Assembly: GCA_001885315.1 (NCBI GenBank)
Contig: MLPZ01000002.1
Location: 1 to 64,000, forward strand
Length of the DNA: 64,000 bases
Source: Treponema sp. CETP13
GTDB taxonomy: Bacteria; Spirochaetota; Spirochaetia; Treponematales; Treponemataceae
Reading direction: 5' to 3'
Positions 1 to 64,000 of this stretch are shown one piece after another (position 1 is the first letter of the stretch; each line of letters opens with the position of its first letter). Made by a program: the position numbers and the translations under genes. The notes beneath the pieces were generated by a model that was not told the DNA's origin, did not search any database, and saw only the letters and a program-made list of their open reading frames with translations.

Positions 1-206
1 ATCCATATGACAATTCCTGTATCGAGTCATTTCATTCTGTTTTGAAAAAGGAAGAAGTAAACTTGAAGAAATATAAAGATTCAAAACAAGCATATGATGC
101 AATTTTTGAATATATTGAGTCGTGGTATAACCGCAAAAGAATTCACTCAAGTCTGAATTACAGAACTCCGGAAGATGTTTATTTAGAATGTGATTTCGTT
201 GCGTAA
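1..206 (+). pseudogene. IS3 transposase OrfB, C-terminal fragment
   Basis: This is the C-terminal part of the DDE transposase OrfB. It contains the catalytic Glu region (NSCIESFHSVLKKEE) and the usual ending with NRKRIHSSLNYRTP. The gene is open at the window edge, so whether this copy is intact cannot be judged here. Its sequence matches the C-terminal part of copy B. Confidence 0.85.
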
Positions 207-245
207 ACTCGCGTTTTATGTGTCTACTTTATTGACATAGGTCCA
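1..245 (+). mobile_element. IS3-family element, right-end fragment (copy A)
   Basis: This is the last 245 bp of an IS3-type insertion sequence; the rest lies before the window. By eye it is identical to the right end of the complete copy further in (base 1 matches base 4399). The terminal CCA at 243-245 marks the outer end of the element. It directly abuts a truncated HsdR gene, so this copy probably inserted into, or recombined within, that gene. Confidence 0.9.
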
Positions 246-1165
246 TTTTTTAGGCATAAATTATCTCTGCCAAATTAGCAATTTTTCTTTGCTCGTTACA
301 GAATGTGATATATGAAGACATAGCAGATTTATTTACTCATGCAAACAGTAAAAACTTTGAAAAATTACCCGAAGACAATTCTGAAAAAGGCAAGTTTGCT
401 AAACAATTTAGTGAACTTACTAGTTATTTAGAAGCTGCAAAAATACAAGGTTTTAATTGGGACCAACGTAGCTATGAAATCGATGATGAAGAAGATGATG
501 ATAACACAAAAAAATCAATAGAACTAAAATTCAATAAAACAACATACCTCATACTCGTTCAACGATACAAAGAATTATTTACAGAGTCTAAAACCGAAAG
601 CGATACAGACAAAGAAGAAATAACCTTCGAAATTGATAGCTACATAACAGAAATAGATACCGATACCATAGATTCAGATTATATGAATACTCGATTCCAA
701 AAGTTTCTAAAAATCCTAAAAACAGCAGATGTTGATGAATCACAAGTTCAACAAACTTTAGATGAATTACATAAATCCTTTGCAACCCTAAATCAAGAAG
801 AGCAGAAATACGCAGAAATATTCCTTCGCGACGTGCAACGAGGCGATGCAAAACTAGATAGCAATAAGTCATTTAAAGAATACATAGCCGAGTATCAATC
901 AGCCGCTAAAAACACCGAAATAAAAGAAATCACATACTCCCTGGGCCTCGATGAATCAAAACTAAGGGGCATGCTCGTATCTGACATAACAGCGTCAGAT
1001 ATTAACGATTATGGCCGCTTTGATGAACTAAAAGAGTCAGCCGATATAGCAAAGGCAAAAGCCTACTTTGAAAAACAAACCGGCAAACAAATGCCCATGT
1101 TCAAAGTACACATTGCAATCGACAAACTCCTAAAAGACTACATCACCAAAGGGGAGTATGAGTAG
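246..1165 (+). pseudogene. Type I restriction enzyme R subunit (HsdR), C-terminal remnant
   Basis: The reading frame is open from just after the IS end (about base 260) to 1165 without a good start; only a GTG at 305 lacking a Shine-Dalgarno site is available. The protein matches the C-terminal helical region of HsdR: FNKTTYLILVQRYKELF near the start, and an ending with KAYFEKQTGKQMPMFKVHI followed by an IDKLLKDYI stretch, a familiar HsdR tail. The nuclease and helicase motor domains (normally about 700 residues before this) are missing, and no hsdM or hsdS is present in the window. I read it as a gene broken by the IS. A surviving short protein translated from GTG cannot be excluded but would have no restriction activity. 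Confidence 0.7.
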
Positions 1166-1183
1166 AAAGGAGAAAAAGAATAA

Positions 1184-1633
1184 TTACATTTTTTCCTTGT
1201 TTATATTCTTATATATTTCAAGTTTAAGGATTTCATCAGTTTCATAGGTATCTTCAAGTATTGCAAGCATAATTTTATGTAACAAATCTTTAGAGATAGC
1301 ACCTGCAGCTACATGATAACTTATATTTTCCATAGTAACAAAAAAAGTTTTGGCAGCTGCCATATACCCGTTTTTAAGTAAAAACTGTGCAGATAACGTT
1401 ATTGCAATACGTTTATTACCATCGCAAAAACAATGGAACTCACACGCACAAAAAAATAAATGTGTAATTTTATCTACAAAAGTTGGATAATAAATATCAT
1501 TTTGAATGTGTTGTAATACACTTTCTAATCGACCACTATCAATAATCCCATAATTACCACCACCACTATTTTTAATTGTTAAACGATGTATCTCGAGAGC
1601 TTCTTCTATTGTAAGATAGTTAAACTCTCCCAT
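1184..1633 (-). CDS. Doc/Fic-family protein, probable toxin
   Basis: The 149-residue protein has the size and fold signature of death-on-curing (Doc) proteins. The Fic motif is visible at residues 67-75 as HCFCDGNKR, with the catalytic His67, the Asp/Gly loop and the terminal Lys-Arg that grip a nucleotide phosphate. Known Doc toxins phosphorylate EF-Tu; other Fic proteins AMPylate targets. Which applies here cannot be told from sequence. The ATG follows the stop of the upstream gene by one base, so the two are translationally coupled. No separate short Phd-type antitoxin is visible; the upstream DNA-binding protein is the candidate partner. Confidence 0.8.
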   Translation of the reverse strand: MGEFNYLTIEEALEIHRLTIKNSGGGNYGIIDSGRLESVLQHIQNDIYYPTFVDKITHLFFCACEFHCFCDGNKRIAITLSAQFLLKNGYMAAAKTFFVTMENISYHVAAGAISKDLLHKIMLAILEDTYETDEILKLEIYKNINKEKM

Positions 1634-1634
1634 A

Positions 1635-2654
1635 CTATTCTCGATCCTTTAATCGTTTTAATACATCCTTATTTTCCTGCATTAGTTTTTCTATATCAGA
1701 ACTATCTTTGCCCAAAAATTTTTCATATTCTTGTTTTTCTAGTGGTTGAATATATTTTTCTAATTGCTGATGAAAAGCATCTCGTAATCCCAAATCACGA
1801 CTTGCCATTTTTGTACGGGCACTCTCTAGCAAAGGTTTCCAATGAGGCAAATTTTCAAATTCATCAAATAACGCTGATAATTCCCAGTTATTTAATTTTC
1901 TACCTAGTTCTTCTGATTTATTTTGGATTACTTTTGCTAGTCCACATTCATACGAAGCTATTAAATTAAGAATTTCGGAATATAAGGTATCTCGAACTTT
2001 ATCAGACTTTTGTAATTTTAAAACTTCACGATATTCTTTTGCCTTTTCCTTAAAAATACTTTGATATATTTTATCCGTATATAATGCATATTTAAAATTG
2101 CCCATATCTATGTAATTACATAATGCATCGGTAAATTCTTTTCTGTAATTTTCTTCTTGTAAATAAGAACCAACAAAATCTTTAGCACGTTGATTTATAA
2201 AACGTGTAGAACCGCCAGTTTTTTTGTTTATTAAATCTATTACAATATCAAGCATTACTTGTCGTAAGACTCGTGCATTTTCACTTTCAGAAAGCATCAT
2301 TGCTAAATCTAAAAAGGCACGTAAAGAAAATACTCCTAACACGGTGGTTTTGGTACCGACATTAATGTCGGTACCAAAATGTTTTTTATATTCGTTTAAA
2401 AAACCTTTTAATCGGGCTCCTCTTAAAATCTGATATCCATTTGACTTTAACTCATCTGAATAAGCAGTAATATATCGCTCGATTGTGCGTGTATCTACCT
2501 CAAAAAAAGAAGCAGCCATCTCTTTTGTAAAAAACATACAATCGGTATAAAAAACGCCATCTATGTTTGCATTTTTTTCTATTTCTTTAAGAGCCATTTC
2601 GTTATTAAGGATATTTTGTCTGTCTAGTTTAGAAGCTGTTAAATCTTTTTCCAT
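1635..2654 (-). CDS. DNA-binding protein paired with Doc/Fic (putative antitoxin or regulator)
   Basis: This 339-residue protein has a helix-turn-helix-like segment near residues 44-65 (KEMAASFFEVDTRTIERYI), followed by a region resembling phage antirepressor/RhuM-like proteins (FGTDINVGT, then LGVFSLRAFLDLAMML). The C-terminal half is helical and charged. It ends with TAG, one base before the Doc start, so it is the first gene of a two-gene operon. By context it may repress the operon and restrain the toxin; that is inference. A perfect 32-bp palindrome lies inside its coding sequence. No strong Shine-Dalgarno site precedes the ATG. Confidence 0.6.
   Translation of the reverse strand: MEKDLTASKLDRQNILNNEMALKEIEKNANIDGVFYTDCMFFTKEMAASFFEVDTRTIERYITAYSDELKSNGYQILRGARLKGFLNEYKKHFGTDINVGTKTTVLGVFSLRAFLDLAMMLSESENARVLRQVMLDIVIDLINKKTGGSTRFINQRAKDFVGSYLQEENYRKEFTDALCNYIDMGNFKYALYTDKIYQSIFKEKAKEYREVLKLQKSDKVRDTLYSEILNLIASYECGLAKVIQNKSEELGRKLNNWELSALFDEFENLPHWKPLLESARTKMASRDLGLRDAFHQQLEKYIQPLEKQEYEKFLGKDSSDIEKLMQENKDVLKRLKDRE
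2348..2379. repeat. Perfect 32-bp palindrome within a coding sequence
   Basis: Sixteen consecutive base pairs are perfectly self-complementary around the centre between 2363 and 2364. The left arm reads TTTTGGTACCGACATT. It encodes about residues 93-103 (FGTDINVGTK region) of the DNA-binding protein. Its length and perfection suggest a binding site or hairpin rather than chance, but its role is unknown. Confidence 0.85.
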
Positions 2655-2792
2655 AATTATATACCACTTTTAACAAATATTATCATTATATTACTTTTCA
2701 TTCTATGTGTAAATTTGGTTCAGAAGCTTTTTTCCTTTTGTGCATTTTGCTCTTTTTTAATTTTATTCATAAAATCGTGCAACTATTTAGCC

Positions 2793-3043
2793 TTAATAGT
2801 TTTCTGAATTTTTTGCTTGTATACTAATTTCAAAATCGGAATCTAAAGCACACGCAATATGTGCAAGTGAATCTATTGTAAGATTAGTTTGTTGCATTTT
2901 AACTGTTCTGAATATCTACAGCAGTTTTTTCTATATCGAAAATCTTTACTTTTTCACTACCTGCAGACATTTCTGAAATACCGAGTCTTAATCGGTTTTC
3001 ATCAAAATAATGCATCTGTAGCAAGTCCCGTTGTTTTAGTCAT
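2793..3043 (-). pseudogene. Fragments of antitoxin-like genes (AbiEi-type and XRE-type tails)
   Basis: Two short overlapping frames look like gene remnants. One, with MHYFDENRLRLGISEM followed by KVKIFDIEKTAVD, resembles the C-terminal part of AbiEi-type antitoxins; it stops at 2899. The second encodes 34 residues from MQQTNLTIDSLAHIACAL onward, like the last helices of an XRE-type antitoxin, and stops at 2793. Neither has a complete domain or a ribosome site. They are most likely debris from former toxin-antitoxin modules. Similarity is judged by eye only. Confidence 0.4.
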
Positions 3044-3080
3044 TTTTGATAGTTTAAGTCCTCTAGTGTAAAATGGCAAT

Positions 3081-3140
3081 ATATTTAAATAAAGTTAGGC
3101 ACTTTTTAATATTTGCCTAACTTTGTTTAAATATTTTTTT
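3081..3140 (+). terminator. Strong rho-independent terminator-like hairpin
   Basis: Two 21-base arms (core AAAGTTAGGCA / TGCCTAACTTT) pair with a single mismatch around an 11-base loop. A run of T follows on the plus strand. No intact gene precedes it on this strand, so it is probably left over from a lost gene. Confidence 0.65.
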
Positions 3141-3172
3141 TAATTACGATTCAATTTAAAGGTTAAAATTTG

Positions 3173-3288
3173 TGTATACAGTTTAATTATATAATCTGTA
3201 TATGATTACAAAATTGACAGTATACACGATTGTGTCATGTATACATTTAATTATATAACCCTTATATAATTAGTTCAGGTTGTATACA
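3173..3288. promoter_or_regulatory. Cluster of four GTATAC palindromes (possible operator array)
   Basis: TGTATACA occurs at 3173, 3238 and 3281, and AGTATACA at 3219. The sites at 3173 and 3238 start two similar units, each followed by TTAATTATATAA and spaced 65 bp apart. The surrounding 3140-3389 region has no gene. Repeated short palindromes at such spacing are typical of operators or replication iterons on mobile elements; which one cannot be decided. Confidence 0.5.
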
Positions 3289-3455
3289 TTCTTTATCTTG
3301 CCGGTATTACATTAAGCATATTTAGACTATAAAACGTATATTTTTATTAAGACGATATTTGATTTGTAGTGTACATTCCATTTTAATTATGGTGCTAGTA
3401 TAACATAGTGGACACAAAAAACGCTACATACTATTTTATAAGAAGGATGTGTAGC

Positions 3456-3734
3456 ATGGAAAGAAAAAAGAAAAGGTATACAGAAGAGTTCAAACAGCAA
3501 ATAGTTGAACTGTACCGAAACGGAAAGTCTGTAAGAGAACTCTCAGGTGAATATGGCTTAGTAGAACAAACAGTGTATAAATGGATTCATCGGTATGAAC
3601 CGGTTGGTAAAAATGAGAAAGGAGAAACTGTAACACAGCAGGATGTCCATGCAATGCAAAAACGTATTGCAGAACTTGAAATGAAGAACGAAATCTTAAA
3701 AAAAGCTACAGCCATATTCGCCAAAACAAAGTAA
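3456..3734 (+). CDS. IS3-family OrfA, transposase N-terminal HTH protein
   Basis: The 92-residue protein has the classic OrfA layout: RRYTEEFK-like start (KRYTEEFKQQIVELY), a helix-turn-helix (SVRELSGEYGLVEQTVYKW) and a C-terminal leucine-zipper-like segment (MQKRIAELEMKNEILKKA). The ATG follows an AGAAGGA ribosome site; an upstream in-frame GTG near the IS tip is less likely. OrfA normally binds the IS ends and is fused to OrfB by a -1 frameshift. The OrfB frame is indeed -1 relative to this one and is open across the OrfA stop. Confidence 0.88.
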   Translation: MERKKKRYTEEFKQQIVELYRNGKSVRELSGEYGLVEQTVYKWIHRYEPVGKNEKGETVTQQDVHAMQKRIAELEMKNEILKKATAIFAKTK

Positions 3735-4604
3735 AAAAAAAAGTTGCATTTGTAATAAAATACAAGGAAACTTATCCGGTAAAAATCATGTGCAAGGTTA
3801 TAAAACTTCCGCGAAGTACTTTTTACAAGAGTTTAAAATGGAAACCAAGTATTGTTATGAAAAGAAACGAGGAATTGGATTCAAAAATTCTTAAAATTTA
3901 TTACGAAAGCTTACGACGGTATGGAGCCCCAAAGATTTATCACATTCTCCAAAAACAGGAAGAAAAAGCGAGTCTAAAGCGTATCCAGCGAAGAATGGCT
4001 ATTTTAGGAATAAAATCAATCGTCGTAAAGAAATATAGGCCTGTAAAAACTGAAAAGATACAAGAACAGAAAGAAAATATACTGAATCAAGATTTTACAA
4101 CAACTTCAATCAATCAGAAATGGTGTACAGATATTACATACATCCATACAGAAAAAAAACGGTTGGACATACCTTGCTTCAGTAGAAGATTTGTATTCAA
4201 GGAAAATTATCGGATGGGCATTTGGTCTTACAATCAATGCAGAGCTTGCAGTAAAGGCTTTAGATAATGCATGCTTAAATGTAAAAAAAACAGAAGGGGT
4301 AATTATTCAGTCAGATCTTGGTAGTCAGTATACAAGCACCCTTTTTGAGGCAAAACTTGCTCGATATAAAATTCGCCACTCATACAGCAAAAAAGGCTAT
4401 CCATATGACAATTCCTGTATCGAGTCATTTCATTCTGTTTTGAAAAAGGAAGAAGTAAACTTGAAGAAATATAAAGATTCAAAACAAGCATATGATGCAA
4501 TTTTTGAATATATTGAGTCGTGGTATAACCGCAAAAGAATTCACTCAAGTCTGAATTACAGAACTCCGGAAGATGTTTATTTAGAATGTGATTTCGTTGC
4601 GTAA
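3731..4604 (+). pseudogene. IS3-family OrfB transposase, frameshifted
   Basis: OrfB begins in the -1 frame with YKETYPVKIMCKVIKLPRS and carries the rve/DDE catalytic core: first Asp in WCTDITYI, second in QSDLGSQYTS and the Glu in CIESFHS. The frame breaks at a run of eight A at 4152-4159. Removing one A restores HTEKNGWTYLASVEDLYSRK, a normal IS3 sequence. The gene is therefore inactive unless ribosomes slip on the A-run or the run is a sequencing error. The C-terminal half matches the copy at the window start. Confidence 0.85.
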
Positions 4605-4643
4605 ACTCGCGTTTTATGTGTCTACTTTATTGACATAGGTCCA

Positions 4644-5196
4644 GTTTTTGTACACTTTTATCGTTAAAAATAGATTTAATATCATAGCGATTAATTTCAC
4701 CTATTGCCTTATTACCGACTTTTGGGAACCAATATTTGCGTACTCTGCATTTCATTGTTTCACAGTATGATCTATGAATACTTTGTCCTCGTAATTTTTT
4801 TTCTTTTACATACGGACTTTCGTCAAATTCCCAAAATGTTTTTAAAAAATCTTTAGCGTTTAAACTTTCAGTTTCAGAAGGGAGTATTGCATTAACAATA
4901 AGTTCACGATCTTTTAATATTTTAATGATTTTATTTGTGTCTTCTTTTGTTAAGTCTATTGTTCGCAAAGTAGAAAGCAAATTAACCTTATTTAAGGTTG
5001 TTTTAGCTGTGCTATTTTTTGCATTTATTCTTTTAGGAAGAGCTCCCTCTTTGTACCAACTTAAAACAATGTTTTCAGCTTCTCTGCGGTTACGTACTCC
5101 AGTACTTCTTTGAATAGGTTTGTGTGTTTCATCTGCTGGAAAATTTACATAATAAATGCCATTACTTGTTTTAAAAATAGAATAAGGCTTAGCCAT
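4644..5196 (-). pseudogene. Tyrosine recombinase (phage-type integrase), N-terminal remnant
   Basis: The start (MAKPYSIFKTSNGIYYVNF) resembles the arm-binding domain of integrases, and the following part up to INRYDIKSIFND resembles the SAM-like core-binding domain. The catalytic domain with the R-H-R-H-Y residues is missing because the reading frame runs into the IS end at 4644; the last few residues are IS-encoded. The gene starts 135 bp from the first copy of the tRNA-fMet 3' end, which is the usual place for an integrase of an element inserted in a tRNA gene. I infer it once drove insertion of this island. Confidence 0.65.
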
Positions 5197-5300
5197 TTCT
5201 AACCTCTTTTTATTAAGTTCCTTTTTTAGTAGGAAATCTTAATAGGAATCAAGAGTTTATAAAACGCCAAGCCTTACTTTATTAAGTTTGGTAATGTTAT

Positions 5301-5323
5301 AAAACCTTATAACATAAGGTTTT
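5301..5323 (-). terminator. Hairpin after the last tRNA-linked repeat
   Basis: A perfect 10-bp stem (AAAACCTTAT / ATAAGGTTTT) with a 3-base loop sits just past the outermost repeat. It occupies the place that the GACAACC hairpin takes after the other units. Only a weak T stretch follows, so termination is plausible but not certain. Confidence 0.45.
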
Positions 5324-5330
5324 ATCTATT

Positions 5331-5860
5331 TAGCAGGAGTAGGACTTGCCTTACAGTTCGCAACATCGTGTTGCTCCCTTCCAGGCCGCGCTCAACTCCT
5401 GACGCAGCCGTCCTTGGCTGCTATTCCTCGCGATTGCTCGGCGGAGTTTCACGTTCAAGTCCAAAAGGACATAAAAAAAGACAACCAAAAAGGTTGTCTT
5501 TTACTTTAGCAGGAGTAGGACTTGCCTTACAGTTCGCAACATCGTGTTGCTCTCTTCCAGGCCGCGCTCAACTCCTGACGCAGCCATCCCTGGCTGCTAA
5601 TCCTCGCGATTGCTCGGCGGAGTTTCACGTTCAAGTCTAAATTGGGCATAAAAAAAGACAACCAAAAAGGTTGTCTTTTAATTTAGCAGGAGTAGGACTT
5701 GCCTTACAGTTCGCAACATCGTGTTGCTCTCTTCCAGGCCGCGCTCAACTCCTGACGCAGCCATCCCTGGCTGCTAATCCTCGCGATTGCTCGGCGGAGT
5801 TTCACGTTCAAGTCTAAATTGGGCATAAAAAAAGACAACCAAAAAGGTTGTCTTTTAATT
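5331..5860 (-). repeat. Three tandem 176-177 bp GC-rich repeats joined to the tRNA-fMet 3' end
   Basis: Units begin at 5331, 5507 and 5684. In the orientation of the tRNA each unit is: the GACAACC terminator hairpin, about 120 bp of GC-rich sequence, and finally CAAGTCCTACTCCTGCTA, which is exactly the last 18 bases of the tRNA gene. Units 2 and 3 look identical; unit 1 differs at a few bases. The GC-rich part has strong foldable arms: GCAACA/TGTTGC, GCAGCCA/TGGCTGC, AACTCC/GGAGTT, and a closing GACTTG/CAAGTC pairing. No promoter lies between the units. They could be scars of repeated insertion at the tRNA, or a duplicated structured RNA made by read-through. Confidence 0.85.
5824..5856 (-). 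terminator. tRNA-fMet terminator
   Basis: An 11-bp stem (AAAAGACAACC / GGTTGTCTTTT) with a 5-base loop and a following run of T on the minus strand lies right after the tRNA 3' end. The same hairpin is repeated after the RNA part of the second and third repeat units (near 5650-5680 and 5473-5503). Confidence 0.85.
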
Positions 5861-5933
5861 TAGCAGGAGTAGGACTTGAACCTACGACCTCCGGGTTATG
5901 AGCCCGACGAGCTGCCAACTGCTCTATCCTGCG
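5861..5933 (-). tRNA. Initiator tRNA-fMet (CAT)
   Basis: A full cloverleaf can be drawn: D stem GAGC/GCTC, anticodon loop CTCATAA and T arm GTAGG/CCTAC. Three G:C pairs (GGG/CCC) flank the anticodon loop and the first acceptor pair is mismatched (C1, U72); both are hallmarks of bacterial initiator tRNA. The 3' CCA is not encoded. The gene remains whole although foreign DNA is joined to its 3' end, as expected when insertion restores the tRNA end. Confidence 0.93.
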
Positions 5934-5948
5934 CCGTAATGTTCATGT

Positions 5949-5977
5949 AGAATACATGATAAGAAAATTAATGTCAA
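5949..5977 (-). promoter_or_regulatory. Promoter of tRNA-fMet
   Basis: TTGACA and TATTCT are separated by exactly 17 bp, placing the start about 8 bases before the mature tRNA 5' end. Confidence 0.8.
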
Positions 5978-6069
5978 GGGGGACGATTGGAGAATGATAG
6001 AAAAAAAAGGAAAAGTTTTGAAAAGGCTGTTGTTTGTTAACTATATTTTTTTTAGACTGTATATTTTTA

Positions 6070-6708
6070 TTAGTTTTGTATGGTAGATTCATCGATTTTT
6101 GTGTAATAAATTCTACATTGCATTATTGCAAATACTATTGTAATGACAGAGAACCACCAAAAATCATTTGTAAAACCTGCAAAAAAATTATAAATTCCGT
6201 GAAGGACAACCGCTAATAAAAAAGGAGATAGCATTGCTTTTGTATTTTTTAATGTCCAAATATAAATTCCAGATAAGCCTGCACAAAAAGTATGCAACAA
6301 TACTGCTGTAAATAATCGTGTGCTTATATTTGTAGATCCCGCAATAAGATAGACGACCGCCTCAAAACATCCAAACGTACACCCTGCAATAAGTGCTACT
6401 GCAAAAAAAGTGCTTTTACGTTTATTTTTCCCAGGAATAAAAAAGATAAAAAGCATTTTAATTGCTTCTTCTATTAGTCCGTTAAAAAGTAAAGCTGTAA
6501 TAAAAACCGATGTGAGTGAGTTCCCCAAAAAAGAGTTAAGTGGTTCTAAAAAATATTGTGCTATAGAAATTGGAATAATTGCTCCAAATCCGGCTAGAAT
6601 GCCTGCGAATACAGATTTTTTAGATAATTCTTTTATTAGAAGACTTGCTATTAAGATTATAACTATTAAAGGTATAAAGCAAAGTGCAATAGATATAAAT
6701 AAGTGCAT
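6070..6708 (-). CDS. PrsW-like intramembrane protease family protein
   Basis: The 212-residue protein is almost entirely membrane-spanning, with seven or eight hydrophobic segments. It shows the PrsW pattern: EEAIKM (EExxK) in one segment, FGCFEA (FxxxE) in the next, and conserved His residues in LLHTF and VVLHGIYN. The last motif is HxxxN where PrsW usually has HxxxD. PrsW proteases cut membrane anti-sigma factors in other bacteria; the substrate here is unknown. The ATG lacks a Shine-Dalgarno site and sits exactly 6 nt after a -10-like TAGAAT, suggesting a leaderless message. It is divergent from the kinase gene. Confidence 0.75.
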   Translation of the reverse strand: MHLFISIALCFIPLIVIILIASLLIKELSKKSVFAGILAGFGAIIPISIAQYFLEPLNSFLGNSLTSVFITALLFNGLIEEAIKMLFIFFIPGKNKRKSTFFAVALIAGCTFGCFEAVVYLIAGSTNISTRLFTAVLLHTFCAGLSGIYIWTLKNTKAMLSPFLLAVVLHGIYNFFAGFTNDFWWFSVITIVFAIMQCRIYYTKIDESTIQN

Positions 6709-6709
6709 G

Positions 6710-6743
6710 ATGACATTCTAGCCGATGCTCTTTATACTAGCAA
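6710..6743. promoter_or_regulatory. Overlapping divergent promoters for prsW-like and kinase genes
   Basis: On the plus strand ATGACA-17-TATACT ends 6 nt before the ATG at 6745. On the minus strand TTGCTA-17-TAGAAT ends 6 nt before the ATG at 6708. The two promoters occupy the same 34 bp in opposite directions, and each would start transcription at the start codon itself. Confidence 0.6.
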
Positions 6744-6744
6744 T

Positions 6745-7365
6745 ATGAATACGAAAAAGAGTGTAAAGTTTCTTGTTTTAGTTGGAATAAAACATTCTGG
6801 CAAATCTTCTGTAGGTAAGATTGTGGCAGAACAATTAAATTGTACGTTTATAGATGTAGATGATGTCATAGAAGATATAAGCAATATGTCGTGTAGGGAT
6901 TTGTATAGGGAAAAAGGTGTTTCTGTTTTTCAGTCTGTAGAATTAGCGGCGTGTGAAAAAGTTTTAAATACCTTATCTCATAAAGATGACAGTAGTCATA
7001 TGGTTAATAATGATAATTTTTGCGCTGTTGTTGCTACGGGCGGGGGATTGTGCAATAATTCTCGTGCTGTGACGGTTTTAAAAAATTCTAATGTGAGTCT
7101 TTGTTACCTTTCTGTTCCAGAAAATATAGCGTGTAATCGAATAATAGAAAATTCAAAAAAACGAGGTTCCTATCCTCCATATATCGTGAAATCAATTAAA
7201 AATAACGGTGCAACAAAGTATTCAGAAGCGGAAATCAGAAGAGCTTTTCATTCGTTTTATATCGAAAGAACTAGAAAATATGAGCAAATTGCAGATGTTT
7301 TGGTTTGTGTAGATGATTCACCAAAAAAAGAAAACGCCCAACGGCTGTTGGACGCTTTTAAATAG
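6745..7365 (+). CDS. Shikimate kinase-like P-loop kinase
   Basis: A Walker A loop (GIKHSGKSS), the DVDD acidic motif and the TGGGLC loop place this 206-residue protein in the shikimate kinase family, which phosphorylates shikimate in the chorismate pathway. It is longer than usual (about 170), with extra residues in the middle and at the C-terminus. The substrate-binding FRxxE motif reads FQSVE, so the usual Arg is replaced by Gln, and substrate identity is uncertain. I prefer the ATG at 6745 over an in-frame ATG 42 bases earlier, because a promoter ends 6 nt before it; no ribosome site is visible at either. Confidence 0.65.
   Translation: MNTKKSVKFLVLVGIKHSGKSSVGKIVAEQLNCTFIDVDDVIEDISNMSCRDLYREKGVSVFQSVELAACEKVLNTLSHKDDSSHMVNNDNFCAVVATGGGLCNNSRAVTVLKNSNVSLCYLSVPENIACNRIIENSKKRGSYPPYIVKSIKNNGATKYSEAEIRRAFHSFYIERTRKYEQIADVLVCVDDSPKKENAQRLLDAFK
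7331..7359. terminator. Hairpin at the end of the kinase gene
   Basis: AAAACGCCCAAC pairs with GTTGGACGCTTTT apart from one mismatch. It covers the last codons before the stop and lies between two convergent genes, so it may terminate one or both. The T stretch is short. Confidence 0.4.
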
Positions 7366-7379
7366 ACCTGGTAGATTTA

Positions 7380-7916
7380 TTATTCTCCGCAACTGCAGCC
7401 GCTGTCGCAACCACAACCACCGTCACTGCCACAACCGTCGCCACAGCTACAGCTAGTAGATTTGTTTACCATATTAATTTCTTCTTCTGTTGCATCACGT
7501 ACAGATTTTACAAGTACATCAAAGAAAAGTGTTTTTCCAGCAAGTGCATGGTTTGCATCAATTTTAACTGTTTCTTCACCAACTTCTTTAATAGTTACAA
7601 TTTGAGTTCCTTGTGCTCCGCCTGCTTCAAATTGCATACCAACTTTAATTTCTGCATCTGGGGCAAATTGTGTTCGTGGAACGTCAAATAGTAATTCTTC
7701 TGAATATTCACCATATGCATCAGCAGGTGCAATTTCTACAGAAAGTTTAGCGTCTTGTTCTTTTCCTTCAAGTTCCTTTTCAAGACCTGGTATTAACATC
7801 CCTTGTCCATGCATATATTCTAAAGGCATTTTCCCTTCTGATGTATCTAAAACTGTTCCGTCTTTGTCCTTTAATGTGTATTCAATGCTTACAATCGAAT
7901 TCTTTTTTATTGCCAT
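7380..7916 (-). CDS. slyD: SlyD-like FKBP peptidyl-prolyl isomerase with Cys-rich tail
   Basis: The 178-residue protein has the FKBP half-sites of SlyD (YTLKDKDGTVLDTSEG near the start, GQGMLIPGLEKELEG next) split by an inserted-in-flap chaperone domain (residues about 65-125). SlyD helps fold proteins in the cytoplasm and delivers nickel to hydrogenases in E. coli. The usual His-rich metal tail is replaced by about 24 residues alternating Cys, Gly, Ser and Asp (ten Cys), which should also bind metal. GGAG precedes the ATG. The presence of an [FeFe]-hydrogenase in the window does not itself need nickel, so the tail may serve storage or another metal. Confidence 0.88.
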   Translation of the reverse strand: MAIKKNSIVSIEYTLKDKDGTVLDTSEGKMPLEYMHGQGMLIPGLEKELEGKEQDAKLSVEIAPADAYGEYSEELLFDVPRTQFAPDAEIKVGMQFEAGGAQGTQIVTIKEVGEETVKIDANHALAGKTLFFDVLVKSVRDATEEEINMVNKSTSCSCGDGCGSDGGCGCDSGCSCGE

Positions 7917-7969
7917 GTGCTAACTCCTTGCGTATATTTCACCGAGCTTGGAAAGCACAGTGTCCGGTA

Positions 7970-7998
7970 AAGATACTCAAAATATGAGATATCGTCAA
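7970..7998 (-). promoter_or_regulatory. Promoter of slyD
   Basis: TTGACG and TATCTT are separated by 17 bp. The predicted start lies about 47 bases before the ATG, which has its own GGAG ribosome site. Confidence 0.6.
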
Positions 7999-8047
7999 TT
8001 GTTAAAATGTACTAAAACAGTAACTTACCCGTTAATTTATATTTTTT

Positions 8048-9961
8048 TTATCTAAGTTCATTTATTAAATCCATCCTTCCTGCTATTTCGAGTGCTTCTC
8101 GTACCAATTTATGATTTTCGGGGCGATTAAATTGTAAAAGGGCTCGCTGTATATGACGCTCGTGTGCTCCTTTTGCAACATAAAGCGGTTCCATCGTGCT
8201 TGGATTAAGTTCGCTGTAATACATTGCTGTAGAAAGGCTTCCTGGTGTTGCATAAAAGTCTTGCACTTGGTCTGGAATAAAATGTGTTTTTTTTAGATAT
8301 AGAGCTAGTTCAATTGCGTCTTCTATCGTGCATCCTGGATGTGATGCTATATAATACGGAACTAAATATTGCTTAAGACCAAGTTTTTTATTCATTTTTG
8401 CGTATTCTTCTGAAAATTGTTCATACACACTATGAGTACTTTTACGCATTAGTTCTAAAACATGATTGCTTGCGTGTTCTGGAGCGACTTTTAGTTGCCC
8501 AGAAATATGGTATTTGCATAATTCTTCTAAAAAGGTTTTGTCTTTGTCGAGCATAAGGTAGTCAAACCTAATTCCACTTCTAATAAAAACTTTTTTAACC
8601 CCTGGAATTGCACGTAATTTTCGTAAAAGCGCTATATAGTCACTTTGATCAACTTTTAAATTTGAACAAGGATGAACTCCTAAACATTCTTTATCAGTAC
8701 AGGCTCCACATTTTTTTTGTTTTTCACAGGCATCATTACGAAAGTTAGCGGTTGGACCGCCTACATCATGAATGTAGCCTTTAAAATCAGGATGATGAGT
8801 TAATAAGGTTGCTTCACGAATAAGAGATTCGTGGCTTCTTGATTGAATTCTACGTCCTTGGTGAAAGGTAATAGCACAAAAACTACATGCACCAAAACAA
8901 CCTCTAGAACTTACTAGTGAAAAAAGGACTTCAGAAAGTGCGGGCACTCCTGTTTTGCCGTTTTTAGCAGGACTGTCATACATAGGATGCCATCGGCGTG
9001 TATATGGCAGTTCCATTACTGCATCAAATTCTGCAGTAGAGAGCGGAAATGCTGGTGGTTCTTGTATAACATATCGGCTTTCTGATTGTTCGATAAGTAT
9101 ATGAGCACTCATTGCATCGGTGTTTTGTTCTTGTATTTTAAAGGATTTTGCAAAGGCAATTTTGCCATTTTCGGTTGGAGTATTTGAGGTTTTATCGCGT
9201 TCACTTATTTCTTCGTAAGTAGGAAGAATAATAGGGGCTTGCGTTTTTCCTATTGCATTTGTACTAATTGTTGGCAGCTCGGCCTTTTTTCCAGTTCGCC
9301 AACAAGTGCCTCTAATTCCGCTAAAGTCAATGCCTTTTGCAGCTTCACTTGGTTCAAGATAGCTATAGGCTTCTAGTCTTTCAGCACATTCTAATATCGA
9401 ATGCTCTCCCATACCGTACATAAGTAGGTCGGCTTTACTATCAAGTAAAATAGAACGACGAACAGTATTACTCCATAAATCATAATGGGCTGTCCGGCGC
9501 ATACTTGCTTCAATTCCGCCAATTAATACAGGGATTCCTTTGTATGCTTGTTTTACTTTTGTAACATAGGTAATAAGGGCTCTATCTGGTCGATGTCCGG
9601 GTTCTCCGCCATGAGCATAAACATCGCTGGATCGGGGTTTATTGTTTGCAGTATAGTTAGATACCATAGAATCCATAGCCCCTGCAGAAACTAAAAAAGC
9701 AAGACGAGGTCTCCCTAGTATCTTAAAAGCTTCTACATCTTTCCAATTAGGTTGCGCTATAACTCCAACTGAATAGCCATGGGCTTCGAGATGCCGTCCT
9801 AATATAGCGGCAGCAAATGAAGGGTGATCTACGTAGGCATCCCCAGAGATAAAGACAAAATCAAGTTGGTTAATACCTCTATCTTTTAAATCTTGAGCAG
9901 AAACAGGTAAAAAAAGATTTTGCTCTACCTCTGTTGGGATTTTTTGTTTACTTTGTGACAT
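8048..9961 (-). CDS. ygiQ: YgiQ-family radical SAM protein
   Basis: The 637-residue protein has the YgiQ layout: an N-terminal domain beginning LPVSAQDLKDRGINQLDFVF with the HPSFAAAI motif, then the radical SAM cluster CFGACSFCAITFHQGRRI (CxxxCxxC), and the Cys-rich stretch CEKQKKCGACTDKECLG after it. The family is widespread and its reaction is not established. An AGAGGT ribosome site precedes the ATG. It lies 49 bp downstream of the NifU-like gene on the same strand and may share its transcript. Confidence 0.9.
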   Translation of the reverse strand: MSQSKQKIPTEVEQNLFLPVSAQDLKDRGINQLDFVFISGDAYVDHPSFAAAILGRHLEAHGYSVGVIAQPNWKDVEAFKILGRPRLAFLVSAGAMDSMVSNYTANNKPRSSDVYAHGGEPGHRPDRALITYVTKVKQAYKGIPVLIGGIEASMRRTAHYDLWSNTVRRSILLDSKADLLMYGMGEHSILECAERLEAYSYLEPSEAAKGIDFSGIRGTCWRTGKKAELPTISTNAIGKTQAPIILPTYEEISERDKTSNTPTENGKIAFAKSFKIQEQNTDAMSAHILIEQSESRYVIQEPPAFPLSTAEFDAVMELPYTRRWHPMYDSPAKNGKTGVPALSEVLFSLVSSRGCFGACSFCAITFHQGRRIQSRSHESLIREATLLTHHPDFKGYIHDVGGPTANFRNDACEKQKKCGACTDKECLGVHPCSNLKVDQSDYIALLRKLRAIPGVKKVFIRSGIRFDYLMLDKDKTFLEELCKYHISGQLKVAPEHASNHVLELMRKSTHSVYEQFSEEYAKMNKKLGLKQYLVPYYIASHPGCTIEDAIELALYLKKTHFIPDQVQDFYATPGSLSTAMYYSELNPSTMEPLYVAKGAHERHIQRALLQFNRPENHKLVREALEIAGRMDLINELR

Positions 9962-10010
9962 TACGTAATACCTCTGACGTAACGTACAATAAAATGATAT
10001 TTATCGCAAG

Positions 10011-10250
10011 CTATTGTGCTTGTACTACTTCTTTTACTTCTGGGATGTTTTGTTTTAAGTATGTTTCAACTCCATCTTTAAGTGTCATTGTCGCCATTGG
10101 ACAAGAACCACATGCGCCTTGAAGTTGTACAACTACAGTTCCATCTTCTTCGAGAGATATAAATTCAATGTCACCACCATCAGCTTGAAGTGATGGTCGA
10201 ACTTGATCGAGTGCTTCTATTACACGGGTTTTTAAGTCTTTATCTGCCAT
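10011..10250 (-). CDS. NifU C-terminal domain protein (Fe-S carrier)
   Basis: This 79-residue protein is a stand-alone NifU/Nfu C-terminal domain. The cluster-binding CxxC is seen in GACGSCPMATMTLKDGVE. Such proteins hold and deliver [4Fe-4S] clusters to target enzymes in the cytoplasm; ferredoxin oxidoreductase, hydrogenase and radical SAM proteins in this window are possible clients. An AGGAG site precedes the ATG. Its position just upstream of the radical SAM gene ygiQ fits an Fe-S theme. Confidence 0.88.
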   Translation of the reverse strand: MADKDLKTRVIEALDQVRPSLQADGGDIEFISLEEDGTVVVQLQGACGSCPMATMTLKDGVETYLKQNIPEVKEVVQAQ

Positions 10251-10337
10251 ATAAGTCTCCTATGTGCAATAAATATACTAAAATATAATTTTGCGGTCTA
10301 GTGATAAAGTTACAAATTTAAAAATAACAATACGATA

Positions 10338-10366
10338 CAGACATAATTTGTAAAATTCTATATTAT
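10338..10366 (+). promoter_or_regulatory. Promoter of uppP, predicted leaderless start
   Basis: CAGACA-17-TATTAT ends exactly 6 nt before the ATG. The -35 is weak (4 of 6). No Shine-Dalgarno sequence is found between the -10 and the start codon. Confidence 0.5.
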
Positions 10367-10372
10367 TTCTTT

Positions 10373-11206
10373 ATGATTGAGATATTAAAAGTAATTATTA
10401 TTGGAATTGTAGAAGGTATTACCGAATGGTTGCCTATTAGTAGCACGGGGCATTTATTATTATTAGATGCCATTATGCCTTTAAAAATGACTCCTGAATT
10501 TAAAGAAATGTTTTTTGTTGTTATTCAGTTTGGTGCAATATTAGCTGTTGTTGTCATGTATTGGGGTAGAATGTGGCCGTTTGGTATAAAAACTAAAGAA
10601 TCTGTTCCTAAAAAAGGAGCCTATATAAAAATTGATATCATAATGATGTGGCTTAAAATTTTAGTTGCATTAATTCCAAGTGTTGTTTTTGGTCTTTGGT
10701 TAGATGATTGGCTCGAACAAAATTTTTATAATCCAGTCGTCATTTCTATTATGCTTATTTTTTATGGTGTTTTATTTATTGTAATTGAATCATGGAATAA
10801 AAGACGTACTCCTAAATATAACGAGCTTGGTGATCTTAGCTGGAAAATAGCGTTCTTTATTGGAATGTTTCAGGTCTTGGCTATGATTCCTGGAACTTCA
10901 CGTTCTGGAGCTACAATTATTGGTGGCTTATTGCTTGGAGCGTCTCGAACTGCTGCTGCTGAATTTACTTTCTTTTTGGCTGTTCCTACAATGCTTGGTG
11001 CAAGTATCTTAAAAATTGCCAAATTTGGATTGGCTTTTACATCAATGGAAGCAGTGACTTTACTAGTTGGCATGGTTATATCATTTTTTGTATCTATAAT
11101 TGCGATTAAGTTTTTAATGGGCTACATTAAAAAACATGACTTTACAGTCTTTGGGTGGTATCGTATTGTACTTGGTGCATTTGTATTAGCTATTTCATTT
11201 ATGTAA
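10373..11206 (+). CDS. uppP: Undecaprenyl-diphosphatase UppP (BacA)
   Basis: The 277-residue polytopic membrane protein has both UppP signature loops: EGITEWLPISSTGHLLLLD near residue 15 and PGTSRSGATIIGG near residue 170. UppP removes a phosphate from undecaprenyl diphosphate at the outer face of the inner membrane, so that the lipid carrier of peptidoglycan and polysaccharide precursors can be reused. It stands alone, convergent with the exporter gene. The start has no ribosome site and a -10-like box at the leaderless distance. Confidence 0.95.
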   Translation: MIEILKVIIIGIVEGITEWLPISSTGHLLLLDAIMPLKMTPEFKEMFFVVIQFGAILAVVVMYWGRMWPFGIKTKESVPKKGAYIKIDIIMMWLKILVALIPSVVFGLWLDDWLEQNFYNPVVISIMLIFYGVLFIVIESWNKRRTPKYNELGDLSWKIAFFIGMFQVLAMIPGTSRSGATIIGGLLLGASRTAAAEFTFFLAVPTMLGASILKIAKFGLAFTSMEAVTLLVGMVISFFVSIIAIKFLMGYIKKHDFTVFGWYRIVLGAFVLAISFM

Positions 11207-11213
11207 CATTAAA

Positions 11214-11252
11214 TAACTGTAGGGATAGATTTAGTTGTATCCCTACTAGTTA
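11214..11252. terminator. Bidirectional terminator-like hairpin between uppP and the ABC exporter
   Basis: TAACTGTAGGGATA pairs with TATCCCTACTAGTTA (one bulged base) around a 10-base loop, between the stop codons of two convergent genes. Confidence 0.55.
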
Positions 11253-11273
11253 TATATCTTAGTTGAATATTAA

Positions 11274-13046
11274 TTATCCTTGAAATTTAAATTGTGCATC
11301 ATGTAGTTTTTTATACATACCATTTTTTGCCATGAGCTCATCATGAGTTCCAGCTTCTGCAATGCCTTTATTATCAATTACTACAATTTTGTCTGCATTT
11401 TTAATTGTCGATAGGCGATGAGCAATTACCATAGAAGTACGTCCTTTTGCCAATTTATCAAATGAAGCTTGAATTTTTATTTCTGTGGCACTATCAAGAG
11501 CCGAGGTTGCTTCATCCAAAATTAATATTGGTGGATTTTTTAAGAAAATACGAGCAATACTAACTCTTTGTTTTTGGCCTCCACTTAGTTTAATACCTCT
11601 CTCTCCTACAATTGTGTCATAACCATTAGGCATGGCTAGTATATCTTTGTGGATTTCTGCCTGTTTTGCGGCTTCAATAATTTCTTCATCGGTGGCGTCT
11701 AATCGGCCATATGCAATATTTTCTTTTATTGTTCCTGCAAACAGGAATACATCTTGTTGCACAAGACCAATCTGTTTTCGTAAAGAATCTAAGGTTATAT
11801 CACGAACATCTCTTCCATCTAGCGTAATTGATCCTTTTTGAATATCGTAATACCGAGGCAGTAAATTGCATAACGTTGTCTTTCCACTTCCCGAAGATCC
11901 TACAAATGCAATAGATTGTCCTGGAGAAATAACCAAATTTATATTATCTAGAACTGTGATGCCATTGTTATAAGCAAATTGAACATCTTTATAGACTATA
12001 TGTCCTCGTGCAGTGTTTATTGCAACTGCATTTTTGCTTACAAGAGTTTGCTCATCATGGTTCATTATTTCTAAAAAACGGTCAAATCCAGCCATGCCTT
12101 TTGTATATTGTTCAACAAAGTTCATTAAGCGGCGAATTGGCGGTCTAAAAACAGAAAGGTAAAGAGTTGCTGTAAGTAAATCGGTAACAGACATGCCACG
12201 AGCCATAATTAACCATCCACCGACTCCGATAACAACAACATCTAAAATTTGAATTAAAAATTGCATATTGCTGGTAAAAAAAGCCATTGCATGATAATAA
12301 ATCTTTTTTGCACCAAAATAATCATTATTATTTTTTGCAAATTTCTTCTCTTCGAATGTTTCGTTAGTAAAAATTTTTGTAACTCGTGATCCTGAGATAC
12401 TAGATTCAATAGTAGCATTTATTTCTGCCATTTCAGTTTTTATTTTACGTGAATTTTCTGAAAGTTTTTTTCTAGAATGAGAAGTTTGAATGATCATAAT
12501 AGGAATAAACAAAAACACAATTACTGCTAATTCCCATCTCATGTGAAACATTAAAATAAATGAACCGATAAGCGTTAATATAGAAATAAATAAATCTTCT
12601 GGTCCATGATGAGCAAGTTCGGTAATGTCAAATAAATCTGTTGTCATGCGTGACATTAGCTTTCCAGTGCGGTTTTCATCAAAAAAGCTAAAAGGCTGTT
12701 TTAGAACATGTTTAAATATATCTCGGCGCATATCCTTTTCGACATCGACCCCAAAAGTATGTCCTAAATAGGTAACAAAGAATGTAGCACCTGTTCTTAT
12801 AAGGTATAATCCTACCATAATTAGTACAACAAATAAAAATAATTTCATGTTTTTTTGAGGAATTATATTATTTAGGGTATAGCGAGTAAAAGAAGGAAAA
12901 TACAAATCTACTAGTGCTATAAACGTTGCACAGAGCATGTCTAAAAAGAAAATTTTTCTATGTGGTTTAAAATAAGAAATAAAAACTGTAATTTTTTGCC
13001 TAAATGTCATTTTACTTGTGAATTTTTTTGCAGATTGTGAATTCAT
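11274..13046 (-). CDS. ABC exporter half-transporter (MsbA/LmrA-like)
   Basis: The protein of about 590 residues has a six-helix ABC exporter membrane domain (residues about 20-310) and a C-terminal nucleotide-binding domain with Walker A GSSGSGKTT, the signature KLSGGQKQRVSIARIF and Walker B ILILDEATSALD. Such half-transporters work as dimers in the inner membrane exporting lipids, drugs or peptides; the substrate cannot be assigned. Two ATGs lie two codons apart. I choose the inner one because TACTAT, a -10-like box, ends exactly 6 nt before it (with TGTACA 18 bp upstream) and neither ATG has a ribosome site; the outer start would be at 13052. Confidence 0.88.
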   Translation of the reverse strand: MNSQSAKKFTSKMTFRQKITVFISYFKPHRKIFFLDMLCATFIALVDLYFPSFTRYTLNNIIPQKNMKLFLFVVLIMVGLYLIRTGATFFVTYLGHTFGVDVEKDMRRDIFKHVLKQPFSFFDENRTGKLMSRMTTDLFDITELAHHGPEDLFISILTLIGSFILMFHMRWELAVIVFLFIPIMIIQTSHSRKKLSENSRKIKTEMAEINATIESSISGSRVTKIFTNETFEEKKFAKNNNDYFGAKKIYYHAMAFFTSNMQFLIQILDVVVIGVGGWLIMARGMSVTDLLTATLYLSVFRPPIRRLMNFVEQYTKGMAGFDRFLEIMNHDEQTLVSKNAVAINTARGHIVYKDVQFAYNNGITVLDNINLVISPGQSIAFVGSSGSGKTTLCNLLPRYYDIQKGSITLDGRDVRDITLDSLRKQIGLVQQDVFLFAGTIKENIAYGRLDATDEEIIEAAKQAEIHKDILAMPNGYDTIVGERGIKLSGGQKQRVSIARIFLKNPPILILDEATSALDSATEIKIQASFDKLAKGRTSMVIAHRLSTIKNADKIVVIDNKGIAEAGTHDELMAKNGMYKKLHDAQFKFQG

Positions 13047-13088
13047 GTGCATATAGTAACAGGAATAGGGGGTGAATGTACAGAAAAA

Positions 13089-13117
13089 TTGAAAAGTATA
13101 GTTATATGCTCTATACT
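13089..13117 (+). promoter_or_regulatory. Promoter of the SH3/M48/cyclase operon
   Basis: TTGAAA and TATACT are separated by 17 bp. Unlike the leaderless genes, a leader of about 30 bases with a GAGGAG ribosome site follows before the ATG at 13155. Confidence 0.7.
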
Positions 13118-13154
13118 ATAAAACATAAAAGGCGAAAGAGAAAAGAGGAGTTGT

Positions 13155-13628
13155 ATGAAAAAAAAGATTATACTTTTTATATTTTTTTTAAATACTTTGA
13201 ATGTTCTTTTAGCAGCATCACCAGATAAACGCTGGGTTTCTGTAGAAAAAACTAAAGTAAAAGAAAATACTGGATGGTTTTCGAAAGTAACGGATACTTT
13301 ATTTTATGGTGATGAAGTGCTTGTTTTATCCGAAAAAGGCAAGTGGAACAAAGTATCTCTCGTAGTAGATGACTCTGTTTCTGGGTGGATTCCATCTGCA
13401 AGTTTAACTACAAAAAAAATTACGACTACTAATTCTACTCGCGTAAGTGCAGATGCACAGGAACTGTCTCTTGCAGGAAAAGGTTTTACAGAAGAAATTG
13501 AGAATGCGTATGGAGAACAAAATTCCGTCGATTATAATAAAGTGGATGAAATAGAACAAATTTCTGTGGACGATACAGATTTGTATACGTTTCTTATAAA
13601 TGGAAATTTAAAAGGAATTGACGAATGA
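13155..13628 (+). CDS. Secreted SH3-domain protein
   Basis: The 157-residue protein starts with a signal peptide (MKKKIILFIFFLNTLNVLLA) and then a bacterial SH3 domain: KVKENTGWFSKVTDTLFYGDEVLVL leads to GKWNKVSL and VSGWIPSASL. Such domains usually bind peptidoglycan peptides in the periplasm. The C-terminal 70 residues are acidic and without a recognised domain. GAGGAG precedes the ATG. Its stop overlaps the next start (ATGA), so it is translated together with the M48 protease. Confidence 0.75.
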   Translation: MKKKIILFIFFLNTLNVLLAASPDKRWVSVEKTKVKENTGWFSKVTDTLFYGDEVLVLSEKGKWNKVSLVVDDSVSGWIPSASLTTKKITTTNSTRVSADAQELSLAGKGFTEEIENAYGEQNSVDYNKVDEIEQISVDDTDLYTFLINGNLKGIDE

Positions 13629-14557
13629 AAAAAATCTTTTCTGCAATATGTGTCTGTGGAATACTGACACTGTTTTTTTCATCATGTGCTTCTTCTGATG
13701 GACTTATTGATGCAGCTGCGTTGATTGCTTCTAGTTCAGGTCTTGTAGATTCAGATCTTGCTTTTCAGGCTGCAGATGCTGGTAAAAAGATAGTAAAAAC
13801 TGCAGAAGTTATTACTCCTTCACAGGAATATTACACGGGTCGGGCTGTTGCAGGTCAAATCTTATCTAGGTATACACTTGTTAGAAATCATACAATGGAA
13901 GCTTATTTGAATGAAATTTGTATGTCTTTAGTAATTAATTCTCCTCAGCCAGAAATTTATAATGGGTATCATGTAGCCATAATCGATAGCGATAACTTAA
14001 ATGCTTTTGCGACTCCTGGTGGGCATATCCTTGTAACTTCTGGGTTAATTAATGCTGTAGATTCTGAAGAAGAATTGGCGGCAGTTTTAGCGCATGAAAT
14101 TTCACATATTCAATTAAAACATGCACTAAAAGCTATAAAATCAAGCCGGGCAACTAGCGCTGTTGTCTCGACAGCTTCTGCTGTCCTACTAGCAGGGGAC
14201 AATGATGATTTAAAACAATTAGTAAATGGATTTGGAGATGCTGTCGATGAAGTTGTTTCTACTATGGTTGATAGTGGCTATTCAAAAGAAACTGAATATG
14301 AAGCAGATGAAAACGCTGTTAAACTGTTATATTTAGCTGGTTATAATCCGTATGCAATTAATAAAATGCTTGTTCAACTTGACAGAACAATTGGCAATTC
14401 TACTGCAGGTTTTGGTAAAACACATCCTACTCCAAGTAGTCGTTTAGAAAAAGTCAAAAAAGTTGAAAAAAAATTGGCGAAAAATGAAAATGAATTTTCA
14501 GAAGTTTCGATGACTAAAGAGCAAATACTGCGTTTTAAAATAGCAACAGCACTATAG
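13625..14557 (+). CDS. M48-family metalloprotease lipoprotein
   Basis: The 310-residue protein has a lipoprotein signal (LTLFFSSCASS) and a zinc protease core: HEISH near residue 157 and the third ligand Glu in ETEYEADENAVKLL, followed by KTHPTPSSRLEKV, a typical M48/BepA-type ending. These enzymes degrade or mature misassembled envelope proteins in the periplasm. It is the middle gene of a three-gene operon, with a 4-bp overlap upstream and 8 bp to the cyclase. It lacks the TPR tail of BepA. Confidence 0.88.
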   Translation: MKKIFSAICVCGILTLFFSSCASSDGLIDAAALIASSSGLVDSDLAFQAADAGKKIVKTAEVITPSQEYYTGRAVAGQILSRYTLVRNHTMEAYLNEICMSLVINSPQPEIYNGYHVAIIDSDNLNAFATPGGHILVTSGLINAVDSEEELAAVLAHEISHIQLKHALKAIKSSRATSAVVSTASAVLLAGDNDDLKQLVNGFGDAVDEVVSTMVDSGYSKETEYEADENAVKLLYLAGYNPYAINKMLVQLDRTIGNSTAGFGKTHPTPSSRLEKVKKVEKKLAKNENEFSEVSMTKEQILRFKIATAL

Positions 14558-14565
14558 GATATTAA

Positions 14566-16689
14566 ATGAGCACAATCTCAACTTCTAAAAAAACAAAATT
14601 AAGAGTGTTAATCGCCGCAAGCATAGGGTTCTTTGTTATTTTACTTTTCTATTTTGTAGGAGTTTTTTCTTTTATAGAAAATAAATCATATGATGATAGA
14701 ATGAAAAAAACAGCACATTTTTACAAAGCAAATGATAATATTGTGTTTATCATGCTCGATCAGGACAGTCTTAACTGGGCAAAAGAAGAAAAAGGTTGGA
14801 GCTGGCCTTGGCCAAGAGCTGCTTACGGAGATATAGTAAATTTTTTTAACGTTGCAAAAGCAAATTCTGTCGCTTTTGATGTTTTATATACAGAGCCATC
14901 TATTTATGGTGCAAGTGATGATGAGGCCTTTGCAAAAGCAAATCGTGCATATGGTAAAACTATAGTTGCAGTTCATTTTTTAGAAAAAAATGGATTACCT
15001 GTAGATCCTGTTTTCCCAGTGGATCCAATAAAAAGTTCTGTGGCTGTTCTTGCTAATGTCCAAAGTTCAAAGGACAATGATGATATTATACGTCGCAGTA
15101 GTTATGGAGTTGTGCATGAAAATACAGTTTATCCTACACTAGGAATTGCCTCTTTTTATATAAATTCGGATTCTAAAAAAGATAGAAATATTCTTACAGT
15201 GTCACAGATTGAACAATCAGCAAGAAATAACGAAACGATACAGTTAAGATATACTGCTTCTGCAGATGATTACATTCCGTATAGTGCCAAGGAAATTTTG
15301 CAGAGTTATCAGATGGTTAAAGATTGTCAAGAAGAAGGGATTACACAAAACTTTGACAAAACTGGTAAATTTGAAAACCTTTTAGAGCCAGAATTATTTG
15401 CCGGTACAGATGTATTTTTTGGGTTTTATGGGCCAGGGCTTTATGATATTTGTAGTACTCCTGTCTCTCAAGTATACCCAGGAGTCGGTGTGCATTTAAG
15501 TTTATTAAACACAGTGGAAGATAAGAGTGAAATAAAAAAAGTTTCGCTAGGTGTTTTGCTATTACTTTTTCTTATTAGCGCAATACTAGGTGTATTACCG
15601 ATTTTAATTTCTAAACATATTCTTGGGAAGTTATTTTGGGTTCTTGCAAATTTTGTTGTTATTATAATTGGCATATATGCTTTGTTTATCCCAGGCATTT
15701 GGATTCCTTTTTCTACAAGTTTTTTTTGTGCTGGAACTTTTGCAATTGGATTCGTTGTTACTTTTCAGGCAGAAGGATCTCAGCGTCGCTATATAAAAAA
15801 TGCTTTTAGTCAATATTTAAGTCCTGCTGTAATTGAAAGATTAATTGATAATCCAGAAATGCTAAAACTTGGTGGTGAACGCAGAGAAATAAGTATATAT
15901 TTTTCGGATATACAAGGGTTTACGAGTATTTCTGAGCGGTTAGATCCAGGTGATTTAACTTCTTTATTAAATAATTATCTTACAGAAATGTCAGATATAA
16001 TTCTCGCTAGTGGTGGGACAATAGATAAGTATGAGGGCGATGCAGTTATTGCATTTTGGAATGCTCCTACAGATGAAAGTGATCATGCCCGCCGAGCTCT
16101 TGAGTCAGCTATGCGATGTCAAAGTCGACTTGCAGAATTACGTGCAGATTTAGAAAAACGTGCAGGTGGGGTTTTAAAGCAGAGAATTGGTTTAAATACA
16201 GGATTTGCAGTTGTTGGTAATTTGGGTTCAGATAAGCGTTTTGATTATACAATGCTCGGAGATTCTGTAAATCTTGCTGCACGTCTTGAAGGATTAAACA
16301 AACAGTTTGGTACTTATACAATGTGTTCAGATGCGTTACGAAAAGCTGCAATTGATTGCGGGGCAAATTTTGCATTTAGAGAATTAGCCAGAGTTGCAGT
16401 TGTTGGCAAAAAACAAGCAGTAACAGTGTTTGAGCCGATGCTTCAGTCTAATTTTAAAGCTCATGAAGTTGAATTTGCAATTTTTGATAAAGGCAGAGAA
16501 GCTTTTTATAAAGGGGAACTTGGAAAGGCTATTCAGTATTTTGAGTCTATTACAACTGATCCAGCAGCTTCAAAATATGTTTCAAAATGTCAGGATTTAA
16601 TTGCTTATTTTGGTTGTGATACTGTATCTGATAGTAAAAAAAACGAAGCTGCAGATTGGAAAGGAATTTGGGTTGCAGATACAAAGTAA
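14566..16689 (+). CDS. CHASE2-domain class III adenylate cyclase
   Basis: The 707-residue protein has an N-terminal membrane anchor, a periplasmic CHASE2 sensor domain (residues about 40-310, with SYDDRMKKT and the SWPWPRAAYGD motif), three transmembrane helices (about 325-405) and a cytoplasmic cyclase domain (about 440-620). Both metal-binding Asp residues are present (YFSDIQGFTS and YEGDAVIAFW), as are the Lys in DKYEGD and the NLAARLE transition-state motif, so it should be active and make cAMP from ATP. It ends at the base before the convergent transglycosylase stop codon. The operon context suggests it senses the envelope state. Confidence 0.88.
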   Translation: MSTISTSKKTKLRVLIAASIGFFVILLFYFVGVFSFIENKSYDDRMKKTAHFYKANDNIVFIMLDQDSLNWAKEEKGWSWPWPRAAYGDIVNFFNVAKANSVAFDVLYTEPSIYGASDDEAFAKANRAYGKTIVAVHFLEKNGLPVDPVFPVDPIKSSVAVLANVQSSKDNDDIIRRSSYGVVHENTVYPTLGIASFYINSDSKKDRNILTVSQIEQSARNNETIQLRYTASADDYIPYSAKEILQSYQMVKDCQEEGITQNFDKTGKFENLLEPELFAGTDVFFGFYGPGLYDICSTPVSQVYPGVGVHLSLLNTVEDKSEIKKVSLGVLLLLFLISAILGVLPILISKHILGKLFWVLANFVVIIIGIYALFIPGIWIPFSTSFFCAGTFAIGFVVTFQAEGSQRRYIKNAFSQYLSPAVIERLIDNPEMLKLGGERREISIYFSDIQGFTSISERLDPGDLTSLLNNYLTEMSDIILASGGTIDKYEGDAVIAFWNAPTDESDHARRALESAMRCQSRLAELRADLEKRAGGVLKQRIGLNTGFAVVGNLGSDKRFDYTMLGDSVNLAARLEGLNKQFGTYTMCSDALRKAAIDCGANFAFRELARVAVVGKKQAVTVFEPMLQSNFKAHEVEFAIFDKGREAFYKGELGKAIQYFESITTDPAASKYVSKCQDLIAYFGCDTVSDSKKNEAADWKGIWVADTK

Positions 16690-18654
16690 TTATTTTTCGA
16701 AAATTTCATTTAGCACTTCATTTGTACTTTTGCCGTAATAAAGTGTTCCATACATAGCTGCAGCTGTTGCAATTTTTCTTCCATACTCTCGAGTTTGTGC
16801 AATAGGGACAACTTCTAAAAATAAATCTAGAGGTAAGTCTGGGTTTTCTTTTCTCCATCGACGAACTCTGGTTATGCCCCCATTATAAGAAAAAAAGGCT
16901 TGAATATAGGAATCATCCAAACGAGTGTATAATTCTTGGATGTAATGGGTTCCTAGTAAGATATTATCATCTGGTTTTGTTGTATCATATTCGCTTATTT
17001 TTAATTTTCGTGCCATATCTGCAGCTGTTCCTGCCATTAATTGAGTAAGTCCAACAGCATTCGCATATGAGACTACTTTTGCATTAAAAAAACTTTCACT
17101 TCGAATAAGTGCATACATGTAATATTCTGGAAAATTGTATTTAGTTGAGTATTCATGGACAAAAGTACTGTAGTATTGTGGATATATTTTTGCAAATTGT
17201 TCTTTTGTAACAGGTTCATCTGCAGCATATATTGCGGCGACATAGGTTCGTAATGCTTCTGGATACCAATTTAGATCTTTGCTCGTTGTGTTTGCTAATT
17301 CATCTCCGAGTTCTAACGCCAGTTCTGTAGATACATGAAATTTATTTGCTATATAGGTTGTGTATGCATTTTGGTAATCATGCTCTGCCAAAAAAATTTT
17401 TATATTTTTTTGTGTTTTACTATCTTTTTCGATTGTCCAGTCTTTGTCTTTTTCTGTAAGGTTCTGGATAATTTCTGTTGTTGACATTTTAAGTTTATTA
17501 GCAGCCATTAAACGGTAATAAAGTTTGCCATCAGGAGCTTCCCATGCTGTCTTAAACGCAGTTTTTATAGCCTTTGGGGTATTTGTTTCACTATTATCAG
17601 CCAAATTTTCTTGTAATAAACGCCCAGCAATATATGCATATTTTGATTTTGAATAATCTGATGCATAAGGCATTAAAAACTTATAAGTTGAATAATATGT
17701 ATCCCAAGCTCTGGTTGCAAGCATTGATTCACCTAATTCATCAAGAAAATCATCGAAATACAAAGAATCATTCCAAGAAGAAGCAAACTCTAATGTTGTA
17801 TTAAGAGCACTCCTGGTAGAATTTTTTTTTGTAGTTGTTAGATAGTACCATAGTGCATAATCATATAGATTTGGTTTGCTTGTGTTTTTCATTGCATATT
17901 CAAATTCTTCAAGCGCTTTTGTTCTGTTTTTCGAATTTGCTTTGTCATACAATTTTCCGCTGTATAAATGGCATAGAAACCTTTCTGTGCTGTTCGCTGG
18001 GAAAAAACTTGCAGCTTTAGATAGATTATCACCATTTTTTTCTTTTTGATCTGAACCATAAGTAATTGCTTTTAAAATATCTACTAAGAGAGTAAGTGGT
18101 TTGTTTTTTAGATAATCTATTGTAGTTATGTCTTTAGATTCAGTTGTAAGTTTTGAATATGCATCTTCCCAATTTCTTTTGTAGCAAGAAATTCGGAAGT
18201 CTATTAAACTACTAATATTTGCAGGAATTACCACTAGATTTGTTCCATTACTTGTTAAAGCATGTGTAGCAAAATCGACATGATATTGTGACATAGGATA
18301 ATATTCATACCACGCTAGAAGATATTGTTCGAAAAATGAATTATCAAGTAGAAGCATGGCGCGTAGTACAAGTTCAATTTCTTTGTTTTTTATGTTTATT
18401 TCTTGTTTTTCATCTGCTAGCTGAGCTATATTATTTTTTGGAATCCTGGCATTGCTTCCCAATAAAGTATGAGCTAGCCCCCATTCCTTGAATTCTGCAA
18501 TTTCTGGGAGAGGCGTTAGTTCAAGTACTTTTCTATAATGTCCTTTTTGGTAAGCAATTTCTGCTTTAGTTAGAGTTGTTCTTGAAGAGCAAGATACAAG
18601 TAATAAAAAAGTTAGAATTGAGGATATAATAATAGTTTTTTTTTGTAAAACCAC
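16690..18654 (-). CDS. Soluble-type lytic transglycosylase lipoprotein
   Basis: The 654-residue protein has a lipobox (LLLVSCSS), a long helical solenoid, and a C-terminal SLT domain of about 130 residues. The catalytic Glu lies in ALIRSESFFNAKV, followed by ANAVGLTQLMAGTA and FSYNGGITRVRRWR, matching Slt70-type enzymes. It cuts glycan strands of peptidoglycan in the periplasm, forming 1,6-anhydro ends. The start is GTG with a weak AGGTG ribosome site, 11 bp after the LysM gene, so both form an operon for cell-wall work. Confidence 0.9.
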   Translation of the reverse strand: MVLQKKTIIISSILTFLLLVSCSSRTTLTKAEIAYQKGHYRKVLELTPLPEIAEFKEWGLAHTLLGSNARIPKNNIAQLADEKQEINIKNKEIELVLRAMLLLDNSFFEQYLLAWYEYYPMSQYHVDFATHALTSNGTNLVVIPANISSLIDFRISCYKRNWEDAYSKLTTESKDITTIDYLKNKPLTLLVDILKAITYGSDQKEKNGDNLSKAASFFPANSTERFLCHLYSGKLYDKANSKNRTKALEEFEYAMKNTSKPNLYDYALWYYLTTTKKNSTRSALNTTLEFASSWNDSLYFDDFLDELGESMLATRAWDTYYSTYKFLMPYASDYSKSKYAYIAGRLLQENLADNSETNTPKAIKTAFKTAWEAPDGKLYYRLMAANKLKMSTTEIIQNLTEKDKDWTIEKDSKTQKNIKIFLAEHDYQNAYTTYIANKFHVSTELALELGDELANTTSKDLNWYPEALRTYVAAIYAADEPVTKEQFAKIYPQYYSTFVHEYSTKYNFPEYYMYALIRSESFFNAKVVSYANAVGLTQLMAGTAADMARKLKISEYDTTKPDDNILLGTHYIQELYTRLDDSYIQAFFSYNGGITRVRRWRKENPDLPLDLFLEVVPIAQTREYGRKIATAAAMYGTLYYGKSTNEVLNEIFEK

Positions 18655-18665
18655 TGAACACCTAC

Positions 18666-20180
18666 TTATCGTGCAGGTATTTCAATATATGTCCCTGCTA
18701 TAATCATATCTGGATTCTTAATATGATTATGTTCTGCAATAGTATCATACAACCAAGGATTTCTATAATATGTCTCTGATAAATCCCAAAGAGTATCTCC
18801 CCAACGCAATAGGTATGAAACAGCATTTATCTCTGTTTTTTCAACAGCAACTATAGGTTCTGGAACTGTTTCTTCTGGTACGACTTCGATGGTATTTTCA
18901 GCAATAACTTCTTTTTCTGAAATTTGGCCTATTTTTTCTTCTGGTATTTGTGTAACTTGTTCTATTGGAGCTTCTGTTGTTACAATATTTTCTGCTACAG
19001 GTGGTAAAGCGTTGCTGTTTTTAGATGGTGGAAAAGGACCAAGAATAAAAATTAAAATAACAGCTGCAATGCAAAGAAGAGTACAGATAAAACAGATGAT
19101 AAGAGGAATGCGAAATTTGCGTCTTTCTTTTGTTTCAATTTTCTCAACATCGTCGCTTAATGTTTCATCATATAATGGGGGCAATCGGCTTTCTGTTCCT
19201 GTAGATGGTTGTGTTTCTTGATATAAGTTATCAGTTTTTATTTGAGGCTTGTTATCGTCTATTATAGGAGTATCAAAATCTGGTAAATCATCTAAATCTG
19301 AAGTGTCAAAATTAGTATCTTCAGTATCGTCATAATTTTCTGTTTCTGATATTTCTTTGGTGTTTGCAATTTCAGGTTCGCTTGTTTCTTCTTTTGTATC
19401 AGATACAGGAGTTCTTTCTGTATCTTCTGAGGTAACATCTTCTGGTGTTATATCTTCTGGTGTGACATCCTCTAGTGCAGTGTCTTCAAAGTCGGGAAGG
19501 TCTGTAGAGTCAAAGTCAGGCAAGTCTTCCAAATCTGGGGCGTCAAAATTATCAGTGTTAGTTTCTGGTTCCGAAAAAGTATTAGAATTATTAGTAGAAA
19601 TGTCTTCTGTTATATCATTGTCAGTTTCGGGAATAGTAGTATCAATGTCATCAAAATCAGGTAAATTTCCCAAGTCTGGATCGTTTAAATCATCATTTTC
19701 GAGGGGCTCTTCGGCCTCATTTTCAGTAGAAAAATCTTCTGGAACTTCAAGTGAAAGATCGTCAGTATTTGTGGTATCTAAACTAGGTTCCTCGTTTTGG
19801 TCTGAATCTATAGTAAAATCAGAAATATTATCAAGTGAGTGTTCCGCAAGGGTAACAAGTGATACTTCTGTATTAGAAGCTGCCCCTGTTTCGGGATCTA
19901 TTACTTGTGCAGAAACCATGTTGTTATCGTCAATACTTAAGTCTAAATTTAAACTAGCTTCTCCTTGTAAATGGGTATTTAAATTCTCAATTAGAAGCGT
20001 ATCCATGTATTTGGGTTCTTCATCACTGTTTTCAGTTAATTTGTATAGGTTAACTTTTACTGTTGTTTGATTATCCCTAACTGTAGTAAGTTGAAGCGAT
20101 TTAGTTCCTGCTTCACCTTCTTTCATAATAGGATAAAAGGACCCATCGGCTTGTCGTACTGCAATAACTTTATTACTCAT
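18666..20180 (-). CDS. Membrane LysM protein with Hsp70-SBD-like N-terminus
   Basis: The protein of 504 residues has four parts. Residues about 20-120 (TTVRDNQTTVKVNLYK, later LDLSIDDNNMVSAQVIDP) resemble the beta-sandwich substrate-binding domain of Hsp70. Next is a very acidic linker with repeated DLPDFD motifs (about 125-345), then one transmembrane helix, then a Pro/Glu spacer and a C-terminal LysM domain (LLRWGDTLWDLSETYYRNP). With no signal peptide, the N-terminus should be cytoplasmic and LysM periplasmic, bound to peptidoglycan. I start at the ATG after GGAGAG rather than an ATG five codons earlier. It precedes a lytic transglycosylase. Confidence 0.7.
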   Translation of the reverse strand: MSNKVIAVRQADGSFYPIMKEGEAGTKSLQLTTVRDNQTTVKVNLYKLTENSDEEPKYMDTLLIENLNTHLQGEASLNLDLSIDDNNMVSAQVIDPETGAASNTEVSLVTLAEHSLDNISDFTIDSDQNEEPSLDTTNTDDLSLEVPEDFSTENEAEEPLENDDLNDPDLGNLPDFDDIDTTIPETDNDITEDISTNNSNTFSEPETNTDNFDAPDLEDLPDFDSTDLPDFEDTALEDVTPEDITPEDVTSEDTERTPVSDTKEETSEPEIANTKEISETENYDDTEDTNFDTSDLDDLPDFDTPIIDDNKPQIKTDNLYQETQPSTGTESRLPPLYDETLSDDVEKIETKERRKFRIPLIICFICTLLCIAAVILIFILGPFPPSKNSNALPPVAENIVTTEAPIEQVTQIPEEKIGQISEKEVIAENTIEVVPEETVPEPIVAVEKTEINAVSYLLRWGDTLWDLSETYYRNPWLYDTIAEHNHIKNPDMIIAGTYIEIPAR

Positions 20181-20198
20181 AAAAAATCTCTCCAATTA

Positions 20199-20274
20199 AG
20201 AATATTATGTAAAGGGGTTCTTGTCAACGATATTATTGTCTTTTCTTGACACCTAGTCTAAACATTGACATAAT
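20199..20274. promoter_or_regulatory. Divergent promoters of the LysM and TPR genes
   Basis: Minus strand: TTGACA-17-TATTCT (20199-20227) serves the LysM gene and leaves a short leader with GGAGAG. Plus strand: TTGACA-17-CATAAT (20246-20274) ends exactly 6 nt before the TPR gene ATG, so that message should be leaderless. Both are near-consensus promoters. Confidence 0.75.
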
Positions 20275-20280
20275 AGTTTT

Positions 20281-21636
20281 ATGAATATTTTGATGCCTGT
20301 TATGATTGTTGCTGTAATTGCAATTGGGCTTAGTACGATTCTTTTTCTTACTTCCCAAAAGAAAGATAGTGGTATTTCCAAAAATCATAAAAATAGAAAA
20401 TCAGTTATAAATTCTGCGACACGCAAACTTTCACAAGATCCTCATAATGTTGCAGCGTTAGAAGCTTTATCGAATTTGTATTTCGAAGAACATAATTGGG
20501 CAAAAGCGATGCCTTTATATAAAACAATCGTTGATATTTCATCTGTTCATAAAGAAATTAATATATTTGAGTCTGAATTGCGATATGGAATCTGTGCAGT
20601 AAATTTGGCTGACGGTGAGACAGCTGTAAGAGAACTCTCTCAAGCAAAAAAAATAGACCCAGATTCTTATGAAGTTAATTATTACATAGGTTTAGCTTTC
20701 TTTATAGGAAAGAAATATGATAAAGCCGTTCCTTTTTTAAAAAAATCTCGTGCTATTAATCCGGGTGCTCAGGAAGTGTATGAAAAAACTGGATTGGCAA
20801 TGTATTATGCAAAAATGTATAAGGAAGCGATTCCCTATTTAAAAAGAGGATTAGATATTAATCCTGAAAGTAAGGAACTTTTGTTTTGTATAGCAATGTC
20901 GTTAACTAAAACAGGTAATGGCGAACGAGCTCTAAAAATTTTTATGCATTTACGTCCAGATCCTAATTTTGGTGCTGATGCATGTGTTGCAGCGGGAGAC
21001 CTACATATGTATAGGGGCTCGATTGATAAAGCAATTTCGGATTATTTAATAGGTGTAAAACATGAAGATGCTCCTACAGATACAAAAGTAAATTTGTATT
21101 ATAAGCTTGCCCAATGCTTTCTTAAAAAAAGTGACTTACAAAATGCTCTTAATTTCTTAAAGAAAGTTCAAATTCTTCATCCAAATTATAAAGATGTTGT
21201 TATGCTAATTAAACGATATGAAGAGCTTAATAGAAACACAGCTTTGCAAATTTATTTAATAGGATCTTCTACTGATTTTCTTTCTTTGTGCCGTCAAATT
21301 GTTTCTGTATATTATAAGAGTGGTCAAGTTAAAGTAACAGGGATTACGCAGGAAAATAATACAGTTGAAATTCAAACTGATATAGAAACAGATAAATGGG
21401 AAGATACAGTAGTTTTCCATTTTACAAGAGATACTGGTTCTATTGGTGAGTTGTTTGTAAGAGAATTTCATGGAGCAATTAAAGACTGCCGTGCAGGAAA
21501 AGGTGTTTTTATTACAGCAGGTCAATTTTCTGATGAGGCTAAAAAATACACAGAAGTACGCCCCATCGATTTACTTGGAAAAGCGGATTTACTGAAGTTA
21601 CTTTCAAGAGTAGGAAATTCTAGTTTTACTATGTAA
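20281..21636 (+). CDS. Membrane-anchored TPR protein with degenerate Mrr-like domain
   Basis: The 451-residue protein starts with a membrane helix (LMPVMIVAVIAIGLSTILFLT) and has about six TPR-like repeats (residues 45-310; for example YEVNYYIGLAFFIGKKYDKA). The last 130 residues look like the Mrr/restriction-endonuclease fold: FVREFHGAIKDCRAGKGVF followed by ITAGQFSDEAKKY and IDLLGKADLLKLL. The usual D...QxK catalytic line reads TVVFHFTRD, so nuclease activity is unlikely. It probably serves protein or nucleic-acid binding at the inner membrane. Its ATG has no ribosome site. Confidence 0.7.
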   Translation: MNILMPVMIVAVIAIGLSTILFLTSQKKDSGISKNHKNRKSVINSATRKLSQDPHNVAALEALSNLYFEEHNWAKAMPLYKTIVDISSVHKEINIFESELRYGICAVNLADGETAVRELSQAKKIDPDSYEVNYYIGLAFFIGKKYDKAVPFLKKSRAINPGAQEVYEKTGLAMYYAKMYKEAIPYLKRGLDINPESKELLFCIAMSLTKTGNGERALKIFMHLRPDPNFGADACVAAGDLHMYRGSIDKAISDYLIGVKHEDAPTDTKVNLYYKLAQCFLKKSDLQNALNFLKKVQILHPNYKDVVMLIKRYEELNRNTALQIYLIGSSTDFLSLCRQIVSVYYKSGQVKVTGITQENNTVEIQTDIETDKWEDTVVFHFTRDTGSIGELFVREFHGAIKDCRAGKGVFITAGQFSDEAKKYTEVRPIDLLGKADLLKLLSRVGNSSFTM

Positions 21637-21642
21637 AAAATG

Positions 21643-22335
21643 TTATTTAGTTGGAATTATTACTAAATTGCGTTCGCGATCTTCTAAGAATGGTACTGAT
21701 AGTGGATACACTTTATATGCTGGTACCCATTGGTTTATACCTTCCATTTCACTTTCTATTTTGGTAATTCGAGCTTTGTAAGCAATAAGTTTTCCGTTTG
21801 GTTTTTTTAGGATACGTAAGAGAACTCGTATCATTTTCTTATCTAACGGTCTAAAAGCACGAAATACTGCAATGTCAAAGCTTTGTTGTTCTATACGTTC
21901 TGCTTGCTCATTAATTATAGAAACATTTGATAAACCTAGAATAGCAACACAATTTTCTAAGAATGAACACCTTTTTGACATCCGTTCTACCAAGATAAAT
22001 TGAAATTCTGGTAAAGCAATTGCTAGAGGAATACCAGGCAGTCCTCCACCTGTACCAATATCTGCAATACAGAAATCATCATTTTGGGAATGTTCGGTAT
22101 TTGCTTTTGTGTTTTTCATTTCTGTAGCGATTGCTTTAATTTTTGGTGCTGCAGAAAGGCTATCTAATATATGTTTTACAATAATATCTTCTTTTGTATC
22201 CGCACCACATAAGTCATATACTTTATTAAACATATCTAATTCGTTTAAATATTGTTCAATTTTAGGAACTATTGTACCTATCTCTTCTGGTAAAAATCCA
22301 ATTGTATTAAGCCCCTGTTGCAACTTCTCTAGCAT
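21643..22335 (-). CDS. rsmG: 16S rRNA (guanine-N7) methyltransferase RsmG
   Basis: The 230-residue protein has the RsmG SAM-binding motif (IADIGTGGGLPGIPLAIA), then VERMSKRCSFLENCVAILGL and VFRAFRPLDK. RsmG methylates G527 (E. coli numbering) in the 530 loop of 16S rRNA; loss gives low-level streptomycin resistance. AGAGG precedes the ATG by 7 nt. It is the last gene of a five-gene minus-strand run and ends 6 bp from the convergent TPR gene. Confidence 0.95.
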   Translation of the reverse strand: MLEKLQQGLNTIGFLPEEIGTIVPKIEQYLNELDMFNKVYDLCGADTKEDIIVKHILDSLSAAPKIKAIATEMKNTKANTEHSQNDDFCIADIGTGGGLPGIPLAIALPEFQFILVERMSKRCSFLENCVAILGLSNVSIINEQAERIEQQSFDIAVFRAFRPLDKKMIRVLLRILKKPNGKLIAYKARITKIESEMEGINQWVPAYKVYPLSVPFLEDRERNLVIIPTK

Positions 22336-22359
22336 AAATACCTCTTTTTGCTTAGTTGA

Positions 22360-23211
22360 TTATTGTTGAATTGCAAAATCAATTGATAATAATAGATCGA
22401 AATTTAAATCTGAACTTGTTTGGCGTAAAGCAATAAGATTTCCTGTTCGTTCTGCTGTTAAAGCATTTGACTTTGTTTTTGAAACGAGTTTTGACAAGAA
22501 AGTATCAGTATTCTTTTCTGTACTTATAGAAACTGTGTAATTTTTAGATGATTCAGGGAAAAAGTACATATAAAAGATATTTGAAGTTGTGTTGTTTTTA
22601 TAGTATGTTCCGGTAAATAAAAAAGCTCCATCTTTTTCTGGTTTAGATATCCAGTAATTCTTAAACGAATTAATTTTATTAGCTCCGTTTATGTTACATC
22701 GTAAAATTTTTCCATACTTAGAGTTTGTAGGGTCTACTGCAGATTGCGTGTCTAACGAGTTTTGTAAAACTGTATTTGAAGAATTTGAAAGTTCACTAGT
22801 TAAAAGGTTTTGCAAATCTGTAGTCGAATAAGAATTTGTGGAATTGGCGACATCTGCAGTACCGACAAGTTGTTGAAGAGCACTTGTTGCTAATGACGTT
22901 AAAGTTGAATCAGTACTGGTAGTTGTTACTGTATTTGAATTATCTGTTAATCCATTTACACTTGTAGAAGACGAACTTGTATCTAAAGAACCCGTAGTTG
23001 ATGACGAGTTATAATCAGTTGAGAGGGTAATGGTTGGAACTGTAGGAATCGTAACAGTGGGGACTGTAGGCATAGTTACTGCAGGAGCTGACGGCATAGA
23101 GATACTATTTGTTGATTCAGCAAAAATAGGGGTAACTAAAAAACTATAAACTAGCAAGACTTTCGTTAATAAGTTCAAGCCTACTAGAAAGTTGGTTAAT
23201 TGTTTTTTCAA
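22360..23211 (-). CDS. Secreted protein of unknown function, TTG start
   Basis: The 283-residue protein is not recognised. It has a hydrophobic signal-like segment (LLTKVLLVYSFLVTPIFA), a PTVPTVTIPTVPTITL repeat, a long Ser/Thr-rich low-complexity stretch (residues about 60-140) and a C-terminal beta-rich domain of about 110 residues. The most likely start is TTG at 23211 with AGGA 11 nt before it; this puts 68 bp of overlap on the end of the metallopeptidase gene. A shorter start near the signal core is possible. The product is probably exported. Confidence 0.6.
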   Translation of the reverse strand: MKKQLTNFLVGLNLLTKVLLVYSFLVTPIFAESTNSISMPSAPAVTMPTVPTVTIPTVPTITLSTDYNSSSTTGSLDTSSSSTSVNGLTDNSNTVTTTSTDSTLTSLATSALQQLVGTADVANSTNSYSTTDLQNLLTSELSNSSNTVLQNSLDTQSAVDPTNSKYGKILRCNINGANKINSFKNYWISKPEKDGAFLFTGTYYKNNTTSNIFYMYFFPESSKNYTVSISTEKNTDTFLSKLVSKTKSNALTAERTGNLIALRQTSSDLNFDLLLSIDFAIQQ

Positions 23212-23947
23212 GACGTGTTTTTTCCTTTTCTAATTTGGTCTTTTCATCAGTTTCTTGTGCTTTTCGTTTCATCATAGAGCGAATAGTGTCGGGACTAGAG
23301 CCTGAAAGAAGTTTATCTTGTGCTTCATTACGTTTTTTTTCGTCTGCAATTCCAGCTATCATTTTCATGTTTTCAAATCCGATAGCCGGATCTGGCTGAA
23401 CTGCACTTACTTTTGAAATAGATTTAGCTGCTGAACGTGGTAACTTCAAAACTCGATCAATGTAGTCTTCATATCGTACATTAGCAGTTTCACACAGATT
23501 ATGTGCTTTTGCAAGTAATTTTCCAAATTCAAGCATTAATTCGCCATTTTTTCGCAAATATTTATCTCTAATTTCTACTGTAAGCTCAGAAAGTTCTTGA
23601 GATTCTTCTACTCCGATTGAATATAAATTTTTTTGTTCGGCAATGTCTAATAATTCATGAAATTTTGTCCAAAATTCATTTGTATGAACTCGTGTTTTTT
23701 TAGGAGCTAATCCTGCTGTACTATTTAATTGTTTCTCATTTAGTAAATGATGTGTATATTCATGAATAGCAGTGTAGATAAGTTGATTATCTGTTTTAAA
23801 ATTCTTGTTATGTAATATAATTTCTTGTGTTTCGGGTTTGTACAGACCATTTACCTTTTTGCTTGATTTTCCGCTAAAAGTAACTGTAAACTCTACGCTG
23901 GTTTCTTCTATTTGTAAAAGGATATCTTTTACTTTATCTTGATTCAC
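23144..23947 (-). CDS. Putative zinc metallopeptidase (HEYTH)
   Basis: The 267-residue protein contains HEYTH (in IYTAIHEYTHHLLNE), the zinc and Glu motif of gluzincin-like peptidases, near residue 65. Another conserved-looking patch is HTNEFWTKFHELL, about 40 residues later. The C-terminal end is a charged coiled coil (KAQETDEKTKLEKEKTRLEK). No signal peptide is seen, so it should act in the cytoplasm. The start is GTG after AGGAG. Family assignment (SprT/ImmA-like or other) is not certain. Confidence 0.6.
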   Translation of the reverse strand: MNQDKVKDILLQIEETSVEFTVTFSGKSSKKVNGLYKPETQEIILHNKNFKTDNQLIYTAIHEYTHHLLNEKQLNSTAGLAPKKTRVHTNEFWTKFHELLDIAEQKNLYSIGVEESQELSELTVEIRDKYLRKNGELMLEFGKLLAKAHNLCETANVRYEDYIDRVLKLPRSAAKSISKVSAVQPDPAIGFENMKMIAGIADEKKRNEAQDKLLSGSSPDTIRSMMKRKAQETDEKTKLEKEKTRLEKTINQLSSRLELINESLASL

Positions 23948-24007
23948 TGTAAATCTCCTATAAAATTTCTAACTGCAAGTGTATCATACAAAATGTAATA
24001 ATACGTT

Positions 24008-24799
24008 TTATATGATATTAAAAATATTTTCAAGAATGACGGTTGCAGCAACTGTTGCTGCTGTTTCTGTACGTAATACTCGATTACCCATGCTACAACG
24101 AGTAAAACCTGCTTTTTCAAACAAATTACGTTCTTTATCTGTCCACCCTCGTTCACTTCCGATTGCTGCAAATATACAATCACTGGTATTTGTATATGAA
24201 TTTTGTGTATGTAAAAAAGTACTTAGTGATGAACTTGCATTTATATTGTCTAAGGTAATTCTTAAATTAGTTGAATTGAAATTTTCTAATGCCGGTAACA
24301 AGTGTAATTTTTCGAGACACTCTTGAACTGACTGATACGTATATAACTCGGGGACATGGGTACTCTTTGCTTGAATAGTTCCTTCCTTTAAAAGGGTATG
24401 AGCTGTTCCTCGTTCAACAATTTTTGAATCAAGATATGATTTTTCACCGAACTCTGTGCCACATAAATGAATTTTGCTAATGCCTAAACTTGCCAAATCC
24501 CGGAACATTCTTTTAAGTTGAATTGGACGGGGAAATCCAATAATCATTTCAATAGGAAATAAAGGGTTCCCGTCAGAAACAGGGGAAAACTCACAAAGAA
24601 GACCCGGAGTATCGGTCGTACCAGTATTAATTATTGTAGCAATGCCAGCTCTGCCGTTTTCTATGCCAGCAGTAAAAGTGTCTCCAACTTTTTTATGTAA
24701 AATGGTAAGTATATGTTTTGTCCTTATATCATTTTGTGGCAAAAAATATTCTAGAGGATTATCGGTTTTATCTTGCAAAGTAAATAATACAATGTTCAT
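24008..24799 (-). CDS. rsmE: 16S rRNA (uracil-N3) methyltransferase RsmE
   Basis: The 263-residue SPOUT-family protein shows the RsmE features IIGFPRPIQLKRMFRDLASLG, then GSERGWTDKERNLFEKAGF and the knot ending MGNRVLRTETAATVAA. RsmE makes m3U1498 of 16S rRNA. It starts 5 bp after the ABC gene stop without its own ribosome site, so it depends on translational coupling. The middle region is slightly longer than in E. coli. Confidence 0.93.
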   Translation of the reverse strand: MNIVLFTLQDKTDNPLEYFLPQNDIRTKHILTILHKKVGDTFTAGIENGRAGIATIINTGTTDTPGLLCEFSPVSDGNPLFPIEMIIGFPRPIQLKRMFRDLASLGISKIHLCGTEFGEKSYLDSKIVERGTAHTLLKEGTIQAKSTHVPELYTYQSVQECLEKLHLLPALENFNSTNLRITLDNINASSSLSTFLHTQNSYTNTSDCIFAAIGSERGWTDKERNLFEKAGFTRCSMGNRVLRTETAATVAATVILENIFNII

Positions 24800-24804
24800 A
24801 AATA

Positions 24805-25698
24805 TTAACTTATACGTTTATTAAAATCTGCTATTACAGCTGATTCTTCGAGTTTGTTTTTGTTGTTTGCATCTTCTGCATCTTTTAGCATTGCTTCTGG
24901 AACACCATAGGCTGTTTCTATTTCGTCTTTTGTGAGCACTTCTTTTGGAGTCCCAAAAGATATATTTCTGTTGGGTTTAAATAAAAGAACAGCATCTGCG
25001 TATTTTTTTGTTAGAGACAATTCCTGCATTGAAATATAGAGTGGAATGTCATATTTCCTGCTATAATCTCTAAGATACGAAATTATTATTTCTTTTTGTT
25101 TTGGTTCTAGAGCAAAAAGAGGTTCATCTAAAAATATTGATTTGCAACCGTAAAGTAATGAAAAAGCGAGTAACGTACGCTGCATTTCTCCTTTAGAAAG
25201 TTGATTTAACGGCCTATTAAGTATATTTGACAGTTCAAAAATATCTATACAATTGTCAATAAAATCTTTGTTTGGAATTTGTATCTGCTTATTAGAAGCT
25301 AGTAAAGCATCACGAGCTCCTCCAGAATTTTGCCAACCACCGGATTTAAAAATCTTTTGAAGTAGTATTTCTGTCGTTTCTTGTGTTTCAAATTCCATGT
25401 TTTGGTATATAAAACTAGCTGTTAAATTACGTTCTTGTTCTTCCATGAATGCTATGTCTTTATTAAAAAGTCGAACAGTTCCCGTGTCCGGAGATACTCT
25501 TCCTGCGGCCAAAAGTAAAAAGGTACTTTTTCCACTTCCATTTGGACCAACAAGAATTGTAAATTTTCCTGGTAATGTTGCTGTAAAATGATCAAATACA
25601 GGCTTGTTTATTATTTGATTTCCGTCTTTGTCTACTTCATGTTCAAAAGGTGGATACGTAAATCGTACATCTTTAAATGTAATAAATTTATCTGTCAT
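24805..25698 (-). CDS. ABC transporter ATP-binding protein
   Basis: The protein of about 297 residues has one nucleotide-binding domain with Walker A GPNGSGKST, a Q-loop region, the signature LSKGEMQR and Walker B SIFLDEPLFALE. No permease gene is adjacent, so its partner must be encoded elsewhere or it works in a soluble role. The ATG is preceded by AAGGAC; a TTG directly before it is less likely. It opens the operon with rsmE, the metallopeptidase and rsmG. Confidence 0.82.
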   Translation of the reverse strand: MTDKFITFKDVRFTYPPFEHEVDKDGNQIINKPVFDHFTATLPGKFTILVGPNGSGKSTFLLLAAGRVSPDTGTVRLFNKDIAFMEEQERNLTASFIYQNMEFETQETTEILLQKIFKSGGWQNSGGARDALLASNKQIQIPNKDFIDNCIDIFELSNILNRPLNQLSKGEMQRTLLAFSLLYGCKSIFLDEPLFALEPKQKEIIISYLRDYSRKYDIPLYISMQELSLTKKYADAVLLFKPNRNISFGTPKEVLTKDEIETAYGVPEAMLKDAEDANNKNKLEESAVIADFNKRIS

Positions 25699-25715
25699 CA
25701 ATTCTGTCCTTATGC

Positions 25716-28082
25716 TTAGTATCGGATATTTCCTAGATCAAGTGATATAAATGGTAATGCTTCGTATTTTGTTGTTCCAGCCCCAATTCGAGCAATAATA
25801 CTAAGATTATCGGTAATGCGAAGCCCTGTGTCAAATGACGAGCGCCACTCTAGCTGTTTGATTGTGATAGAGTCGAATGAATCCCATACATTACCTATTG
25901 CTCCTGTAACGGAGAAGAAAAGTTTTCCTCCTATTATAGTTAATTGTTTGTTAGGGGAAAATTGTAATGTTGAGCTAATTGCTGTTTTATGTATACCATA
26001 ATGAGTTCTATCGATTATTTGTGGAAAAAATTGTCTGTCTGCTGTTGAAAATCCATATATTGGAATAATGTTTTTGTTTTTTATTATATTTTCATCTAGG
26101 TTAGTGCCAATGTAGTTTGCAAACAGTAAGCTGACATTTTTTCCTAAGGGTATTAGTTGTGTATAATCTATTGAAAGAATATCTGCATATGGGATTTCAT
26201 TTGTGTTTTCAATTGGTAGAATGTTGTTATTTTCTATTGATAAATAAGTTCCTTTGGAAGGTAGCGAATTATAATCTAATGTATTCACCATAAATTTGCT
26301 AAAAATCTTAAGATTATATGATTGTGATCCTTCATTAATTTCTTCTGTTGTATCTTGCCAGTTTATTCCTGTTCCTGCATTAAAATAAACACTTTGTGGA
26401 AAAGGAATTCCAAATAATATTTCTGAATTTGCTTTTTTTATTCCTATATCAACAGGTGAATCATTAGAGCTGAAAAGGCTTTTTGCAAAATAATAATTAT
26501 ATGAATAGGAAGAATCAAATTGCAAGAATAAATGTTCCAAAATAGGCTGATGGTACATGACCTCGATTGCCAATGTATTAAAAAGTGTTCCTTTAAAAGA
26601 TAAAACAGAATCTTTTCCTAATATTCCTCGTTTTTGAAAATCTGTCGAAAAAGTTAATGTATTATTTACGTATTTAGAAAAGGTTACATTGTAATTAAGA
26701 TCAAATAAAATAGAATAATCTACAGGTTCTTTTTCTGTTGTGTTAATCTCTAAGAGTTCGTCTTCATCGTTTGTTTTGGTAATTCTCCCTGTTACTGTTT
26801 TGTAATTTCCTGAGTTATACATATCTTCTAGTAGGACATGAAGACTGTCATCATTAAAAAAGTTTTCTTTTTTTATAGAGTTAAAGGTTTCTTCTGTATC
26901 TTCTTTTGTGGAGCTATGGCTTGTATTAATAACAATTTTAGTAGGATTGGGAATTGGGTTGTCTAAATATTTTTCTGCAAACTTACAAGGTTTTTCTCTT
27001 ATTTGTTCTATTGAATCTGTTTGAGGAGAGTTTTCAAAAATTTTAGCTCTCAAGGCTTTTACTTGTGGCCTGTATTTTTCTAAATCATTTTTAGCTATTT
27101 GATATATTTCAGAAGCTTTATCATAGTCTATTAAAGAGTAGTCCCCATGATTTGGTATAATAACAAGATCTGCTAACTCGTGTTTTTTTACACTTGTTAC
27201 GTACTCGTTTAATCCTATCATCTGATATCCAGCAATTAACGGATTATTATTAAAGGATTTTGAATTAGTGTCTAGTATATGTCCAAAATCAATGTCAATT
27301 ACAATCTCATATCCCAGTTCTTTTGCAATATCCACAGGGTTGTCATTTTGATTTAAGGCATCTATGCAATAGTTTCCTTCATATAAAAAAGGTTGAAAAA
27401 TAGACGAAATGCTAATACTACTGCGTATAACTTCTGCAAGATCACCTTTGTCCATAATTATTTGTTCCCCTGTTATTGCATTTATGGTTATAGCACGAAA
27501 AGGTATGGGGAGTGTGTCAAAGTCTGTATTAGAGGGGATTCTCATTGTTAATTTTTTTAATGCATTATAAAAATATTGTCCTGCAAAAAAAGAACTGCCT
27601 TGCTGCAAATTTATTTGGTAATCGTCTTCTTTTATACTAAAACTTATAGGTGATTTATTTAAATCTAAGCAGTCTAGTGTATTCTCTTTTGTAAAGTTTA
27701 GAGAATATATGTTCTGAATTTTACCATGGTCTTGCAAAATATATTCGATAGGAGGTTCAAGAAAGTAATCAAACATTTTGTAGCAATCAATTGCACTAAG
27801 ATTTTCATAGATTTGACTAGGGGTGTATCCTACAGAATATAATCCACCTACAATTGATCCAGCACTTGTAGCAACTATTAAATCGATAGGGATGTTTTCT
27901 TCTTCAAGTAATTCTAGTACAGGGATTTGAGAATATCCAAGTGCCCCGCTCCTAGAAAGAACGACTGCAACTTTTGGACGTTTATTTTTTTGTGGGGTTG
28001 TTTGTGTATAAAGCAATCCATTTACAAATAAAAAATTAAGTTCGATAAAAAACAAAACATGTCTAAATCTTTTAGAAAACAT
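25716..28082 (-). CDS. Patatin/beta-barrel type Vd protein, paralogue 1 (degenerate active site)
   Basis: The 788-residue protein has a signal peptide, a patatin domain (about 35-330), a POTRA-like region and a C-terminal 16-strand-type barrel ending in an aromatic residue (LDLGNIRY), as in PlpD-like type Vd autotransporters. The lipase motifs are altered: the oxyanion loop reads SRSGALG instead of GGGxRG, the elbow is ATSAG rather than GTSAG, and the Asp motif is DA. The Ser and Asp remain, but activity is doubtful. It is the third copy in transcription order of a tandem trio and has its own leaderless-type promoter. Confidence 0.82.
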   Translation of the reverse strand: MFSKRFRHVLFFIELNFLFVNGLLYTQTTPQKNKRPKVAVVLSRSGALGYSQIPVLELLEEENIPIDLIVATSAGSIVGGLYSVGYTPSQIYENLSAIDCYKMFDYFLEPPIEYILQDHGKIQNIYSLNFTKENTLDCLDLNKSPISFSIKEDDYQINLQQGSSFFAGQYFYNALKKLTMRIPSNTDFDTLPIPFRAITINAITGEQIIMDKGDLAEVIRSSISISSIFQPFLYEGNYCIDALNQNDNPVDIAKELGYEIVIDIDFGHILDTNSKSFNNNPLIAGYQMIGLNEYVTSVKKHELADLVIIPNHGDYSLIDYDKASEIYQIAKNDLEKYRPQVKALRAKIFENSPQTDSIEQIREKPCKFAEKYLDNPIPNPTKIVINTSHSSTKEDTEETFNSIKKENFFNDDSLHVLLEDMYNSGNYKTVTGRITKTNDEDELLEINTTEKEPVDYSILFDLNYNVTFSKYVNNTLTFSTDFQKRGILGKDSVLSFKGTLFNTLAIEVMYHQPILEHLFLQFDSSYSYNYYFAKSLFSSNDSPVDIGIKKANSEILFGIPFPQSVYFNAGTGINWQDTTEEINEGSQSYNLKIFSKFMVNTLDYNSLPSKGTYLSIENNNILPIENTNEIPYADILSIDYTQLIPLGKNVSLLFANYIGTNLDENIIKNKNIIPIYGFSTADRQFFPQIIDRTHYGIHKTAISSTLQFSPNKQLTIIGGKLFFSVTGAIGNVWDSFDSITIKQLEWRSSFDTGLRITDNLSIIARIGAGTTKYEALPFISLDLGNIRY

Positions 28083-28088
28083 TTCAGT

Positions 28089-28118
28089 AATATAGCATAT
28101 TTACTTTTTTATGAGCAA
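28089..28118 (-). promoter_or_regulatory. Promoter of patatin paralogue 1, predicted leaderless
   Basis: TTGCTC-18-TATATT ends exactly 6 nt before the ATG at 28082. No ribosome site is present. Confidence 0.5.
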
Positions 28119-28140
28119 TGAGTAAATCATTTTTTTATTG

Positions 28141-30501
28141 TTAGAATCGTACGTTCCCAACATCAAGTGAAATAAATGGAAGTACAGTGTTTTGTGTTGT
28201 GCCTGCTCCAATTCGAGCAACAATACCAAATCCATTGGTGATACGAATACCAGTGTCGAAAGAAGCTCTCCATTCTAAGTTTTTTAATGTAATCGAGTCA
28301 AACGAGTCCCAGACATTTCCTATTGCTCCGCTTGTTGCAAAATAAGCTTTGCCTCCAATTAATGTAATTTGATCCCATGGTGCAAATTGAAGAGATGTAC
28401 TTATTGTTGCTTTATGTATGCCGTAGTCACTTCTATCGACTATTTGAGGAAAGTATTGTCTATCTGCTGTTGTAAATCCATATATAGGAGTTAAGTCTGT
28501 TCTATTTAATAAGCCTTGATCAATATTAGAACCAGCAAAGCCACTTAGTAATAAACTTATGCTATGTGTTATAGGGATAGCACCTATTGCCTCTATTTCT
28601 GTTATACCAAAAACAGGTACACTGTGGTCAACGGTTACAGGAACTACACATATATGTTTAAGAGATGTATACGCCCCGCTTTCGGGAAAGAGATTAAAAT
28701 TTAGTGTGTTAAATATATAATTCAAATTGAAGTCAGAATTTATTGTGCTTGATCCTTCTTTGATTTCATCTGTAGTATCATACCAAGCAATTTTTGCTCC
28801 TCCTGTTAATGTATGTTCGTTCGAAAACGGTACTCCAAAAGTAGTTGAAAAATATGCGGTTTTTTTTAATAGGTTTTTTCTTTCTATTTGTGAATACCAA
28901 CCGGTTCCTGTATGTAAATAATCGTACAACAAGGCTGAATCTAATTCTATAAAAAAATGAGCTCCAATTGGTTGCATGTACATTAATTCAAATGAGTAAT
29001 TGTTAAGAAAAACAGTTTTTGCAGACAACACAGAACCTTTTCCTGTTAATTCTCTTAGTTGAAAGTCTGTTGAAATATCGAATTCTGCTACCGAATCTGT
29101 AGCAAGTGTCCCTTCTGCATTTGCACCAAATAAGATAACTGTTTTGTCTGGTTTTTTGTCTATTGCACTTATTTCAAGTATTTCATTATTTTCATTTTGT
29201 GTTATTCTTGTTGTAACAGTAATATAAAGTCCAGTGTTGTAAATTCCTTCTGATAGTAATTTAAATGATTCAGCTGAAAATTCATTGTTTTCGTTGATAA
29301 TCTTATTAAAATAATTTGTTGTATATTTTGTTGTATTCTTATCATTAAAATTTAGAACAATTTTATTTGGTTTAGGGTTTGAATTATCAAAATAATTAGA
29401 GGGGAAAGAGCTTTTTTTTTCTCGATATAATCCAGTTTCTTTATCATAGAAAAGGTTCGGTTGTGGAAGAAGTGTTTTTCCTTCCCAGTTGTCAATTTTA
29501 TTTTTTAATTCTTTTATTTGAGGGCGGTATCTTTCTATGTCGGCTTGTGCTATTTTGTAAATCTCAAATGCATCATCATAGTCAATGAGCGAATGGTTTC
29601 CGTAGTCCGGAAGCATAACAATATCAGCAAGCTTGTAATTTTCAAGATTTTCATTGTTTTGGCCCATCTGCATCATTTGAGTTAATGCTTTTAGAGGAGT
29701 TGTTTCAAATGCACTATAAGAATCTTCTAGAGCATTTCCAAAATCGACGTCAATTATGATGTCATAGCCCATTTTTTTAGCCACATCAATAGGATTATTA
29801 TTACGTGCCAATCCATCTACATAGTAGTTTCCTTCATGGTAGAAAGGTTGAAACAGGCCTGGAATACTCATACTTGCGCGAATTGCTTCTGCCATATCAC
29901 CGTGATCAAAAATAACAAGTTCCCCAGTTATTAAATTGACAGCTACTGCTCTGAATGGTATTGGAAGAGTATTAAAATCAATGTTTGATGGAATACGAAT
30001 TGTGTTTTGTTTAAGCATTACATATGCATTTTGACCCGTTAATAGGGAGCTTCCCATTTGTAATGAAATTTTATTGTCAGAATTTATAAACTTTAATGCA
30101 AAAGGAGTTGTTATCGAGCTATGGTCACCAAGTTTTTTTTCGAATGGCGACGTCACTGAATCTTGAAAAATAGTACTCCATTTAAGATTTCCTAAGGTTT
30201 GCATTATTTTGTTAGGTTTATATCCTGCACAATATAATCCAGCAATTATCGAACCCGCACTATTACCTATGACTATATCAACAGGAATCCCTTCTTCTTC
30301 GAGCATTTCCAAAACAGGGATATGTACAAATCCTCGAGCTCCACCTCCTGCTAAAACAAGAGCTACAGAAGGTCTTGTCTTTAAAGATTTCGTGGTAGAA
30401 CTGGTTGAACCAAGTGCATCTTCTTTAGTTTGTGCTGTTAAAAATGCATTAAAACCGAGTAGCATAAATAAAAAGGAACAGAGAGAATATTTATGATTCA
30501 T
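28141..30501 (-). CDS. Patatin/beta-barrel type Vd phospholipase, paralogue 2
   Basis: The 786-residue protein has a signal peptide, a patatin domain with all expected motifs (LAGGGARGFVHIP oxyanion loop, GNSAGS nucleophile elbow, YVDGLARNNNP with the catalytic Asp), a POTRA-like segment and an Omp85-type barrel ending LDVGNVRF. PlpD and FplA are the known models: the barrel sits in the outer membrane and carries or releases a phospholipase. It is closely related to the two neighbouring genes, so the trio arose by tandem duplication. Confidence 0.87.
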   Translation of the reverse strand: MNHKYSLCSFLFMLLGFNAFLTAQTKEDALGSTSSTTKSLKTRPSVALVLAGGGARGFVHIPVLEMLEEEGIPVDIVIGNSAGSIIAGLYCAGYKPNKIMQTLGNLKWSTIFQDSVTSPFEKKLGDHSSITTPFALKFINSDNKISLQMGSSLLTGQNAYVMLKQNTIRIPSNIDFNTLPIPFRAVAVNLITGELVIFDHGDMAEAIRASMSIPGLFQPFYHEGNYYVDGLARNNNPIDVAKKMGYDIIIDVDFGNALEDSYSAFETTPLKALTQMMQMGQNNENLENYKLADIVMLPDYGNHSLIDYDDAFEIYKIAQADIERYRPQIKELKNKIDNWEGKTLLPQPNLFYDKETGLYREKKSSFPSNYFDNSNPKPNKIVLNFNDKNTTKYTTNYFNKIINENNEFSAESFKLLSEGIYNTGLYITVTTRITQNENNEILEISAIDKKPDKTVILFGANAEGTLATDSVAEFDISTDFQLRELTGKGSVLSAKTVFLNNYSFELMYMQPIGAHFFIELDSALLYDYLHTGTGWYSQIERKNLLKKTAYFSTTFGVPFSNEHTLTGGAKIAWYDTTDEIKEGSSTINSDFNLNYIFNTLNFNLFPESGAYTSLKHICVVPVTVDHSVPVFGITEIEAIGAIPITHSISLLLSGFAGSNIDQGLLNRTDLTPIYGFTTADRQYFPQIVDRSDYGIHKATISTSLQFAPWDQITLIGGKAYFATSGAIGNVWDSFDSITLKNLEWRASFDTGIRITNGFGIVARIGAGTTQNTVLPFISLDVGNVRF

Positions 30502-30507
30502 AATGTA

Positions 30508-30536
30508 ACTATATCATTATAAAAAAAAATCGGCAA
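30508..30536 (-). promoter_or_regulatory. Promoter of patatin paralogue 2, predicted leaderless
   Basis: TTGCCG-17-TATAGT ends exactly 6 nt before the ATG at 30501. No ribosome site is present. Confidence 0.55.
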
Positions 30537-30548
30537 TTAAGGATATGA

Positions 30549-32894
30549 TTAGTAACGTATGTTTCCTAAATCAAATGAAATAAAAGGAGTTGGTATATTT
30601 TCGACACTTCCTATACCTGCTTTGGCGACAAAGCCAAATGCCTCTGTGATTCGAAGACCTATATCAATTGAAGTTCGATAGTTACAATCGATAATAGAAA
30701 TATCATCGAAGGAACCAAAGATATTTCCTATTGCGCCACTCACTCCTATGTAAGCTTTGCCCCCTAAAAGTGTAATCTGATCCCATGGTGCAAAAAGGAG
30801 AGAAGTTGAAATGGCTATTTTGTGTAGTCCATAATTAGTTCTGTCTGCAATTTGTGGAAAAAAACGGCGGTCTGCAACACTAAATCCATAGACAGGGTAT
30901 AAGTCTGTTCTATTACTCATAGATTCGTCTATATTTGAACCAGCAAATCCATTAAGAATTAAAGTAAGTGATGTATTTAGCGGGATAGCGCGTGTGATAT
31001 CAATTTCTAATACATCAAATAAGAAGGTATCATCTTTGTTTGTTAAAGGCATTACCGTAGTGTTATCTACAGAAAGGTACGATCCACGAGATGGAAATAA
31101 ACTAAAATCAAGATTACTAAATGTATAATTAAAAAAAACATCAAAATTAGTAGATTCATCGCCATAGGTAGAAGAGTTATCTTTTATGCGTATAAGTTCT
31201 TCCGTTGTGTCATCCCAATTTATTGAAATTCCTGAAAGTAGAGTGTTTCTAGTTGAAAAGGGGATTCCAAAAGAAAGTGCACTTTTTAGTTCTTTTGTAA
31301 GATATACATTTGAAGGTGTATTAGTATAGATTTTAGACTCGAGATTTAAGTTATCATAGCTTAAATCAAAATCTAATTGTGCAAAAAAGCCTGTTTCCAT
31401 CGGTTGCCTGTACAATAATTCTGCATTTATATCATTTAGAAACGAGGCTTGAAGAGATAATATCGATCCATCCCCTGTAAGATTGCGTATTTGTGCATCA
31501 GTTATAAAAGATAATTCAGAATAAGTAGAAGATGAAAATGTTCCTTCATATTCTGGTCCAAAAAGAATAATATTGTCTTTTGGTTTACTAGTTTTTGCAG
31601 TGACAACGAGTTCTTCTTTTTCATCATTTTTTATGATTTTTGTTGTTATGCTTTTATACGTTCCTTTGTTATAAGTAACATTGGATAAAGTATTTAAATC
31701 TTCAGGTGTAAAAGTTCCATTTAAACTTTGAGTGTTGTAAAATTGTTCTTTGATAAAATCAATTGTAGTATTATCATCTGCGTGTACAGTTATTTTTGTC
31801 GGGTTTAAAATTGGATTATCAAAATAATTTTTAGGAAACAATGATTTTTTTGACCTGTATAAAAGATCATCTTCTGTTTTATCTATCACTATCGATTCGT
31901 TTTCAATTCTTTTTTTTAGGGCTTTGACTTGAGGACGATATCGTTCAATATCAGTTTTAGAAAGTTCATAAATTTTCATTGAACTTTCATAATCAATAAC
32001 GGTGTAATTTGCATGATATGGAAGAATTACTAAATCAGCTAATTTGTAATTCTCTAGATTTTTTACCGTTAATTCCATGCCAATGGATTGGTTTACTACG
32101 GCAATTGGACTGCTTTCAAAAGTATCATAAGTGTCAATTAAGGCGTCTCCAAAATCTACATCAATAATGATGTCGTAGCCCATTTTTGCAGCAATATCGA
32201 TAGGGTTGTTATCACGTACCATGCCGTCGACATAATAATGATCGTTCAATTTAAAAGGTTGAAAAACTCCTGGAATACTCATACTACTTCTCATAGCTTC
32301 TGCAATATCACCTTGTGAAAAGGATACGATTTCGCCAGTTAGTAAATCTACAGCTACGGCTCTGTATGGTGTGGGTAATGTATCAAAATCAACATTTGAA
32401 GGGATTCGTATTGTAAATTGTTTTAGTATTTCATAGGTTTGCTGTCCGGTTAATAAAGAAGTTCCCATCTGCATAGTAGGTAAGTTATTTTTAAAGGTAA
32501 AATTAAGTTCAAATGGAATAGCTGTAGAACTATGGCTTCCTAAGGTTTGCTCAAAAGGGGAGATGACTTTGTCATTAAAAACGGAAGTCCAATCCATATT
32601 CCCTATCGTATCTATTATTTCTTGAGGAGTGTATCCTATACAATAAAGTCCTCCTACGATAGAACCAGCACTTGTTCCTATAACCATGTCGATAGGAATT
32701 CCCTCTTCTTCAAGCATTTGAAGTACTGGTATATGTGCATATCCAAGTGCACCACCTCCGGCTAGAACAAGAGCCACTGAAGGACGTTTTTTTGAGGTTT
32801 TGTTTGAAATATCTTCTTGAGCATTTACTTTAAATAAGGAAAAAAATAAAATACTTAATAGTAGAAGAAAAGATGAAAAAGACTTTTTATTCAT
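30549..32894 (-). CDS. Patatin/beta-barrel type Vd phospholipase, paralogue 3
   Basis: The protein of 781 residues has a signal peptide ending near FKVNAQ, the oxyanion loop LAGGGALGYAHIP (Leu where Arg is usual), the GTSAGS elbow, the Asp motif YVDGMVRDNNP, a POTRA-like region and a terminal barrel ending FDLGNIRY. The catalytic pair is complete. I start at the ATG, not at the in-frame TTG before it, because a -10-like box ends 6 nt upstream of the ATG. It is divergent from nifJ, with the two -35 boxes only 4 bp apart. Confidence 0.87.
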   Translation of the reverse strand: MNKKSFSSFLLLLSILFFSLFKVNAQEDISNKTSKKRPSVALVLAGGGALGYAHIPVLQMLEEEGIPIDMVIGTSAGSIVGGLYCIGYTPQEIIDTIGNMDWTSVFNDKVISPFEQTLGSHSSTAIPFELNFTFKNNLPTMQMGTSLLTGQQTYEILKQFTIRIPSNVDFDTLPTPYRAVAVDLLTGEIVSFSQGDIAEAMRSSMSIPGVFQPFKLNDHYYVDGMVRDNNPIDIAAKMGYDIIIDVDFGDALIDTYDTFESSPIAVVNQSIGMELTVKNLENYKLADLVILPYHANYTVIDYESSMKIYELSKTDIERYRPQVKALKKRIENESIVIDKTEDDLLYRSKKSLFPKNYFDNPILNPTKITVHADDNTTIDFIKEQFYNTQSLNGTFTPEDLNTLSNVTYNKGTYKSITTKIIKNDEKEELVVTAKTSKPKDNIILFGPEYEGTFSSSTYSELSFITDAQIRNLTGDGSILSLQASFLNDINAELLYRQPMETGFFAQLDFDLSYDNLNLESKIYTNTPSNVYLTKELKSALSFGIPFSTRNTLLSGISINWDDTTEELIRIKDNSSTYGDESTNFDVFFNYTFSNLDFSLFPSRGSYLSVDNTTVMPLTNKDDTFLFDVLEIDITRAIPLNTSLTLILNGFAGSNIDESMSNRTDLYPVYGFSVADRRFFPQIADRTNYGLHKIAISTSLLFAPWDQITLLGGKAYIGVSGAIGNIFGSFDDISIIDCNYRTSIDIGLRITEAFGFVAKAGIGSVENIPTPFISFDLGNIRY

Positions 32895-32900
32895 CAAGTT

Positions 32901-32929
32901 AATATAACATAATTGGAGTTATTTAACAA
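32901..32929 (-). promoter_or_regulatory. Promoter of patatin paralogue 3, predicted leaderless
   Basis: TTGTTA-17-TATATT ends exactly 6 nt before the ATG at 32894. A TTGACA on the plus strand (32934-32939), likely for nifJ, begins 4 bp away. Confidence 0.55.
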
Positions 32930-33045
32930 TATGTTGACAAAGTGTTTTACGATACAGTAAGTTATGTACACTTGTAAAAATTAATTCATAAAGGTATTCT
33001 ATTAGTATTCGAAATTTTTAGGTGTTAATTAAACTGTTTTAGTGG

Positions 33046-33095
33046 CTTTTTCGTTTCAGTTTACTGTACGAAAAAGGAAATTTATATATAAATTT
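33046..33095 (+). promoter_or_regulatory. Structured leader of nifJ
   Basis: The nifJ leader of about 150 bases contains a 9-bp stem (CTTTTTCGT / ACGAAAAAG) and next to it a perfect 18-bp palindrome, AAATTTATATATAAATTT, just before the AAGGA ribosome site. These may tune translation or message stability; no known riboswitch is recognised. Confidence 0.35.
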
Positions 33096-33110
33096 TTTAA
33101 GGACGGACTT

Positions 33111-36100
33111 ATGGCAGAAAAAAACATGGTAATGATTGACGGAAATACAGCCGCTGGTCATGTTGCCCACGCTTTAAGTGAAGTAATATCGATTTATCCT
33201 ATTACTCCTTCAAGCCCAATGGGTGAAGTAGCTGATACTTACTCAGCTCAAGGTAAAAAAAATATCTGGGGTACAGTTCCGGATGTTGTAGAAATGCAGT
33301 CTGAGGCTGGTGCTTCTGGGGCTGTACATGGTGCATTAACAGCTGGGGCTTTAAGCACAACTTTTACAGCTTCACAGGGACTTCTTTTGATGATTCCTAA
33401 TATGTATAAAATTGCGGGTGAATTGACAAGTACTGTTTTTCATGTTGCAGCTCGCGCAATTGCTACAAGTTCTCTTTCTATTTTTGGTGATCATCAAGAT
33501 GTTATGGCTTGTCGTCAAACTGGTTGGGCAATGCTTGATTCTTGCAGTGTTCAAGAGGTTATGGATTTAGCTGTAATAGCACATTCGTCAACTTTACGTG
33601 CACGTGTTCCTTTTATTCATTTTTTTGATGGATTCCGCACATCTCATGAGTATCAGAAAGTAGAAGAAGTTCCTTATGAAGTAATGGCAAAAATGGTAGA
33701 TGACGAACTTGTTCGTGCTCATCGCCTTCGTGGTCTTACTCCAGAAAAACCTGTTGTTCGTGGTACAGCTCAAAATCCTGATGTTTATTTTCAGAGTCGT
33801 GAAGGTGTTCAAAAATATTATGATAAAGTTCCTGCAATTGTTCAGGAAGAAATGGATAAATATGCGAAATTAACAGGTCGTGCTTATCATTTATTTGACT
33901 ATGTTGGTGCAAAAGATGCCGAAAAAGTTATTGTCATTATGGCTTCCGGGGCAGATACTTGTGATGAAACTGTAGAAGCATTAGTTGCAAAAGGCGAAAA
34001 AGTCGGTGTTTTAAAAGTACGCTTGTATCGTCCATTTAGTGCAAAAGATTTTGTTTCAGCTATTCCTTCTTCATGTAAAGCTCTTTCTGTAATGGATCGC
34101 TGTAAAGAACCTGGTGCTCTTGGTGAACCACTTTATGAAGATGTTCTTACTGCTCTTTCAGAACAAGGCCGTGAAATTGAAACAGTCGTTGGTGGCCGTT
34201 TTGGTCTAGGTTCAAAAGAATTTACCCCTGCAATGGTAAAAGGAATTTTTGATAACCTTTCTGGAGAAAAGAAAAATCATTTTGCTGTTGGTATCGAAGA
34301 CGATGTTTGTGGCAATAGTATTGCATATGATGATTCATTCCAACTTCATGAAGAAGGAATGACTGAAGCTATGTTCTACGGATTAGGTTCTGATGGTACA
34401 GTTGGCGCTAACAAAAACTCTATCAAGATTATTGGTGAAGCACACCCTGAACTGTATGCTCAAGGTTACTACGCATATGACTCTAAAAAATCAGGTGGAC
34501 TTACTGTTTCTCACCTTCGTTTTGGTAAAAACGTTATTCGTCGTCCTTATGCAATCACAAATGCAGATTTCTTAGCTTGCCATAAATTTACTTATATGGA
34601 ATCACTCCGCATGATTGAACATGCAAAACAAGGTGGAGTATTCTTATTAAACTCTCCTTATTCTGCTGCAGAAGTATGGGAACACATTCCTGTTGAACAA
34701 CAACAAGATATCATTGACAAAAAACTTCAGTTCTATGTTATTGATGCTTTTAAAATTGCTGCACAAGCTCACATGGGTACTCGTATCAATGTTGTTATGC
34801 AAACAGCTTTCTTTAAAATTTCCGGAGTTCTAAAAGAAGATGTTGCCGTTAAATTTATGAAGAAATTTATCGAAAAATCATATGGTAAAAAAGGTCCAGA
34901 AATTGTACAGAAAAACTACGATACTATTGATCTTTCACTTAATGCTGTAGAAAAAGTAGATTATCCTTCAACAACAGCAGGTTCTATTCACATGAAACCA
35001 GCTATGTCATCTTCTTCTGATCCATTTATTAAGGGTGTTCTTGGTGCAATGTCAGATCAGCAGGGTGATAAACTTCCTGTGTCTAAACTTCCAGAAGATG
35101 GTACTTTCCCTTCAGCTACAACACAGTACGAAAAACGTTCTGTTGCAGAAATGATTCCTGAATGGGATCCTGAAGCTTGTATTCAGTGTGGTCAGTGTAC
35201 TGTTGTTTGTCCTCATGCAGTTATTCGTATGAAGACTATGACAAATGATGAAGCTGCTAAGGCTCCTAAAACATTTAAAGCAGTAGAAACAAAACCAAAA
35301 CCAACAGAAGGCAAAAAAGTTGTTCTTCAAGTTTCTAGTGAAGATTGTACTGGTTGTGGAATGTGTGTAAGTGTTTGTCCTATGGCACAAAAAGGTGCTT
35401 TAAAACTTGTACGCTATACAGCTGATTTACGTAAAACAGAATCTGCTAACTGGGATTACTTTATGGAACTTCCAGAAGTTGATCCTTCAACACTTAACTT
35501 GTCCACTCCTAAGGGTCTTGCAATGAAACGTCCATTATTCGAGTTCTCTGGAGCTTGTGCTGGATGTGGAGAGACACCTTATATTAAACTTCTTTCACAA
35601 TTATTTGGTGATCGTGCAATGATTGCTAATGCTACAGGTTGTTCATCAATTTATGGAGGTAACCTTCCTTCAACTCCTTATGCTAAAAATGCAAAAGGTA
35701 ATGGACCTGCATGGTCTAATTCATTATTTGAAGATGCTGCTGAATTTGGTCTTGGTATGTGTTTATCTAATGACAAACTTTCAGAATATGCTCGAGAAGT
35801 AGGAACTAAAGCAAAAGATGCAGGAATTGCAACTGAAGAATTAGGTCGAATTCTTACTAATGAGCAAAAAGATGATGCAGCTATTGCACAACAACGTGCT
35901 GATATCGAATCTCTTAAAGCAAAATTAGCTAAATCTAAAGATCCTCTAGCTGTAGAGCTTAATTCTTTGACAGATCATTTTGTACGTCGTTCACAATGGA
36001 TTATTGGTGGTGATGGTTGGGCTTATGATATTGGTTATGGCGGAGTTGATCATGTTTTAGCTTCTGGTCGAAATATCAATATTTTGGTAGTAGATACTGA

Positions 36101-36635
36101 AGTATATTCAAACACTGGAGGACAAATGTCAAAAGCAACTCCTATTGGTGCTGTTGCTAAGTTTGCTGCTTCTGGTAAATCAACTTCTAAAAAAGACCTT
36201 GGTCTTATGCAAATGACTTATGGATATGTATATGTAGCTAAAGTTTCTTTAGGTGCTAATATGAACCAAGTTATTAAAGCTTTCCGTGAAGCAGAAGCTT
36301 ATAATGGACCTTCTTTAATTATTGCTCAAGCTCACTGTATTAATCATGGTATTAAGATGAATATGGGACTTAAACTTCAGAAAGAAGCTACAGAATGTGG
36401 TTTATGGCCTTTGTATCGTTATAATCCTGAACTTGTAGAGCAAGGAAAGAATCCATTCCAGCTTGATAGCAAAGAACCTACCTTTAATCTTGCAGATTAT
36501 ATGTACAAGGAAGTTCGATTTAAGAGCTTAAAAGCTGCTCAACCAGAGCGTGCTGCAATGTTACTTGAAAAAGCAACTATTACTGCAAAACGTCAATGGA
36601 AAGAGTATCAATATTTAGCTGCCCGAGATTTTTAA
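33111..36635 (+). CDS. nifJ: Pyruvate:ferredoxin (flavodoxin) oxidoreductase
   Basis: This is a single-chain PFOR of 1174 residues, the usual length. It converts pyruvate and CoA to acetyl-CoA, CO2 and reduced ferredoxin in the cytoplasm. The N-terminus (MIDGNTAAGHVAHALSE, then YPITPSSPMGE) is typical. Two [4Fe-4S] motifs are seen (CIQCGQCTVVCPHAV and CTGCGMCVSVCPMA), the proximal cluster starts at CAGCGETPYIKL, and the thiamine diphosphate site includes GGDGWAYDIGYGG and SNTGGQMSKATP. I start at the ATG after AAGGA; an upstream in-frame ATG would add 23 poorly conserved residues. Its electrons likely feed the hydrogenase encoded near 60 kb. Confidence 0.96.
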   Translation: MAEKNMVMIDGNTAAGHVAHALSEVISIYPITPSSPMGEVADTYSAQGKKNIWGTVPDVVEMQSEAGASGAVHGALTAGALSTTFTASQGLLLMIPNMYKIAGELTSTVFHVAARAIATSSLSIFGDHQDVMACRQTGWAMLDSCSVQEVMDLAVIAHSSTLRARVPFIHFFDGFRTSHEYQKVEEVPYEVMAKMVDDELVRAHRLRGLTPEKPVVRGTAQNPDVYFQSREGVQKYYDKVPAIVQEEMDKYAKLTGRAYHLFDYVGAKDAEKVIVIMASGADTCDETVEALVAKGEKVGVLKVRLYRPFSAKDFVSAIPSSCKALSVMDRCKEPGALGEPLYEDVLTALSEQGREIETVVGGRFGLGSKEFTPAMVKGIFDNLSGEKKNHFAVGIEDDVCGNSIAYDDSFQLHEEGMTEAMFYGLGSDGTVGANKNSIKIIGEAHPELYAQGYYAYDSKKSGGLTVSHLRFGKNVIRRPYAITNADFLACHKFTYMESLRMIEHAKQGGVFLLNSPYSAAEVWEHIPVEQQQDIIDKKLQFYVIDAFKIAAQAHMGTRINVVMQTAFFKISGVLKEDVAVKFMKKFIEKSYGKKGPEIVQKNYDTIDLSLNAVEKVDYPSTTAGSIHMKPAMSSSSDPFIKGVLGAMSDQQGDKLPVSKLPEDGTFPSATTQYEKRSVAEMIPEWDPEACIQCGQCTVVCPHAVIRMKTMTNDEAAKAPKTFKAVETKPKPTEGKKVVLQVSSEDCTGCGMCVSVCPMAQKGALKLVRYTADLRKTESANWDYFMELPEVDPSTLNLSTPKGLAMKRPLFEFSGACAGCGETPYIKLLSQLFGDRAMIANATGCSSIYGGNLPSTPYAKNAKGNGPAWSNSLFEDAAEFGLGMCLSNDKLSEYAREVGTKAKDAGIATEELGRILTNEQKDDAAIAQQRADIESLKAKLAKSKDPLAVELNSLTDHFVRRSQWIIGGDGWAYDIGYGGVDHVLASGRNINILVVDTEVYSNTGGQMSKATPIGAVAKFAASGKSTSKKDLGLMQMTYGYVYVAKVSLGANMNQVIKAFREAEAYNGPSLIIAQAHCINHGIKMNMGLKLQKEATECGLWPLYRYNPELVEQGKNPFQLDSKEPTFNLADYMYKEVRFKSLKAAQPERAAMLLEKATITAKRQWKEYQYLAARDF

Positions 36636-36657
36636 TTTCTGAGTAAGTTAATTATGG

Positions 36658-36697
36658 AAGCCCTGTAAATTGTGAAAACGATTTGCAGGGCTTTTTT
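36658..36697 (+). terminator. nifJ terminator
   Basis: AAGCCCTGTAAAT pairs with ATTTGCAGGGCTT (one mismatch) and is followed by six T, 22 bases after the nifJ stop. Confidence 0.88.
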
Positions 36698-36776
36698 GTT
36701 TATTTTTAAAAATGCTCTTTACCTTGTTTTAAAAATGCGTTAATTTCTTTGGACGTATAAAGGATTTTTATAATAA

Positions 36777-38117
36777 ATGACAAAAGATTTAACAGAAGGT
36801 TCTCCTTTTAAACTTATCGTAGGTTTTTCTCTGCCTCTATTATTAGGCAATTTGTTTCAACAGTTTTATAGTGTTGTAGATACTGTAATTGTTGGAAAAT
36901 TTTTGGGTGTTGAAAGTTTAGCTGGAGTTGGTTCCACAGGTGCTGTAAATTTTCTAATTATTGGGTTTTGCATGGGGGTTGGAAATGGTTTTGCATTACC
37001 AATTGCCAATAAATTTGGAGCAAAAGATTATAAAACCTTGCGTCAATATGTTGCTAGTTCTATACAATTAAGTGTTGCATTTGTATTGTTTTTTACAGTA
37101 GTAACAGTAGTATTGTGTAGGCCTCTTTTGCGACTCATGCAGACCCCAGATAACATTATCGAGCAAGCAGATTCATATATTCGAATAATTTTTGCGGGAA
37201 TTCCTATTTTGTTTATGTATAATCTTCTTGCAAGTATTATACGATCTTTAGGTGATAGTAAAACACCAGTATATTTTTTAATAGTTTCTTCTCTTTTAAA
37301 TATTGTGCTTGATTTGTTTTTCATTGTAGGGCTAAAAACAGGTGTCAGAGGGGCTGGGTTTGCAACTGTCATATCTCAATTGGTATCTGGTATTTTATGT
37401 ATTCTATATATGCAAAAACACTATGAAATTTTACATCTTTCAAAAGATGACTGGAAAATTAGAACTCATCATTTTTATGTATTAAGTAGCATGGGTTTTC
37501 CCATGGGATTACAATATTCAATAACCGCTATAGGCAGTGTTATTTTACAAGCTTCTGTAAATTCTCTTGGATCTGATACTGTAGCAGCTGTAGCGGCAAC
37601 TTTTAAGATATCTTTATTCTTTTGTTGCCCGTTTGATGCTTTAGGAGCGACAATGGCAACCTTTGGAGGTCAAAACACTGGAGCGCAGAAGCTTGAAAGG
37701 CTTAAATCGGGATTAAGGGCAAGTTCACTAATTGGTTTTTCATATGCGTTCGTAGCCTTTATTGTTTTATTTTTATTTGGTCGCAATTTAGGTATGCTCT
37801 TTGTAGATAGTTCTGAGGTTTTGATTTTAGATCAAATACATACTTTTTTAATTATTTTAAGTGCGTTTTATATTCCTCTTGTGTTGGTTAATGTTTTTAG
37901 ATTTATGATACAGGGAATGGGATTTAGTAGTTTTGCCGTATTTGCTGGGGTTTTTGAGCTAATAGGGCGTGCAGTAGTGGCAATTATTTTTATTCCAATC
38001 TGGGGGTTTACTGCCGTATGTTTTGCTTCTCCGGTTGCTTGGATACTAGCAGATTGTTTTCTAGTCCCTGCATTTTTATATTCATTTAAAAAACTTAAGA
38101 GACAGCAAAATATATGA
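36777..38117 (+). CDS. MATE-family multidrug/metabolite exporter
   Basis: The 446-residue protein has twelve predicted helices in two halves, each opening with MATE-type segments (FSLPLLLGNLFQQFYSVVDT in the first half, MGFPMGLQYSITAIGS in the second). MATE exporters use Na+ or H+ gradients to pump cationic drugs or metabolites. AAGGA lies 12 nt before the ATG, and TATAAT falls in that spacer. It stands alone between nifJ and the pot operon. The substrate is unknown. Confidence 0.9.
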   Translation: MTKDLTEGSPFKLIVGFSLPLLLGNLFQQFYSVVDTVIVGKFLGVESLAGVGSTGAVNFLIIGFCMGVGNGFALPIANKFGAKDYKTLRQYVASSIQLSVAFVLFFTVVTVVLCRPLLRLMQTPDNIIEQADSYIRIIFAGIPILFMYNLLASIIRSLGDSKTPVYFLIVSSLLNIVLDLFFIVGLKTGVRGAGFATVISQLVSGILCILYMQKHYEILHLSKDDWKIRTHHFYVLSSMGFPMGLQYSITAIGSVILQASVNSLGSDTVAAVAATFKISLFFCCPFDALGATMATFGGQNTGAQKLERLKSGLRASSLIGFSYAFVAFIVLFLFGRNLGMLFVDSSEVLILDQIHTFLIILSAFYIPLVLVNVFRFMIQGMGFSSFAVFAGVFELIGRAVVAIIFIPIWGFTAVCFASPVAWILADCFLVPAFLYSFKKLKRQQNI

Positions 38118-38150
38118 TATTAAAAAAGAGATTTTTTTTATAAAAAAGTA

Positions 38151-38227
38151 TTGTACAAACTCACAATACGGTGTATATGATTATAAAAGACTGATTGTTA
38201 AAAAAAAGTTTTTAACATCAGTCTTTT
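38151..38227 (+). promoter_or_regulatory. pot operon promoter followed by a hairpin at +1
   Basis: TTGTAC-17-TATATG (38151-38179) predicts a start near 38186. A strong stem (AAAAGACTGA.. / ..CAGTCTTTT, about 19 bp with one bulge) spans 38185-38227 and is followed by TTTTTATTTT. It looks like a rho-independent terminator placed directly at the start of the transcript, before the GGAGG of potD. It may work as an attenuator or protect the 5' end; alternatively it ends the upstream MATE transcript. Confidence 0.55.
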
Positions 38228-38258
38228 TATTTTATAAGAAGTTTATGGAGGCATAACA

Positions 38259-39287
38259 ATGCGTAAACTTTCGGTACTAGCTTTAGGGCTTTGTTTTTTG
38301 ATTGTACTTGCAGGGTGTGGAAAAGAAAACACCTTATATTTGTACAACTGGACTTATTATACTCCGGATTCTGTAATTGAAAAATTTGAACAAGAATTTG
38401 GAGTTAGCGTGAAAGTTGATAGCTATGCTTCTAATGAAGAAATGTATGCTAAACTTCTGGCTGGGGCGAGTGGTTATGATATTGTTTTTCCTTCTCAGGA
38501 TTACACATCAATAATGATAAAAGAAGGGATGTTCAAGGAAATAGATTGGGCACAGATTCCTAATGGCAAATATATAAGTGATCTAGTACGCGAAAAAGCG
38601 ACATACGATCCTGGATTTAGATATTCAGTTCCATATTATATGGGAACTGCAGGTGTTATTGTAAATACCAAAAAAGTTCCTGACTTTAAAAAAAGTTGGA
38701 GTATTTTTGAGCGAAAAGATCTTGCTGGTCGTATGAGTTTAATGGATGATATGAGAGAAGTTCTGGGAGATTCTTTAGCTTATCATGGATTTTCTGTTAA
38801 TAGCTTAAATCCTGAGGAATTGGCAATTGCGGCTGATACAATAGAAAATGATTGGAAACCAAATATAGTTCGCTTTGATGCCGAAGGTTATGGAAAAAGT
38901 TTTGCGTCTGGTGATTTTTGGGTTGTTCAAGGGTATGCAGAATGCGTATATGCTGAAGTTCCAGAAGAGAATTGGGATGGAATTGCATTTTTTGTTCCTG
39001 AGGAAGGAGGCCCAATGTATATAGATTCAATGTGTATTCTAAAAAATTCAAAACACTATGATCTTGCTTTAGAGTTTATGAACTTTATTCATCGGCCAGA
39101 AATTTATGCAGAATTTTGTGATGAATTTAGTTTCCCTTCTAGTGTAAATACAGCTGCAGAAAAATATATGAAAGTTACACCCGTGTACACAGCGGAAGAT
39201 ATGTTGAATTGTGAGATAAAAGATGATCTTGGAGAAGGTCTTGCAACTTACAATGAAATTTGGGAAGATATTCGATTTTCCGATTAA
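38259..39287 (+). CDS. potD: Spermidine/putrescine-binding lipoprotein PotD (first copy)
   Basis: The 342-residue protein has a lipobox (CFLIVLAGC) and the PotD family start LYLYNWTYYTPDSVIEKFEQ. Motifs YDIVFPSQDY and VVQGYAECVYAEVPEENW follow the fold of polyamine-binding proteins. As a lipoprotein it sits outside the inner membrane and feeds polyamines to PotBC. It has a strong GGAGG. It shares high similarity with the second potD at the end of the operon, including SYASNEEM- and FIHRPEIYAEFCDEFSFP-like stretches. Confidence 0.92.
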   Translation: MRKLSVLALGLCFLIVLAGCGKENTLYLYNWTYYTPDSVIEKFEQEFGVSVKVDSYASNEEMYAKLLAGASGYDIVFPSQDYTSIMIKEGMFKEIDWAQIPNGKYISDLVREKATYDPGFRYSVPYYMGTAGVIVNTKKVPDFKKSWSIFERKDLAGRMSLMDDMREVLGDSLAYHGFSVNSLNPEELAIAADTIENDWKPNIVRFDAEGYGKSFASGDFWVVQGYAECVYAEVPEENWDGIAFFVPEEGGPMYIDSMCILKNSKHYDLALEFMNFIHRPEIYAEFCDEFSFPSSVNTAAEKYMKVTPVYTAEDMLNCEIKDDLGEGLATYNEIWEDIRFSD

Positions 39288-39321
39288 TGATTTAAGAACT
39301 TGACTGGAGGTAACCTGCACA

Positions 39322-40497
39322 GTGAAAGGTAGTACTGTTTCAATAAAGGGAGTGTCTAAACACTTTGGTTCGTTTCATGCTCTTAAAGATGCTGAAATTA
39401 TGATTAATGAGGGCGAATTTTTTTCACTTTTAGGCCCTTCTGGTTGTGGCAAAACAACGCTGTTAAGAATTATAGCTGGATTTGAGAATCCCGATGACGG
39501 AGTTGTTCTTATTGATGACAAAGATGTTGTTTCTTTTCCTGCCAATAAACGTCCGACAAATACTGTTTTCCAAAACTATGCGCTTTTTCCACATTTATCG
39601 GTGTATGAAAACGTTGCTTTTTCGCTTCGTTTGCGTAAAGTGGAAAAAAAAGAATTGGATAGAAAGGTAAAAGAGTATGTCCATCTTGTTGATCTTGATG
39701 CCCATATGCATAAAAAAATATCTCAGTTATCGGGTGGGCAAAGACAGCGAGTTGCGATTGCTCGGGCTTTGATAAATGAGCCAAAGGTTTTGCTTTTAGA
39801 TGAACCTTTATCAGCGTTGGATGCTAAATTACGACAAAATTTACTTATCGAACTTGATGATTTGCATGATAAAATAGGAATTACATTTATTTATGTTACC
39901 CATGATCAAGCAGAAGCTTTATCTGTATCGGATCGTATTGCAGTTATGAATGCTGGTAAAGTTTTGCAAGTAGGCACCCCATTTGAGATATACGAAAATC
40001 CAGCAACTGCTTTTGTTGCAAAGTTTATTGGAGAGACAAATCTTTTTCTTGCTACTGTAGAAAAATGCATGACAGTAGAAAAAGTTCTCGAAAATGCGGA
40101 TGAGGATGCTGATGATAACTTTACCGAAACCGATGAATTTCTTTGTGAAATAAAGATTAATAAGTTGCCTGGTCTTGTGCAAGTTTCTGATTATGAGAGA
40201 ACAGAACCTGGCCAGCAAATTTGTTATACTGTAAGACCCGAAAAAGTTCATATTTCGTTGGATCCACCTCCAGAAGATAGGATGGATTTAAATGTATATA
40301 AAGGGGTTGTTGATGAACCTGTTTATTCTGGGTTTCAAACGAAATTTTATATTCGCCTTGATAATGGAACAAAAATAAAAGTTTTTAAACAACATTCTAC
40401 CTATTTAGATGATGGTCCTGAAATAGAATGGAAAGATCATGTCTATGTTTATTGGAGTGCTCATGATGGATATATTGTTGAGGATGTTGACGAATGA
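39322..40497 (+). CDS. potA: Spermidine/putrescine ABC transporter ATPase PotA
   Basis: The 391-residue protein has Walker A GPSGCGKTT, signature LSGGQRQRVAIARAL, Walker B VLLLDEPLSALD and the switch His in YVTHDQAEALSVSDR. The C-terminal TOBE-like region (after residue 240) contains an acidic insertion (ENADEDADDNFTETDEF). It starts with GTG, 11 nt after GGAGG. It energises polyamine uptake through PotBC at the inner face of the membrane. Its end overlaps potB by 4 bp. Confidence 0.95.
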   Translation: MKGSTVSIKGVSKHFGSFHALKDAEIMINEGEFFSLLGPSGCGKTTLLRIIAGFENPDDGVVLIDDKDVVSFPANKRPTNTVFQNYALFPHLSVYENVAFSLRLRKVEKKELDRKVKEYVHLVDLDAHMHKKISQLSGGQRQRVAIARALINEPKVLLLDEPLSALDAKLRQNLLIELDDLHDKIGITFIYVTHDQAEALSVSDRIAVMNAGKVLQVGTPFEIYENPATAFVAKFIGETNLFLATVEKCMTVEKVLENADEDADDNFTETDEFLCEIKINKLPGLVQVSDYERTEPGQQICYTVRPEKVHISLDPPPEDRMDLNVYKGVVDEPVYSGFQTKFYIRLDNGTKIKVFKQHSTYLDDGPEIEWKDHVYVYWSAHDGYIVEDVDE

Positions 40498-41396
40498 AAC
40501 ATGGTAAAATAAATAAAAAAGATGAATTGCCCTCTAATACTAATGCTATTCGAATTAATGCAATACGAGGAGCTAAATATGCATGGCCTATGGGGGTTTG
40601 GTTTACTGTCTTTTTTGTAGCGCCACTTCTTATTATTTTTCTATATAGTTTCTTAACTAAAGGATTGTATGGAGGAGTGGATTTTAAATTTTCTCTTAAA
40701 GCCTACAAATTAATGTTTCAAAGCTCATACGGTATTATTGGATTAAGGACCTTGTTTATTGCTGTTGTAACTACTGTTATAACCATATTGGTTGCACTTC
40801 CTTGTGGATATGCAATGGCAAAAAGTTCACATCAGACTTTGCTTTTAGGGATGGTAATTATTCCATTTTGGACAAATTCTCTTATTCGTATTTTTGCTTG
40901 GATGTCAGTATTAGGTACAGAAGGTTTAATAAATTCTTTTTTGATGAAGATAGGAATTACACATGATTATTTACATTTACTCTATAATAAACAGGCAGTT
41001 ATTTTAGTATCTGTGTATATGTATTTACCGTATGCGATACTCCCTATTTTTACATCAATAGACCGTTTTGATTTTTCTCTATTAGAAGCTGCACGGGATT
41101 TAGGAGCTACAAAACCACAGTCTATGTTTCGGGTATTATTACCAAGTATTAAAAGCGGGATAACAACTGCGTTCTTGTTTACTTTTATTCCTGTTTTTGG
41201 AATTTATACTGTACCATTATTGGTCGGAGGAAAAGATTCTTATATGCTTGGAAATGTCATAGTAGATCAAGTAAATAAAACTCGAAATTGGCCTCTAGCC
41301 TCTGCTTTTTCTGTGTTAATAACATTAGTTAGTGCTTTTTGTGTCTTGTGGATTGTCAATTCAGGTAAAACCTCAAAAAAAAGAGGAGGTAAATGA
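40494..41396 (+). CDS. potB: Spermidine/putrescine ABC transporter permease PotB
   Basis: The 300-residue permease has six predicted helices and the EAA loop EAARDLGATKPQSMFRVLLP that docks on PotA. The opening (AWPMGVWFTVFFVAPLLIIFLYSF) is typical of PotB. ATGA overlaps link it to potA before and potC after, so translation is coupled along the operon. Confidence 0.94.
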   Translation: MKHGKINKKDELPSNTNAIRINAIRGAKYAWPMGVWFTVFFVAPLLIIFLYSFLTKGLYGGVDFKFSLKAYKLMFQSSYGIIGLRTLFIAVVTTVITILVALPCGYAMAKSSHQTLLLGMVIIPFWTNSLIRIFAWMSVLGTEGLINSFLMKIGITHDYLHLLYNKQAVILVSVYMYLPYAILPIFTSIDRFDFSLLEAARDLGATKPQSMFRVLLPSIKSGITTAFLFTFIPVFGIYTVPLLVGGKDSYMLGNVIVDQVNKTRNWPLASAFSVLITLVSAFCVLWIVNSGKTSKKRGGK

Positions 41397-42277
41397 TGAT
41401 TTCTCATTGGCGCCCTATATTAAAAAATATTGCAAAAAAACAACCTAAGTCTGAACCTGCAAGACATGCTCGTAAAGCTTTTCTAAAAAATTCTCAAAAA
41501 AAACCTTTTTCATTTTCTACTCTTATCTTAACACTTACTTTGATTTTTTTGTTTTTTCCTCTAATAATAATTATTTTTTATTCTTTTAATGAAAATAAAG
41601 GAGCAGAATTTACAAACGTTTCGTTGTATTGGTATAAAGAGCTGTTTACTAATTCTGATGATTTGTGGAAAGCGTTTTCAAATAGTTTAATAATTGCTAT
41701 TACTGCTGGCATAGCCTCAACGGTTTTAGGAACTCTTGCTGCTGTTGGTGTTAGATGGCATACATTTAAAGGAAAAGCTTATATTCAAGGTATTAGTTTT
41801 TTACCAATGGTATTACCGGAAGTAATAATAGGAGTTTCAACAGTTATTTTTTTTGCTGGAATTGGATTTCCCCTTGGAATGTTTACCATTTTTGCAGCAC
41901 ATACGACATTTTGTCTTCCTTTTGTGTTTTTAATGGTACTTGCAAGACTTGATGAGTTCGATTATTCTATTGTAGAAGCTGCACACGATTTAGGAGCTAC
42001 GGAACAACAAGCTTTATTAAAAGTTGTTATTCCTGCTATATTACCTGGTGTCGCATCTGGGTTTTTAATGGCGGTAACAATGTCTCTCGAAGACTTTGTA
42101 ATAACTTTTTTTGTTTCGGGACCTGGTTCAACGACATTACCATTATATGTATATTCGATGATAAGGTTCGGAGTTAGCCCTGTTATAAATGCGTTGTCAC
42201 TAATAATAATTTTGGCAACAATTCTTATAGCATTCACAATGCGAAAATTCTTAAAAACAATAGCAGCTTCGAAATAG
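41393..42277 (+). CDS. potC: Spermidine/putrescine ABC transporter permease PotC
   Basis: The 294-residue permease has an unusually long, basic cytoplasmic N-terminus of about 40 residues before the first helix, then the PotC layout with NENKGAEFTNVSLYWYKELF and the EAA loop EAAHDLGATEQQALLKVVIP. It pairs with PotB to form the membrane channel. Two ATG codons lie side by side at the start; the first overlaps the potB stop. Confidence 0.94.
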   Translation: MMISHWRPILKNIAKKQPKSEPARHARKAFLKNSQKKPFSFSTLILTLTLIFLFFPLIIIIFYSFNENKGAEFTNVSLYWYKELFTNSDDLWKAFSNSLIIAITAGIASTVLGTLAAVGVRWHTFKGKAYIQGISFLPMVLPEVIIGVSTVIFFAGIGFPLGMFTIFAAHTTFCLPFVFLMVLARLDEFDYSIVEAAHDLGATEQQALLKVVIPAILPGVASGFLMAVTMSLEDFVITFFVSGPGSTTLPLYVYSMIRFGVSPVINALSLIIILATILIAFTMRKFLKTIAASK

Positions 42278-42284
42278 GAGAATT

Positions 42285-43346
42285 TTGAAACAAATTACCA
42301 ATTTTTTACCCAATCTTAAAAAAAACTCTGTATTGAGTATTTTACTGGCCATTTTGATTTTCACGTTTACTGGTTGTAAAAGTGAAAAAACGTTGTATTT
42401 GTATTGTTGGACCTATTATATTCCTGATAGTGTCGTTGAACAATTCGAAAAAGAATTTAATGTTGATGTAAAGATTGATAACTATGCTTCTAACGAAGAA
42501 ATGTTTGCAAAACTTAAGGCAGGAGCAAAAGGTTACGATGTAATTTTTCCTTCTCAAGATTACGCATCTATTATGATTAAGCAAGGCATGTTCCATAAAA
42601 TCGATAATACACAATTTACAAATAGACATTATGTTAGCGAATTAGTTCGAAGTAAAGCTACATATGATCCTGATATGGAATATGCAGTTCCTTATTATAT
42701 GGGTTGTTCTGGTGTTATTGTTAACAAAACAAAGGTTCCTGATTATGAAAAAAGCTGGACCATTTTTGAGCGTAAAGATCTTGCAAATCGCATGGTTATG
42801 ATGGATGATATGCGTGAAGTTATGGGTGATGCTCTTAAATATAATGGTTATTCAGTAAACAGTCTCGACCCTGAAGCCTTAGAAAAAGCTGCCCATACAA
42901 TAGCTTACGATTGGAAACCAAACATTGTCAAATTTGATGCAGAAAGTTATGCTAAAGGATTTGCATCTGGAGATTTCTGGGTTGTACAAGGCTATGCAGA
43001 AAGTATTTATGAAGAGATCCCAGAAGAAAAATGGGATACCATAGATTTTTTTGTTCCCAAAGAGGGCGGTACAATGTACATTGACTCGATGTGTATTCCT
43101 AAAAAAAGTAGCCATTTTGATTTAGCTATGCAGTTTATTAATTTTATTCATCGGCCTCAAATTTATGCAATGTTTTGTGATGAATTTTCTTTTCCTCCTT
43201 CTACAAATATAAAAGCAGGGGAATATATGACTGTAGAACCTTTATACACAGAAGAAATTCTAAACAATTGTGAAATTATGGACGATCTTGGAGAAAATCT
43301 TGCTATATACAACAAAATATGGCAAGAGATACGTTATACAGAATAA
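42285..43346 (+). CDS. potD: Spermidine/putrescine-binding lipoprotein PotD (second copy)
   Basis: The 353-residue protein has a lipobox (LIFTFTGC) and LYLYCWTYYIPDSVVEQFEK, closely matching the first potD. It starts with TTG, 6 nt after AGGAG and 7 bp after potC. Having a binding protein at each end of the operon suggests two substrates (for example putrescine and spermidine) or different affinities feeding one permease. The differences between the copies are spread along the protein, so this is not a recent duplication. Confidence 0.92.
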   Translation: MKQITNFLPNLKKNSVLSILLAILIFTFTGCKSEKTLYLYCWTYYIPDSVVEQFEKEFNVDVKIDNYASNEEMFAKLKAGAKGYDVIFPSQDYASIMIKQGMFHKIDNTQFTNRHYVSELVRSKATYDPDMEYAVPYYMGCSGVIVNKTKVPDYEKSWTIFERKDLANRMVMMDDMREVMGDALKYNGYSVNSLDPEALEKAAHTIAYDWKPNIVKFDAESYAKGFASGDFWVVQGYAESIYEEIPEEKWDTIDFFVPKEGGTMYIDSMCIPKKSSHFDLAMQFINFIHRPQIYAMFCDEFSFPPSTNIKAGEYMTVEPLYTEEILNNCEIMDDLGENLAIYNKIWQEIRYTE

Positions 43347-43375
43347 TTTTAGAGAATTTATATGTATTTTTTGTA

Positions 43376-43412
43376 GATAAAATCTAATAACTGCGTGTTA
43401 TTAGATTTTATC
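43376..43412. terminator. Bidirectional terminator of the pot operon and MATE gene
   Basis: A perfect 15-bp stem (GATAAAATCTAATAA) with a 7-base loop lies between convergent genes. It includes the stop codon of the minus-strand MATE gene. T stretches flank it on both sides. Confidence 0.85.
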
Positions 43413-44826
43413 TTTGTAAAAAAGTATTCTTTTGCCCAACTGGGGTGGTACAAATATTTAATTGTTTTTTTGCAACTTTTTCAAAATTGTGTACCCAATC
43501 ACCTTTTAGAAAATATATCAGAAAGATAACAGAACTTACAAACCAGGTAAGAGGGTATGCCCAAAAAACAACACGAATATCTTTTATAAAATGTATTGTA
43601 ATAGTTATATATCCTACACGTAATATACACCAACACGAAAACATAATAAACATAGGTATAATTGCTTTTCCAGCCCCGCGTAAGGTTGCAGCAATTGAAT
43701 GGGAAAATGCCATCAGAAACCAAAAAAAAGCTACAGTTCTTCCTTGCATAGTTCCATATGCTATTATTTGCGGTTCTCCTTTGCAAAAAATGCCAATAAG
43801 ATGAGGAACTAAAAACCAATAAATAAGCCCAAATGTTTCTGCTTGTAACATAGAAATGGCTGTTCCAAACAAAGCTCCCTTTTTTGCTCGTTCATATTCT
43901 TTTGCTCCCAAGTTTTGACCTACAAAAGTTGTTAAGCTCATAACAATAGCGTTAATAGGAATAAAAACAAATTGCGAAATTTTGGAATGAACTCCACAAC
44001 CTGCTATTGCCATGGAGCCAAAACTGTTAATATTTGCTTGCACCACCATATTAGCAATAGAAATAACTGAGTTTTGTAAACCTGCAGGCAGTCCTATGCG
44101 AATAATTTCTTTTGTAATGGATGGATCAAGTTTAATATTCTTAAGTTCAATTTTATAAATGTCTGAAACAGTAAAAAGTCTTTTAAATGCCAAAATTGCA
44201 CTGCAACTTTGTGCAATAACAGTAGCAATTGCTGCTCCCCCAATTCCCCAGTGAAAGATGGCAATAAATAGAATATCAAGCCCAATGTTTACTATTGAGG
44301 CTGTAACAAGATAATAAAGCGGGTGCTTTGAATCGCCTACTGCCTGGAAAATACCTGCTGCTGTGTTATAGAGTACGAGTGAAATAATTCCGGAAAAATA
44401 GATGCGTACATATAAAACTGCTTGTGGATAAACATCTTTTGGTGTTTGTAAAAGCTTAAGAATAAAAGGAGTAAAAATTACACCGAGAATGGTCATTCCT
44501 ATGCCTGAAAGTAAGCCAAAGGCTACAGTTGAATGGATAGCTTTTTTAACATTTGCGGTATCATTTGCACCAAAAAAACGGGAAATAATAACTCCTGCTC
44601 CAGTGAACATACCACTAAAAAAACCTACGAGTAAAAAAATAATAGCCCCTGTGGCTCCTATTGCAGCAAGAGAAATTCGACCCGAGAAGTTACCAAGAAC
44701 GAGAGAGTCAATAATATTATATAGTTGCTGAAATAATTGTCCAAAAAAGACAGGCAACGCAAAACTAGTAATATTTTTACGAATACTACCAGTCGTCATA
44801 AGAGATGAGGAAGGATTTGAAAGCAT
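43408..44826 (-). CDS. MATE-family exporter
   Basis: The 472-residue protein has twelve predicted helices with MATE motifs (FALPVFFGQLFQQLYNIIDS at the start, RIGLPAGLQNSVISIANM in the second half). It is distinct from the MATE gene after nifJ, although the opening segments are alike. The ribosome site is weak (AGG about 8 nt before the ATG). The last codon and stop fall within a terminator stem. The substrate is unknown. Confidence 0.9.
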   Translation of the reverse strand: MLSNPSSSLMTTGSIRKNITSFALPVFFGQLFQQLYNIIDSLVLGNFSGRISLAAIGATGAIIFLLVGFFSGMFTGAGVIISRFFGANDTANVKKAIHSTVAFGLLSGIGMTILGVIFTPFILKLLQTPKDVYPQAVLYVRIYFSGIISLVLYNTAAGIFQAVGDSKHPLYYLVTASIVNIGLDILFIAIFHWGIGGAAIATVIAQSCSAILAFKRLFTVSDIYKIELKNIKLDPSITKEIIRIGLPAGLQNSVISIANMVVQANINSFGSMAIAGCGVHSKISQFVFIPINAIVMSLTTFVGQNLGAKEYERAKKGALFGTAISMLQAETFGLIYWFLVPHLIGIFCKGEPQIIAYGTMQGRTVAFFWFLMAFSHSIAATLRGAGKAIIPMFIMFSCWCILRVGYITITIHFIKDIRVVFWAYPLTWFVSSVIFLIYFLKGDWVHNFEKVAKKQLNICTTPVGQKNTFLQR

Positions 44827-44875
44827 AATTACCTATTTTATCCAAAAGGGATAGAGAGCACAAGCATCTGAAATG

Positions 44876-44919
44876 TCTAATTATCATGTGTACGTAAAAT
44901 AGTGCACATGATAATTAGA
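44876..44919. repeat. Perfect 15-bp inverted repeat with 14-base loop
   Basis: TCTAATTATCATGTG and CACATGATAATTAGA pair perfectly. The repeat lies 50 bp upstream of the MATE gene and 35 bp past pyrE. There is no T-run on either side, so an operator for the MATE gene is as likely as a terminator for pyrE. Confidence 0.7.
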
Positions 44920-44953
44920 AAGATATGTTTGTTAAAAACAAATTTGTGTAGGT

Positions 44954-45643
44954 CTAGTTTCCATTTATTCCATATAGGGCATAGTATTGATCCATAGCTT
45001 TTTTTATTTCTGGTGAAATTATACAATTAGAATCATCAGGATTATAAATTTTTTGAACTACGTCTTGCATAGAAACTATTGCATGCGTTTCGAATCCATA
45101 TAAATCTGAAATTTCAGCTAAAGCACCTTTAGATCCTTTACCTTTTTCCATTCTGTTTAGAGAAACGATTAGACCGATTATTTTTATATCGTCAGGGTTT
45201 TTTGATTGGGCTCGTATAATAGGAACAGTTTCCTCAATTGATTTACCAGATGTGGTTACATCCTCGATAATAATTACGCGATCACCTTTTTTGAGTTTAG
45301 TTCCTAAAAGAATACCTGTATCACCATGATCTTTTTCTTCTTTTCGGTTTGAGCAATAGCGAATTTCTTTATTAAATAATTCTTGGTAAGCAATAACAGT
45401 AGATACTGCAAGAGGAATACCTTTATAGGCTGGGCCAAAGAGTACATTAAAATTATCTCCGAAATGCTCATGAATTGCTTGGGCATAAAAACGTCCAAGT
45501 TGCGTTAGTTGATCTCCTGTTACATAGGCTCCAGCATTCATAAAAAAGGGAGATTTTCGCCCACTTTTTAATGTAAAATTTCCAAATTTAAGAACTTTGC
45601 TCTTTACCATAAAGTCTATAAAATCTTCTTTGTATTGTTCCAT
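44954..45643 (-). CDS. pyrE: Orotate phosphoribosyltransferase
   Basis: The 229-residue protein has the PRPP-binding motif RVIIIEDVTTSGKSIEET and the flexible catalytic loop region (YCSNRKEEKDHGDTG), as well as LKSGRKSPFFMNAG at the substrate site. It makes orotidine 5'-monophosphate from orotate and PRPP in pyrimidine synthesis. It follows a DUF308 gene by 30 bp on the same strand. AAAGGA lies about 14 nt before the ATG, farther than usual. Confidence 0.95.
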   Translation of the reverse strand: MEQYKEDFIDFMVKSKVLKFGNFTLKSGRKSPFFMNAGAYVTGDQLTQLGRFYAQAIHEHFGDNFNVLFGPAYKGIPLAVSTVIAYQELFNKEIRYCSNRKEEKDHGDTGILLGTKLKKGDRVIIIEDVTTSGKSIEETVPIIRAQSKNPDDIKIIGLIVSLNRMEKGKGSKGALAEISDLYGFETHAIVSMQDVVQKIYNPDDSNCIISPEIKKAMDQYYALYGINGN

Positions 45644-45673
45644 GTTGTTTAAAAAGTTTCCTTTACAATAGTG

Positions 45674-46282
45674 TTATTTATCAGAAGGATTTTCGTTTGA
45701 ATCGTTGTTTTCTTCTGAGTTATTTGTATTTTCTTCTTCTGTAACTTCTTCTGCATAAACATAATCTGGTTTGTTTTTCCATTCTATATAAAGGAAGACA
45801 CCAGTGGCCAAAATCACAGCTATTCCGAGAATTCTAATTATTACACGCCCAATAGTTGCAGGAATTAGAAAAAGTATAACAGCTATGATAATTGAAACGC
45901 CTATTTCTGTTGCAAACATTTTGGTGTTAATTCCCGCTGTTTTCATTTTTGTTGCCCCATATAAGGCTAGTCCTGCAGAAACTAATAAATAAATTGCGAG
46001 AACATAAATCATTATGGTCCAAATTGTATCTGCAAAGAGGAGAGGGAATACTATTGCGATAGCACCAATAAGAATACTTAGAGAGCCACGAATAATCATA
46101 AGTTTCTGAAAGCTTTCATCTGAAATAAGTTTTTGTGTTTTTATAATGTTATAGAATCCATTTACAATAGCGCCTACTCCAATAACGATGACAGCAACTT
46201 TTACTACTTCTTGCGGAGCAAGAATCATCATTACACCAATCACAAATGCTAAAATACAAATTCCAATTACTGATTTTCTCAT
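45674..46282 (-). CDS. DUF308/HdeD-like membrane protein
   Basis: The 202-residue protein has six hydrophobic segments in three similar pairs (for example VIVIGVGAIVNGFYNIIKT and LLVSAGLALYGATKMKT), the pattern of HdeD/DUF308 proteins. The family is linked to acid tolerance in E. coli, but the role is not established generally. The C-terminus is acidic with repeated Asn/Glu. AAGGAG precedes the ATG. It may be cotranscribed with pyrE without a functional link. Confidence 0.75.
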   Translation of the reverse strand: MRKSVIGICILAFVIGVMMILAPQEVVKVAVIVIGVGAIVNGFYNIIKTQKLISDESFQKLMIIRGSLSILIGAIAIVFPLLFADTIWTIMIYVLAIYLLVSAGLALYGATKMKTAGINTKMFATEIGVSIIIAVILFLIPATIGRVIIRILGIAVILATGVFLYIEWKNKPDYVYAEEVTEEENTNNSEENNDSNENPSDK

Positions 46283-46317
46283 ATAGTCTCCTTAGATTGT
46301 TCTACAATTTATCTAGG

Positions 46318-46346
46318 TTGTAATTGAATAATCTACACTTTATAAT
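46318..46346 (+). promoter_or_regulatory. Promoter of the DTW-domain gene
   Basis: TTGTAA and a consensus TATAAT are spaced 17 bp apart; a leader of about 50 bases with AAAGGAG leads to the GTG start. Confidence 0.7.
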
Positions 46347-46403
46347 ATACTACAATATTAACATAATGCAAATTGTATTTAGTCCCTAAAGGAGAATTTA
46401 TCT

Positions 46404-47048
46404 GTGGCGGAAAAGTGCTATAAATGTTTTAGACCCAAAAAAAGTTGCTATTGTAAATATATAGTTCCTGTTACTACTTCAGTTAAATTTGTGTTTTTAA
46501 TGCATCCAAAAGAAGCCTTTAAACAAAAAACAGGAACAGGGCGTTTAGCTTCGCTAACTTTACCTGGCTCTGAAATAATAATTGGTGTCGATTTTACTCA
46601 AAATAAAAGAGTAAATGAAATATTGACTGATAGCCAATATTTTCCAGTTTTAATGTATCCAGATGAGAATGCTTGGACAGCGGATCGTCCAGGATTAAAA
46701 AACGCTATAGGAAATAAAACATTACTTGTTTTTCTAGTTGATGCGACGTGGTTTTTTGCAAAAAAAATGCTGCGGTTAAGTACAAACTTATTTACTATTC
46801 CTAAACTTTCCTTTGCTAAAGGGTATATTTCTCAGTATAAATTTAAAACGCAACCGGCGAAAGAATGTCTTTCTACAATAGAAACATGTTATTATTTATT
46901 AAATGAACTTCAAGAGAATGAAATTATTTTGCCGACAAATACAGAATCTTTAATGGACATTTTCCATCGTCTTGTAAATTATCAACTTGAATCAGAGAAA
47001 CTAAGACAAGAATCTGGCCAGCCCAGTCGATACAGCAAGAGTAGTTAA
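46404..47048 (+). CDS. DTW-domain protein (tRNA acp3U modification enzyme family)
   Basis: The 214-residue protein has the DTW-type motif DATW (in LLVFLVDATWFFAKK), an N-terminal Cys-rich stretch (CYKCFRPKKSCYC) and the conserved HPKEAFKQKTGTGRL segment. The family includes TapT (YfiP) and TuaA, which add aminocarboxypropyl groups from SAM to uridines of tRNA. Which tRNA position is modified here cannot be told. The start is GTG with AAAGGAG 9 nt before it. Confidence 0.85.
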   Translation: MAEKCYKCFRPKKSCYCKYIVPVTTSVKFVFLMHPKEAFKQKTGTGRLASLTLPGSEIIIGVDFTQNKRVNEILTDSQYFPVLMYPDENAWTADRPGLKNAIGNKTLLVFLVDATWFFAKKMLRLSTNLFTIPKLSFAKGYISQYKFKTQPAKECLSTIETCYYLLNELQENEIILPTNTESLMDIFHRLVNYQLESEKLRQESGQPSRYSKSS

Positions 47049-47128
47049 CTATAGATTTATGGTGTGTTCCCCTTATGTGATTTCAGAATGTGACTAATAC
47101 TCTAAACAGAGATTACAGGAGGTAATTT

Positions 47129-47656
47129 ATGAAATCTTTTTACACAGTAGGAATCATAACTATTTTTGCAGTGGGAGTATTGTCTGCACAAAATTCTGTC
47201 ATTGACAAGTGGAATTCTATTGAGGCACCTGCTGCTCCAACTTTAGAATCTGTTGAGGTAGATCCATCAGTGACTGCTTTACTGATTCTTGATATCGAAC
47301 AGCGAACTGTTCCTGCTAGACCACGAGCTGTTGCAATAGTACCAGGAGTTAAAAAACTTCTTTCCTGGGCAAGAAAAAATGATATTCTTGTCGTTTATTC
47401 TACAACTCCTGGTGTCAGTCCAAATACTATTCTTTCAGAGGTTAAACCGGCTCCAAACGAAGTTGTTGTTGCAGCTAGTGTAGACAAATACTTTAATACA
47501 AAACTTGAAGAAACTCTTCGGGCAAAGGGAATAACAAATGTTATAATTACAGGAGTAGCAGCAGAAGGGGCTGTTCATGTATTGAATGCTCCAGGAACAA
47601 GAGGTAATGTAACTATTACTAAATTGGATATGATTAAAACAAATCACATGAAATAA
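47129..47656 (+). CDS. Exported isochorismatase-like protein lacking the catalytic Cys
   Basis: The 175-residue protein begins with a signal peptide (MKSFYTVGIITIFAVGVLSA) and then has the cysteine-hydrolase fold: LLILDIEQRT supplies the usual Asp, VDKYFNTKLEETL the usual Lys. The nucleophile motif GVxxDxCV reads GVAAEGAV, with Ala in place of Cys, so hydrolysis is not expected. A strong AGGAGG precedes the ATG. A binding or structural role in the periplasm is possible. Isochorismatase-fold proteins are normally cytoplasmic, so the export signal is also unusual. Confidence 0.7.
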   Translation: MKSFYTVGIITIFAVGVLSAQNSVIDKWNSIEAPAAPTLESVEVDPSVTALLILDIEQRTVPARPRAVAIVPGVKKLLSWARKNDILVVYSTTPGVSPNTILSEVKPAPNEVVVAASVDKYFNTKLEETLRAKGITNVIITGVAAEGAVHVLNAPGTRGNVTITKLDMIKTNHMK

Positions 47657-47726
47657 GAGAATAGTCGTTGTATTTGTTTGTGCTAGAATTTTTTTTGTTA
47701 AAAAGAGCTACAAATAAAAATTATTG

Positions 47727-47773
47727 TTGCAAGTTTGGAATAGTTGGTTTATAGTTTAAACTAACTATTCCAA
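47727..47773 (+). promoter_or_regulatory. Epimerase promoter with ROK-type operator
   Basis: TTGCAA-17-TATAGT (47727-47755) is the promoter. A dyad TAGTTGGTT-N9-AACTAACTA (47741-47767) covers the -10, and symmetry extends to a near-perfect 39-bp palindrome (47735-47773). The same half-sites with the same N9 gap occur before the sugar-binding protein gene. Repression by the nearby ROK protein is inferred. Confidence 0.7.
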
Positions 47774-47789
47774 TATTAAGGGGTTGTGG

Positions 47790-48986
47790 ATGACAACAGA
47801 AAAACTTGCTGACGAGGTTAAAACTGAACTTACAAATACTATTATTCCATTTTGGGGAAAGCTTAGAGATGAAAAATTTGGTGGATACTATGGATTTGTA
47901 GATTTTGATTTGCATATTGATAAAACTGCGCCAAAGGGATGTATTTTGAATAGTCGCATCTTATGGTTTTTTGCAAATGCATATAAAATGCTAAATAAAC
48001 CAAATCTGCTAGAGGCTGCTACACATGCCTTTAATTTTATGCTTGAGCATTGTTTTGACAGTCAAAATGGAGGTGTGTTTTGGTCTCTCGATTATAAAGG
48101 TTTCCCTCTTGATACAACAAAACACACATACAATCAGGCTTTTGCAATTTATGCGCTTTCGAGTTACTACGCGATAACTCATGATGAGAGAGCTATTCGC
48201 AAAGCTTTTGATTTGGTTCAAATAATAGAAACTAAGTGTCGTGATGAAATTGGATATTGTGAAGCCTTTACTTTGGATTTTAATCCCGAGATTAATGATA
48301 AACTAAGTGAAAATGGAATAATTGCCGAAAAAACTATGAATACTTTTTTACATGTATTTGAAGGTTATACAGAACTGTATAGAGTTACAAAAGATTCTAA
48401 CATCGCAAGTTATTTAAAGCGCATGCTTGATCAGTTTGTTACAAAAATTTGGAATCCAAAAAAACAGAGACAAGAAGTATTTTTTGACAAAAATATGAAT
48501 AGTCTTATAGATTTGCATTCCTATGGTCATGATATTGAAGCAGCTTGGTTGTTAGATCGTGGGACAGAGATTCTTGGAGATATAAAATATACACAGTTAA
48601 TTTCTCCAATAACAAAAGCTCTTACAGAAAAAATATACAATACGGCCTATCAAGAACACTCATTGTTATCAGAATCTGAAAATGGAATAAATGATAATAC
48701 TCGAGTGTGGTGGGTACAGGCAGAAACCATGGTTGGTTTTATGAATGGGTATCAAAAATCTAGAGATCAAAGTAAGTATTTGCAAGCTGTGTATGATGTT
48801 TGGGAATATATTAAAAGGTATATACATGATTCAAGGCCTTATTCTGAATGGTTTTGGAGTGTAAATGCATATGGTGTTCCTAAAACTCGTCAACCTATAG
48901 TAGAACCATGGAAATGTCCATATCATAATGGACGAATGTGCATGGAAATAATAACTCGTTGCAAAGCATTAGAAAAAGAATTTTAA
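47790..48986 (+). CDS. AGE-family epimerase (cellobiose/mannobiose 2-epimerase type)
   Basis: The 398-residue protein has the alpha/alpha-barrel signatures of N-acylglucosamine/cellobiose 2-epimerases: NSRILWFFANAY, HTYNQAFAIYALSSYY, TFLHVFEGYTELY, SYGHDIEAAWLL and WWVQAETMVGFMNGY, with the catalytic His residues. Such enzymes invert C2 of the reducing sugar of beta-1,4-disaccharides. Beside a beta-mannosidase, mannobiose is the likely substrate. I start at the ATG after AAGGGG; a TTG two codons earlier is less likely. The promoter carries the putative ROK operator. Confidence 0.88.
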   Translation: MTTEKLADEVKTELTNTIIPFWGKLRDEKFGGYYGFVDFDLHIDKTAPKGCILNSRILWFFANAYKMLNKPNLLEAATHAFNFMLEHCFDSQNGGVFWSLDYKGFPLDTTKHTYNQAFAIYALSSYYAITHDERAIRKAFDLVQIIETKCRDEIGYCEAFTLDFNPEINDKLSENGIIAEKTMNTFLHVFEGYTELYRVTKDSNIASYLKRMLDQFVTKIWNPKKQRQEVFFDKNMNSLIDLHSYGHDIEAAWLLDRGTEILGDIKYTQLISPITKALTEKIYNTAYQEHSLLSESENGINDNTRVWWVQAETMVGFMNGYQKSRDQSKYLQAVYDVWEYIKRYIHDSRPYSEWFWSVNAYGVPKTRQPIVEPWKCPYHNGRMCMEIITRCKALEKEF

Positions 48987-49055
48987 TATGGTACATAAAA
49001 ATCATGTTGATAAAGTAAGTTAATTGAAAATACCAACAAACTTTGTGTATTTACC

Positions 49056-49084
49056 TTGCTTTTCAAAATTAAACGTGTTAATAT
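49056..49084 (+). promoter_or_regulatory. Possible promoter of the beta-mannosidase gene, predicted leaderless
   Basis: TAATAT ends exactly 6 nt before the ATG. The -35 (TTGCTT, 17 bp upstream) is weak, and read-through from the epimerase is possible. No ribosome site is present. Confidence 0.4.
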
Positions 49085-49090
49085 TTTACT

Positions 49091-51676
49091 ATGAAAACAA
49101 TTAGCTTATTTGGTGCGTGGAATTTAGCGCCAGTTCATACAGATGTAGAATCTAGAATCCCTAAAACTGTAAAAAAAATTCCTATGAATTTACCTGGAGA
49201 TGTACATAGTGCATTATTGGCTAAAAAGCTTATTCCAGATCCATATAACGGAAAAAATGAACTTTACATACAATGGGTTGGACGATCTGATTGGAAAGTT
49301 GAAAGAACGATAGATATTCCTGCATCTTTTATTGCTAATCGACAGTTTATTACACTTGAAAGAGTGGATACTTTTGTTCATGTTCTTATAAATGGCATAG
49401 AGGTTGGCTTTTGTAACAATTATTTTAATAAATGGCGATTTGAAGTTACTGAACAGCTTCATGTTGGAAAGAATGTAATAACTTTGCAATTTGATTCGGC
49501 CGAACGGCATGCAATAAAAATAAATAAAACGCTACCGTATCCTGTGCCTTGTTCTCAATGGCCTGTAGGGGCTCCTCATAGAAATCTAATTAGAAAGGTT
49601 CAGTGTCATGCTGGGTGGGATTGGGGCCCTTGTATAATGGCGTTTGGGGTATATGGTTCAATTGGTTTGCAGAGTACTGATATAGGATTTATTGATTATG
49701 TAAACTGTACTACTCTTCGAAACAAGAAAAATTGGACTGCCAATATAACGGCAACAATTACATCTTTTAAAGATTTTACAACAGTTGTTACTGCAAATCT
49801 GTCTTCTGAGAATTGCAATCTTTTAGAAAATAAAAAAAAGATTGAATGTGAGCAATCACAAAAAGTACATTTTGCAGAAGGAGAGAATCTTGTTCATTTT
49901 GTAATACCGGTTGATAATCCTGAATTATGGTATCCTGCTGGTTGTCGTCCAGAAGATGATGATGCAATTACAAAATTTGGTGAATCTCTACACTATGATA
50001 ATCCTTTATATAATCTTACAGTTTATTTTGGAAAAAGTGGAGATAATTGTAAAACCATAAAAACAGCATTTAGAACATTAAAGACTGTTTCCCAAATTGA
50101 TGATGCTGGGCGCTCTCTCTATTTCGAGGTAAATGGACGTCGGGTATTTGCTAAAGGATCAAATTGGATTCCTGCTGACGCATTGCCTGCACGTATAACC
50201 TGCGAAAAAATTGATTATCTATTAACTTCCCTTATAAAATCAAACCAAAACTGTATTCGTGTATGGGGTGGAGGTATGTATGAAAGTAATGATTTTTATG
50301 AATTATGCGACAGAAAGGGGATCTTGGTATGGCAAGATTGTATGTTTGCTTGTTCAATGTATCCGGCTACCCCAGATTTTTTGGATACAGTAAGAAAAGA
50401 AATACATCATCAAGTAAAGCGATTACAGCATCATCCATGTATTGCACTTTGGTGTGGAAACAATGAAGATGTAGGTGCTTTGGGATGGTATGAAGAATCT
50501 AAAAAAAATCCTGGACGATATTTGGTTGCATATGACCGTCTAAATGAAGGCGTTATTGGCAATACAATTCGTGAGCTTGATCCTGACAGAATGTTTTGGC
50601 CAAGTTCCCCTTGTGGTGGTCCAGATGATTTTGAAGATACGTGGCATTCAGATGGGAAAGGTGATATGCATTTTTGGAGTGTATGGCATGAAAAAAAACC
50701 ATTTGAAGCTTATCTTGATATAAAACCTCGATTTGTTTCAGAATTTGGTTATCAGTCCTTCTCCTCTTTAGAGGAAGTAAAAAGTTATGCCAGTGATGAT
50801 CAGCTAAATTTAACAAGTCCTGTAATGGAATATCACCAACGGTCTGTTGGTGGAAATTCAATAATACTAGAAAACTTTTCTCGGTATTTTAGATTCCCAG
50901 AAAATTTTATTTCTATGCTGTATTTAAGCCAAGTTCAACAAGCACTTGCTATAAAAACAGCTGTTGAATATTGGCGCTCTCTTATGCCTCATTGTATGGG
51001 AGCTATTTATTGGCAACTTAACGATGTTTGGCCAGTAGCTTCATGGTCCAGCATTGAATACTCAGGGAAATGGAAATTACTTCATTATGCTGTACGACAT
51101 TTTAATGCTCCTATTGCAGTTTTACCTATTTTAAAAAATGAGAAGCTTAGTATTTCGGTAATTAATGAAGGACGTAATATCCTAAACGCAAATTTGACTA
51201 TTCATTTTTATGCTTTTAATGGTGTAGAAAAACTATGTAAAACGTTACCTGTTTCAGTACAAGGTGATAAAGTCGTAACTGTTTTTGAAACTTCTATTGC
51301 AGAATTACCTTTTTTACCAAATGAATGTTTTCTTTTTGCAGAACTTGATTGTGGATCTTTTACGGTATCGAATACTTTGTTTCTTGCAAAACAAAAAGAA
51401 TGTCAGATACTAAAGCCTGGACTTTCTGTATCTGTTAAAGAAAATACTAAAGCAAATTTAGGTACTTATGAAATTACTTTAACTGCAAAATATCCTGCAT
51501 TTTATACCGCACTAGAGACGTCTGTGAAAGGTCTTTTTAGTGATAATATGTTAACTGTTTTGCCTGGTGTTCCATGTAAAGTTACATTCATCCCCGATTC
51601 ATTGAACAAATTAATTTCGCTTAACGAATTCGAAAAAATGCTTACTGTAAAATCTTTACGAGATACCTATAATTAA
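49091..51676 (+). CDS. GH2 beta-mannosidase
   Basis: The 861-residue protein matches family GH2 beta-mannosidases in length and layout: N-terminal sugar-binding domain (with WVGRSDWKVERTIDIP and AGWDWGPCIMAFGVYG), immunoglobulin-like domain, and the TIM barrel. The acid/base lies in ALWCGNNEDVGA and the nucleophile Glu in FVSEFGYQSF; GANWIPADA-like GSNWIPADALP is present. It has no signal peptide, so it hydrolyses imported manno-oligosaccharides in the cytoplasm. It is 104 bp after the epimerase and convergent with the transporter. Confidence 0.92.
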   Translation: MKTISLFGAWNLAPVHTDVESRIPKTVKKIPMNLPGDVHSALLAKKLIPDPYNGKNELYIQWVGRSDWKVERTIDIPASFIANRQFITLERVDTFVHVLINGIEVGFCNNYFNKWRFEVTEQLHVGKNVITLQFDSAERHAIKINKTLPYPVPCSQWPVGAPHRNLIRKVQCHAGWDWGPCIMAFGVYGSIGLQSTDIGFIDYVNCTTLRNKKNWTANITATITSFKDFTTVVTANLSSENCNLLENKKKIECEQSQKVHFAEGENLVHFVIPVDNPELWYPAGCRPEDDDAITKFGESLHYDNPLYNLTVYFGKSGDNCKTIKTAFRTLKTVSQIDDAGRSLYFEVNGRRVFAKGSNWIPADALPARITCEKIDYLLTSLIKSNQNCIRVWGGGMYESNDFYELCDRKGILVWQDCMFACSMYPATPDFLDTVRKEIHHQVKRLQHHPCIALWCGNNEDVGALGWYEESKKNPGRYLVAYDRLNEGVIGNTIRELDPDRMFWPSSPCGGPDDFEDTWHSDGKGDMHFWSVWHEKKPFEAYLDIKPRFVSEFGYQSFSSLEEVKSYASDDQLNLTSPVMEYHQRSVGGNSIILENFSRYFRFPENFISMLYLSQVQQALAIKTAVEYWRSLMPHCMGAIYWQLNDVWPVASWSSIEYSGKWKLLHYAVRHFNAPIAVLPILKNEKLSISVINEGRNILNANLTIHFYAFNGVEKLCKTLPVSVQGDKVVTVFETSIAELPFLPNECFLFAELDCGSFTVSNTLFLAKQKECQILKPGLSVSVKENTKANLGTYEITLTAKYPAFYTALETSVKGLFSDNMLTVLPGVPCKVTFIPDSLNKLISLNEFEKMLTVKSLRDTYN

Positions 51677-51717
51677 AAATAATATATACGTTTTGTAAAT
51701 ATTTATTTTGTTTAAAA

Positions 51718-51757
51718 AAAAGAGAGATGCTGTTTGTTAAAACAACTTCTCTCTTTT
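51718..51757. terminator. Bidirectional terminator between beta-mannosidase and permease genes
   Basis: AAAAGAGAGA and TCTCTCTTTT form the base of a stem, with a further TGTT/AACA pairing inside. A/T runs on both flanks allow termination in both directions. Confidence 0.8.
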
Positions 51758-51772
51758 GTTTGATTAGGGATT

Positions 51773-52933
51773 TTACCCTTTTATAGCTCCGCCAGCAACG
51801 CCTTCTGAGAGTTGCTTTTGAAATCCAAGATAAACTAATATAACAGGAAGAGTTGCAATTACAAGCGATGCAATTTGCCAACCGAGCTGCGTTCCTTGCC
51901 TTGAAGCAAATGAAAAGATTCCTACTGGTAACGATTTTGTAGCTTCAGAACTAGCTAAAACAAGAACGAGTAAGAATTCATTCCATATTCCAAGTCCTGT
52001 CATTACACAAATTGTTACAATTACAGGGATTGTCATAGGAACAATTATACTTTGGAATGTTCTAAACGCAGTAGCTCCGTCAATATAAGCGGATTCAATA
52101 AGGCTGTCAGGTAATCCTTTTATAAAACCAGAAGAAAGCATTACAGAAAGAGGAAGCCCAAAGGCAATATATACTAGAATAATTCCTATATGAGTATCTG
52201 CTAAGTTTGCTTTAGTCAATAAAAGAAATAAAGGTATGATAATTTGGGATACATCTAAAAGATATCCCAGACCAATAATACTTAATATAATTGCTGAAAT
52301 CTTTTTGTATCGAAATTTTGAAATACCATAGCCGAGCATTAATCCTAAAAAGACAATAAAAAAAGTAGATACGATAGTGTATAAGAGAGAATTCAAAAAC
52401 TTTAAACCTAACCCCCCTCGTTTCCATGAAGAAGAGTAGTTCCAGAATATTGTGTTCCAACTAAAATTTCGTGCGTATTTAGCCGGTAATTCTTTCAATT
52501 TTATAGTGTCTCCAGGTTCCATAGAAGCTATATCGTCTGCTCCAAGATCCTTTAAGACACTTCGTTCCATAAAATGTACTTTAAACCGTCTACCAGGAGC
52601 AATGGTTGTTGATTCAAGAATAATAATATTTTCTTCAATCTTTTCAATATTGCTGCTTTTTAATCCATATTTGTCCAGCAAACCTTTAGGATACGTTATA
52701 TTAAGTTGTGGTTTTACACTTACAAAAACATCTTCTTTATTGTGAAACAAGGCATATGGCAAAGAAAATTTGCTTATATTTAACTCTTCATTTGTTTTAA
52801 ATGAAGACATTCCCATCCAAAACAAAGGAAAAACTGTAATTAAGGCCCATAATATAAAAATAAAATAAGAAAGTGGCTTAGAAAAATAAGTTGTAAAGAA
52901 ACCTGTTGTAAGGTTTTTTTCAGTAGTTTCCAT
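51773..52933 (-). CDS. Sugar ABC transporter permease (MalG-like) with large periplasmic insert
   Basis: The 386-residue permease is about 100 residues longer than usual. The first helix (residues about 18-40) is followed by an insert of some 120 residues rich in charged and beta-prone stretches, before the five remaining helices. The EAA-loop region reads ESAYIDGATAFRTFQSIIVP. It ends with the typical EGVAGGAIKG. GGAGG lies before its ATG, which starts one base after the stop of the partner permease. The insert should face the periplasm and may contact the binding protein. Confidence 0.9.
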   Translation of the reverse strand: METTEKNLTTGFFTTYFSKPLSYFIFILWALITVFPLFWMGMSSFKTNEELNISKFSLPYALFHNKEDVFVSVKPQLNITYPKGLLDKYGLKSSNIEKIEENIIILESTTIAPGRRFKVHFMERSVLKDLGADDIASMEPGDTIKLKELPAKYARNFSWNTIFWNYSSSWKRGGLGLKFLNSLLYTIVSTFFIVFLGLMLGYGISKFRYKKISAIILSIIGLGYLLDVSQIIIPLFLLLTKANLADTHIGIILVYIAFGLPLSVMLSSGFIKGLPDSLIESAYIDGATAFRTFQSIIVPMTIPVIVTICVMTGLGIWNEFLLVLVLASSEATKSLPVGIFSFASRQGTQLGWQIASLVIATLPVILVYLGFQKQLSEGVAGGAIKG

Positions 52934-52934
52934 C

Positions 52935-53849
52935 TTAGTATTCCTCCTCTGTCCCTAGCTTTTTGCCAACAATTTTACTTAATACAATCATTAAGGCACT
53001 AATAAGTACAATGGTATTTGAAATTGCGGCTCCAAAGGCATACCTCAATGGGTTTGAGTAATTATTAAATGCGGTTCTATACATAAAAACTGATAAAACT
53101 TCGACATTCTGTTGCACAAGTCCATCAGGAGCAATAGCATAAATAAGGGCAAAACTTTTAAGTGATCCAGCAATTGCAAGAATTGCGGATATCAAAATAG
53201 TGCCTGCTAGAAGAGGCATAACAATACTTCTAAATATCTTTCCTTCTGTTGCACCATCAATTTTTGCAGCTTCTAGCATGCTGTCATCAATTTTCTGTAA
53301 GTTAGCAAGAAAGATAATCATATACATTCCGGTATACATCCAGATAAGAGCAATAGCTATAGGAATCATTGCTGTAGATTTATTAAGCATAACTTTACAT
53401 TGAGCTTCAGGATTTCCCGATATCCATTGCATTAAACCTGATACAGGTCCGTCGGCACTAAAAAGCATTCTCCATAAAATACCAATTACAATTGTTGATA
53501 AAAACTGTGGAAGGAATACCATAGATTGAAAAAAAGACCTTCCTTTTATTCTTTTTCGATATAAAATAAACGCCAATAAAAATCCAATAGGAATCTGTCC
53601 TAATAAGGAAACGGCGACTATAATCATATTATTTTTTAAAGCATTCCAGAATGCTGGATTAGTAATCATGTTTTTGTAATTTACTAATCCTGTAAAATTC
53701 CATTTTCCACCTCTGTTTGGATTAAAGTCTGAAAAGCTTAACAGTACAGAATAAACTATGGGGTATGCCACAATCAGTAAATAGATAAGCAGACCCGGTA
53801 TAACAAATAAACAGTACGTTGCAATATCTCGTCTATCATGTTTTTTCAA
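52935..53849 (-). CDS. Sugar ABC transporter permease (MalF-like)
   Basis: The 304-residue permease has six helices and the EAA loop EAAKIDGATEGKIFRSIVMP. The opening (CLFVIPGLLIYLLIVAYPIVYSV) and FTGLVNYKNMITNPAFWNAL are typical of MalF/UgpA-type proteins. It starts with TTG, 7 nt after AAGGAG. It pairs with the MalG-like protein; a solute-binding gene lies upstream, but no ATPase gene is in this locus, so a shared MsmK-type ATPase elsewhere must power it. Confidence 0.92.
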   Translation of the reverse strand: MKKHDRRDIATYCLFVIPGLLIYLLIVAYPIVYSVLLSFSDFNPNRGGKWNFTGLVNYKNMITNPAFWNALKNNMIIVAVSLLGQIPIGFLLAFILYRKRIKGRSFFQSMVFLPQFLSTIVIGILWRMLFSADGPVSGLMQWISGNPEAQCKVMLNKSTAMIPIAIALIWMYTGMYMIIFLANLQKIDDSMLEAAKIDGATEGKIFRSIVMPLLAGTILISAILAIAGSLKSFALIYAIAPDGLVQQNVEVLSVFMYRTAFNNYSNPLRYAFGAAISNTIVLISALMIVLSKIVGKKLGTEEEY

Positions 53850-53894
53850 AGCACACTCCTTGTGCCGAATTTAACGGCAAAATCTTTTGAAAAA

Positions 53895-53921
53895 GAGAGG
53901 AGACCCTTGCTGTCCCCCCTC
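53895..53921 (-). terminator. Intercistronic hairpin between binding-protein and permease genes
   Basis: On the minus strand GAGGGGGGAC pairs with GTCTCCTCTC (two G-U pairs) and is followed by TTTTT. A leaky stop here would keep the binding protein more abundant than the permeases, a common arrangement. Confidence 0.6.
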
Positions 53922-53953
53922 ATGTGAATACTAAAAATTAGAATTCGAAAATG

Positions 53954-55234
53954 TTATCGATTAAGTTCAACATCAATTGCTTTTGCAGCAGCTTCTGGTG
54001 ATAATTGACCTGTAACAACTTTTTGGCATCCAATTAGGAGTGTGTCGTTAGCTGTGCCACTTAAGATAGAGTCAATAACTGGAGTGATTTTATACTGACT
54101 GAGACTATTTTTTAAAATTACAACTGTTGGCATGTCATCTGGCATTGTGTAATCTTTTAGAACTGTTCCGGTAATAGCACCATCTCGTAATCTTTGTGTA
54201 ACTTCTGCAGCACTATTAAAATAGTTAATAAATTTCATGGCAGCATCAACTTTACCTTCGTCAACACATTTTTGTGTATATCCATATCCGACTTGTTTTG
54301 CAGCTGCGAGTGTGTTGATATTTCCTTTTGCTCCTGGAACTTCTGGGAATGGAATCATCACCATAGCTTCTTGTCGTTCTAATGAAAATCCACCAGCTCC
54401 CCATTGTCCGTCCATGTAACAAATATATTTTCCTGCAGAGAAGTTTGATTTACCTGTACCATCATCAACCAAAACTGAATCTGGTGAAAGAACGCCATCA
54501 TCTACCATTGTTTTCAAGAATGAATAGGCTGCAACAAAGTCAGGATCGCTAAATGTTTTTTCTCCAGCTACTGCTTTTGACACCCAGTTTTCGTCACCAG
54601 TTGTTTGTGCAAGAATAGTCGAAAATAGACATGAACCCCATGCCCATGCATCTGCACCGTGAATTCCGAGGACATCAATTCCATCTGCTTTTGCTTTTGA
54701 AACCATTGCTTTTAAATCTGCATATTTTGTAGGAACAGAAAAACCATATTTTTTTAAAAGTTCTGTATTTACATACATAGGGGTACAATAATTGGCAGTT
54801 CCATGTGGTACATAAAAATATTCACCTTTGCTATTATCTGGTCCAATTTTGTCCAAATCATACATTCCTGATTTTACCAATTCTTCTTTCATATCTACAT
54901 GTTGTCCGGCTTCGTCCCATGGCGCTCCCCAGCGAGAATCTGAACCCATGTATGCAACATCTGGTACATCACCTGATGCAAGACGTGCAGTAACTTTTTG
55001 ATGGTAAGCTTGGTCGTAAAGCATCTCTTCATTAATATCAATATTAGGATATTCTGATTCAAATTCAGAAACAATACGCATAAAGGTTTGTCCCTCTGAA
55101 TTAGCATTGTCTCCGTACCCTAAAACATTTAATACGATTTTACCATCTTTTGTAGCTGTATCCTTTGATCCACCTGCAAAAACCATTCCTGCTACTGCTA
55201 AAGAAAGTACAATAATTAAAGTGGTTTTTTTCAT
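53954..55234 (-). CDS. Sugar ABC transporter substrate-binding protein
   Basis: The 426-residue protein belongs to the extracellular solute-binding protein family 1. It has a signal peptide that ends AGMVFAGGSKD without a lipobox Cys, so it should be released or anchored otherwise. Mature motifs include ESEYPNIDINEEMLYD and DVAYMGSDSRWGAP. It captures oligosaccharides, probably manno-oligosaccharides from context. A strong AAAGGAGG precedes the ATG. The putative ROK operator lies about 80 bp upstream. Confidence 0.9.
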   Translation of the reverse strand: MKKTTLIIVLSLAVAGMVFAGGSKDTATKDGKIVLNVLGYGDNANSEGQTFMRIVSEFESEYPNIDINEEMLYDQAYHQKVTARLASGDVPDVAYMGSDSRWGAPWDEAGQHVDMKEELVKSGMYDLDKIGPDNSKGEYFYVPHGTANYCTPMYVNTELLKKYGFSVPTKYADLKAMVSKAKADGIDVLGIHGADAWAWGSCLFSTILAQTTGDENWVSKAVAGEKTFSDPDFVAAYSFLKTMVDDGVLSPDSVLVDDGTGKSNFSAGKYICYMDGQWGAGGFSLERQEAMVMIPFPEVPGAKGNINTLAAAKQVGYGYTQKCVDEGKVDAAMKFINYFNSAAEVTQRLRDGAITGTVLKDYTMPDDMPTVVILKNSLSQYKITPVIDSILSGTANDTLLIGCQKVVTGQLSPEAAAKAIDVELNR

Positions 55235-55314
55235 ATAATCCTCCTTTCGGAATATGAAATGTTCTAAAATCTACTAAATAGACTTTATATTTAGCAGATT
55301 ATGTTCATTTATTT

Positions 55315-55341
55315 TAGTTGATTGTAAAAACCAACTAACTA
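55315..55341 (-). promoter_or_regulatory. Putative ROK operator before the transporter operon
   Basis: TAGTTGATT-N9-AACTAACTA has the same half-sites and the same 9-base gap as the epimerase operator. It lies in the 146-bp gap between the ROK gene and the binding-protein gene. The exact promoter of this operon is not clear; a TTTACA element overlaps the dyad. Confidence 0.65.
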
Positions 55342-55380
55342 CTACAAGTATGATAGCACGGGTTTTTAAATCTGTAAAGC

Positions 55381-56562
55381 TTATTTCTTTAAATTTTTAT
55401 GTTTAATATGTGAGAACAATTCTAGACTATTTGGTTGATTGTTTTTACTTCCAGTGAGTTTTGGAATAGGGAATATTTTCTCTAAATACATACATGCTGC
55501 GCCGTAAGCAACAGCCATATTCCCAAGAGATGCAATTTGAATATCGACATTTTTTTTAGGACCATAAGCCCATAAATAATTAATTTCCTTATAGATACAT
55601 TTTGATAGTTTATCAGCTGAAGGATTGTCTAGTCCTGCGATATAGACTCTATTTAAGTTTAGTATGTTTACTAAAAAAGCTACATGTTTTGATAGTTCTA
55701 TATAGCCTTCATTTTCTTTGTCTTCATTAAATCCGTTAATTGGAGCAGTAAATGACGATTTTAGTTGTCCTTCTACGGACTCGTCCCATAGTAGGCTTCT
55801 AAATTCTCCTGCAGTAGATTCATTACCACGAAATATGTGGCCATTTAAAACTAATCCCATACCAATGGCAACTTTGCGGGGTGCATCAGAAAGAGCTTCT
55901 ATCATTCTATATTCGAGAAGTAAAAATAGCATATTTTGGGGAGAAACATTAGCTACAAATCGTTCACTGTAACAACAACAACGTGCATCGTTTTCTATGT
56001 ATACAGGAACAGTAATAATGTCCTGAACATCTTGAATAAAATTATATGGGCTTGAAATAAAAAGAGGGACAGACTCTCTTATTACACTTGTTTCTGGATT
56101 TATAAGAGCTGGTAATCCTACCCCAATTCCTAAAAGTGGAAGAGAAAGTTTTTCGGATTCTGAAACAATTAAGTTATAAGCAATTGTAAATATACCTTTA
56201 GTTTTAAGTTTCTTAAATACTTCTGGTTTTATAATTTCTTGATGTTGAAAGAGAACCGTTCCGTGCAGATTAAGAATGCAACAAATAAAACGTTCTGTAT
56301 TTATCTCAATTCCTCCTACAACACCAAAATTAGGTGTTATTTCTAGGAAAATAGGCTTTCGCCCCCCCTGAGGTCCTGTTGACCCTTGTGCCATCTCATG
56401 GATGAGTCCAAGTTCTTTTAGTTGGGAGACATGCTTAGTTATAGTAGATTTATCAAGAGCTAATTTTGATGCAATTTCAATGCGACTTATGCCTTTTTGT
56501 TCCCAGACAAGACGAAGAATTCGGTAAATATTAATATCAGAGAGAGAGTTAATTGATTTCAT
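55381..56562 (-). CDS. ROK-family transcriptional regulator
   Basis: The 393-residue protein has an N-terminal winged helix (ISRIEIASKLALDKSTITKHV) and a ROK domain starting at GGRKPIFLEI, with VYIENDARCCCYSERF and GNESTAGEFRSLLW matching the sugar-binding lobes. The CxCGxxGCxE zinc motif is not found. It resembles XylR/NagC-type repressors that release DNA when a sugar binds. Its place directly upstream of the transporter operon and the shared dyad point to control of this locus. No ribosome site is seen; TATGAT ends 9 nt before the ATG. Confidence 0.85.
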   Translation of the reverse strand: MKSINSLSDINIYRILRLVWEQKGISRIEIASKLALDKSTITKHVSQLKELGLIHEMAQGSTGPQGGRKPIFLEITPNFGVVGGIEINTERFICCILNLHGTVLFQHQEIIKPEVFKKLKTKGIFTIAYNLIVSESEKLSLPLLGIGVGLPALINPETSVIRESVPLFISSPYNFIQDVQDIITVPVYIENDARCCCYSERFVANVSPQNMLFLLLEYRMIEALSDAPRKVAIGMGLVLNGHIFRGNESTAGEFRSLLWDESVEGQLKSSFTAPINGFNEDKENEGYIELSKHVAFLVNILNLNRVYIAGLDNPSADKLSKCIYKEINYLWAYGPKKNVDIQIASLGNMAVAYGAACMYLEKIFPIPKLTGSKNNQPNSLELFSHIKHKNLKK

Positions 56563-56660
56563 GTATTAACTATCATAGCATATTGTTTAAATAAATCAAG
56601 TTGTTTTCTTTTATTTATGAGGGCAAAACTTGTTAATTAAGAGAGTATCAAGAATCTTAA

Positions 56661-56692
56661 AAAAAAAGCAGATTTCTAAGAAATCTGCTTTT
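56661..56692 (-). terminator. Terminator of tRNA(CAT)
   Basis: A 12-bp stem (AAAAGCAGATTT / AAATCTGCTTTT) with a 5-base loop and following T-run directly adjoins the tRNA 3' end on the minus strand. Confidence 0.88.
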
Positions 56693-56766
56693 TGGGCCCA
56701 CTTAGACTTGAACTAAGGACCGACGGGTTATGAGTCCGTTGCTCTAACCAACTGAGCTATAGGCCC
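56693..56766 (-). tRNA. tRNA with CAT anticodon (elongator Met or Ile2)
   Basis: The cloverleaf is complete, with acceptor GGGCCTA/TGGGCCC, D stem region TAGCTCAGTTGGTTAGAGCA and T arm CTTAG/CTAAG. The anticodon CAT may read AUG (elongator Met) or, if C34 is lysidylated, AUA (Ile2); I cannot decide without comparison. The anticodon stem has an A31-C39 mismatch. CCA is not encoded. The initiator features of the other CAT tRNA are absent. Confidence 0.85.
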
Positions 56767-56810
56767 AAATGTATATGCAATCAAAGATTACGTCATACAT
56801 AAGTGAACTG

Positions 56811-56840
56811 ATTTTATCTTAAAAACCTGTAAATTGTCAA
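56811..56840 (-). promoter_or_regulatory. Promoter of tRNA(CAT)
   Basis: TTGACA and TAAAAT are separated by 18 bp, giving a short 5' extension to be trimmed before the mature tRNA. Confidence 0.65.
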
Positions 56841-56887
56841 TACATATAAGGGCTAACTTTGTTTTTTTTTATAAAATGATACAAAAT

Positions 56888-57121
56888 TTAATAGTGGGGT
56901 GGCCTTCGGTTTGGAATATCAGATTCAATTTGTTCTGATATCTCTAAAAGTTTTTCAGACATAGAACGATTTTCAGCTGAAAGTTTATCCATGCTTTTGT
57001 TTTGTTGAATAGTCATCTCTTGTAACTGATCAATAAAATTTTCAATATACGAAAGTTTCATTTCTAGTTTAGTAATTCTCTCTTCAAGGTCTGCATCATG
57101 ACTCTTATCATTCTTATTCAT
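56888..57121 (-). CDS. slyX: SlyX-like coiled-coil protein
   Basis: The 77-residue protein is a predicted coiled coil (LEERITKLEMKLSYIENFID, then heptads) and ends RRPPHY, which is close to the conserved tail of SlyX. The function of SlyX is unknown. Its ATG has no ribosome site; TATATT ends exactly 6 nt before it, so it joins the set of predicted leaderless genes. The -35 is weak. Confidence 0.75.
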   Translation of the reverse strand: MNKNDKSHDADLEERITKLEMKLSYIENFIDQLQEMTIQQNKSMDKLSAENRSMSEKLLEISEQIESDIPNRRPPHY

Positions 57122-57205
57122 ATAAGTAATATATCATATTTATTATAAAAAAAACAGGTTTTGTTTTTACTGTTTTGACTGAATTGTATTTACTATTAAA
57201 ATAAA

Positions 57206-57235
57206 AAATCCCTTTACATTTGTGTAAAGGGATTT
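57206..57235 (-). terminator. hnd operon terminator
   Basis: A perfect 13-bp stem (AAATCCCTTTACA) with a 4-base loop is followed by TTTTTTATTTT on the minus strand, about 50 bp after hndD. Confidence 0.88.
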
Positions 57236-57285
57236 AGTTTTAAAAGTATAGATTACAGTAATTAATAAGACTGTAAAAAGGTAAC

Positions 57286-59055
57286 TTAATTAACTTCGTA
57301 AACATCTCTTTCGGTGTATTTTGTATGCAGTAATTTATGTGATAATTCACTGCATGGTTTTCCAAAAAAGTCTTTATATACTTTTATAATGTCAGGGTTT
57401 TTGTGTGAAACTCTAATTTCGCATTGCTCATCATCTCGATAAAGGCCAGCGATACGTGCTTTTCTAACTTCATCATTAATGCCATAGGGTTGTCCACCAC
57501 CACCAATGCAGCCACCTTTGCAAGCCATAATTTCTACAAAATGATATGAAGGTTCTTTCCCTTCTGCTATTTCTGTACGAATTTTTTGAATTATTTTATC
57601 AACATTTCCTAATTGATTTATAATACAAACTCTGACTTCTGTACCTTTAATGTCAATTTTAGCTTCTTTTACTTGCTCTAACCCTCGAACAGAAGTGAAA
57701 TTTATATCTTCGAGTTCTTCATTTGTAATAAGTTTGTAAGCCGTTCTAAGAGCAGCTTCCATTACACCTCCGGTAACACCAAATATTGTTCCAGCCCCAG
57801 TGTATTGACCAAGTGGACTGTCTGCTTCCGATTCTTCAATGTTTTCAAAGTCGATTCCTGCTTGTTTTATAAGGTGAGCAAATTCTCGAGTTGTAATAGA
57901 AGTATCTACATCTCTCCGAGTTCCTGCACTGCTCATGTTCTCATCTCTTTGAAGTTCCCATTTTTTTGCAGTACAAGGCATGATGGACATACTAAAAATC
58001 TTTTTTGGATCTAGTTTCATGTTTTGTGCCCAGTAGGTTTTTATACATGCACCCATCATTTGTTGCGGGCTTTTTGCTGAGGACATATTAGGTAGTAAAT
58101 CATGGTAATTTTTTTCACAATAATCTACCCATGCAGGACAGCATGATGTGAATTGAGGTAAGTGTCCTTTTATTGCTCCGGCTGTAAATCTGTTAACAAA
58201 TTCGGTTCCTTCTTCCATAATAGTGAGGTCTGCAGAAAAATTCGTGTCAAATACATAATCAAAACCAATTTTTCGAAGAGCAGTGTATATTTTTTTTGTT
58301 TCAAGTTCTCCTGGGGCGTATCCAAATTCTTCTCCCAGCGCGACTCGGACAGCTGGTGCAATTTGTACTACTGAGGTATATTCAGGGTCTCCAAGACGAT
58401 CCCAAATTTTACGGTTAGAATGAGTTGAATAAATAGCTCCTGTAGGGCAATGAACAGCACATTGGCCACAACGAACACAAGGGCTTTCTGATAGATTTTT
58501 GCCTGCTACTGGACCTATAACGGTTTTGTCACCTCTTCCTGTGTATTCAAGAGCCCAAACATTCTGCATAATTTGGCAAGCTTCTACACATCTGCCACAG
58601 TTAATGCATTTGTTTCGATCAAGAACAATAGCTTCGTTTGAATCGTCAACAGGTTGATTTTTTAGTATCTTATCAAAGCGAATTGTACGTAATCCAAATT
58701 CTGCAGCTAAAGTTTGCAGTTCACAGTTTCCATTGCGAGAACAAGTTAAACAATCATCTGGGTGATTTGAAAGTATTAGTTCGAGTACAGTTCGACGAGC
58801 TTGAACAAGACCTGGATCATGCGTAACAATATCCATTCCTTCGCTGACAGGAGTACAACATGCACGCATCATTCTCTGGGTGCCGACTGGATGAACAATA
58901 CAAATACCACATGATGCCCAAGCAGGAAGATCAGGACTGTAACAAAGTGAAGGAATTTTAATTCCAATTGATTTTGCAGCATTAAGAATAGTTGTTCCTT
59001 CTGGAACATGAACCTCTTTGCCGTCTATTTTTAGGTTTAATATTTTATCTGCCAT
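57286..59055 (-). CDS. hndD: [FeFe]-hydrogenase catalytic subunit HndD
   Basis: The 589-residue protein has an N-terminal [2Fe-2S] ferredoxin domain (SLCYSPDLPAWASCGIC), the His-ligated cluster region (NHPDDCLTCSRNGNCELQ), two [4Fe-4S] motifs (CINCGRCVEAC and CVRCGQCAVHCP) and the H-cluster domain: L1 TSCCPAW, L2 MPCTAKKWE, and L3 MACKGGCIGGGGQP. The L3 motif has Lys where MACPGGC is usual. It reduces protons to H2 (or the reverse) with electrons from NADH and ferredoxin in complex with HndA-C. AGGAG precedes the ATG. Confidence 0.95.
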   Translation of the reverse strand: MADKILNLKIDGKEVHVPEGTTILNAAKSIGIKIPSLCYSPDLPAWASCGICIVHPVGTQRMMRACCTPVSEGMDIVTHDPGLVQARRTVLELILSNHPDDCLTCSRNGNCELQTLAAEFGLRTIRFDKILKNQPVDDSNEAIVLDRNKCINCGRCVEACQIMQNVWALEYTGRGDKTVIGPVAGKNLSESPCVRCGQCAVHCPTGAIYSTHSNRKIWDRLGDPEYTSVVQIAPAVRVALGEEFGYAPGELETKKIYTALRKIGFDYVFDTNFSADLTIMEEGTEFVNRFTAGAIKGHLPQFTSCCPAWVDYCEKNYHDLLPNMSSAKSPQQMMGACIKTYWAQNMKLDPKKIFSMSIMPCTAKKWELQRDENMSSAGTRRDVDTSITTREFAHLIKQAGIDFENIEESEADSPLGQYTGAGTIFGVTGGVMEAALRTAYKLITNEELEDINFTSVRGLEQVKEAKIDIKGTEVRVCIINQLGNVDKIIQKIRTEIAEGKEPSYHFVEIMACKGGCIGGGGQPYGINDEVRKARIAGLYRDDEQCEIRVSHKNPDIIKVYKDFFGKPCSELSHKLLHTKYTERDVYEVN

Positions 59056-59064
59056 GATAGACTC

Positions 59065-60846
59065 CTATTTCTTTATAATTGCGTTAAATTTACAGGTTCG
59101 CTCACATTCGCCACATTTAAGACAGAGAGTTTGATTAATAACATGGCGTTGTTTTTTATCACCTGAAATAGCATCTGCTGGGCATTTACGTGCACAAGCA
59201 CCACATCCAATACATTTTTCAGTAATATAGTACTGTACAAGATGTTTACATTTGCCAGCTCTACAATGTTTATCTTTGATATGCTCAATATATTCATTTT
59301 CGAATTTTTTAATTGTAGAAAGAGTAGGATTAGGAGCTCCTTGACCAAGACCACAGAGAGAAGCTTTTTGCATTGCAGAACCAATATCTTTAAGTTTTTC
59401 TATGTCTTCCATAGTTCCATTTCCTCGAGTTATTTTATCGAGAATTTCATACATTTGGCGGGTTCCAATGCGGCATGGGGAACATTTTCCACAGCTTTCT
59501 TCTACACAGAATTGCATATAGAATTTAGAGACGTCAACAACACAGTCGTCCTCATCCATAACAATTACTCCACCTGAACCCATGATAGTGCCATGTGCTT
59601 TTAAGTTTGCATAGTTAATAGGTAAATCTAGTTCTTCTTCCGAAAGAATACCACCAGAAGGGCCTCCTGTTTGAACGCCTTTAAACTTTTTACCATTTTT
59701 TATTCCACCACCAATGTCAAAAATAATTTCTCGAAGAGTTGTTCCAAATGGAACTTCGACAAGACCAGAATTTTCGACTTTACCTGTTAGTGCAAATACT
59801 TTTGTTCCCTTAGAGTCTTCGTCACCAATAGTACTATACCATTTAGCTCCCTTATTGATGATTACAGGAACGTTAGCTAAAGTTTCTACATTATCAATAC
59901 AAGTTGGTTTTCCCCAAAGACCACAAACTGCTGGAAATGGAGGTTTAGGAGTTGGCATACCACGTTTTCCTTCTATTGAACGTAAAAGAGCTGTTTCTTC
60001 ACCACAAACAAATGCTCCGGCCCCTAATCTAATCTCTATATCAAAATCGAACCCTGATCCTAAAATATCTTTACCTAAAAGACCATAGTCTCTAGCTTGT
60101 TTCATAGCTATTTTTAATCGTTCAACAGCTAAAGGATATTCTGCACGAATATAAATAAATCCTTGATGGGCACCAATTGTATGACCACAAATAATCATTC
60201 CTTCAAGGACTGAATGAGGATCTCCTTCTATAGTTGATCGATTCATGTATGCTCCAGGATCTCCTTCATCAGCATTACAAACGACATATTTTACGTCGTT
60301 TTCGGGAGCTTTTGTAAAACTCCATTTTCTACCTGTAGGAAATCCAGCTCCTCCTCGACCACGAAGTCCAGAATCAAGCATTTCTTGAATAACTTCATCT
60401 GGTGTCATATTAAATAATACTTTTTCGAGTGCCATGTAGCCATCCCGAGCAATGTATTCATCTATGTTTTCTGGATTTATTAAACCGCAGTTTCGTAAAA
60501 CAATACGTAATTGTTTTTGATAAAATTGAATTTCATTTGCTTGTGAAATACTTTTCTTTTTTTTATCATATAAAAGCCGAGAAACTTCACGCCCTTTTAT
60601 TATATGTTCATGAATGATTTCTTTTGCATCTTCTGGTTTTACTTCTACATAAAAAGAGTCTTCTGGAAGAACTTTTACAATAGGACCTTTTTCACAAAAC
60701 CCAAAACATCCAGTTTTTACAATTTGTACTTGATCTTCAACTCCAGCAGCCTTAGCTTCTGCGTGCAAGTTTTTATAAATTTCTCCGGAACCAGAAGATT
60801 CACATCCTGTTCCACCACAGACAAGTATATAATGATTATATGCCAT
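59065..60846 (-). CDS. hndC: NADH-binding hydrogenase subunit HndC (NuoF-like)
   Basis: The protein of 593 residues starts with a thioredoxin-like [2Fe-2S] domain (ILVCGGTGCESSG), followed by the NuoF core with FMN and NADH motifs (GRGGAGFPTGRKW and GAGAFVCGEETALL) and the [4Fe-4S] motif ESCGKCSPCRIGTRQ. A C-terminal 2x[4Fe-4S] ferredoxin (CIGCGACARKCP, CLKCGECERTCK) is added. It is the NAD(H)-handling and probable electron-branching subunit. I start at the ATG after AGGAG; an upstream ATG overlaps hndB and is unlikely. Confidence 0.95.
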   Translation of the reverse strand: MAYNHYILVCGGTGCESSGSGEIYKNLHAEAKAAGVEDQVQIVKTGCFGFCEKGPIVKVLPEDSFYVEVKPEDAKEIIHEHIIKGREVSRLLYDKKKKSISQANEIQFYQKQLRIVLRNCGLINPENIDEYIARDGYMALEKVLFNMTPDEVIQEMLDSGLRGRGGAGFPTGRKWSFTKAPENDVKYVVCNADEGDPGAYMNRSTIEGDPHSVLEGMIICGHTIGAHQGFIYIRAEYPLAVERLKIAMKQARDYGLLGKDILGSGFDFDIEIRLGAGAFVCGEETALLRSIEGKRGMPTPKPPFPAVCGLWGKPTCIDNVETLANVPVIINKGAKWYSTIGDEDSKGTKVFALTGKVENSGLVEVPFGTTLREIIFDIGGGIKNGKKFKGVQTGGPSGGILSEEELDLPINYANLKAHGTIMGSGGVIVMDEDDCVVDVSKFYMQFCVEESCGKCSPCRIGTRQMYEILDKITRGNGTMEDIEKLKDIGSAMQKASLCGLGQGAPNPTLSTIKKFENEYIEHIKDKHCRAGKCKHLVQYYITEKCIGCGACARKCPADAISGDKKQRHVINQTLCLKCGECERTCKFNAIIKK

Positions 60847-60856
60847 TTTATATCTC

Positions 60857-61252
60857 CTAGTTTTTTGTAATATCAATTGATGGACGATCAAGAATAAGTT
60901 TATCTAAAAGTTGTTTGCCTTTTACATGTTGAGCCACAATTTGTCGTGCAATTTTCTCATCCACATTACCGTAAATTACAGCAGGCATGTCAGGAACTAT
61001 AACTTCTACAGTTGGTTCTTTTGCACACATTCCCATGCATCCAGTTTGTCTAACCGATGTAATATCGCCTAATCCTTGAGAATCAAGCTCATCGATAAAA
61101 GCAGCAAGGGTTTCTTTTGCTCCAGCGGCTATTCCGCAGGTTCCCATTCCGACAATAATTTGTACTGTTTTACCATCGGTATCACGTTTTTGAATCTCAC
61201 TTTTTTTTTCGCCACGTAAGGCTCGAAGTTGTTCAAGTGTCATTTTCGCCAT
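60857..61252 (-). CDS. hndB: Hydrogenase subunit HndB ([2Fe-2S] ferredoxin-like)
   Basis: The 131-residue protein has the thioredoxin-like ferredoxin pattern: GMGTCGIAAGAKET with one Cys, and RQTGCMGMCAKEPTVEV with the other cluster Cys residues. It matches HndB of NAD(P)-linked hydrogenases. It probably relays electrons in the HndABCD complex. AAGGAG precedes the ATG, and hndC follows 10 bp later. Confidence 0.9.
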   Translation of the reverse strand: MAKMTLEQLRALRGEKKSEIQKRDTDGKTVQIIVGMGTCGIAAGAKETLAAFIDELDSQGLGDITSVRQTGCMGMCAKEPTVEVIVPDMPAVIYGNVDEKIARQIVAQHVKGKQLLDKLILDRPSIDITKN

Positions 61253-61317
61253 ACAATTGTCTCCTTGTTTATTTAATCTGTAGAAAACAAAGGTTTCAGT
61301 AATAAAAGGTCCTGAAA

Positions 61318-61866
61318 CTAATTTTCCGGTTGTTCTTGGCTTTGTAAAAATTGTTTTAGCAATGCCAAGTTAGACACAGTATTTATATTTCCCAGAGTTT
61401 CAATTAATTGAGAACGAACAACAGTATAAGTAGTAGCAGCAATTCCTGTTCTTATTCTCGTAATAATCATTTCTTGATTGCCTGGCAATATAAAAAGTTG
61501 TCTAAATAATTCTGGTACATCTCCTATTGGAGGTGTATCGATATTGGTTAAATCAAAACGCATAGTGACTGTTGTGCCAATATTTTCTTTTGATTCAATA
61601 TTCCATTTTCCATTTGTTTCTTGAGCTGTTTGAATCAAAAAAGGTATACCCATTCCAATTTTGCGTTTAGGATGTTTCTTTCCATCTGTATAAAAAGGAT
61701 CCTGAATCTTTTTTAAAGTTTGAGGAGCCATTCCTGATCCGTCATCTTTAATAATTACAGATAATTCTTTTTCTGATTGAATAAACTGAATAGTAATTTT
61801 TTGTGCATTTGCTTCGACTGAATTTTGAGTAATATCAGCTATTAAATCACAGAGAGAAAAATACAT
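61318..61866 (-). CDS. HATPase-domain protein in the hnd operon
   Basis: The 182-residue protein has the GHKL ATP-binding boxes: N box DITQNSVEANAQ, G1 IIKDDGSGMAP and G2 RKIGMGIPFLIQ. It has no dimerisation/phospho-acceptor His domain, so it is like a free-standing kinase or anti-sigma-type ATPase. It lies between hndA and hndB in one operon, 7 bp after hndA and without its own ribosome site. The C-terminal 55 residues are unassigned. Similar genes occur in other hydrogenase clusters by my recollection; the role is unknown, possibly control of expression or assembly. Confidence 0.75.
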   Translation of the reverse strand: MYFSLCDLIADITQNSVEANAQKITIQFIQSEKELSVIIKDDGSGMAPQTLKKIQDPFYTDGKKHPKRKIGMGIPFLIQTAQETNGKWNIESKENIGTTVTMRFDLTNIDTPPIGDVPELFRQLFILPGNQEMIITRIRTGIAATTYTVVRSQLIETLGNINTVSNLALLKQFLQSQEQPEN

Positions 61867-61873
61867 TTTTTAG

Positions 61874-62350
61874 TTATTTATACTTGTCAAGGATTCCGGA
61901 TATTTGATCTTTTGTTAATTTACCATAAACATCATCATTTATGGACATAACAGGAGCAAGTCCGCAACAGCCAATGCAACGAACAGTTTCTACCGAAAAA
62001 AGACCATCTTCTGTGGATAAGTCATTTTCACCTAATCCTAACAGATTTCGACATTCTTCGATAAGAGATTCGCCACCTTTAAGATAACAAGCTGTTCCAA
62101 GACAGACTGAAATCTGGTTTTTACCAGGTTTTTGTGTTTTAAAAAAGTTATAAAAAGAGACAACTCCATATACTTGGGCAAGATGCATCCCTGTGCGTTC
62201 TGCGACTGTCAAAGCAGCTTCTTGAGAGATGTATCCTTGTTCTTGTTGGACTCTGTGCAAAATCATTATAAGATTGCCAGGTTTGTCTTTCCATTCGTTA
62301 ATAAAGGTTTCTAGTTCAGGAGAGAACCCCACATCCTTTTGTTGTTCCAT
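61874..62350 (-). CDS. hndA: Hydrogenase subunit HndA (NuoE-like)
   Basis: The 158-residue protein is a NuoE-type [2Fe-2S] subunit. The ligands are visible in VCLGTACYLKGG and RCIGCCGLAPVMSIN, and the N-terminal helical region includes MILHRVQQEQGYIS. It is the first gene of the hnd operon, with a GGGGGT ribosome site before the ATG. It works with HndC as the NADH dehydrogenase part of the cytoplasmic complex. Confidence 0.95.
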   Translation of the reverse strand: MEQQKDVGFSPELETFINEWKDKPGNLIMILHRVQQEQGYISQEAALTVAERTGMHLAQVYGVVSFYNFFKTQKPGKNQISVCLGTACYLKGGESLIEECRNLLGLGENDLSTEDGLFSVETVRCIGCCGLAPVMSINDDVYGKLTKDQISGILDKYK

Positions 62351-62393
62351 TATAGACCCCCACGTCTAATAGATAAAATTTTCTTGTTGAAAT

Positions 62394-62422
62394 AGAATAA
62401 ATAGAAAATAAATATTGTTCAA
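62394..62422 (-). promoter_or_regulatory. hnd operon promoter
   Basis: TTGAAC and TATTCT are 17 bp apart; a leader of about 37 bases leads to hndA. Confidence 0.7.
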
Positions 62423-62485
62423 TAGATAAAAATTTATAGAGGGAGGCGAGATTTGTAATGGATGTAGATAGATGTCATTGTATTC

Positions 62486-63187
62486 TTATTCGTTCCACTG
62501 TATGCAAAATTTTACACCAGAAAAAAGTGATAAAAATTTATCTAGGGGAAGAGTAAATTCTGCATTTTTTCCTTTAATTTCAACAGAACCACAATTTTGG
62601 GGTTCTAAAGTGGCAGATGTAATTTCATTAGGAGTGGTAAATGAGATTGTAACAACTGATGAACTTAGTTTTGTTGCAAGAGTGCTACCATACATGGAGG
62701 CAATAAGATTGTTGTATTCTTGCGAAGTGAGTTCTTCTCCAGTAATAATTGGAGCCATGAGTAAATCTACATAAGAACGTGTTTCTTCGGGTGTTAAAGC
62801 AATAATTTCTTTCATTGTTTCTGGCGTGATAATCCAAGTAAAACTATTGTTTGTAACAGTGCATCCAGGAATTAACATTTCGTCTGTTTGAATCGTTAAA
62901 TCTATTCCTGTATTGTGAGGAAAAGACATTTGATTTATTGAAAATCCGGCTGCTGTAAGACTATCAGATAAGACAGAGGGATTGTAAATGCTACTCCCTT
63001 CTTGAGCTCCAGAAAAAGAAAGGATAGTGCTTTCGAGCGTTTCATCTGGTTGTATTGCACAATGGATCGTTTCAGTTGAGTCTTCTGCAATTTGTATACC
63101 AATACGAGTTGAACAGGAAGTACTTGCAATTAAAATAAGAAATAATAATAAAATAATTGAGTTTTTGCTATATTGTTGAATATTCAT
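62486..63187 (-). CDS. Lipoprotein of unknown function
   Basis: The 233-residue protein has a clear lipobox (ILIASTSC) after a hydrophobic stretch. The mature part is Thr/Ser-rich and beta-prone with no domain I recognise. It follows the NlpC/P60 gene with the stop and start only one base apart (TAG-T-ATG), so the two are translated together and probably work together at the envelope. Confidence 0.7.
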   Translation of the reverse strand: MNIQQYSKNSIILLLFLILIASTSCSTRIGIQIAEDSTETIHCAIQPDETLESTILSFSGAQEGSSIYNPSVLSDSLTAAGFSINQMSFPHNTGIDLTIQTDEMLIPGCTVTNNSFTWIITPETMKEIIALTPEETRSYVDLLMAPIITGEELTSQEYNNLIASMYGSTLATKLSSSVVTISFTTPNEITSATLEPQNCGSVEIKGKNAEFTLPLDKFLSLFSGVKFCIQWNE

Positions 63188-63188
63188 A

Positions 63189-64000
63189 CTAATTAATAAA
63201 CTTAGAGAGGGGTAGAGTTACACGAAAACCAGTAGAAAATGTTAATCCAGTACAAACCGATTCAAAAATTGGCAAGGCAGCTCCACTTTCGGCATTGTTA
63301 AACACTGTCCAAGCAAAATCTTGTACAAAACACATTTTTAAAGACCCAACATCCCAATCCGGTGATTGCCAAGCAACCCCAATAATACCAGGAAAAACAG
63401 AAGCACTAACTTCCTCATCACTTCCGGGAATTACAGGAGTTCCAAATGTAATAACTGGTCCTGCATAAATTCGAAGCTGATTTTCTATGGATACGGAAAA
63501 GAAAATAGGCATTTGAAAAATGTTCATTCCTGGATCAAATCGATATCTAATGCCAAATCCCGGTATTATAGAAGAATTTGAGAGCCCGTTATACATGACA
63601 TGTGTTTCTAAGTCTGCACCACGTAAATTAAATTTCATTTGATTGTAAGATAAAAAATTCCATAATAATGAACCAAAGGCATCAAAAGAAATGTTATCGA
63701 GATACGAATAATTAGTAGTTTTTTGCTTGTTAGAAAAACTTAAATTTTCATGGTCAGAAGATAGTGTTGTCGGATCTTTTGTTGGTGGTAAAAACTGTCC
63801 TACTGCTGCAAATTCATTGTGCCATGTAGTTTGGTTTAATGAAGAACAAATAACACCTGTATTTGGTCCATCACTAATGGAATGAATAAATTGGTTTTTC
63901 CCAATATAGAGGCCTACATGAGAAATTTCATTGCCGACCGTCTTAAAAAAAATAGCATCTCCTGGTTCTAATTGTGATATTGGAACAATGCTCATTGAAT
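63189..64000 (-). CDS. NlpC/P60 peptidase with beta-barrel-like C-terminus (partial)
   Basis: The frame is open to the window edge, so the N-terminus is missing. The visible start has the second half of an NlpC/P60 domain (LEPGDAIFFKTVGNEISHVG followed by LYIGKNQFIHS), including its His; the catalytic Cys should lie just upstream. From about residue 105 the protein has alternating strands (IIPGFGIRYRFDPGMNIFQM, LRIYAGPVITFG) and ends FRVTLPLSKFIN, like an outer-membrane barrel. The enzyme would cut peptidoglycan peptides. The fusion with a barrel-like part is uncommon. Confidence 0.7.
   Translation of the reverse strand, partial: SMSIVPISQLEPGDAIFFKTVGNEISHVGLYIGKNQFIHSISDGPNTGVICSSLNQTTWHNEFAAVGQFLPPTKDPTTLSSDHENLSFSNKQKTTNYSYLDNISFDAFGSLLWNFLSYNQMKFNLRGADLETHVMYNGLSNSSIIPGFGIRYRFDPGMNIFQMPIFFSVSIENQLRIYAGPVITFGTPVIPGSDEEVSASVFPGIIGVAWQSPDWDVGSLKMCFVQDFAWTVFNNAESGAALPIFESVCTGLTFSTGFRVTLPLSKFIN

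Follow-up and report, generated by a model that had tools for sequence, protein, structure and literature searches.

Repeat elements with a conserved predicted fold trail tRNA genes in spirochaetes and at least two other phyla, and resemble the E. coli RtT repeats

Why does the end of a tRNA gene reappear three times behind the initiator tRNA gene of a Treponema-family bacterium, each time at the close of a foldable segment of roughly 120 nucleotides? We addressed this question in a window of 64,000 nucleotides of Treponema sp. CETP13 (GenBank assembly GCA_001885315.1, contig MLPZ01000002.1, positions 1 to 64,000), combining repeat detection, covariance models and comparisons of host tRNAs across genomes. 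We found that the three units belong to an uncatalogued family that lies behind many different tRNA genes, and behind tmRNA, in spirochaetes and at least two other phyla, and whose closest known counterpart is the RtT RNA of E. coli.

Tandem Repeats Finder reports a period of 177, with 3.1 copies and 97% matches, at 5328-5878. The array lies on the minus strand downstream of tRNA-fMet and consists of three head-to-tail units of 177, 177 and 176 bp, of which two are identical (5505-5681 and 5682-5858) and the distal one (5329-5503) is 95% identical by BLAST, with a 1-bp difference in length. Each unit holds a terminator, a folded core of roughly 120 nucleotides and an exact copy of the tRNA 3' end, and each core is closed by a stem, P1, that pairs an antisense copy of the T-arm with that sense copy. 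The features are, in order downstream from the tRNA:

5861-5933, minus strand: tRNA-fMet (anticodon CAT), the host gene of the array (ARAGORN; Rfam RF00005, 61.9 bits)
5859-5878, minus strand: 3' end of tRNA-fMet, from the T-loop to the end, the 20-bp sequence repeated in every unit
5830-5856, minus strand: terminator hairpin of tRNA-fMet, first copy of an exact 27-bp repeat
5696-5815, minus strand: folded core of unit 1, from the antisense T-arm copy to the start of the sense copy (122.1 bits, E = 1.9e-27, with the covariance model R1 described below)
5806-5814, minus strand: antisense T-arm copy of unit 1, the 5' strand of closing stem P1
5682-5701, minus strand: sense copy of the tRNA 3' end closing unit 1
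5653-5679, minus strand: terminator hairpin, second copy
5519-5638, minus strand: folded core of unit 2, identical to unit 1 (R1, 122.1 bits)
5629-5637, minus strand: antisense T-arm copy of unit 2
5505-5524, minus strand: sense copy of the tRNA 3' end closing unit 2
5476-5502, minus strand: terminator hairpin, third copy, also found by a terminator scan
5343-5462, minus strand: folded core of unit 3, 95% identical (R1, 124.1 bits)
5453-5461, minus strand: antisense T-arm copy of unit 3
5329-5348, minus strand: sense copy of the tRNA 3' end closing unit 3, the distal end of the array
5299-5325, minus strand: a different hairpin after the last tRNA 3' end (a 12-bp perfect inverted repeat), inferred to be possibly the original fMet terminator displaced by the array

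The repeat described in the earlier note is therefore real, although the exact shared tRNA 3' end is 20 bp (TTTAGCAGGAGTAGGACTTG on the plus strand, at 5329, 5505, 5682 and 5859) and not the 18 bases that the note had given. The note had also missed the antisense copy of the T-arm, which reads GTTCAAGTC on the plus strand at 5453, 5629 and 5806 (GACTTGAAC on the minus strand) and stands at the beginning of each unit, just after the terminator. Whereas the unit occurs nowhere else in this genome, it is not an assembly artefact, an outcome that the note had set as a possible refutation: the same kind of array exists in many independent genomes and the third copy differs in sequence, even if the exact copy number of the two identical units could still be mis-assembled. 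Open reading frames of 44-48 amino acids within the units look like frame artefacts, and blastn searches of phage and plasmid collections gave no match.

The note further placed the units next to an integrase remnant, but this remains unproven, as the open reading frame at 4627-5196 has no match in Pfam, NCBIfam or PDB and only one PHROG match, at E = 0.033, to a family of unknown function. This frame sits directly beside the end of an IS3-family element (3400-4640) that may truncate it. A second copy of the element opens the window, which starts at a contig end inside the IS, with its first 245 bp (1-245) identical to the 3' part of the other copy from roughly 4399 onwards. Between the two lie a fragment matching the C-terminal domain of a type I restriction enzyme R subunit (EcoR124_C; 305-1165), probably cut by the IS at the contig start, and a Fic/DOC-domain protein (1184-1633) directly after a 339-amino-acid frame (1635-2654) with a weak match to a phage transcriptional regulator family, together (1184-2654) a possible RhuM/Fic-type or toxin-antitoxin-like pair.

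To find relatives, we first searched 195 genomes of the same family with blastn, which returned relatives of roughly 75% identity in 17 genomes (including that of the window) from 6 genera; where the context was readable, these lay directly behind tRNA genes or tmRNA. Eleven units were aligned with MAFFT and gave an RNAalifold consensus of 31 pairs, 21 of them with compensatory double changes. The covariance model built from this alignment (R1) found the element in 165 of 245 genomes and 15 of 20 genera of the family, often in many copies per genome, and phylum-wide in 48 of 296 genomes, including other families, orders and classes. A scan of all genomes with a short DNA pattern gave mostly chance matches and was useful only once filtered with R1, which added Omnitrophota, a Mucispirillum MAG, a deltaproteobacterial MAG and one unclassified genome, but no hit among the viral contigs that share the seed pattern. 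A refined model (R2) found five copies in one Omnitrophota genome (G502; genomes are numbered with G and fetched loci with L), behind tRNA-Cys, Pro, Asn, Leu and Arg.

Of 109 distinct hits in the fetched loci, 77 have a tRNA or tmRNA within 250 bp upstream on the same strand, with a gap of usually 20-80 bp, and 20 of the other 32 follow a previous unit within 200 bp. Almost all of the rest are at contig ends, next to N runs, behind a partial tRNA 3' end or slightly further behind a tRNA, and none is on the opposite strand. Hosts include Met, fMet, Ser, Leu, Ala, Pro, Gly, Arg, Val, Thr, Asp, Gln and Glu, and also Trp, Asn, Cys and tmRNA, and units also occur inside tRNA operons (L070, L048, L054, L076 and L082). 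In the 68 cases with a clear host, the sense end shares a median of 18 identical nucleotides with its own tRNA 3' end, compared to 5 with tRNAs of other type, and the antisense end shares 12 compared to 5. One complete genome (G434) has units behind at least eight isoacceptors (Gln, Ser, Arg(tcg), Arg(tct), Met, Glu, Trp and Pro), each with its own matching P1, and another (G427) has a five-copy array behind tRNA-Asn.

The fold is supported by covariation. On 127 distinct units, 95.2% of cells form standard pairs, 29 of 31 pairs show double compensatory changes and the covariation score is 0.71, compared to 0.18 in shuffles and at most 0.08 for slid partners. Whereas this alignment was fitted to the model, which leans towards the structure, the slid controls and the first MAFFT alignment agree with it. 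Each unit comprises roughly 100 nucleotides of a conserved three-way junction closed by P1, whose 3' strand is a copy of the T-arm/acceptor 3' strand of the host tRNA and whose 5' strand is its antisense. Arm A carries tandem G-A motifs (GUGAGC/GCGAAC and CCGAGC/GCGAGG, inferred from sequence), as internal loops, and a hairpin whose loop is CANGGANG or CAGGANG in 112 of 127 units; arm B carries a hairpin that is CAGGANG or CANGGANG in 67 and CACGANG in 43 of 127. G-U pairs make up only 1.4% of cells (55, against 31 A-C cells; p = 0.013 for the asymmetry), compared to roughly 10-12% in tRNAs of the same loci. The tRNA strand is thus mildly favoured, but such rarity of G-U is unusual for an RNA, and the asymmetry does not decide between selection on RNA and on DNA; the fold may also, or mainly, be selected as DNA.

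The history of the units is mostly one of descent with rare movement. In one genus, the Ser-Ser-Arg-Ser operon is polymorphic: a unit lies after tRNA-Ser(tga) in L239, where related genomes have short spacers (L240, L241 and L245), and after tRNA-Arg(gcg) in L246, L247, L251, L258, L259 and L267 but not in others. At this second position L249 carries a palindrome, GGACACGATTCAAATCATGTCC, that looks like a scar left by loss of the core between the P1 arms. Units in G059 and G038, of different genera (loci L011 and L012), are 98% identical but sit in unrelated flanks, between unrelated terminators that are each repeated on both sides of their unit, and the antisense in G059 fits the tRNA of G038 better than its own, which suggests transfer with target-derived flanks, although mis-binned contigs cannot be excluded. 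In general, cores at different tRNAs of one genome are only 65% identical, which does not support a recent intragenomic burst, compared to 62% at the same tRNA in different genomes and 59% otherwise. Nearest neighbours from another genome share the tRNA in 27 of 61 cases, against 13.6% of all such pairs. So units mostly descend with their tRNA, move rarely and keep the fold while the sequence diverges.

Does any described family fit? The note knew of none, and the view that none fits is half right. At gathering thresholds, Rfam finds only tRNA in the window, permissive thresholds return nothing credible, and literature searches gave nothing on this family. The 178-bp tandem repeats of E. coli tyrT (RtT RNA, RF00391; PMC329039), however, follow the same plan. 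E. coli tyrT/tyrV carries RtT four times, once between the tRNAs and three times after them; each copy ends with 19 nucleotides of the tRNA 3' end, three of the four start with a 10-nucleotide antisense run (to ATCCTTCCCC) and the fourth carries the same segment with one change. A GAGC-n-GCGAG hairpin and a GC hairpin follow, and P1 folds as in the spirochaete units. By contrast, RtT sits at tRNA-Tyr with no evident terminator between tRNA and unit, whereas the spirochaete units sit at many isoacceptors (fMet in the window) and tmRNA, have an extra arm and GGA loops, and usually follow a terminator. The RF00391 model gives no hit above its curated cut-off (45 bits) in the window, in L011, L035, L070 and L143, or in any of 100 family genomes, while the E. 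coli control is detected. In the reverse direction, R1 and R2 rank the RtT copies first to fourth in the 3-kb E. coli locus, but at only 11-16 bits. Homology is thus suggestive and not proven, and we refer to the units as RtT-like, not as members of RtT.

We consider it most likely, with a probability of roughly 0.6, that the units are RtT-like 'tRNA-trailer' elements that would be read through from the tRNA and closed by the tRNA's own 3' end. What our data establish is the fold and its covariation, the location behind many tRNAs and tmRNA, the specificity of both P1 strands for their own tRNA, the tandem arrays, the patchy presence at orthologous sites and the spread over several phyla. The rest is inferred from sequence alone: that the element is transcribed by read-through and released by tRNA 3'-end processing, as is reported for RtT, which is reportedly released from the tyrT transcript and was linked to the stringent response; that it enters at the T-loop, so that the host tRNA keeps a complete 3' end, with arrays then growing or shrinking by recombination between the repeated tRNA 3' ends and terminators; and that the released RNA works in trans, for which protein binding through the conserved GGA loops is the leading idea. 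Against this reading, a T-run of at least 5 lies between tRNA and unit in 42 of 68 single-gene cases and all three window units sit behind a terminator, which would limit read-through, G-U pairs are rare, and no insertion was seen at base-pair resolution between near-identical genomes.

The interpretation offered by the note is partly supported. Of its three ideas, a structured RNA transcribed by read-through from the tRNA fits best, given the covarying fold and a position behind the tRNA that is the same across phyla. Serial integration of a tiny tRNA-targeting element is supported in part by the patchy presence at orthologous operons, the many isoacceptors occupied in one genome and the T-loop-bounded ends that match the host tRNA, but no mobilising enzyme was found and units mostly stay with the same tRNA over evolution. 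A broader view, possible but somewhat less likely than not, is that these are a cross-phylum class of structured elements that hitch-hike on tRNA genes by incorporating a sense and an antisense copy of whichever tRNA they sit behind, so that one fold can be re-targeted to nearly any isoacceptor and to tmRNA, with RtT as one outlying branch; they may be regulatory RNAs or a new kind of mobile element. What had been a single-locus curiosity in E. coli now looks like a large family present behind many tRNAs in most Treponema-family genomes sampled and in other phyla, which raises the question of how an element acquires antisense and sense copies matched to each host tRNA, provides a ready set for RNA sequencing, CsrA binding and insertion studies, and would explain repeated tRNA 3' ends that can be mistaken for att sites of islands.

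The strongest alternative, though unlikely on present evidence, is a miniature mobile element that acts at the DNA level, that is, a non-autonomous, hairpin-rich element whose folded single strand, as in integron attC or IS200/IS605 ends, is recognised by a recombinase acting at the T-loop, with the RNA being incidental. The very rare G-U pairs, nearly balanced by A-C, the ends at the T-loop, a common integrase target, the tandem arrays, the polymorphic orthologous sites and the near-identical units of L011 and L012 all speak for it, the last with the reservation that MAG contamination could account for them. Integron attC sites and IS200-IS605 and REP hairpins likewise show covarying hairpins, arrays and a site-specific position, but the units form a complex three-way junction closed by host-matched tRNA sequence, and no associated integrase, Y1 transposase or other recombinase was evident in the flanks, which were only looked over by eye. 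The absence of hits among the viral contigs also speaks against it, and the divergence of the cores is old, so the fold outlives any mobility.

A regulatory RNA that titrates CsrA in the manner of CsrB/RsmZ, delivered with tRNA transcripts, is a specific form of the main reading and does not exclude it, but is also doubtful. Hairpin loops and junction strands present GGA motifs, tandem copies would multiply the sites, and the loops counted above fit the Csr/Rsm consensus and resemble the multiple GGA-in-loop hairpins of CsrB/RsmZ. CsrA is encoded in all 15 spirochaete genomes tested and in Mucispirillum, but not convincingly in the Omnitrophota and deltaproteobacterial genomes, whose units look different. 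However, CACGANG, the form of hairpin 2 in 43 of 127 units, should not bind CsrA, CsrA is also present in spirochaetes without units (G014, G001 and G012), E. coli has CsrA but its RtT hairpin loops lack GGA, no sequence or structural homology to CsrB/RsmZ was shown, and those RNAs are not known to lie behind tRNAs. Binding and titration of CsrA are inferred from the loop motif and the presence of the CsrA gene.

The third idea of the note, att-site amplification at an ordinary tRNA-targeting genomic island with no element of its own, draws on the possible integrase fragment beside the array and on tRNA 3' ends repeated as in attL/attR, but describes the tandem state only and is very unlikely, as it explains neither the conserved covarying core between the repeats nor the units inside tRNA operons without islands (L070, L076 and L048), and the window frame has no integrase match.

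In L258, after tRNA-Arg, the antisense end is amplified as near-perfect repeats of ACGATTCGAA just before the unit, and in an Omnitrophota locus (L189, positions 1-400) neighbouring copies of a tandem array share the sense end and part of the second arm while the middle differs; arrays can mix unit variants.
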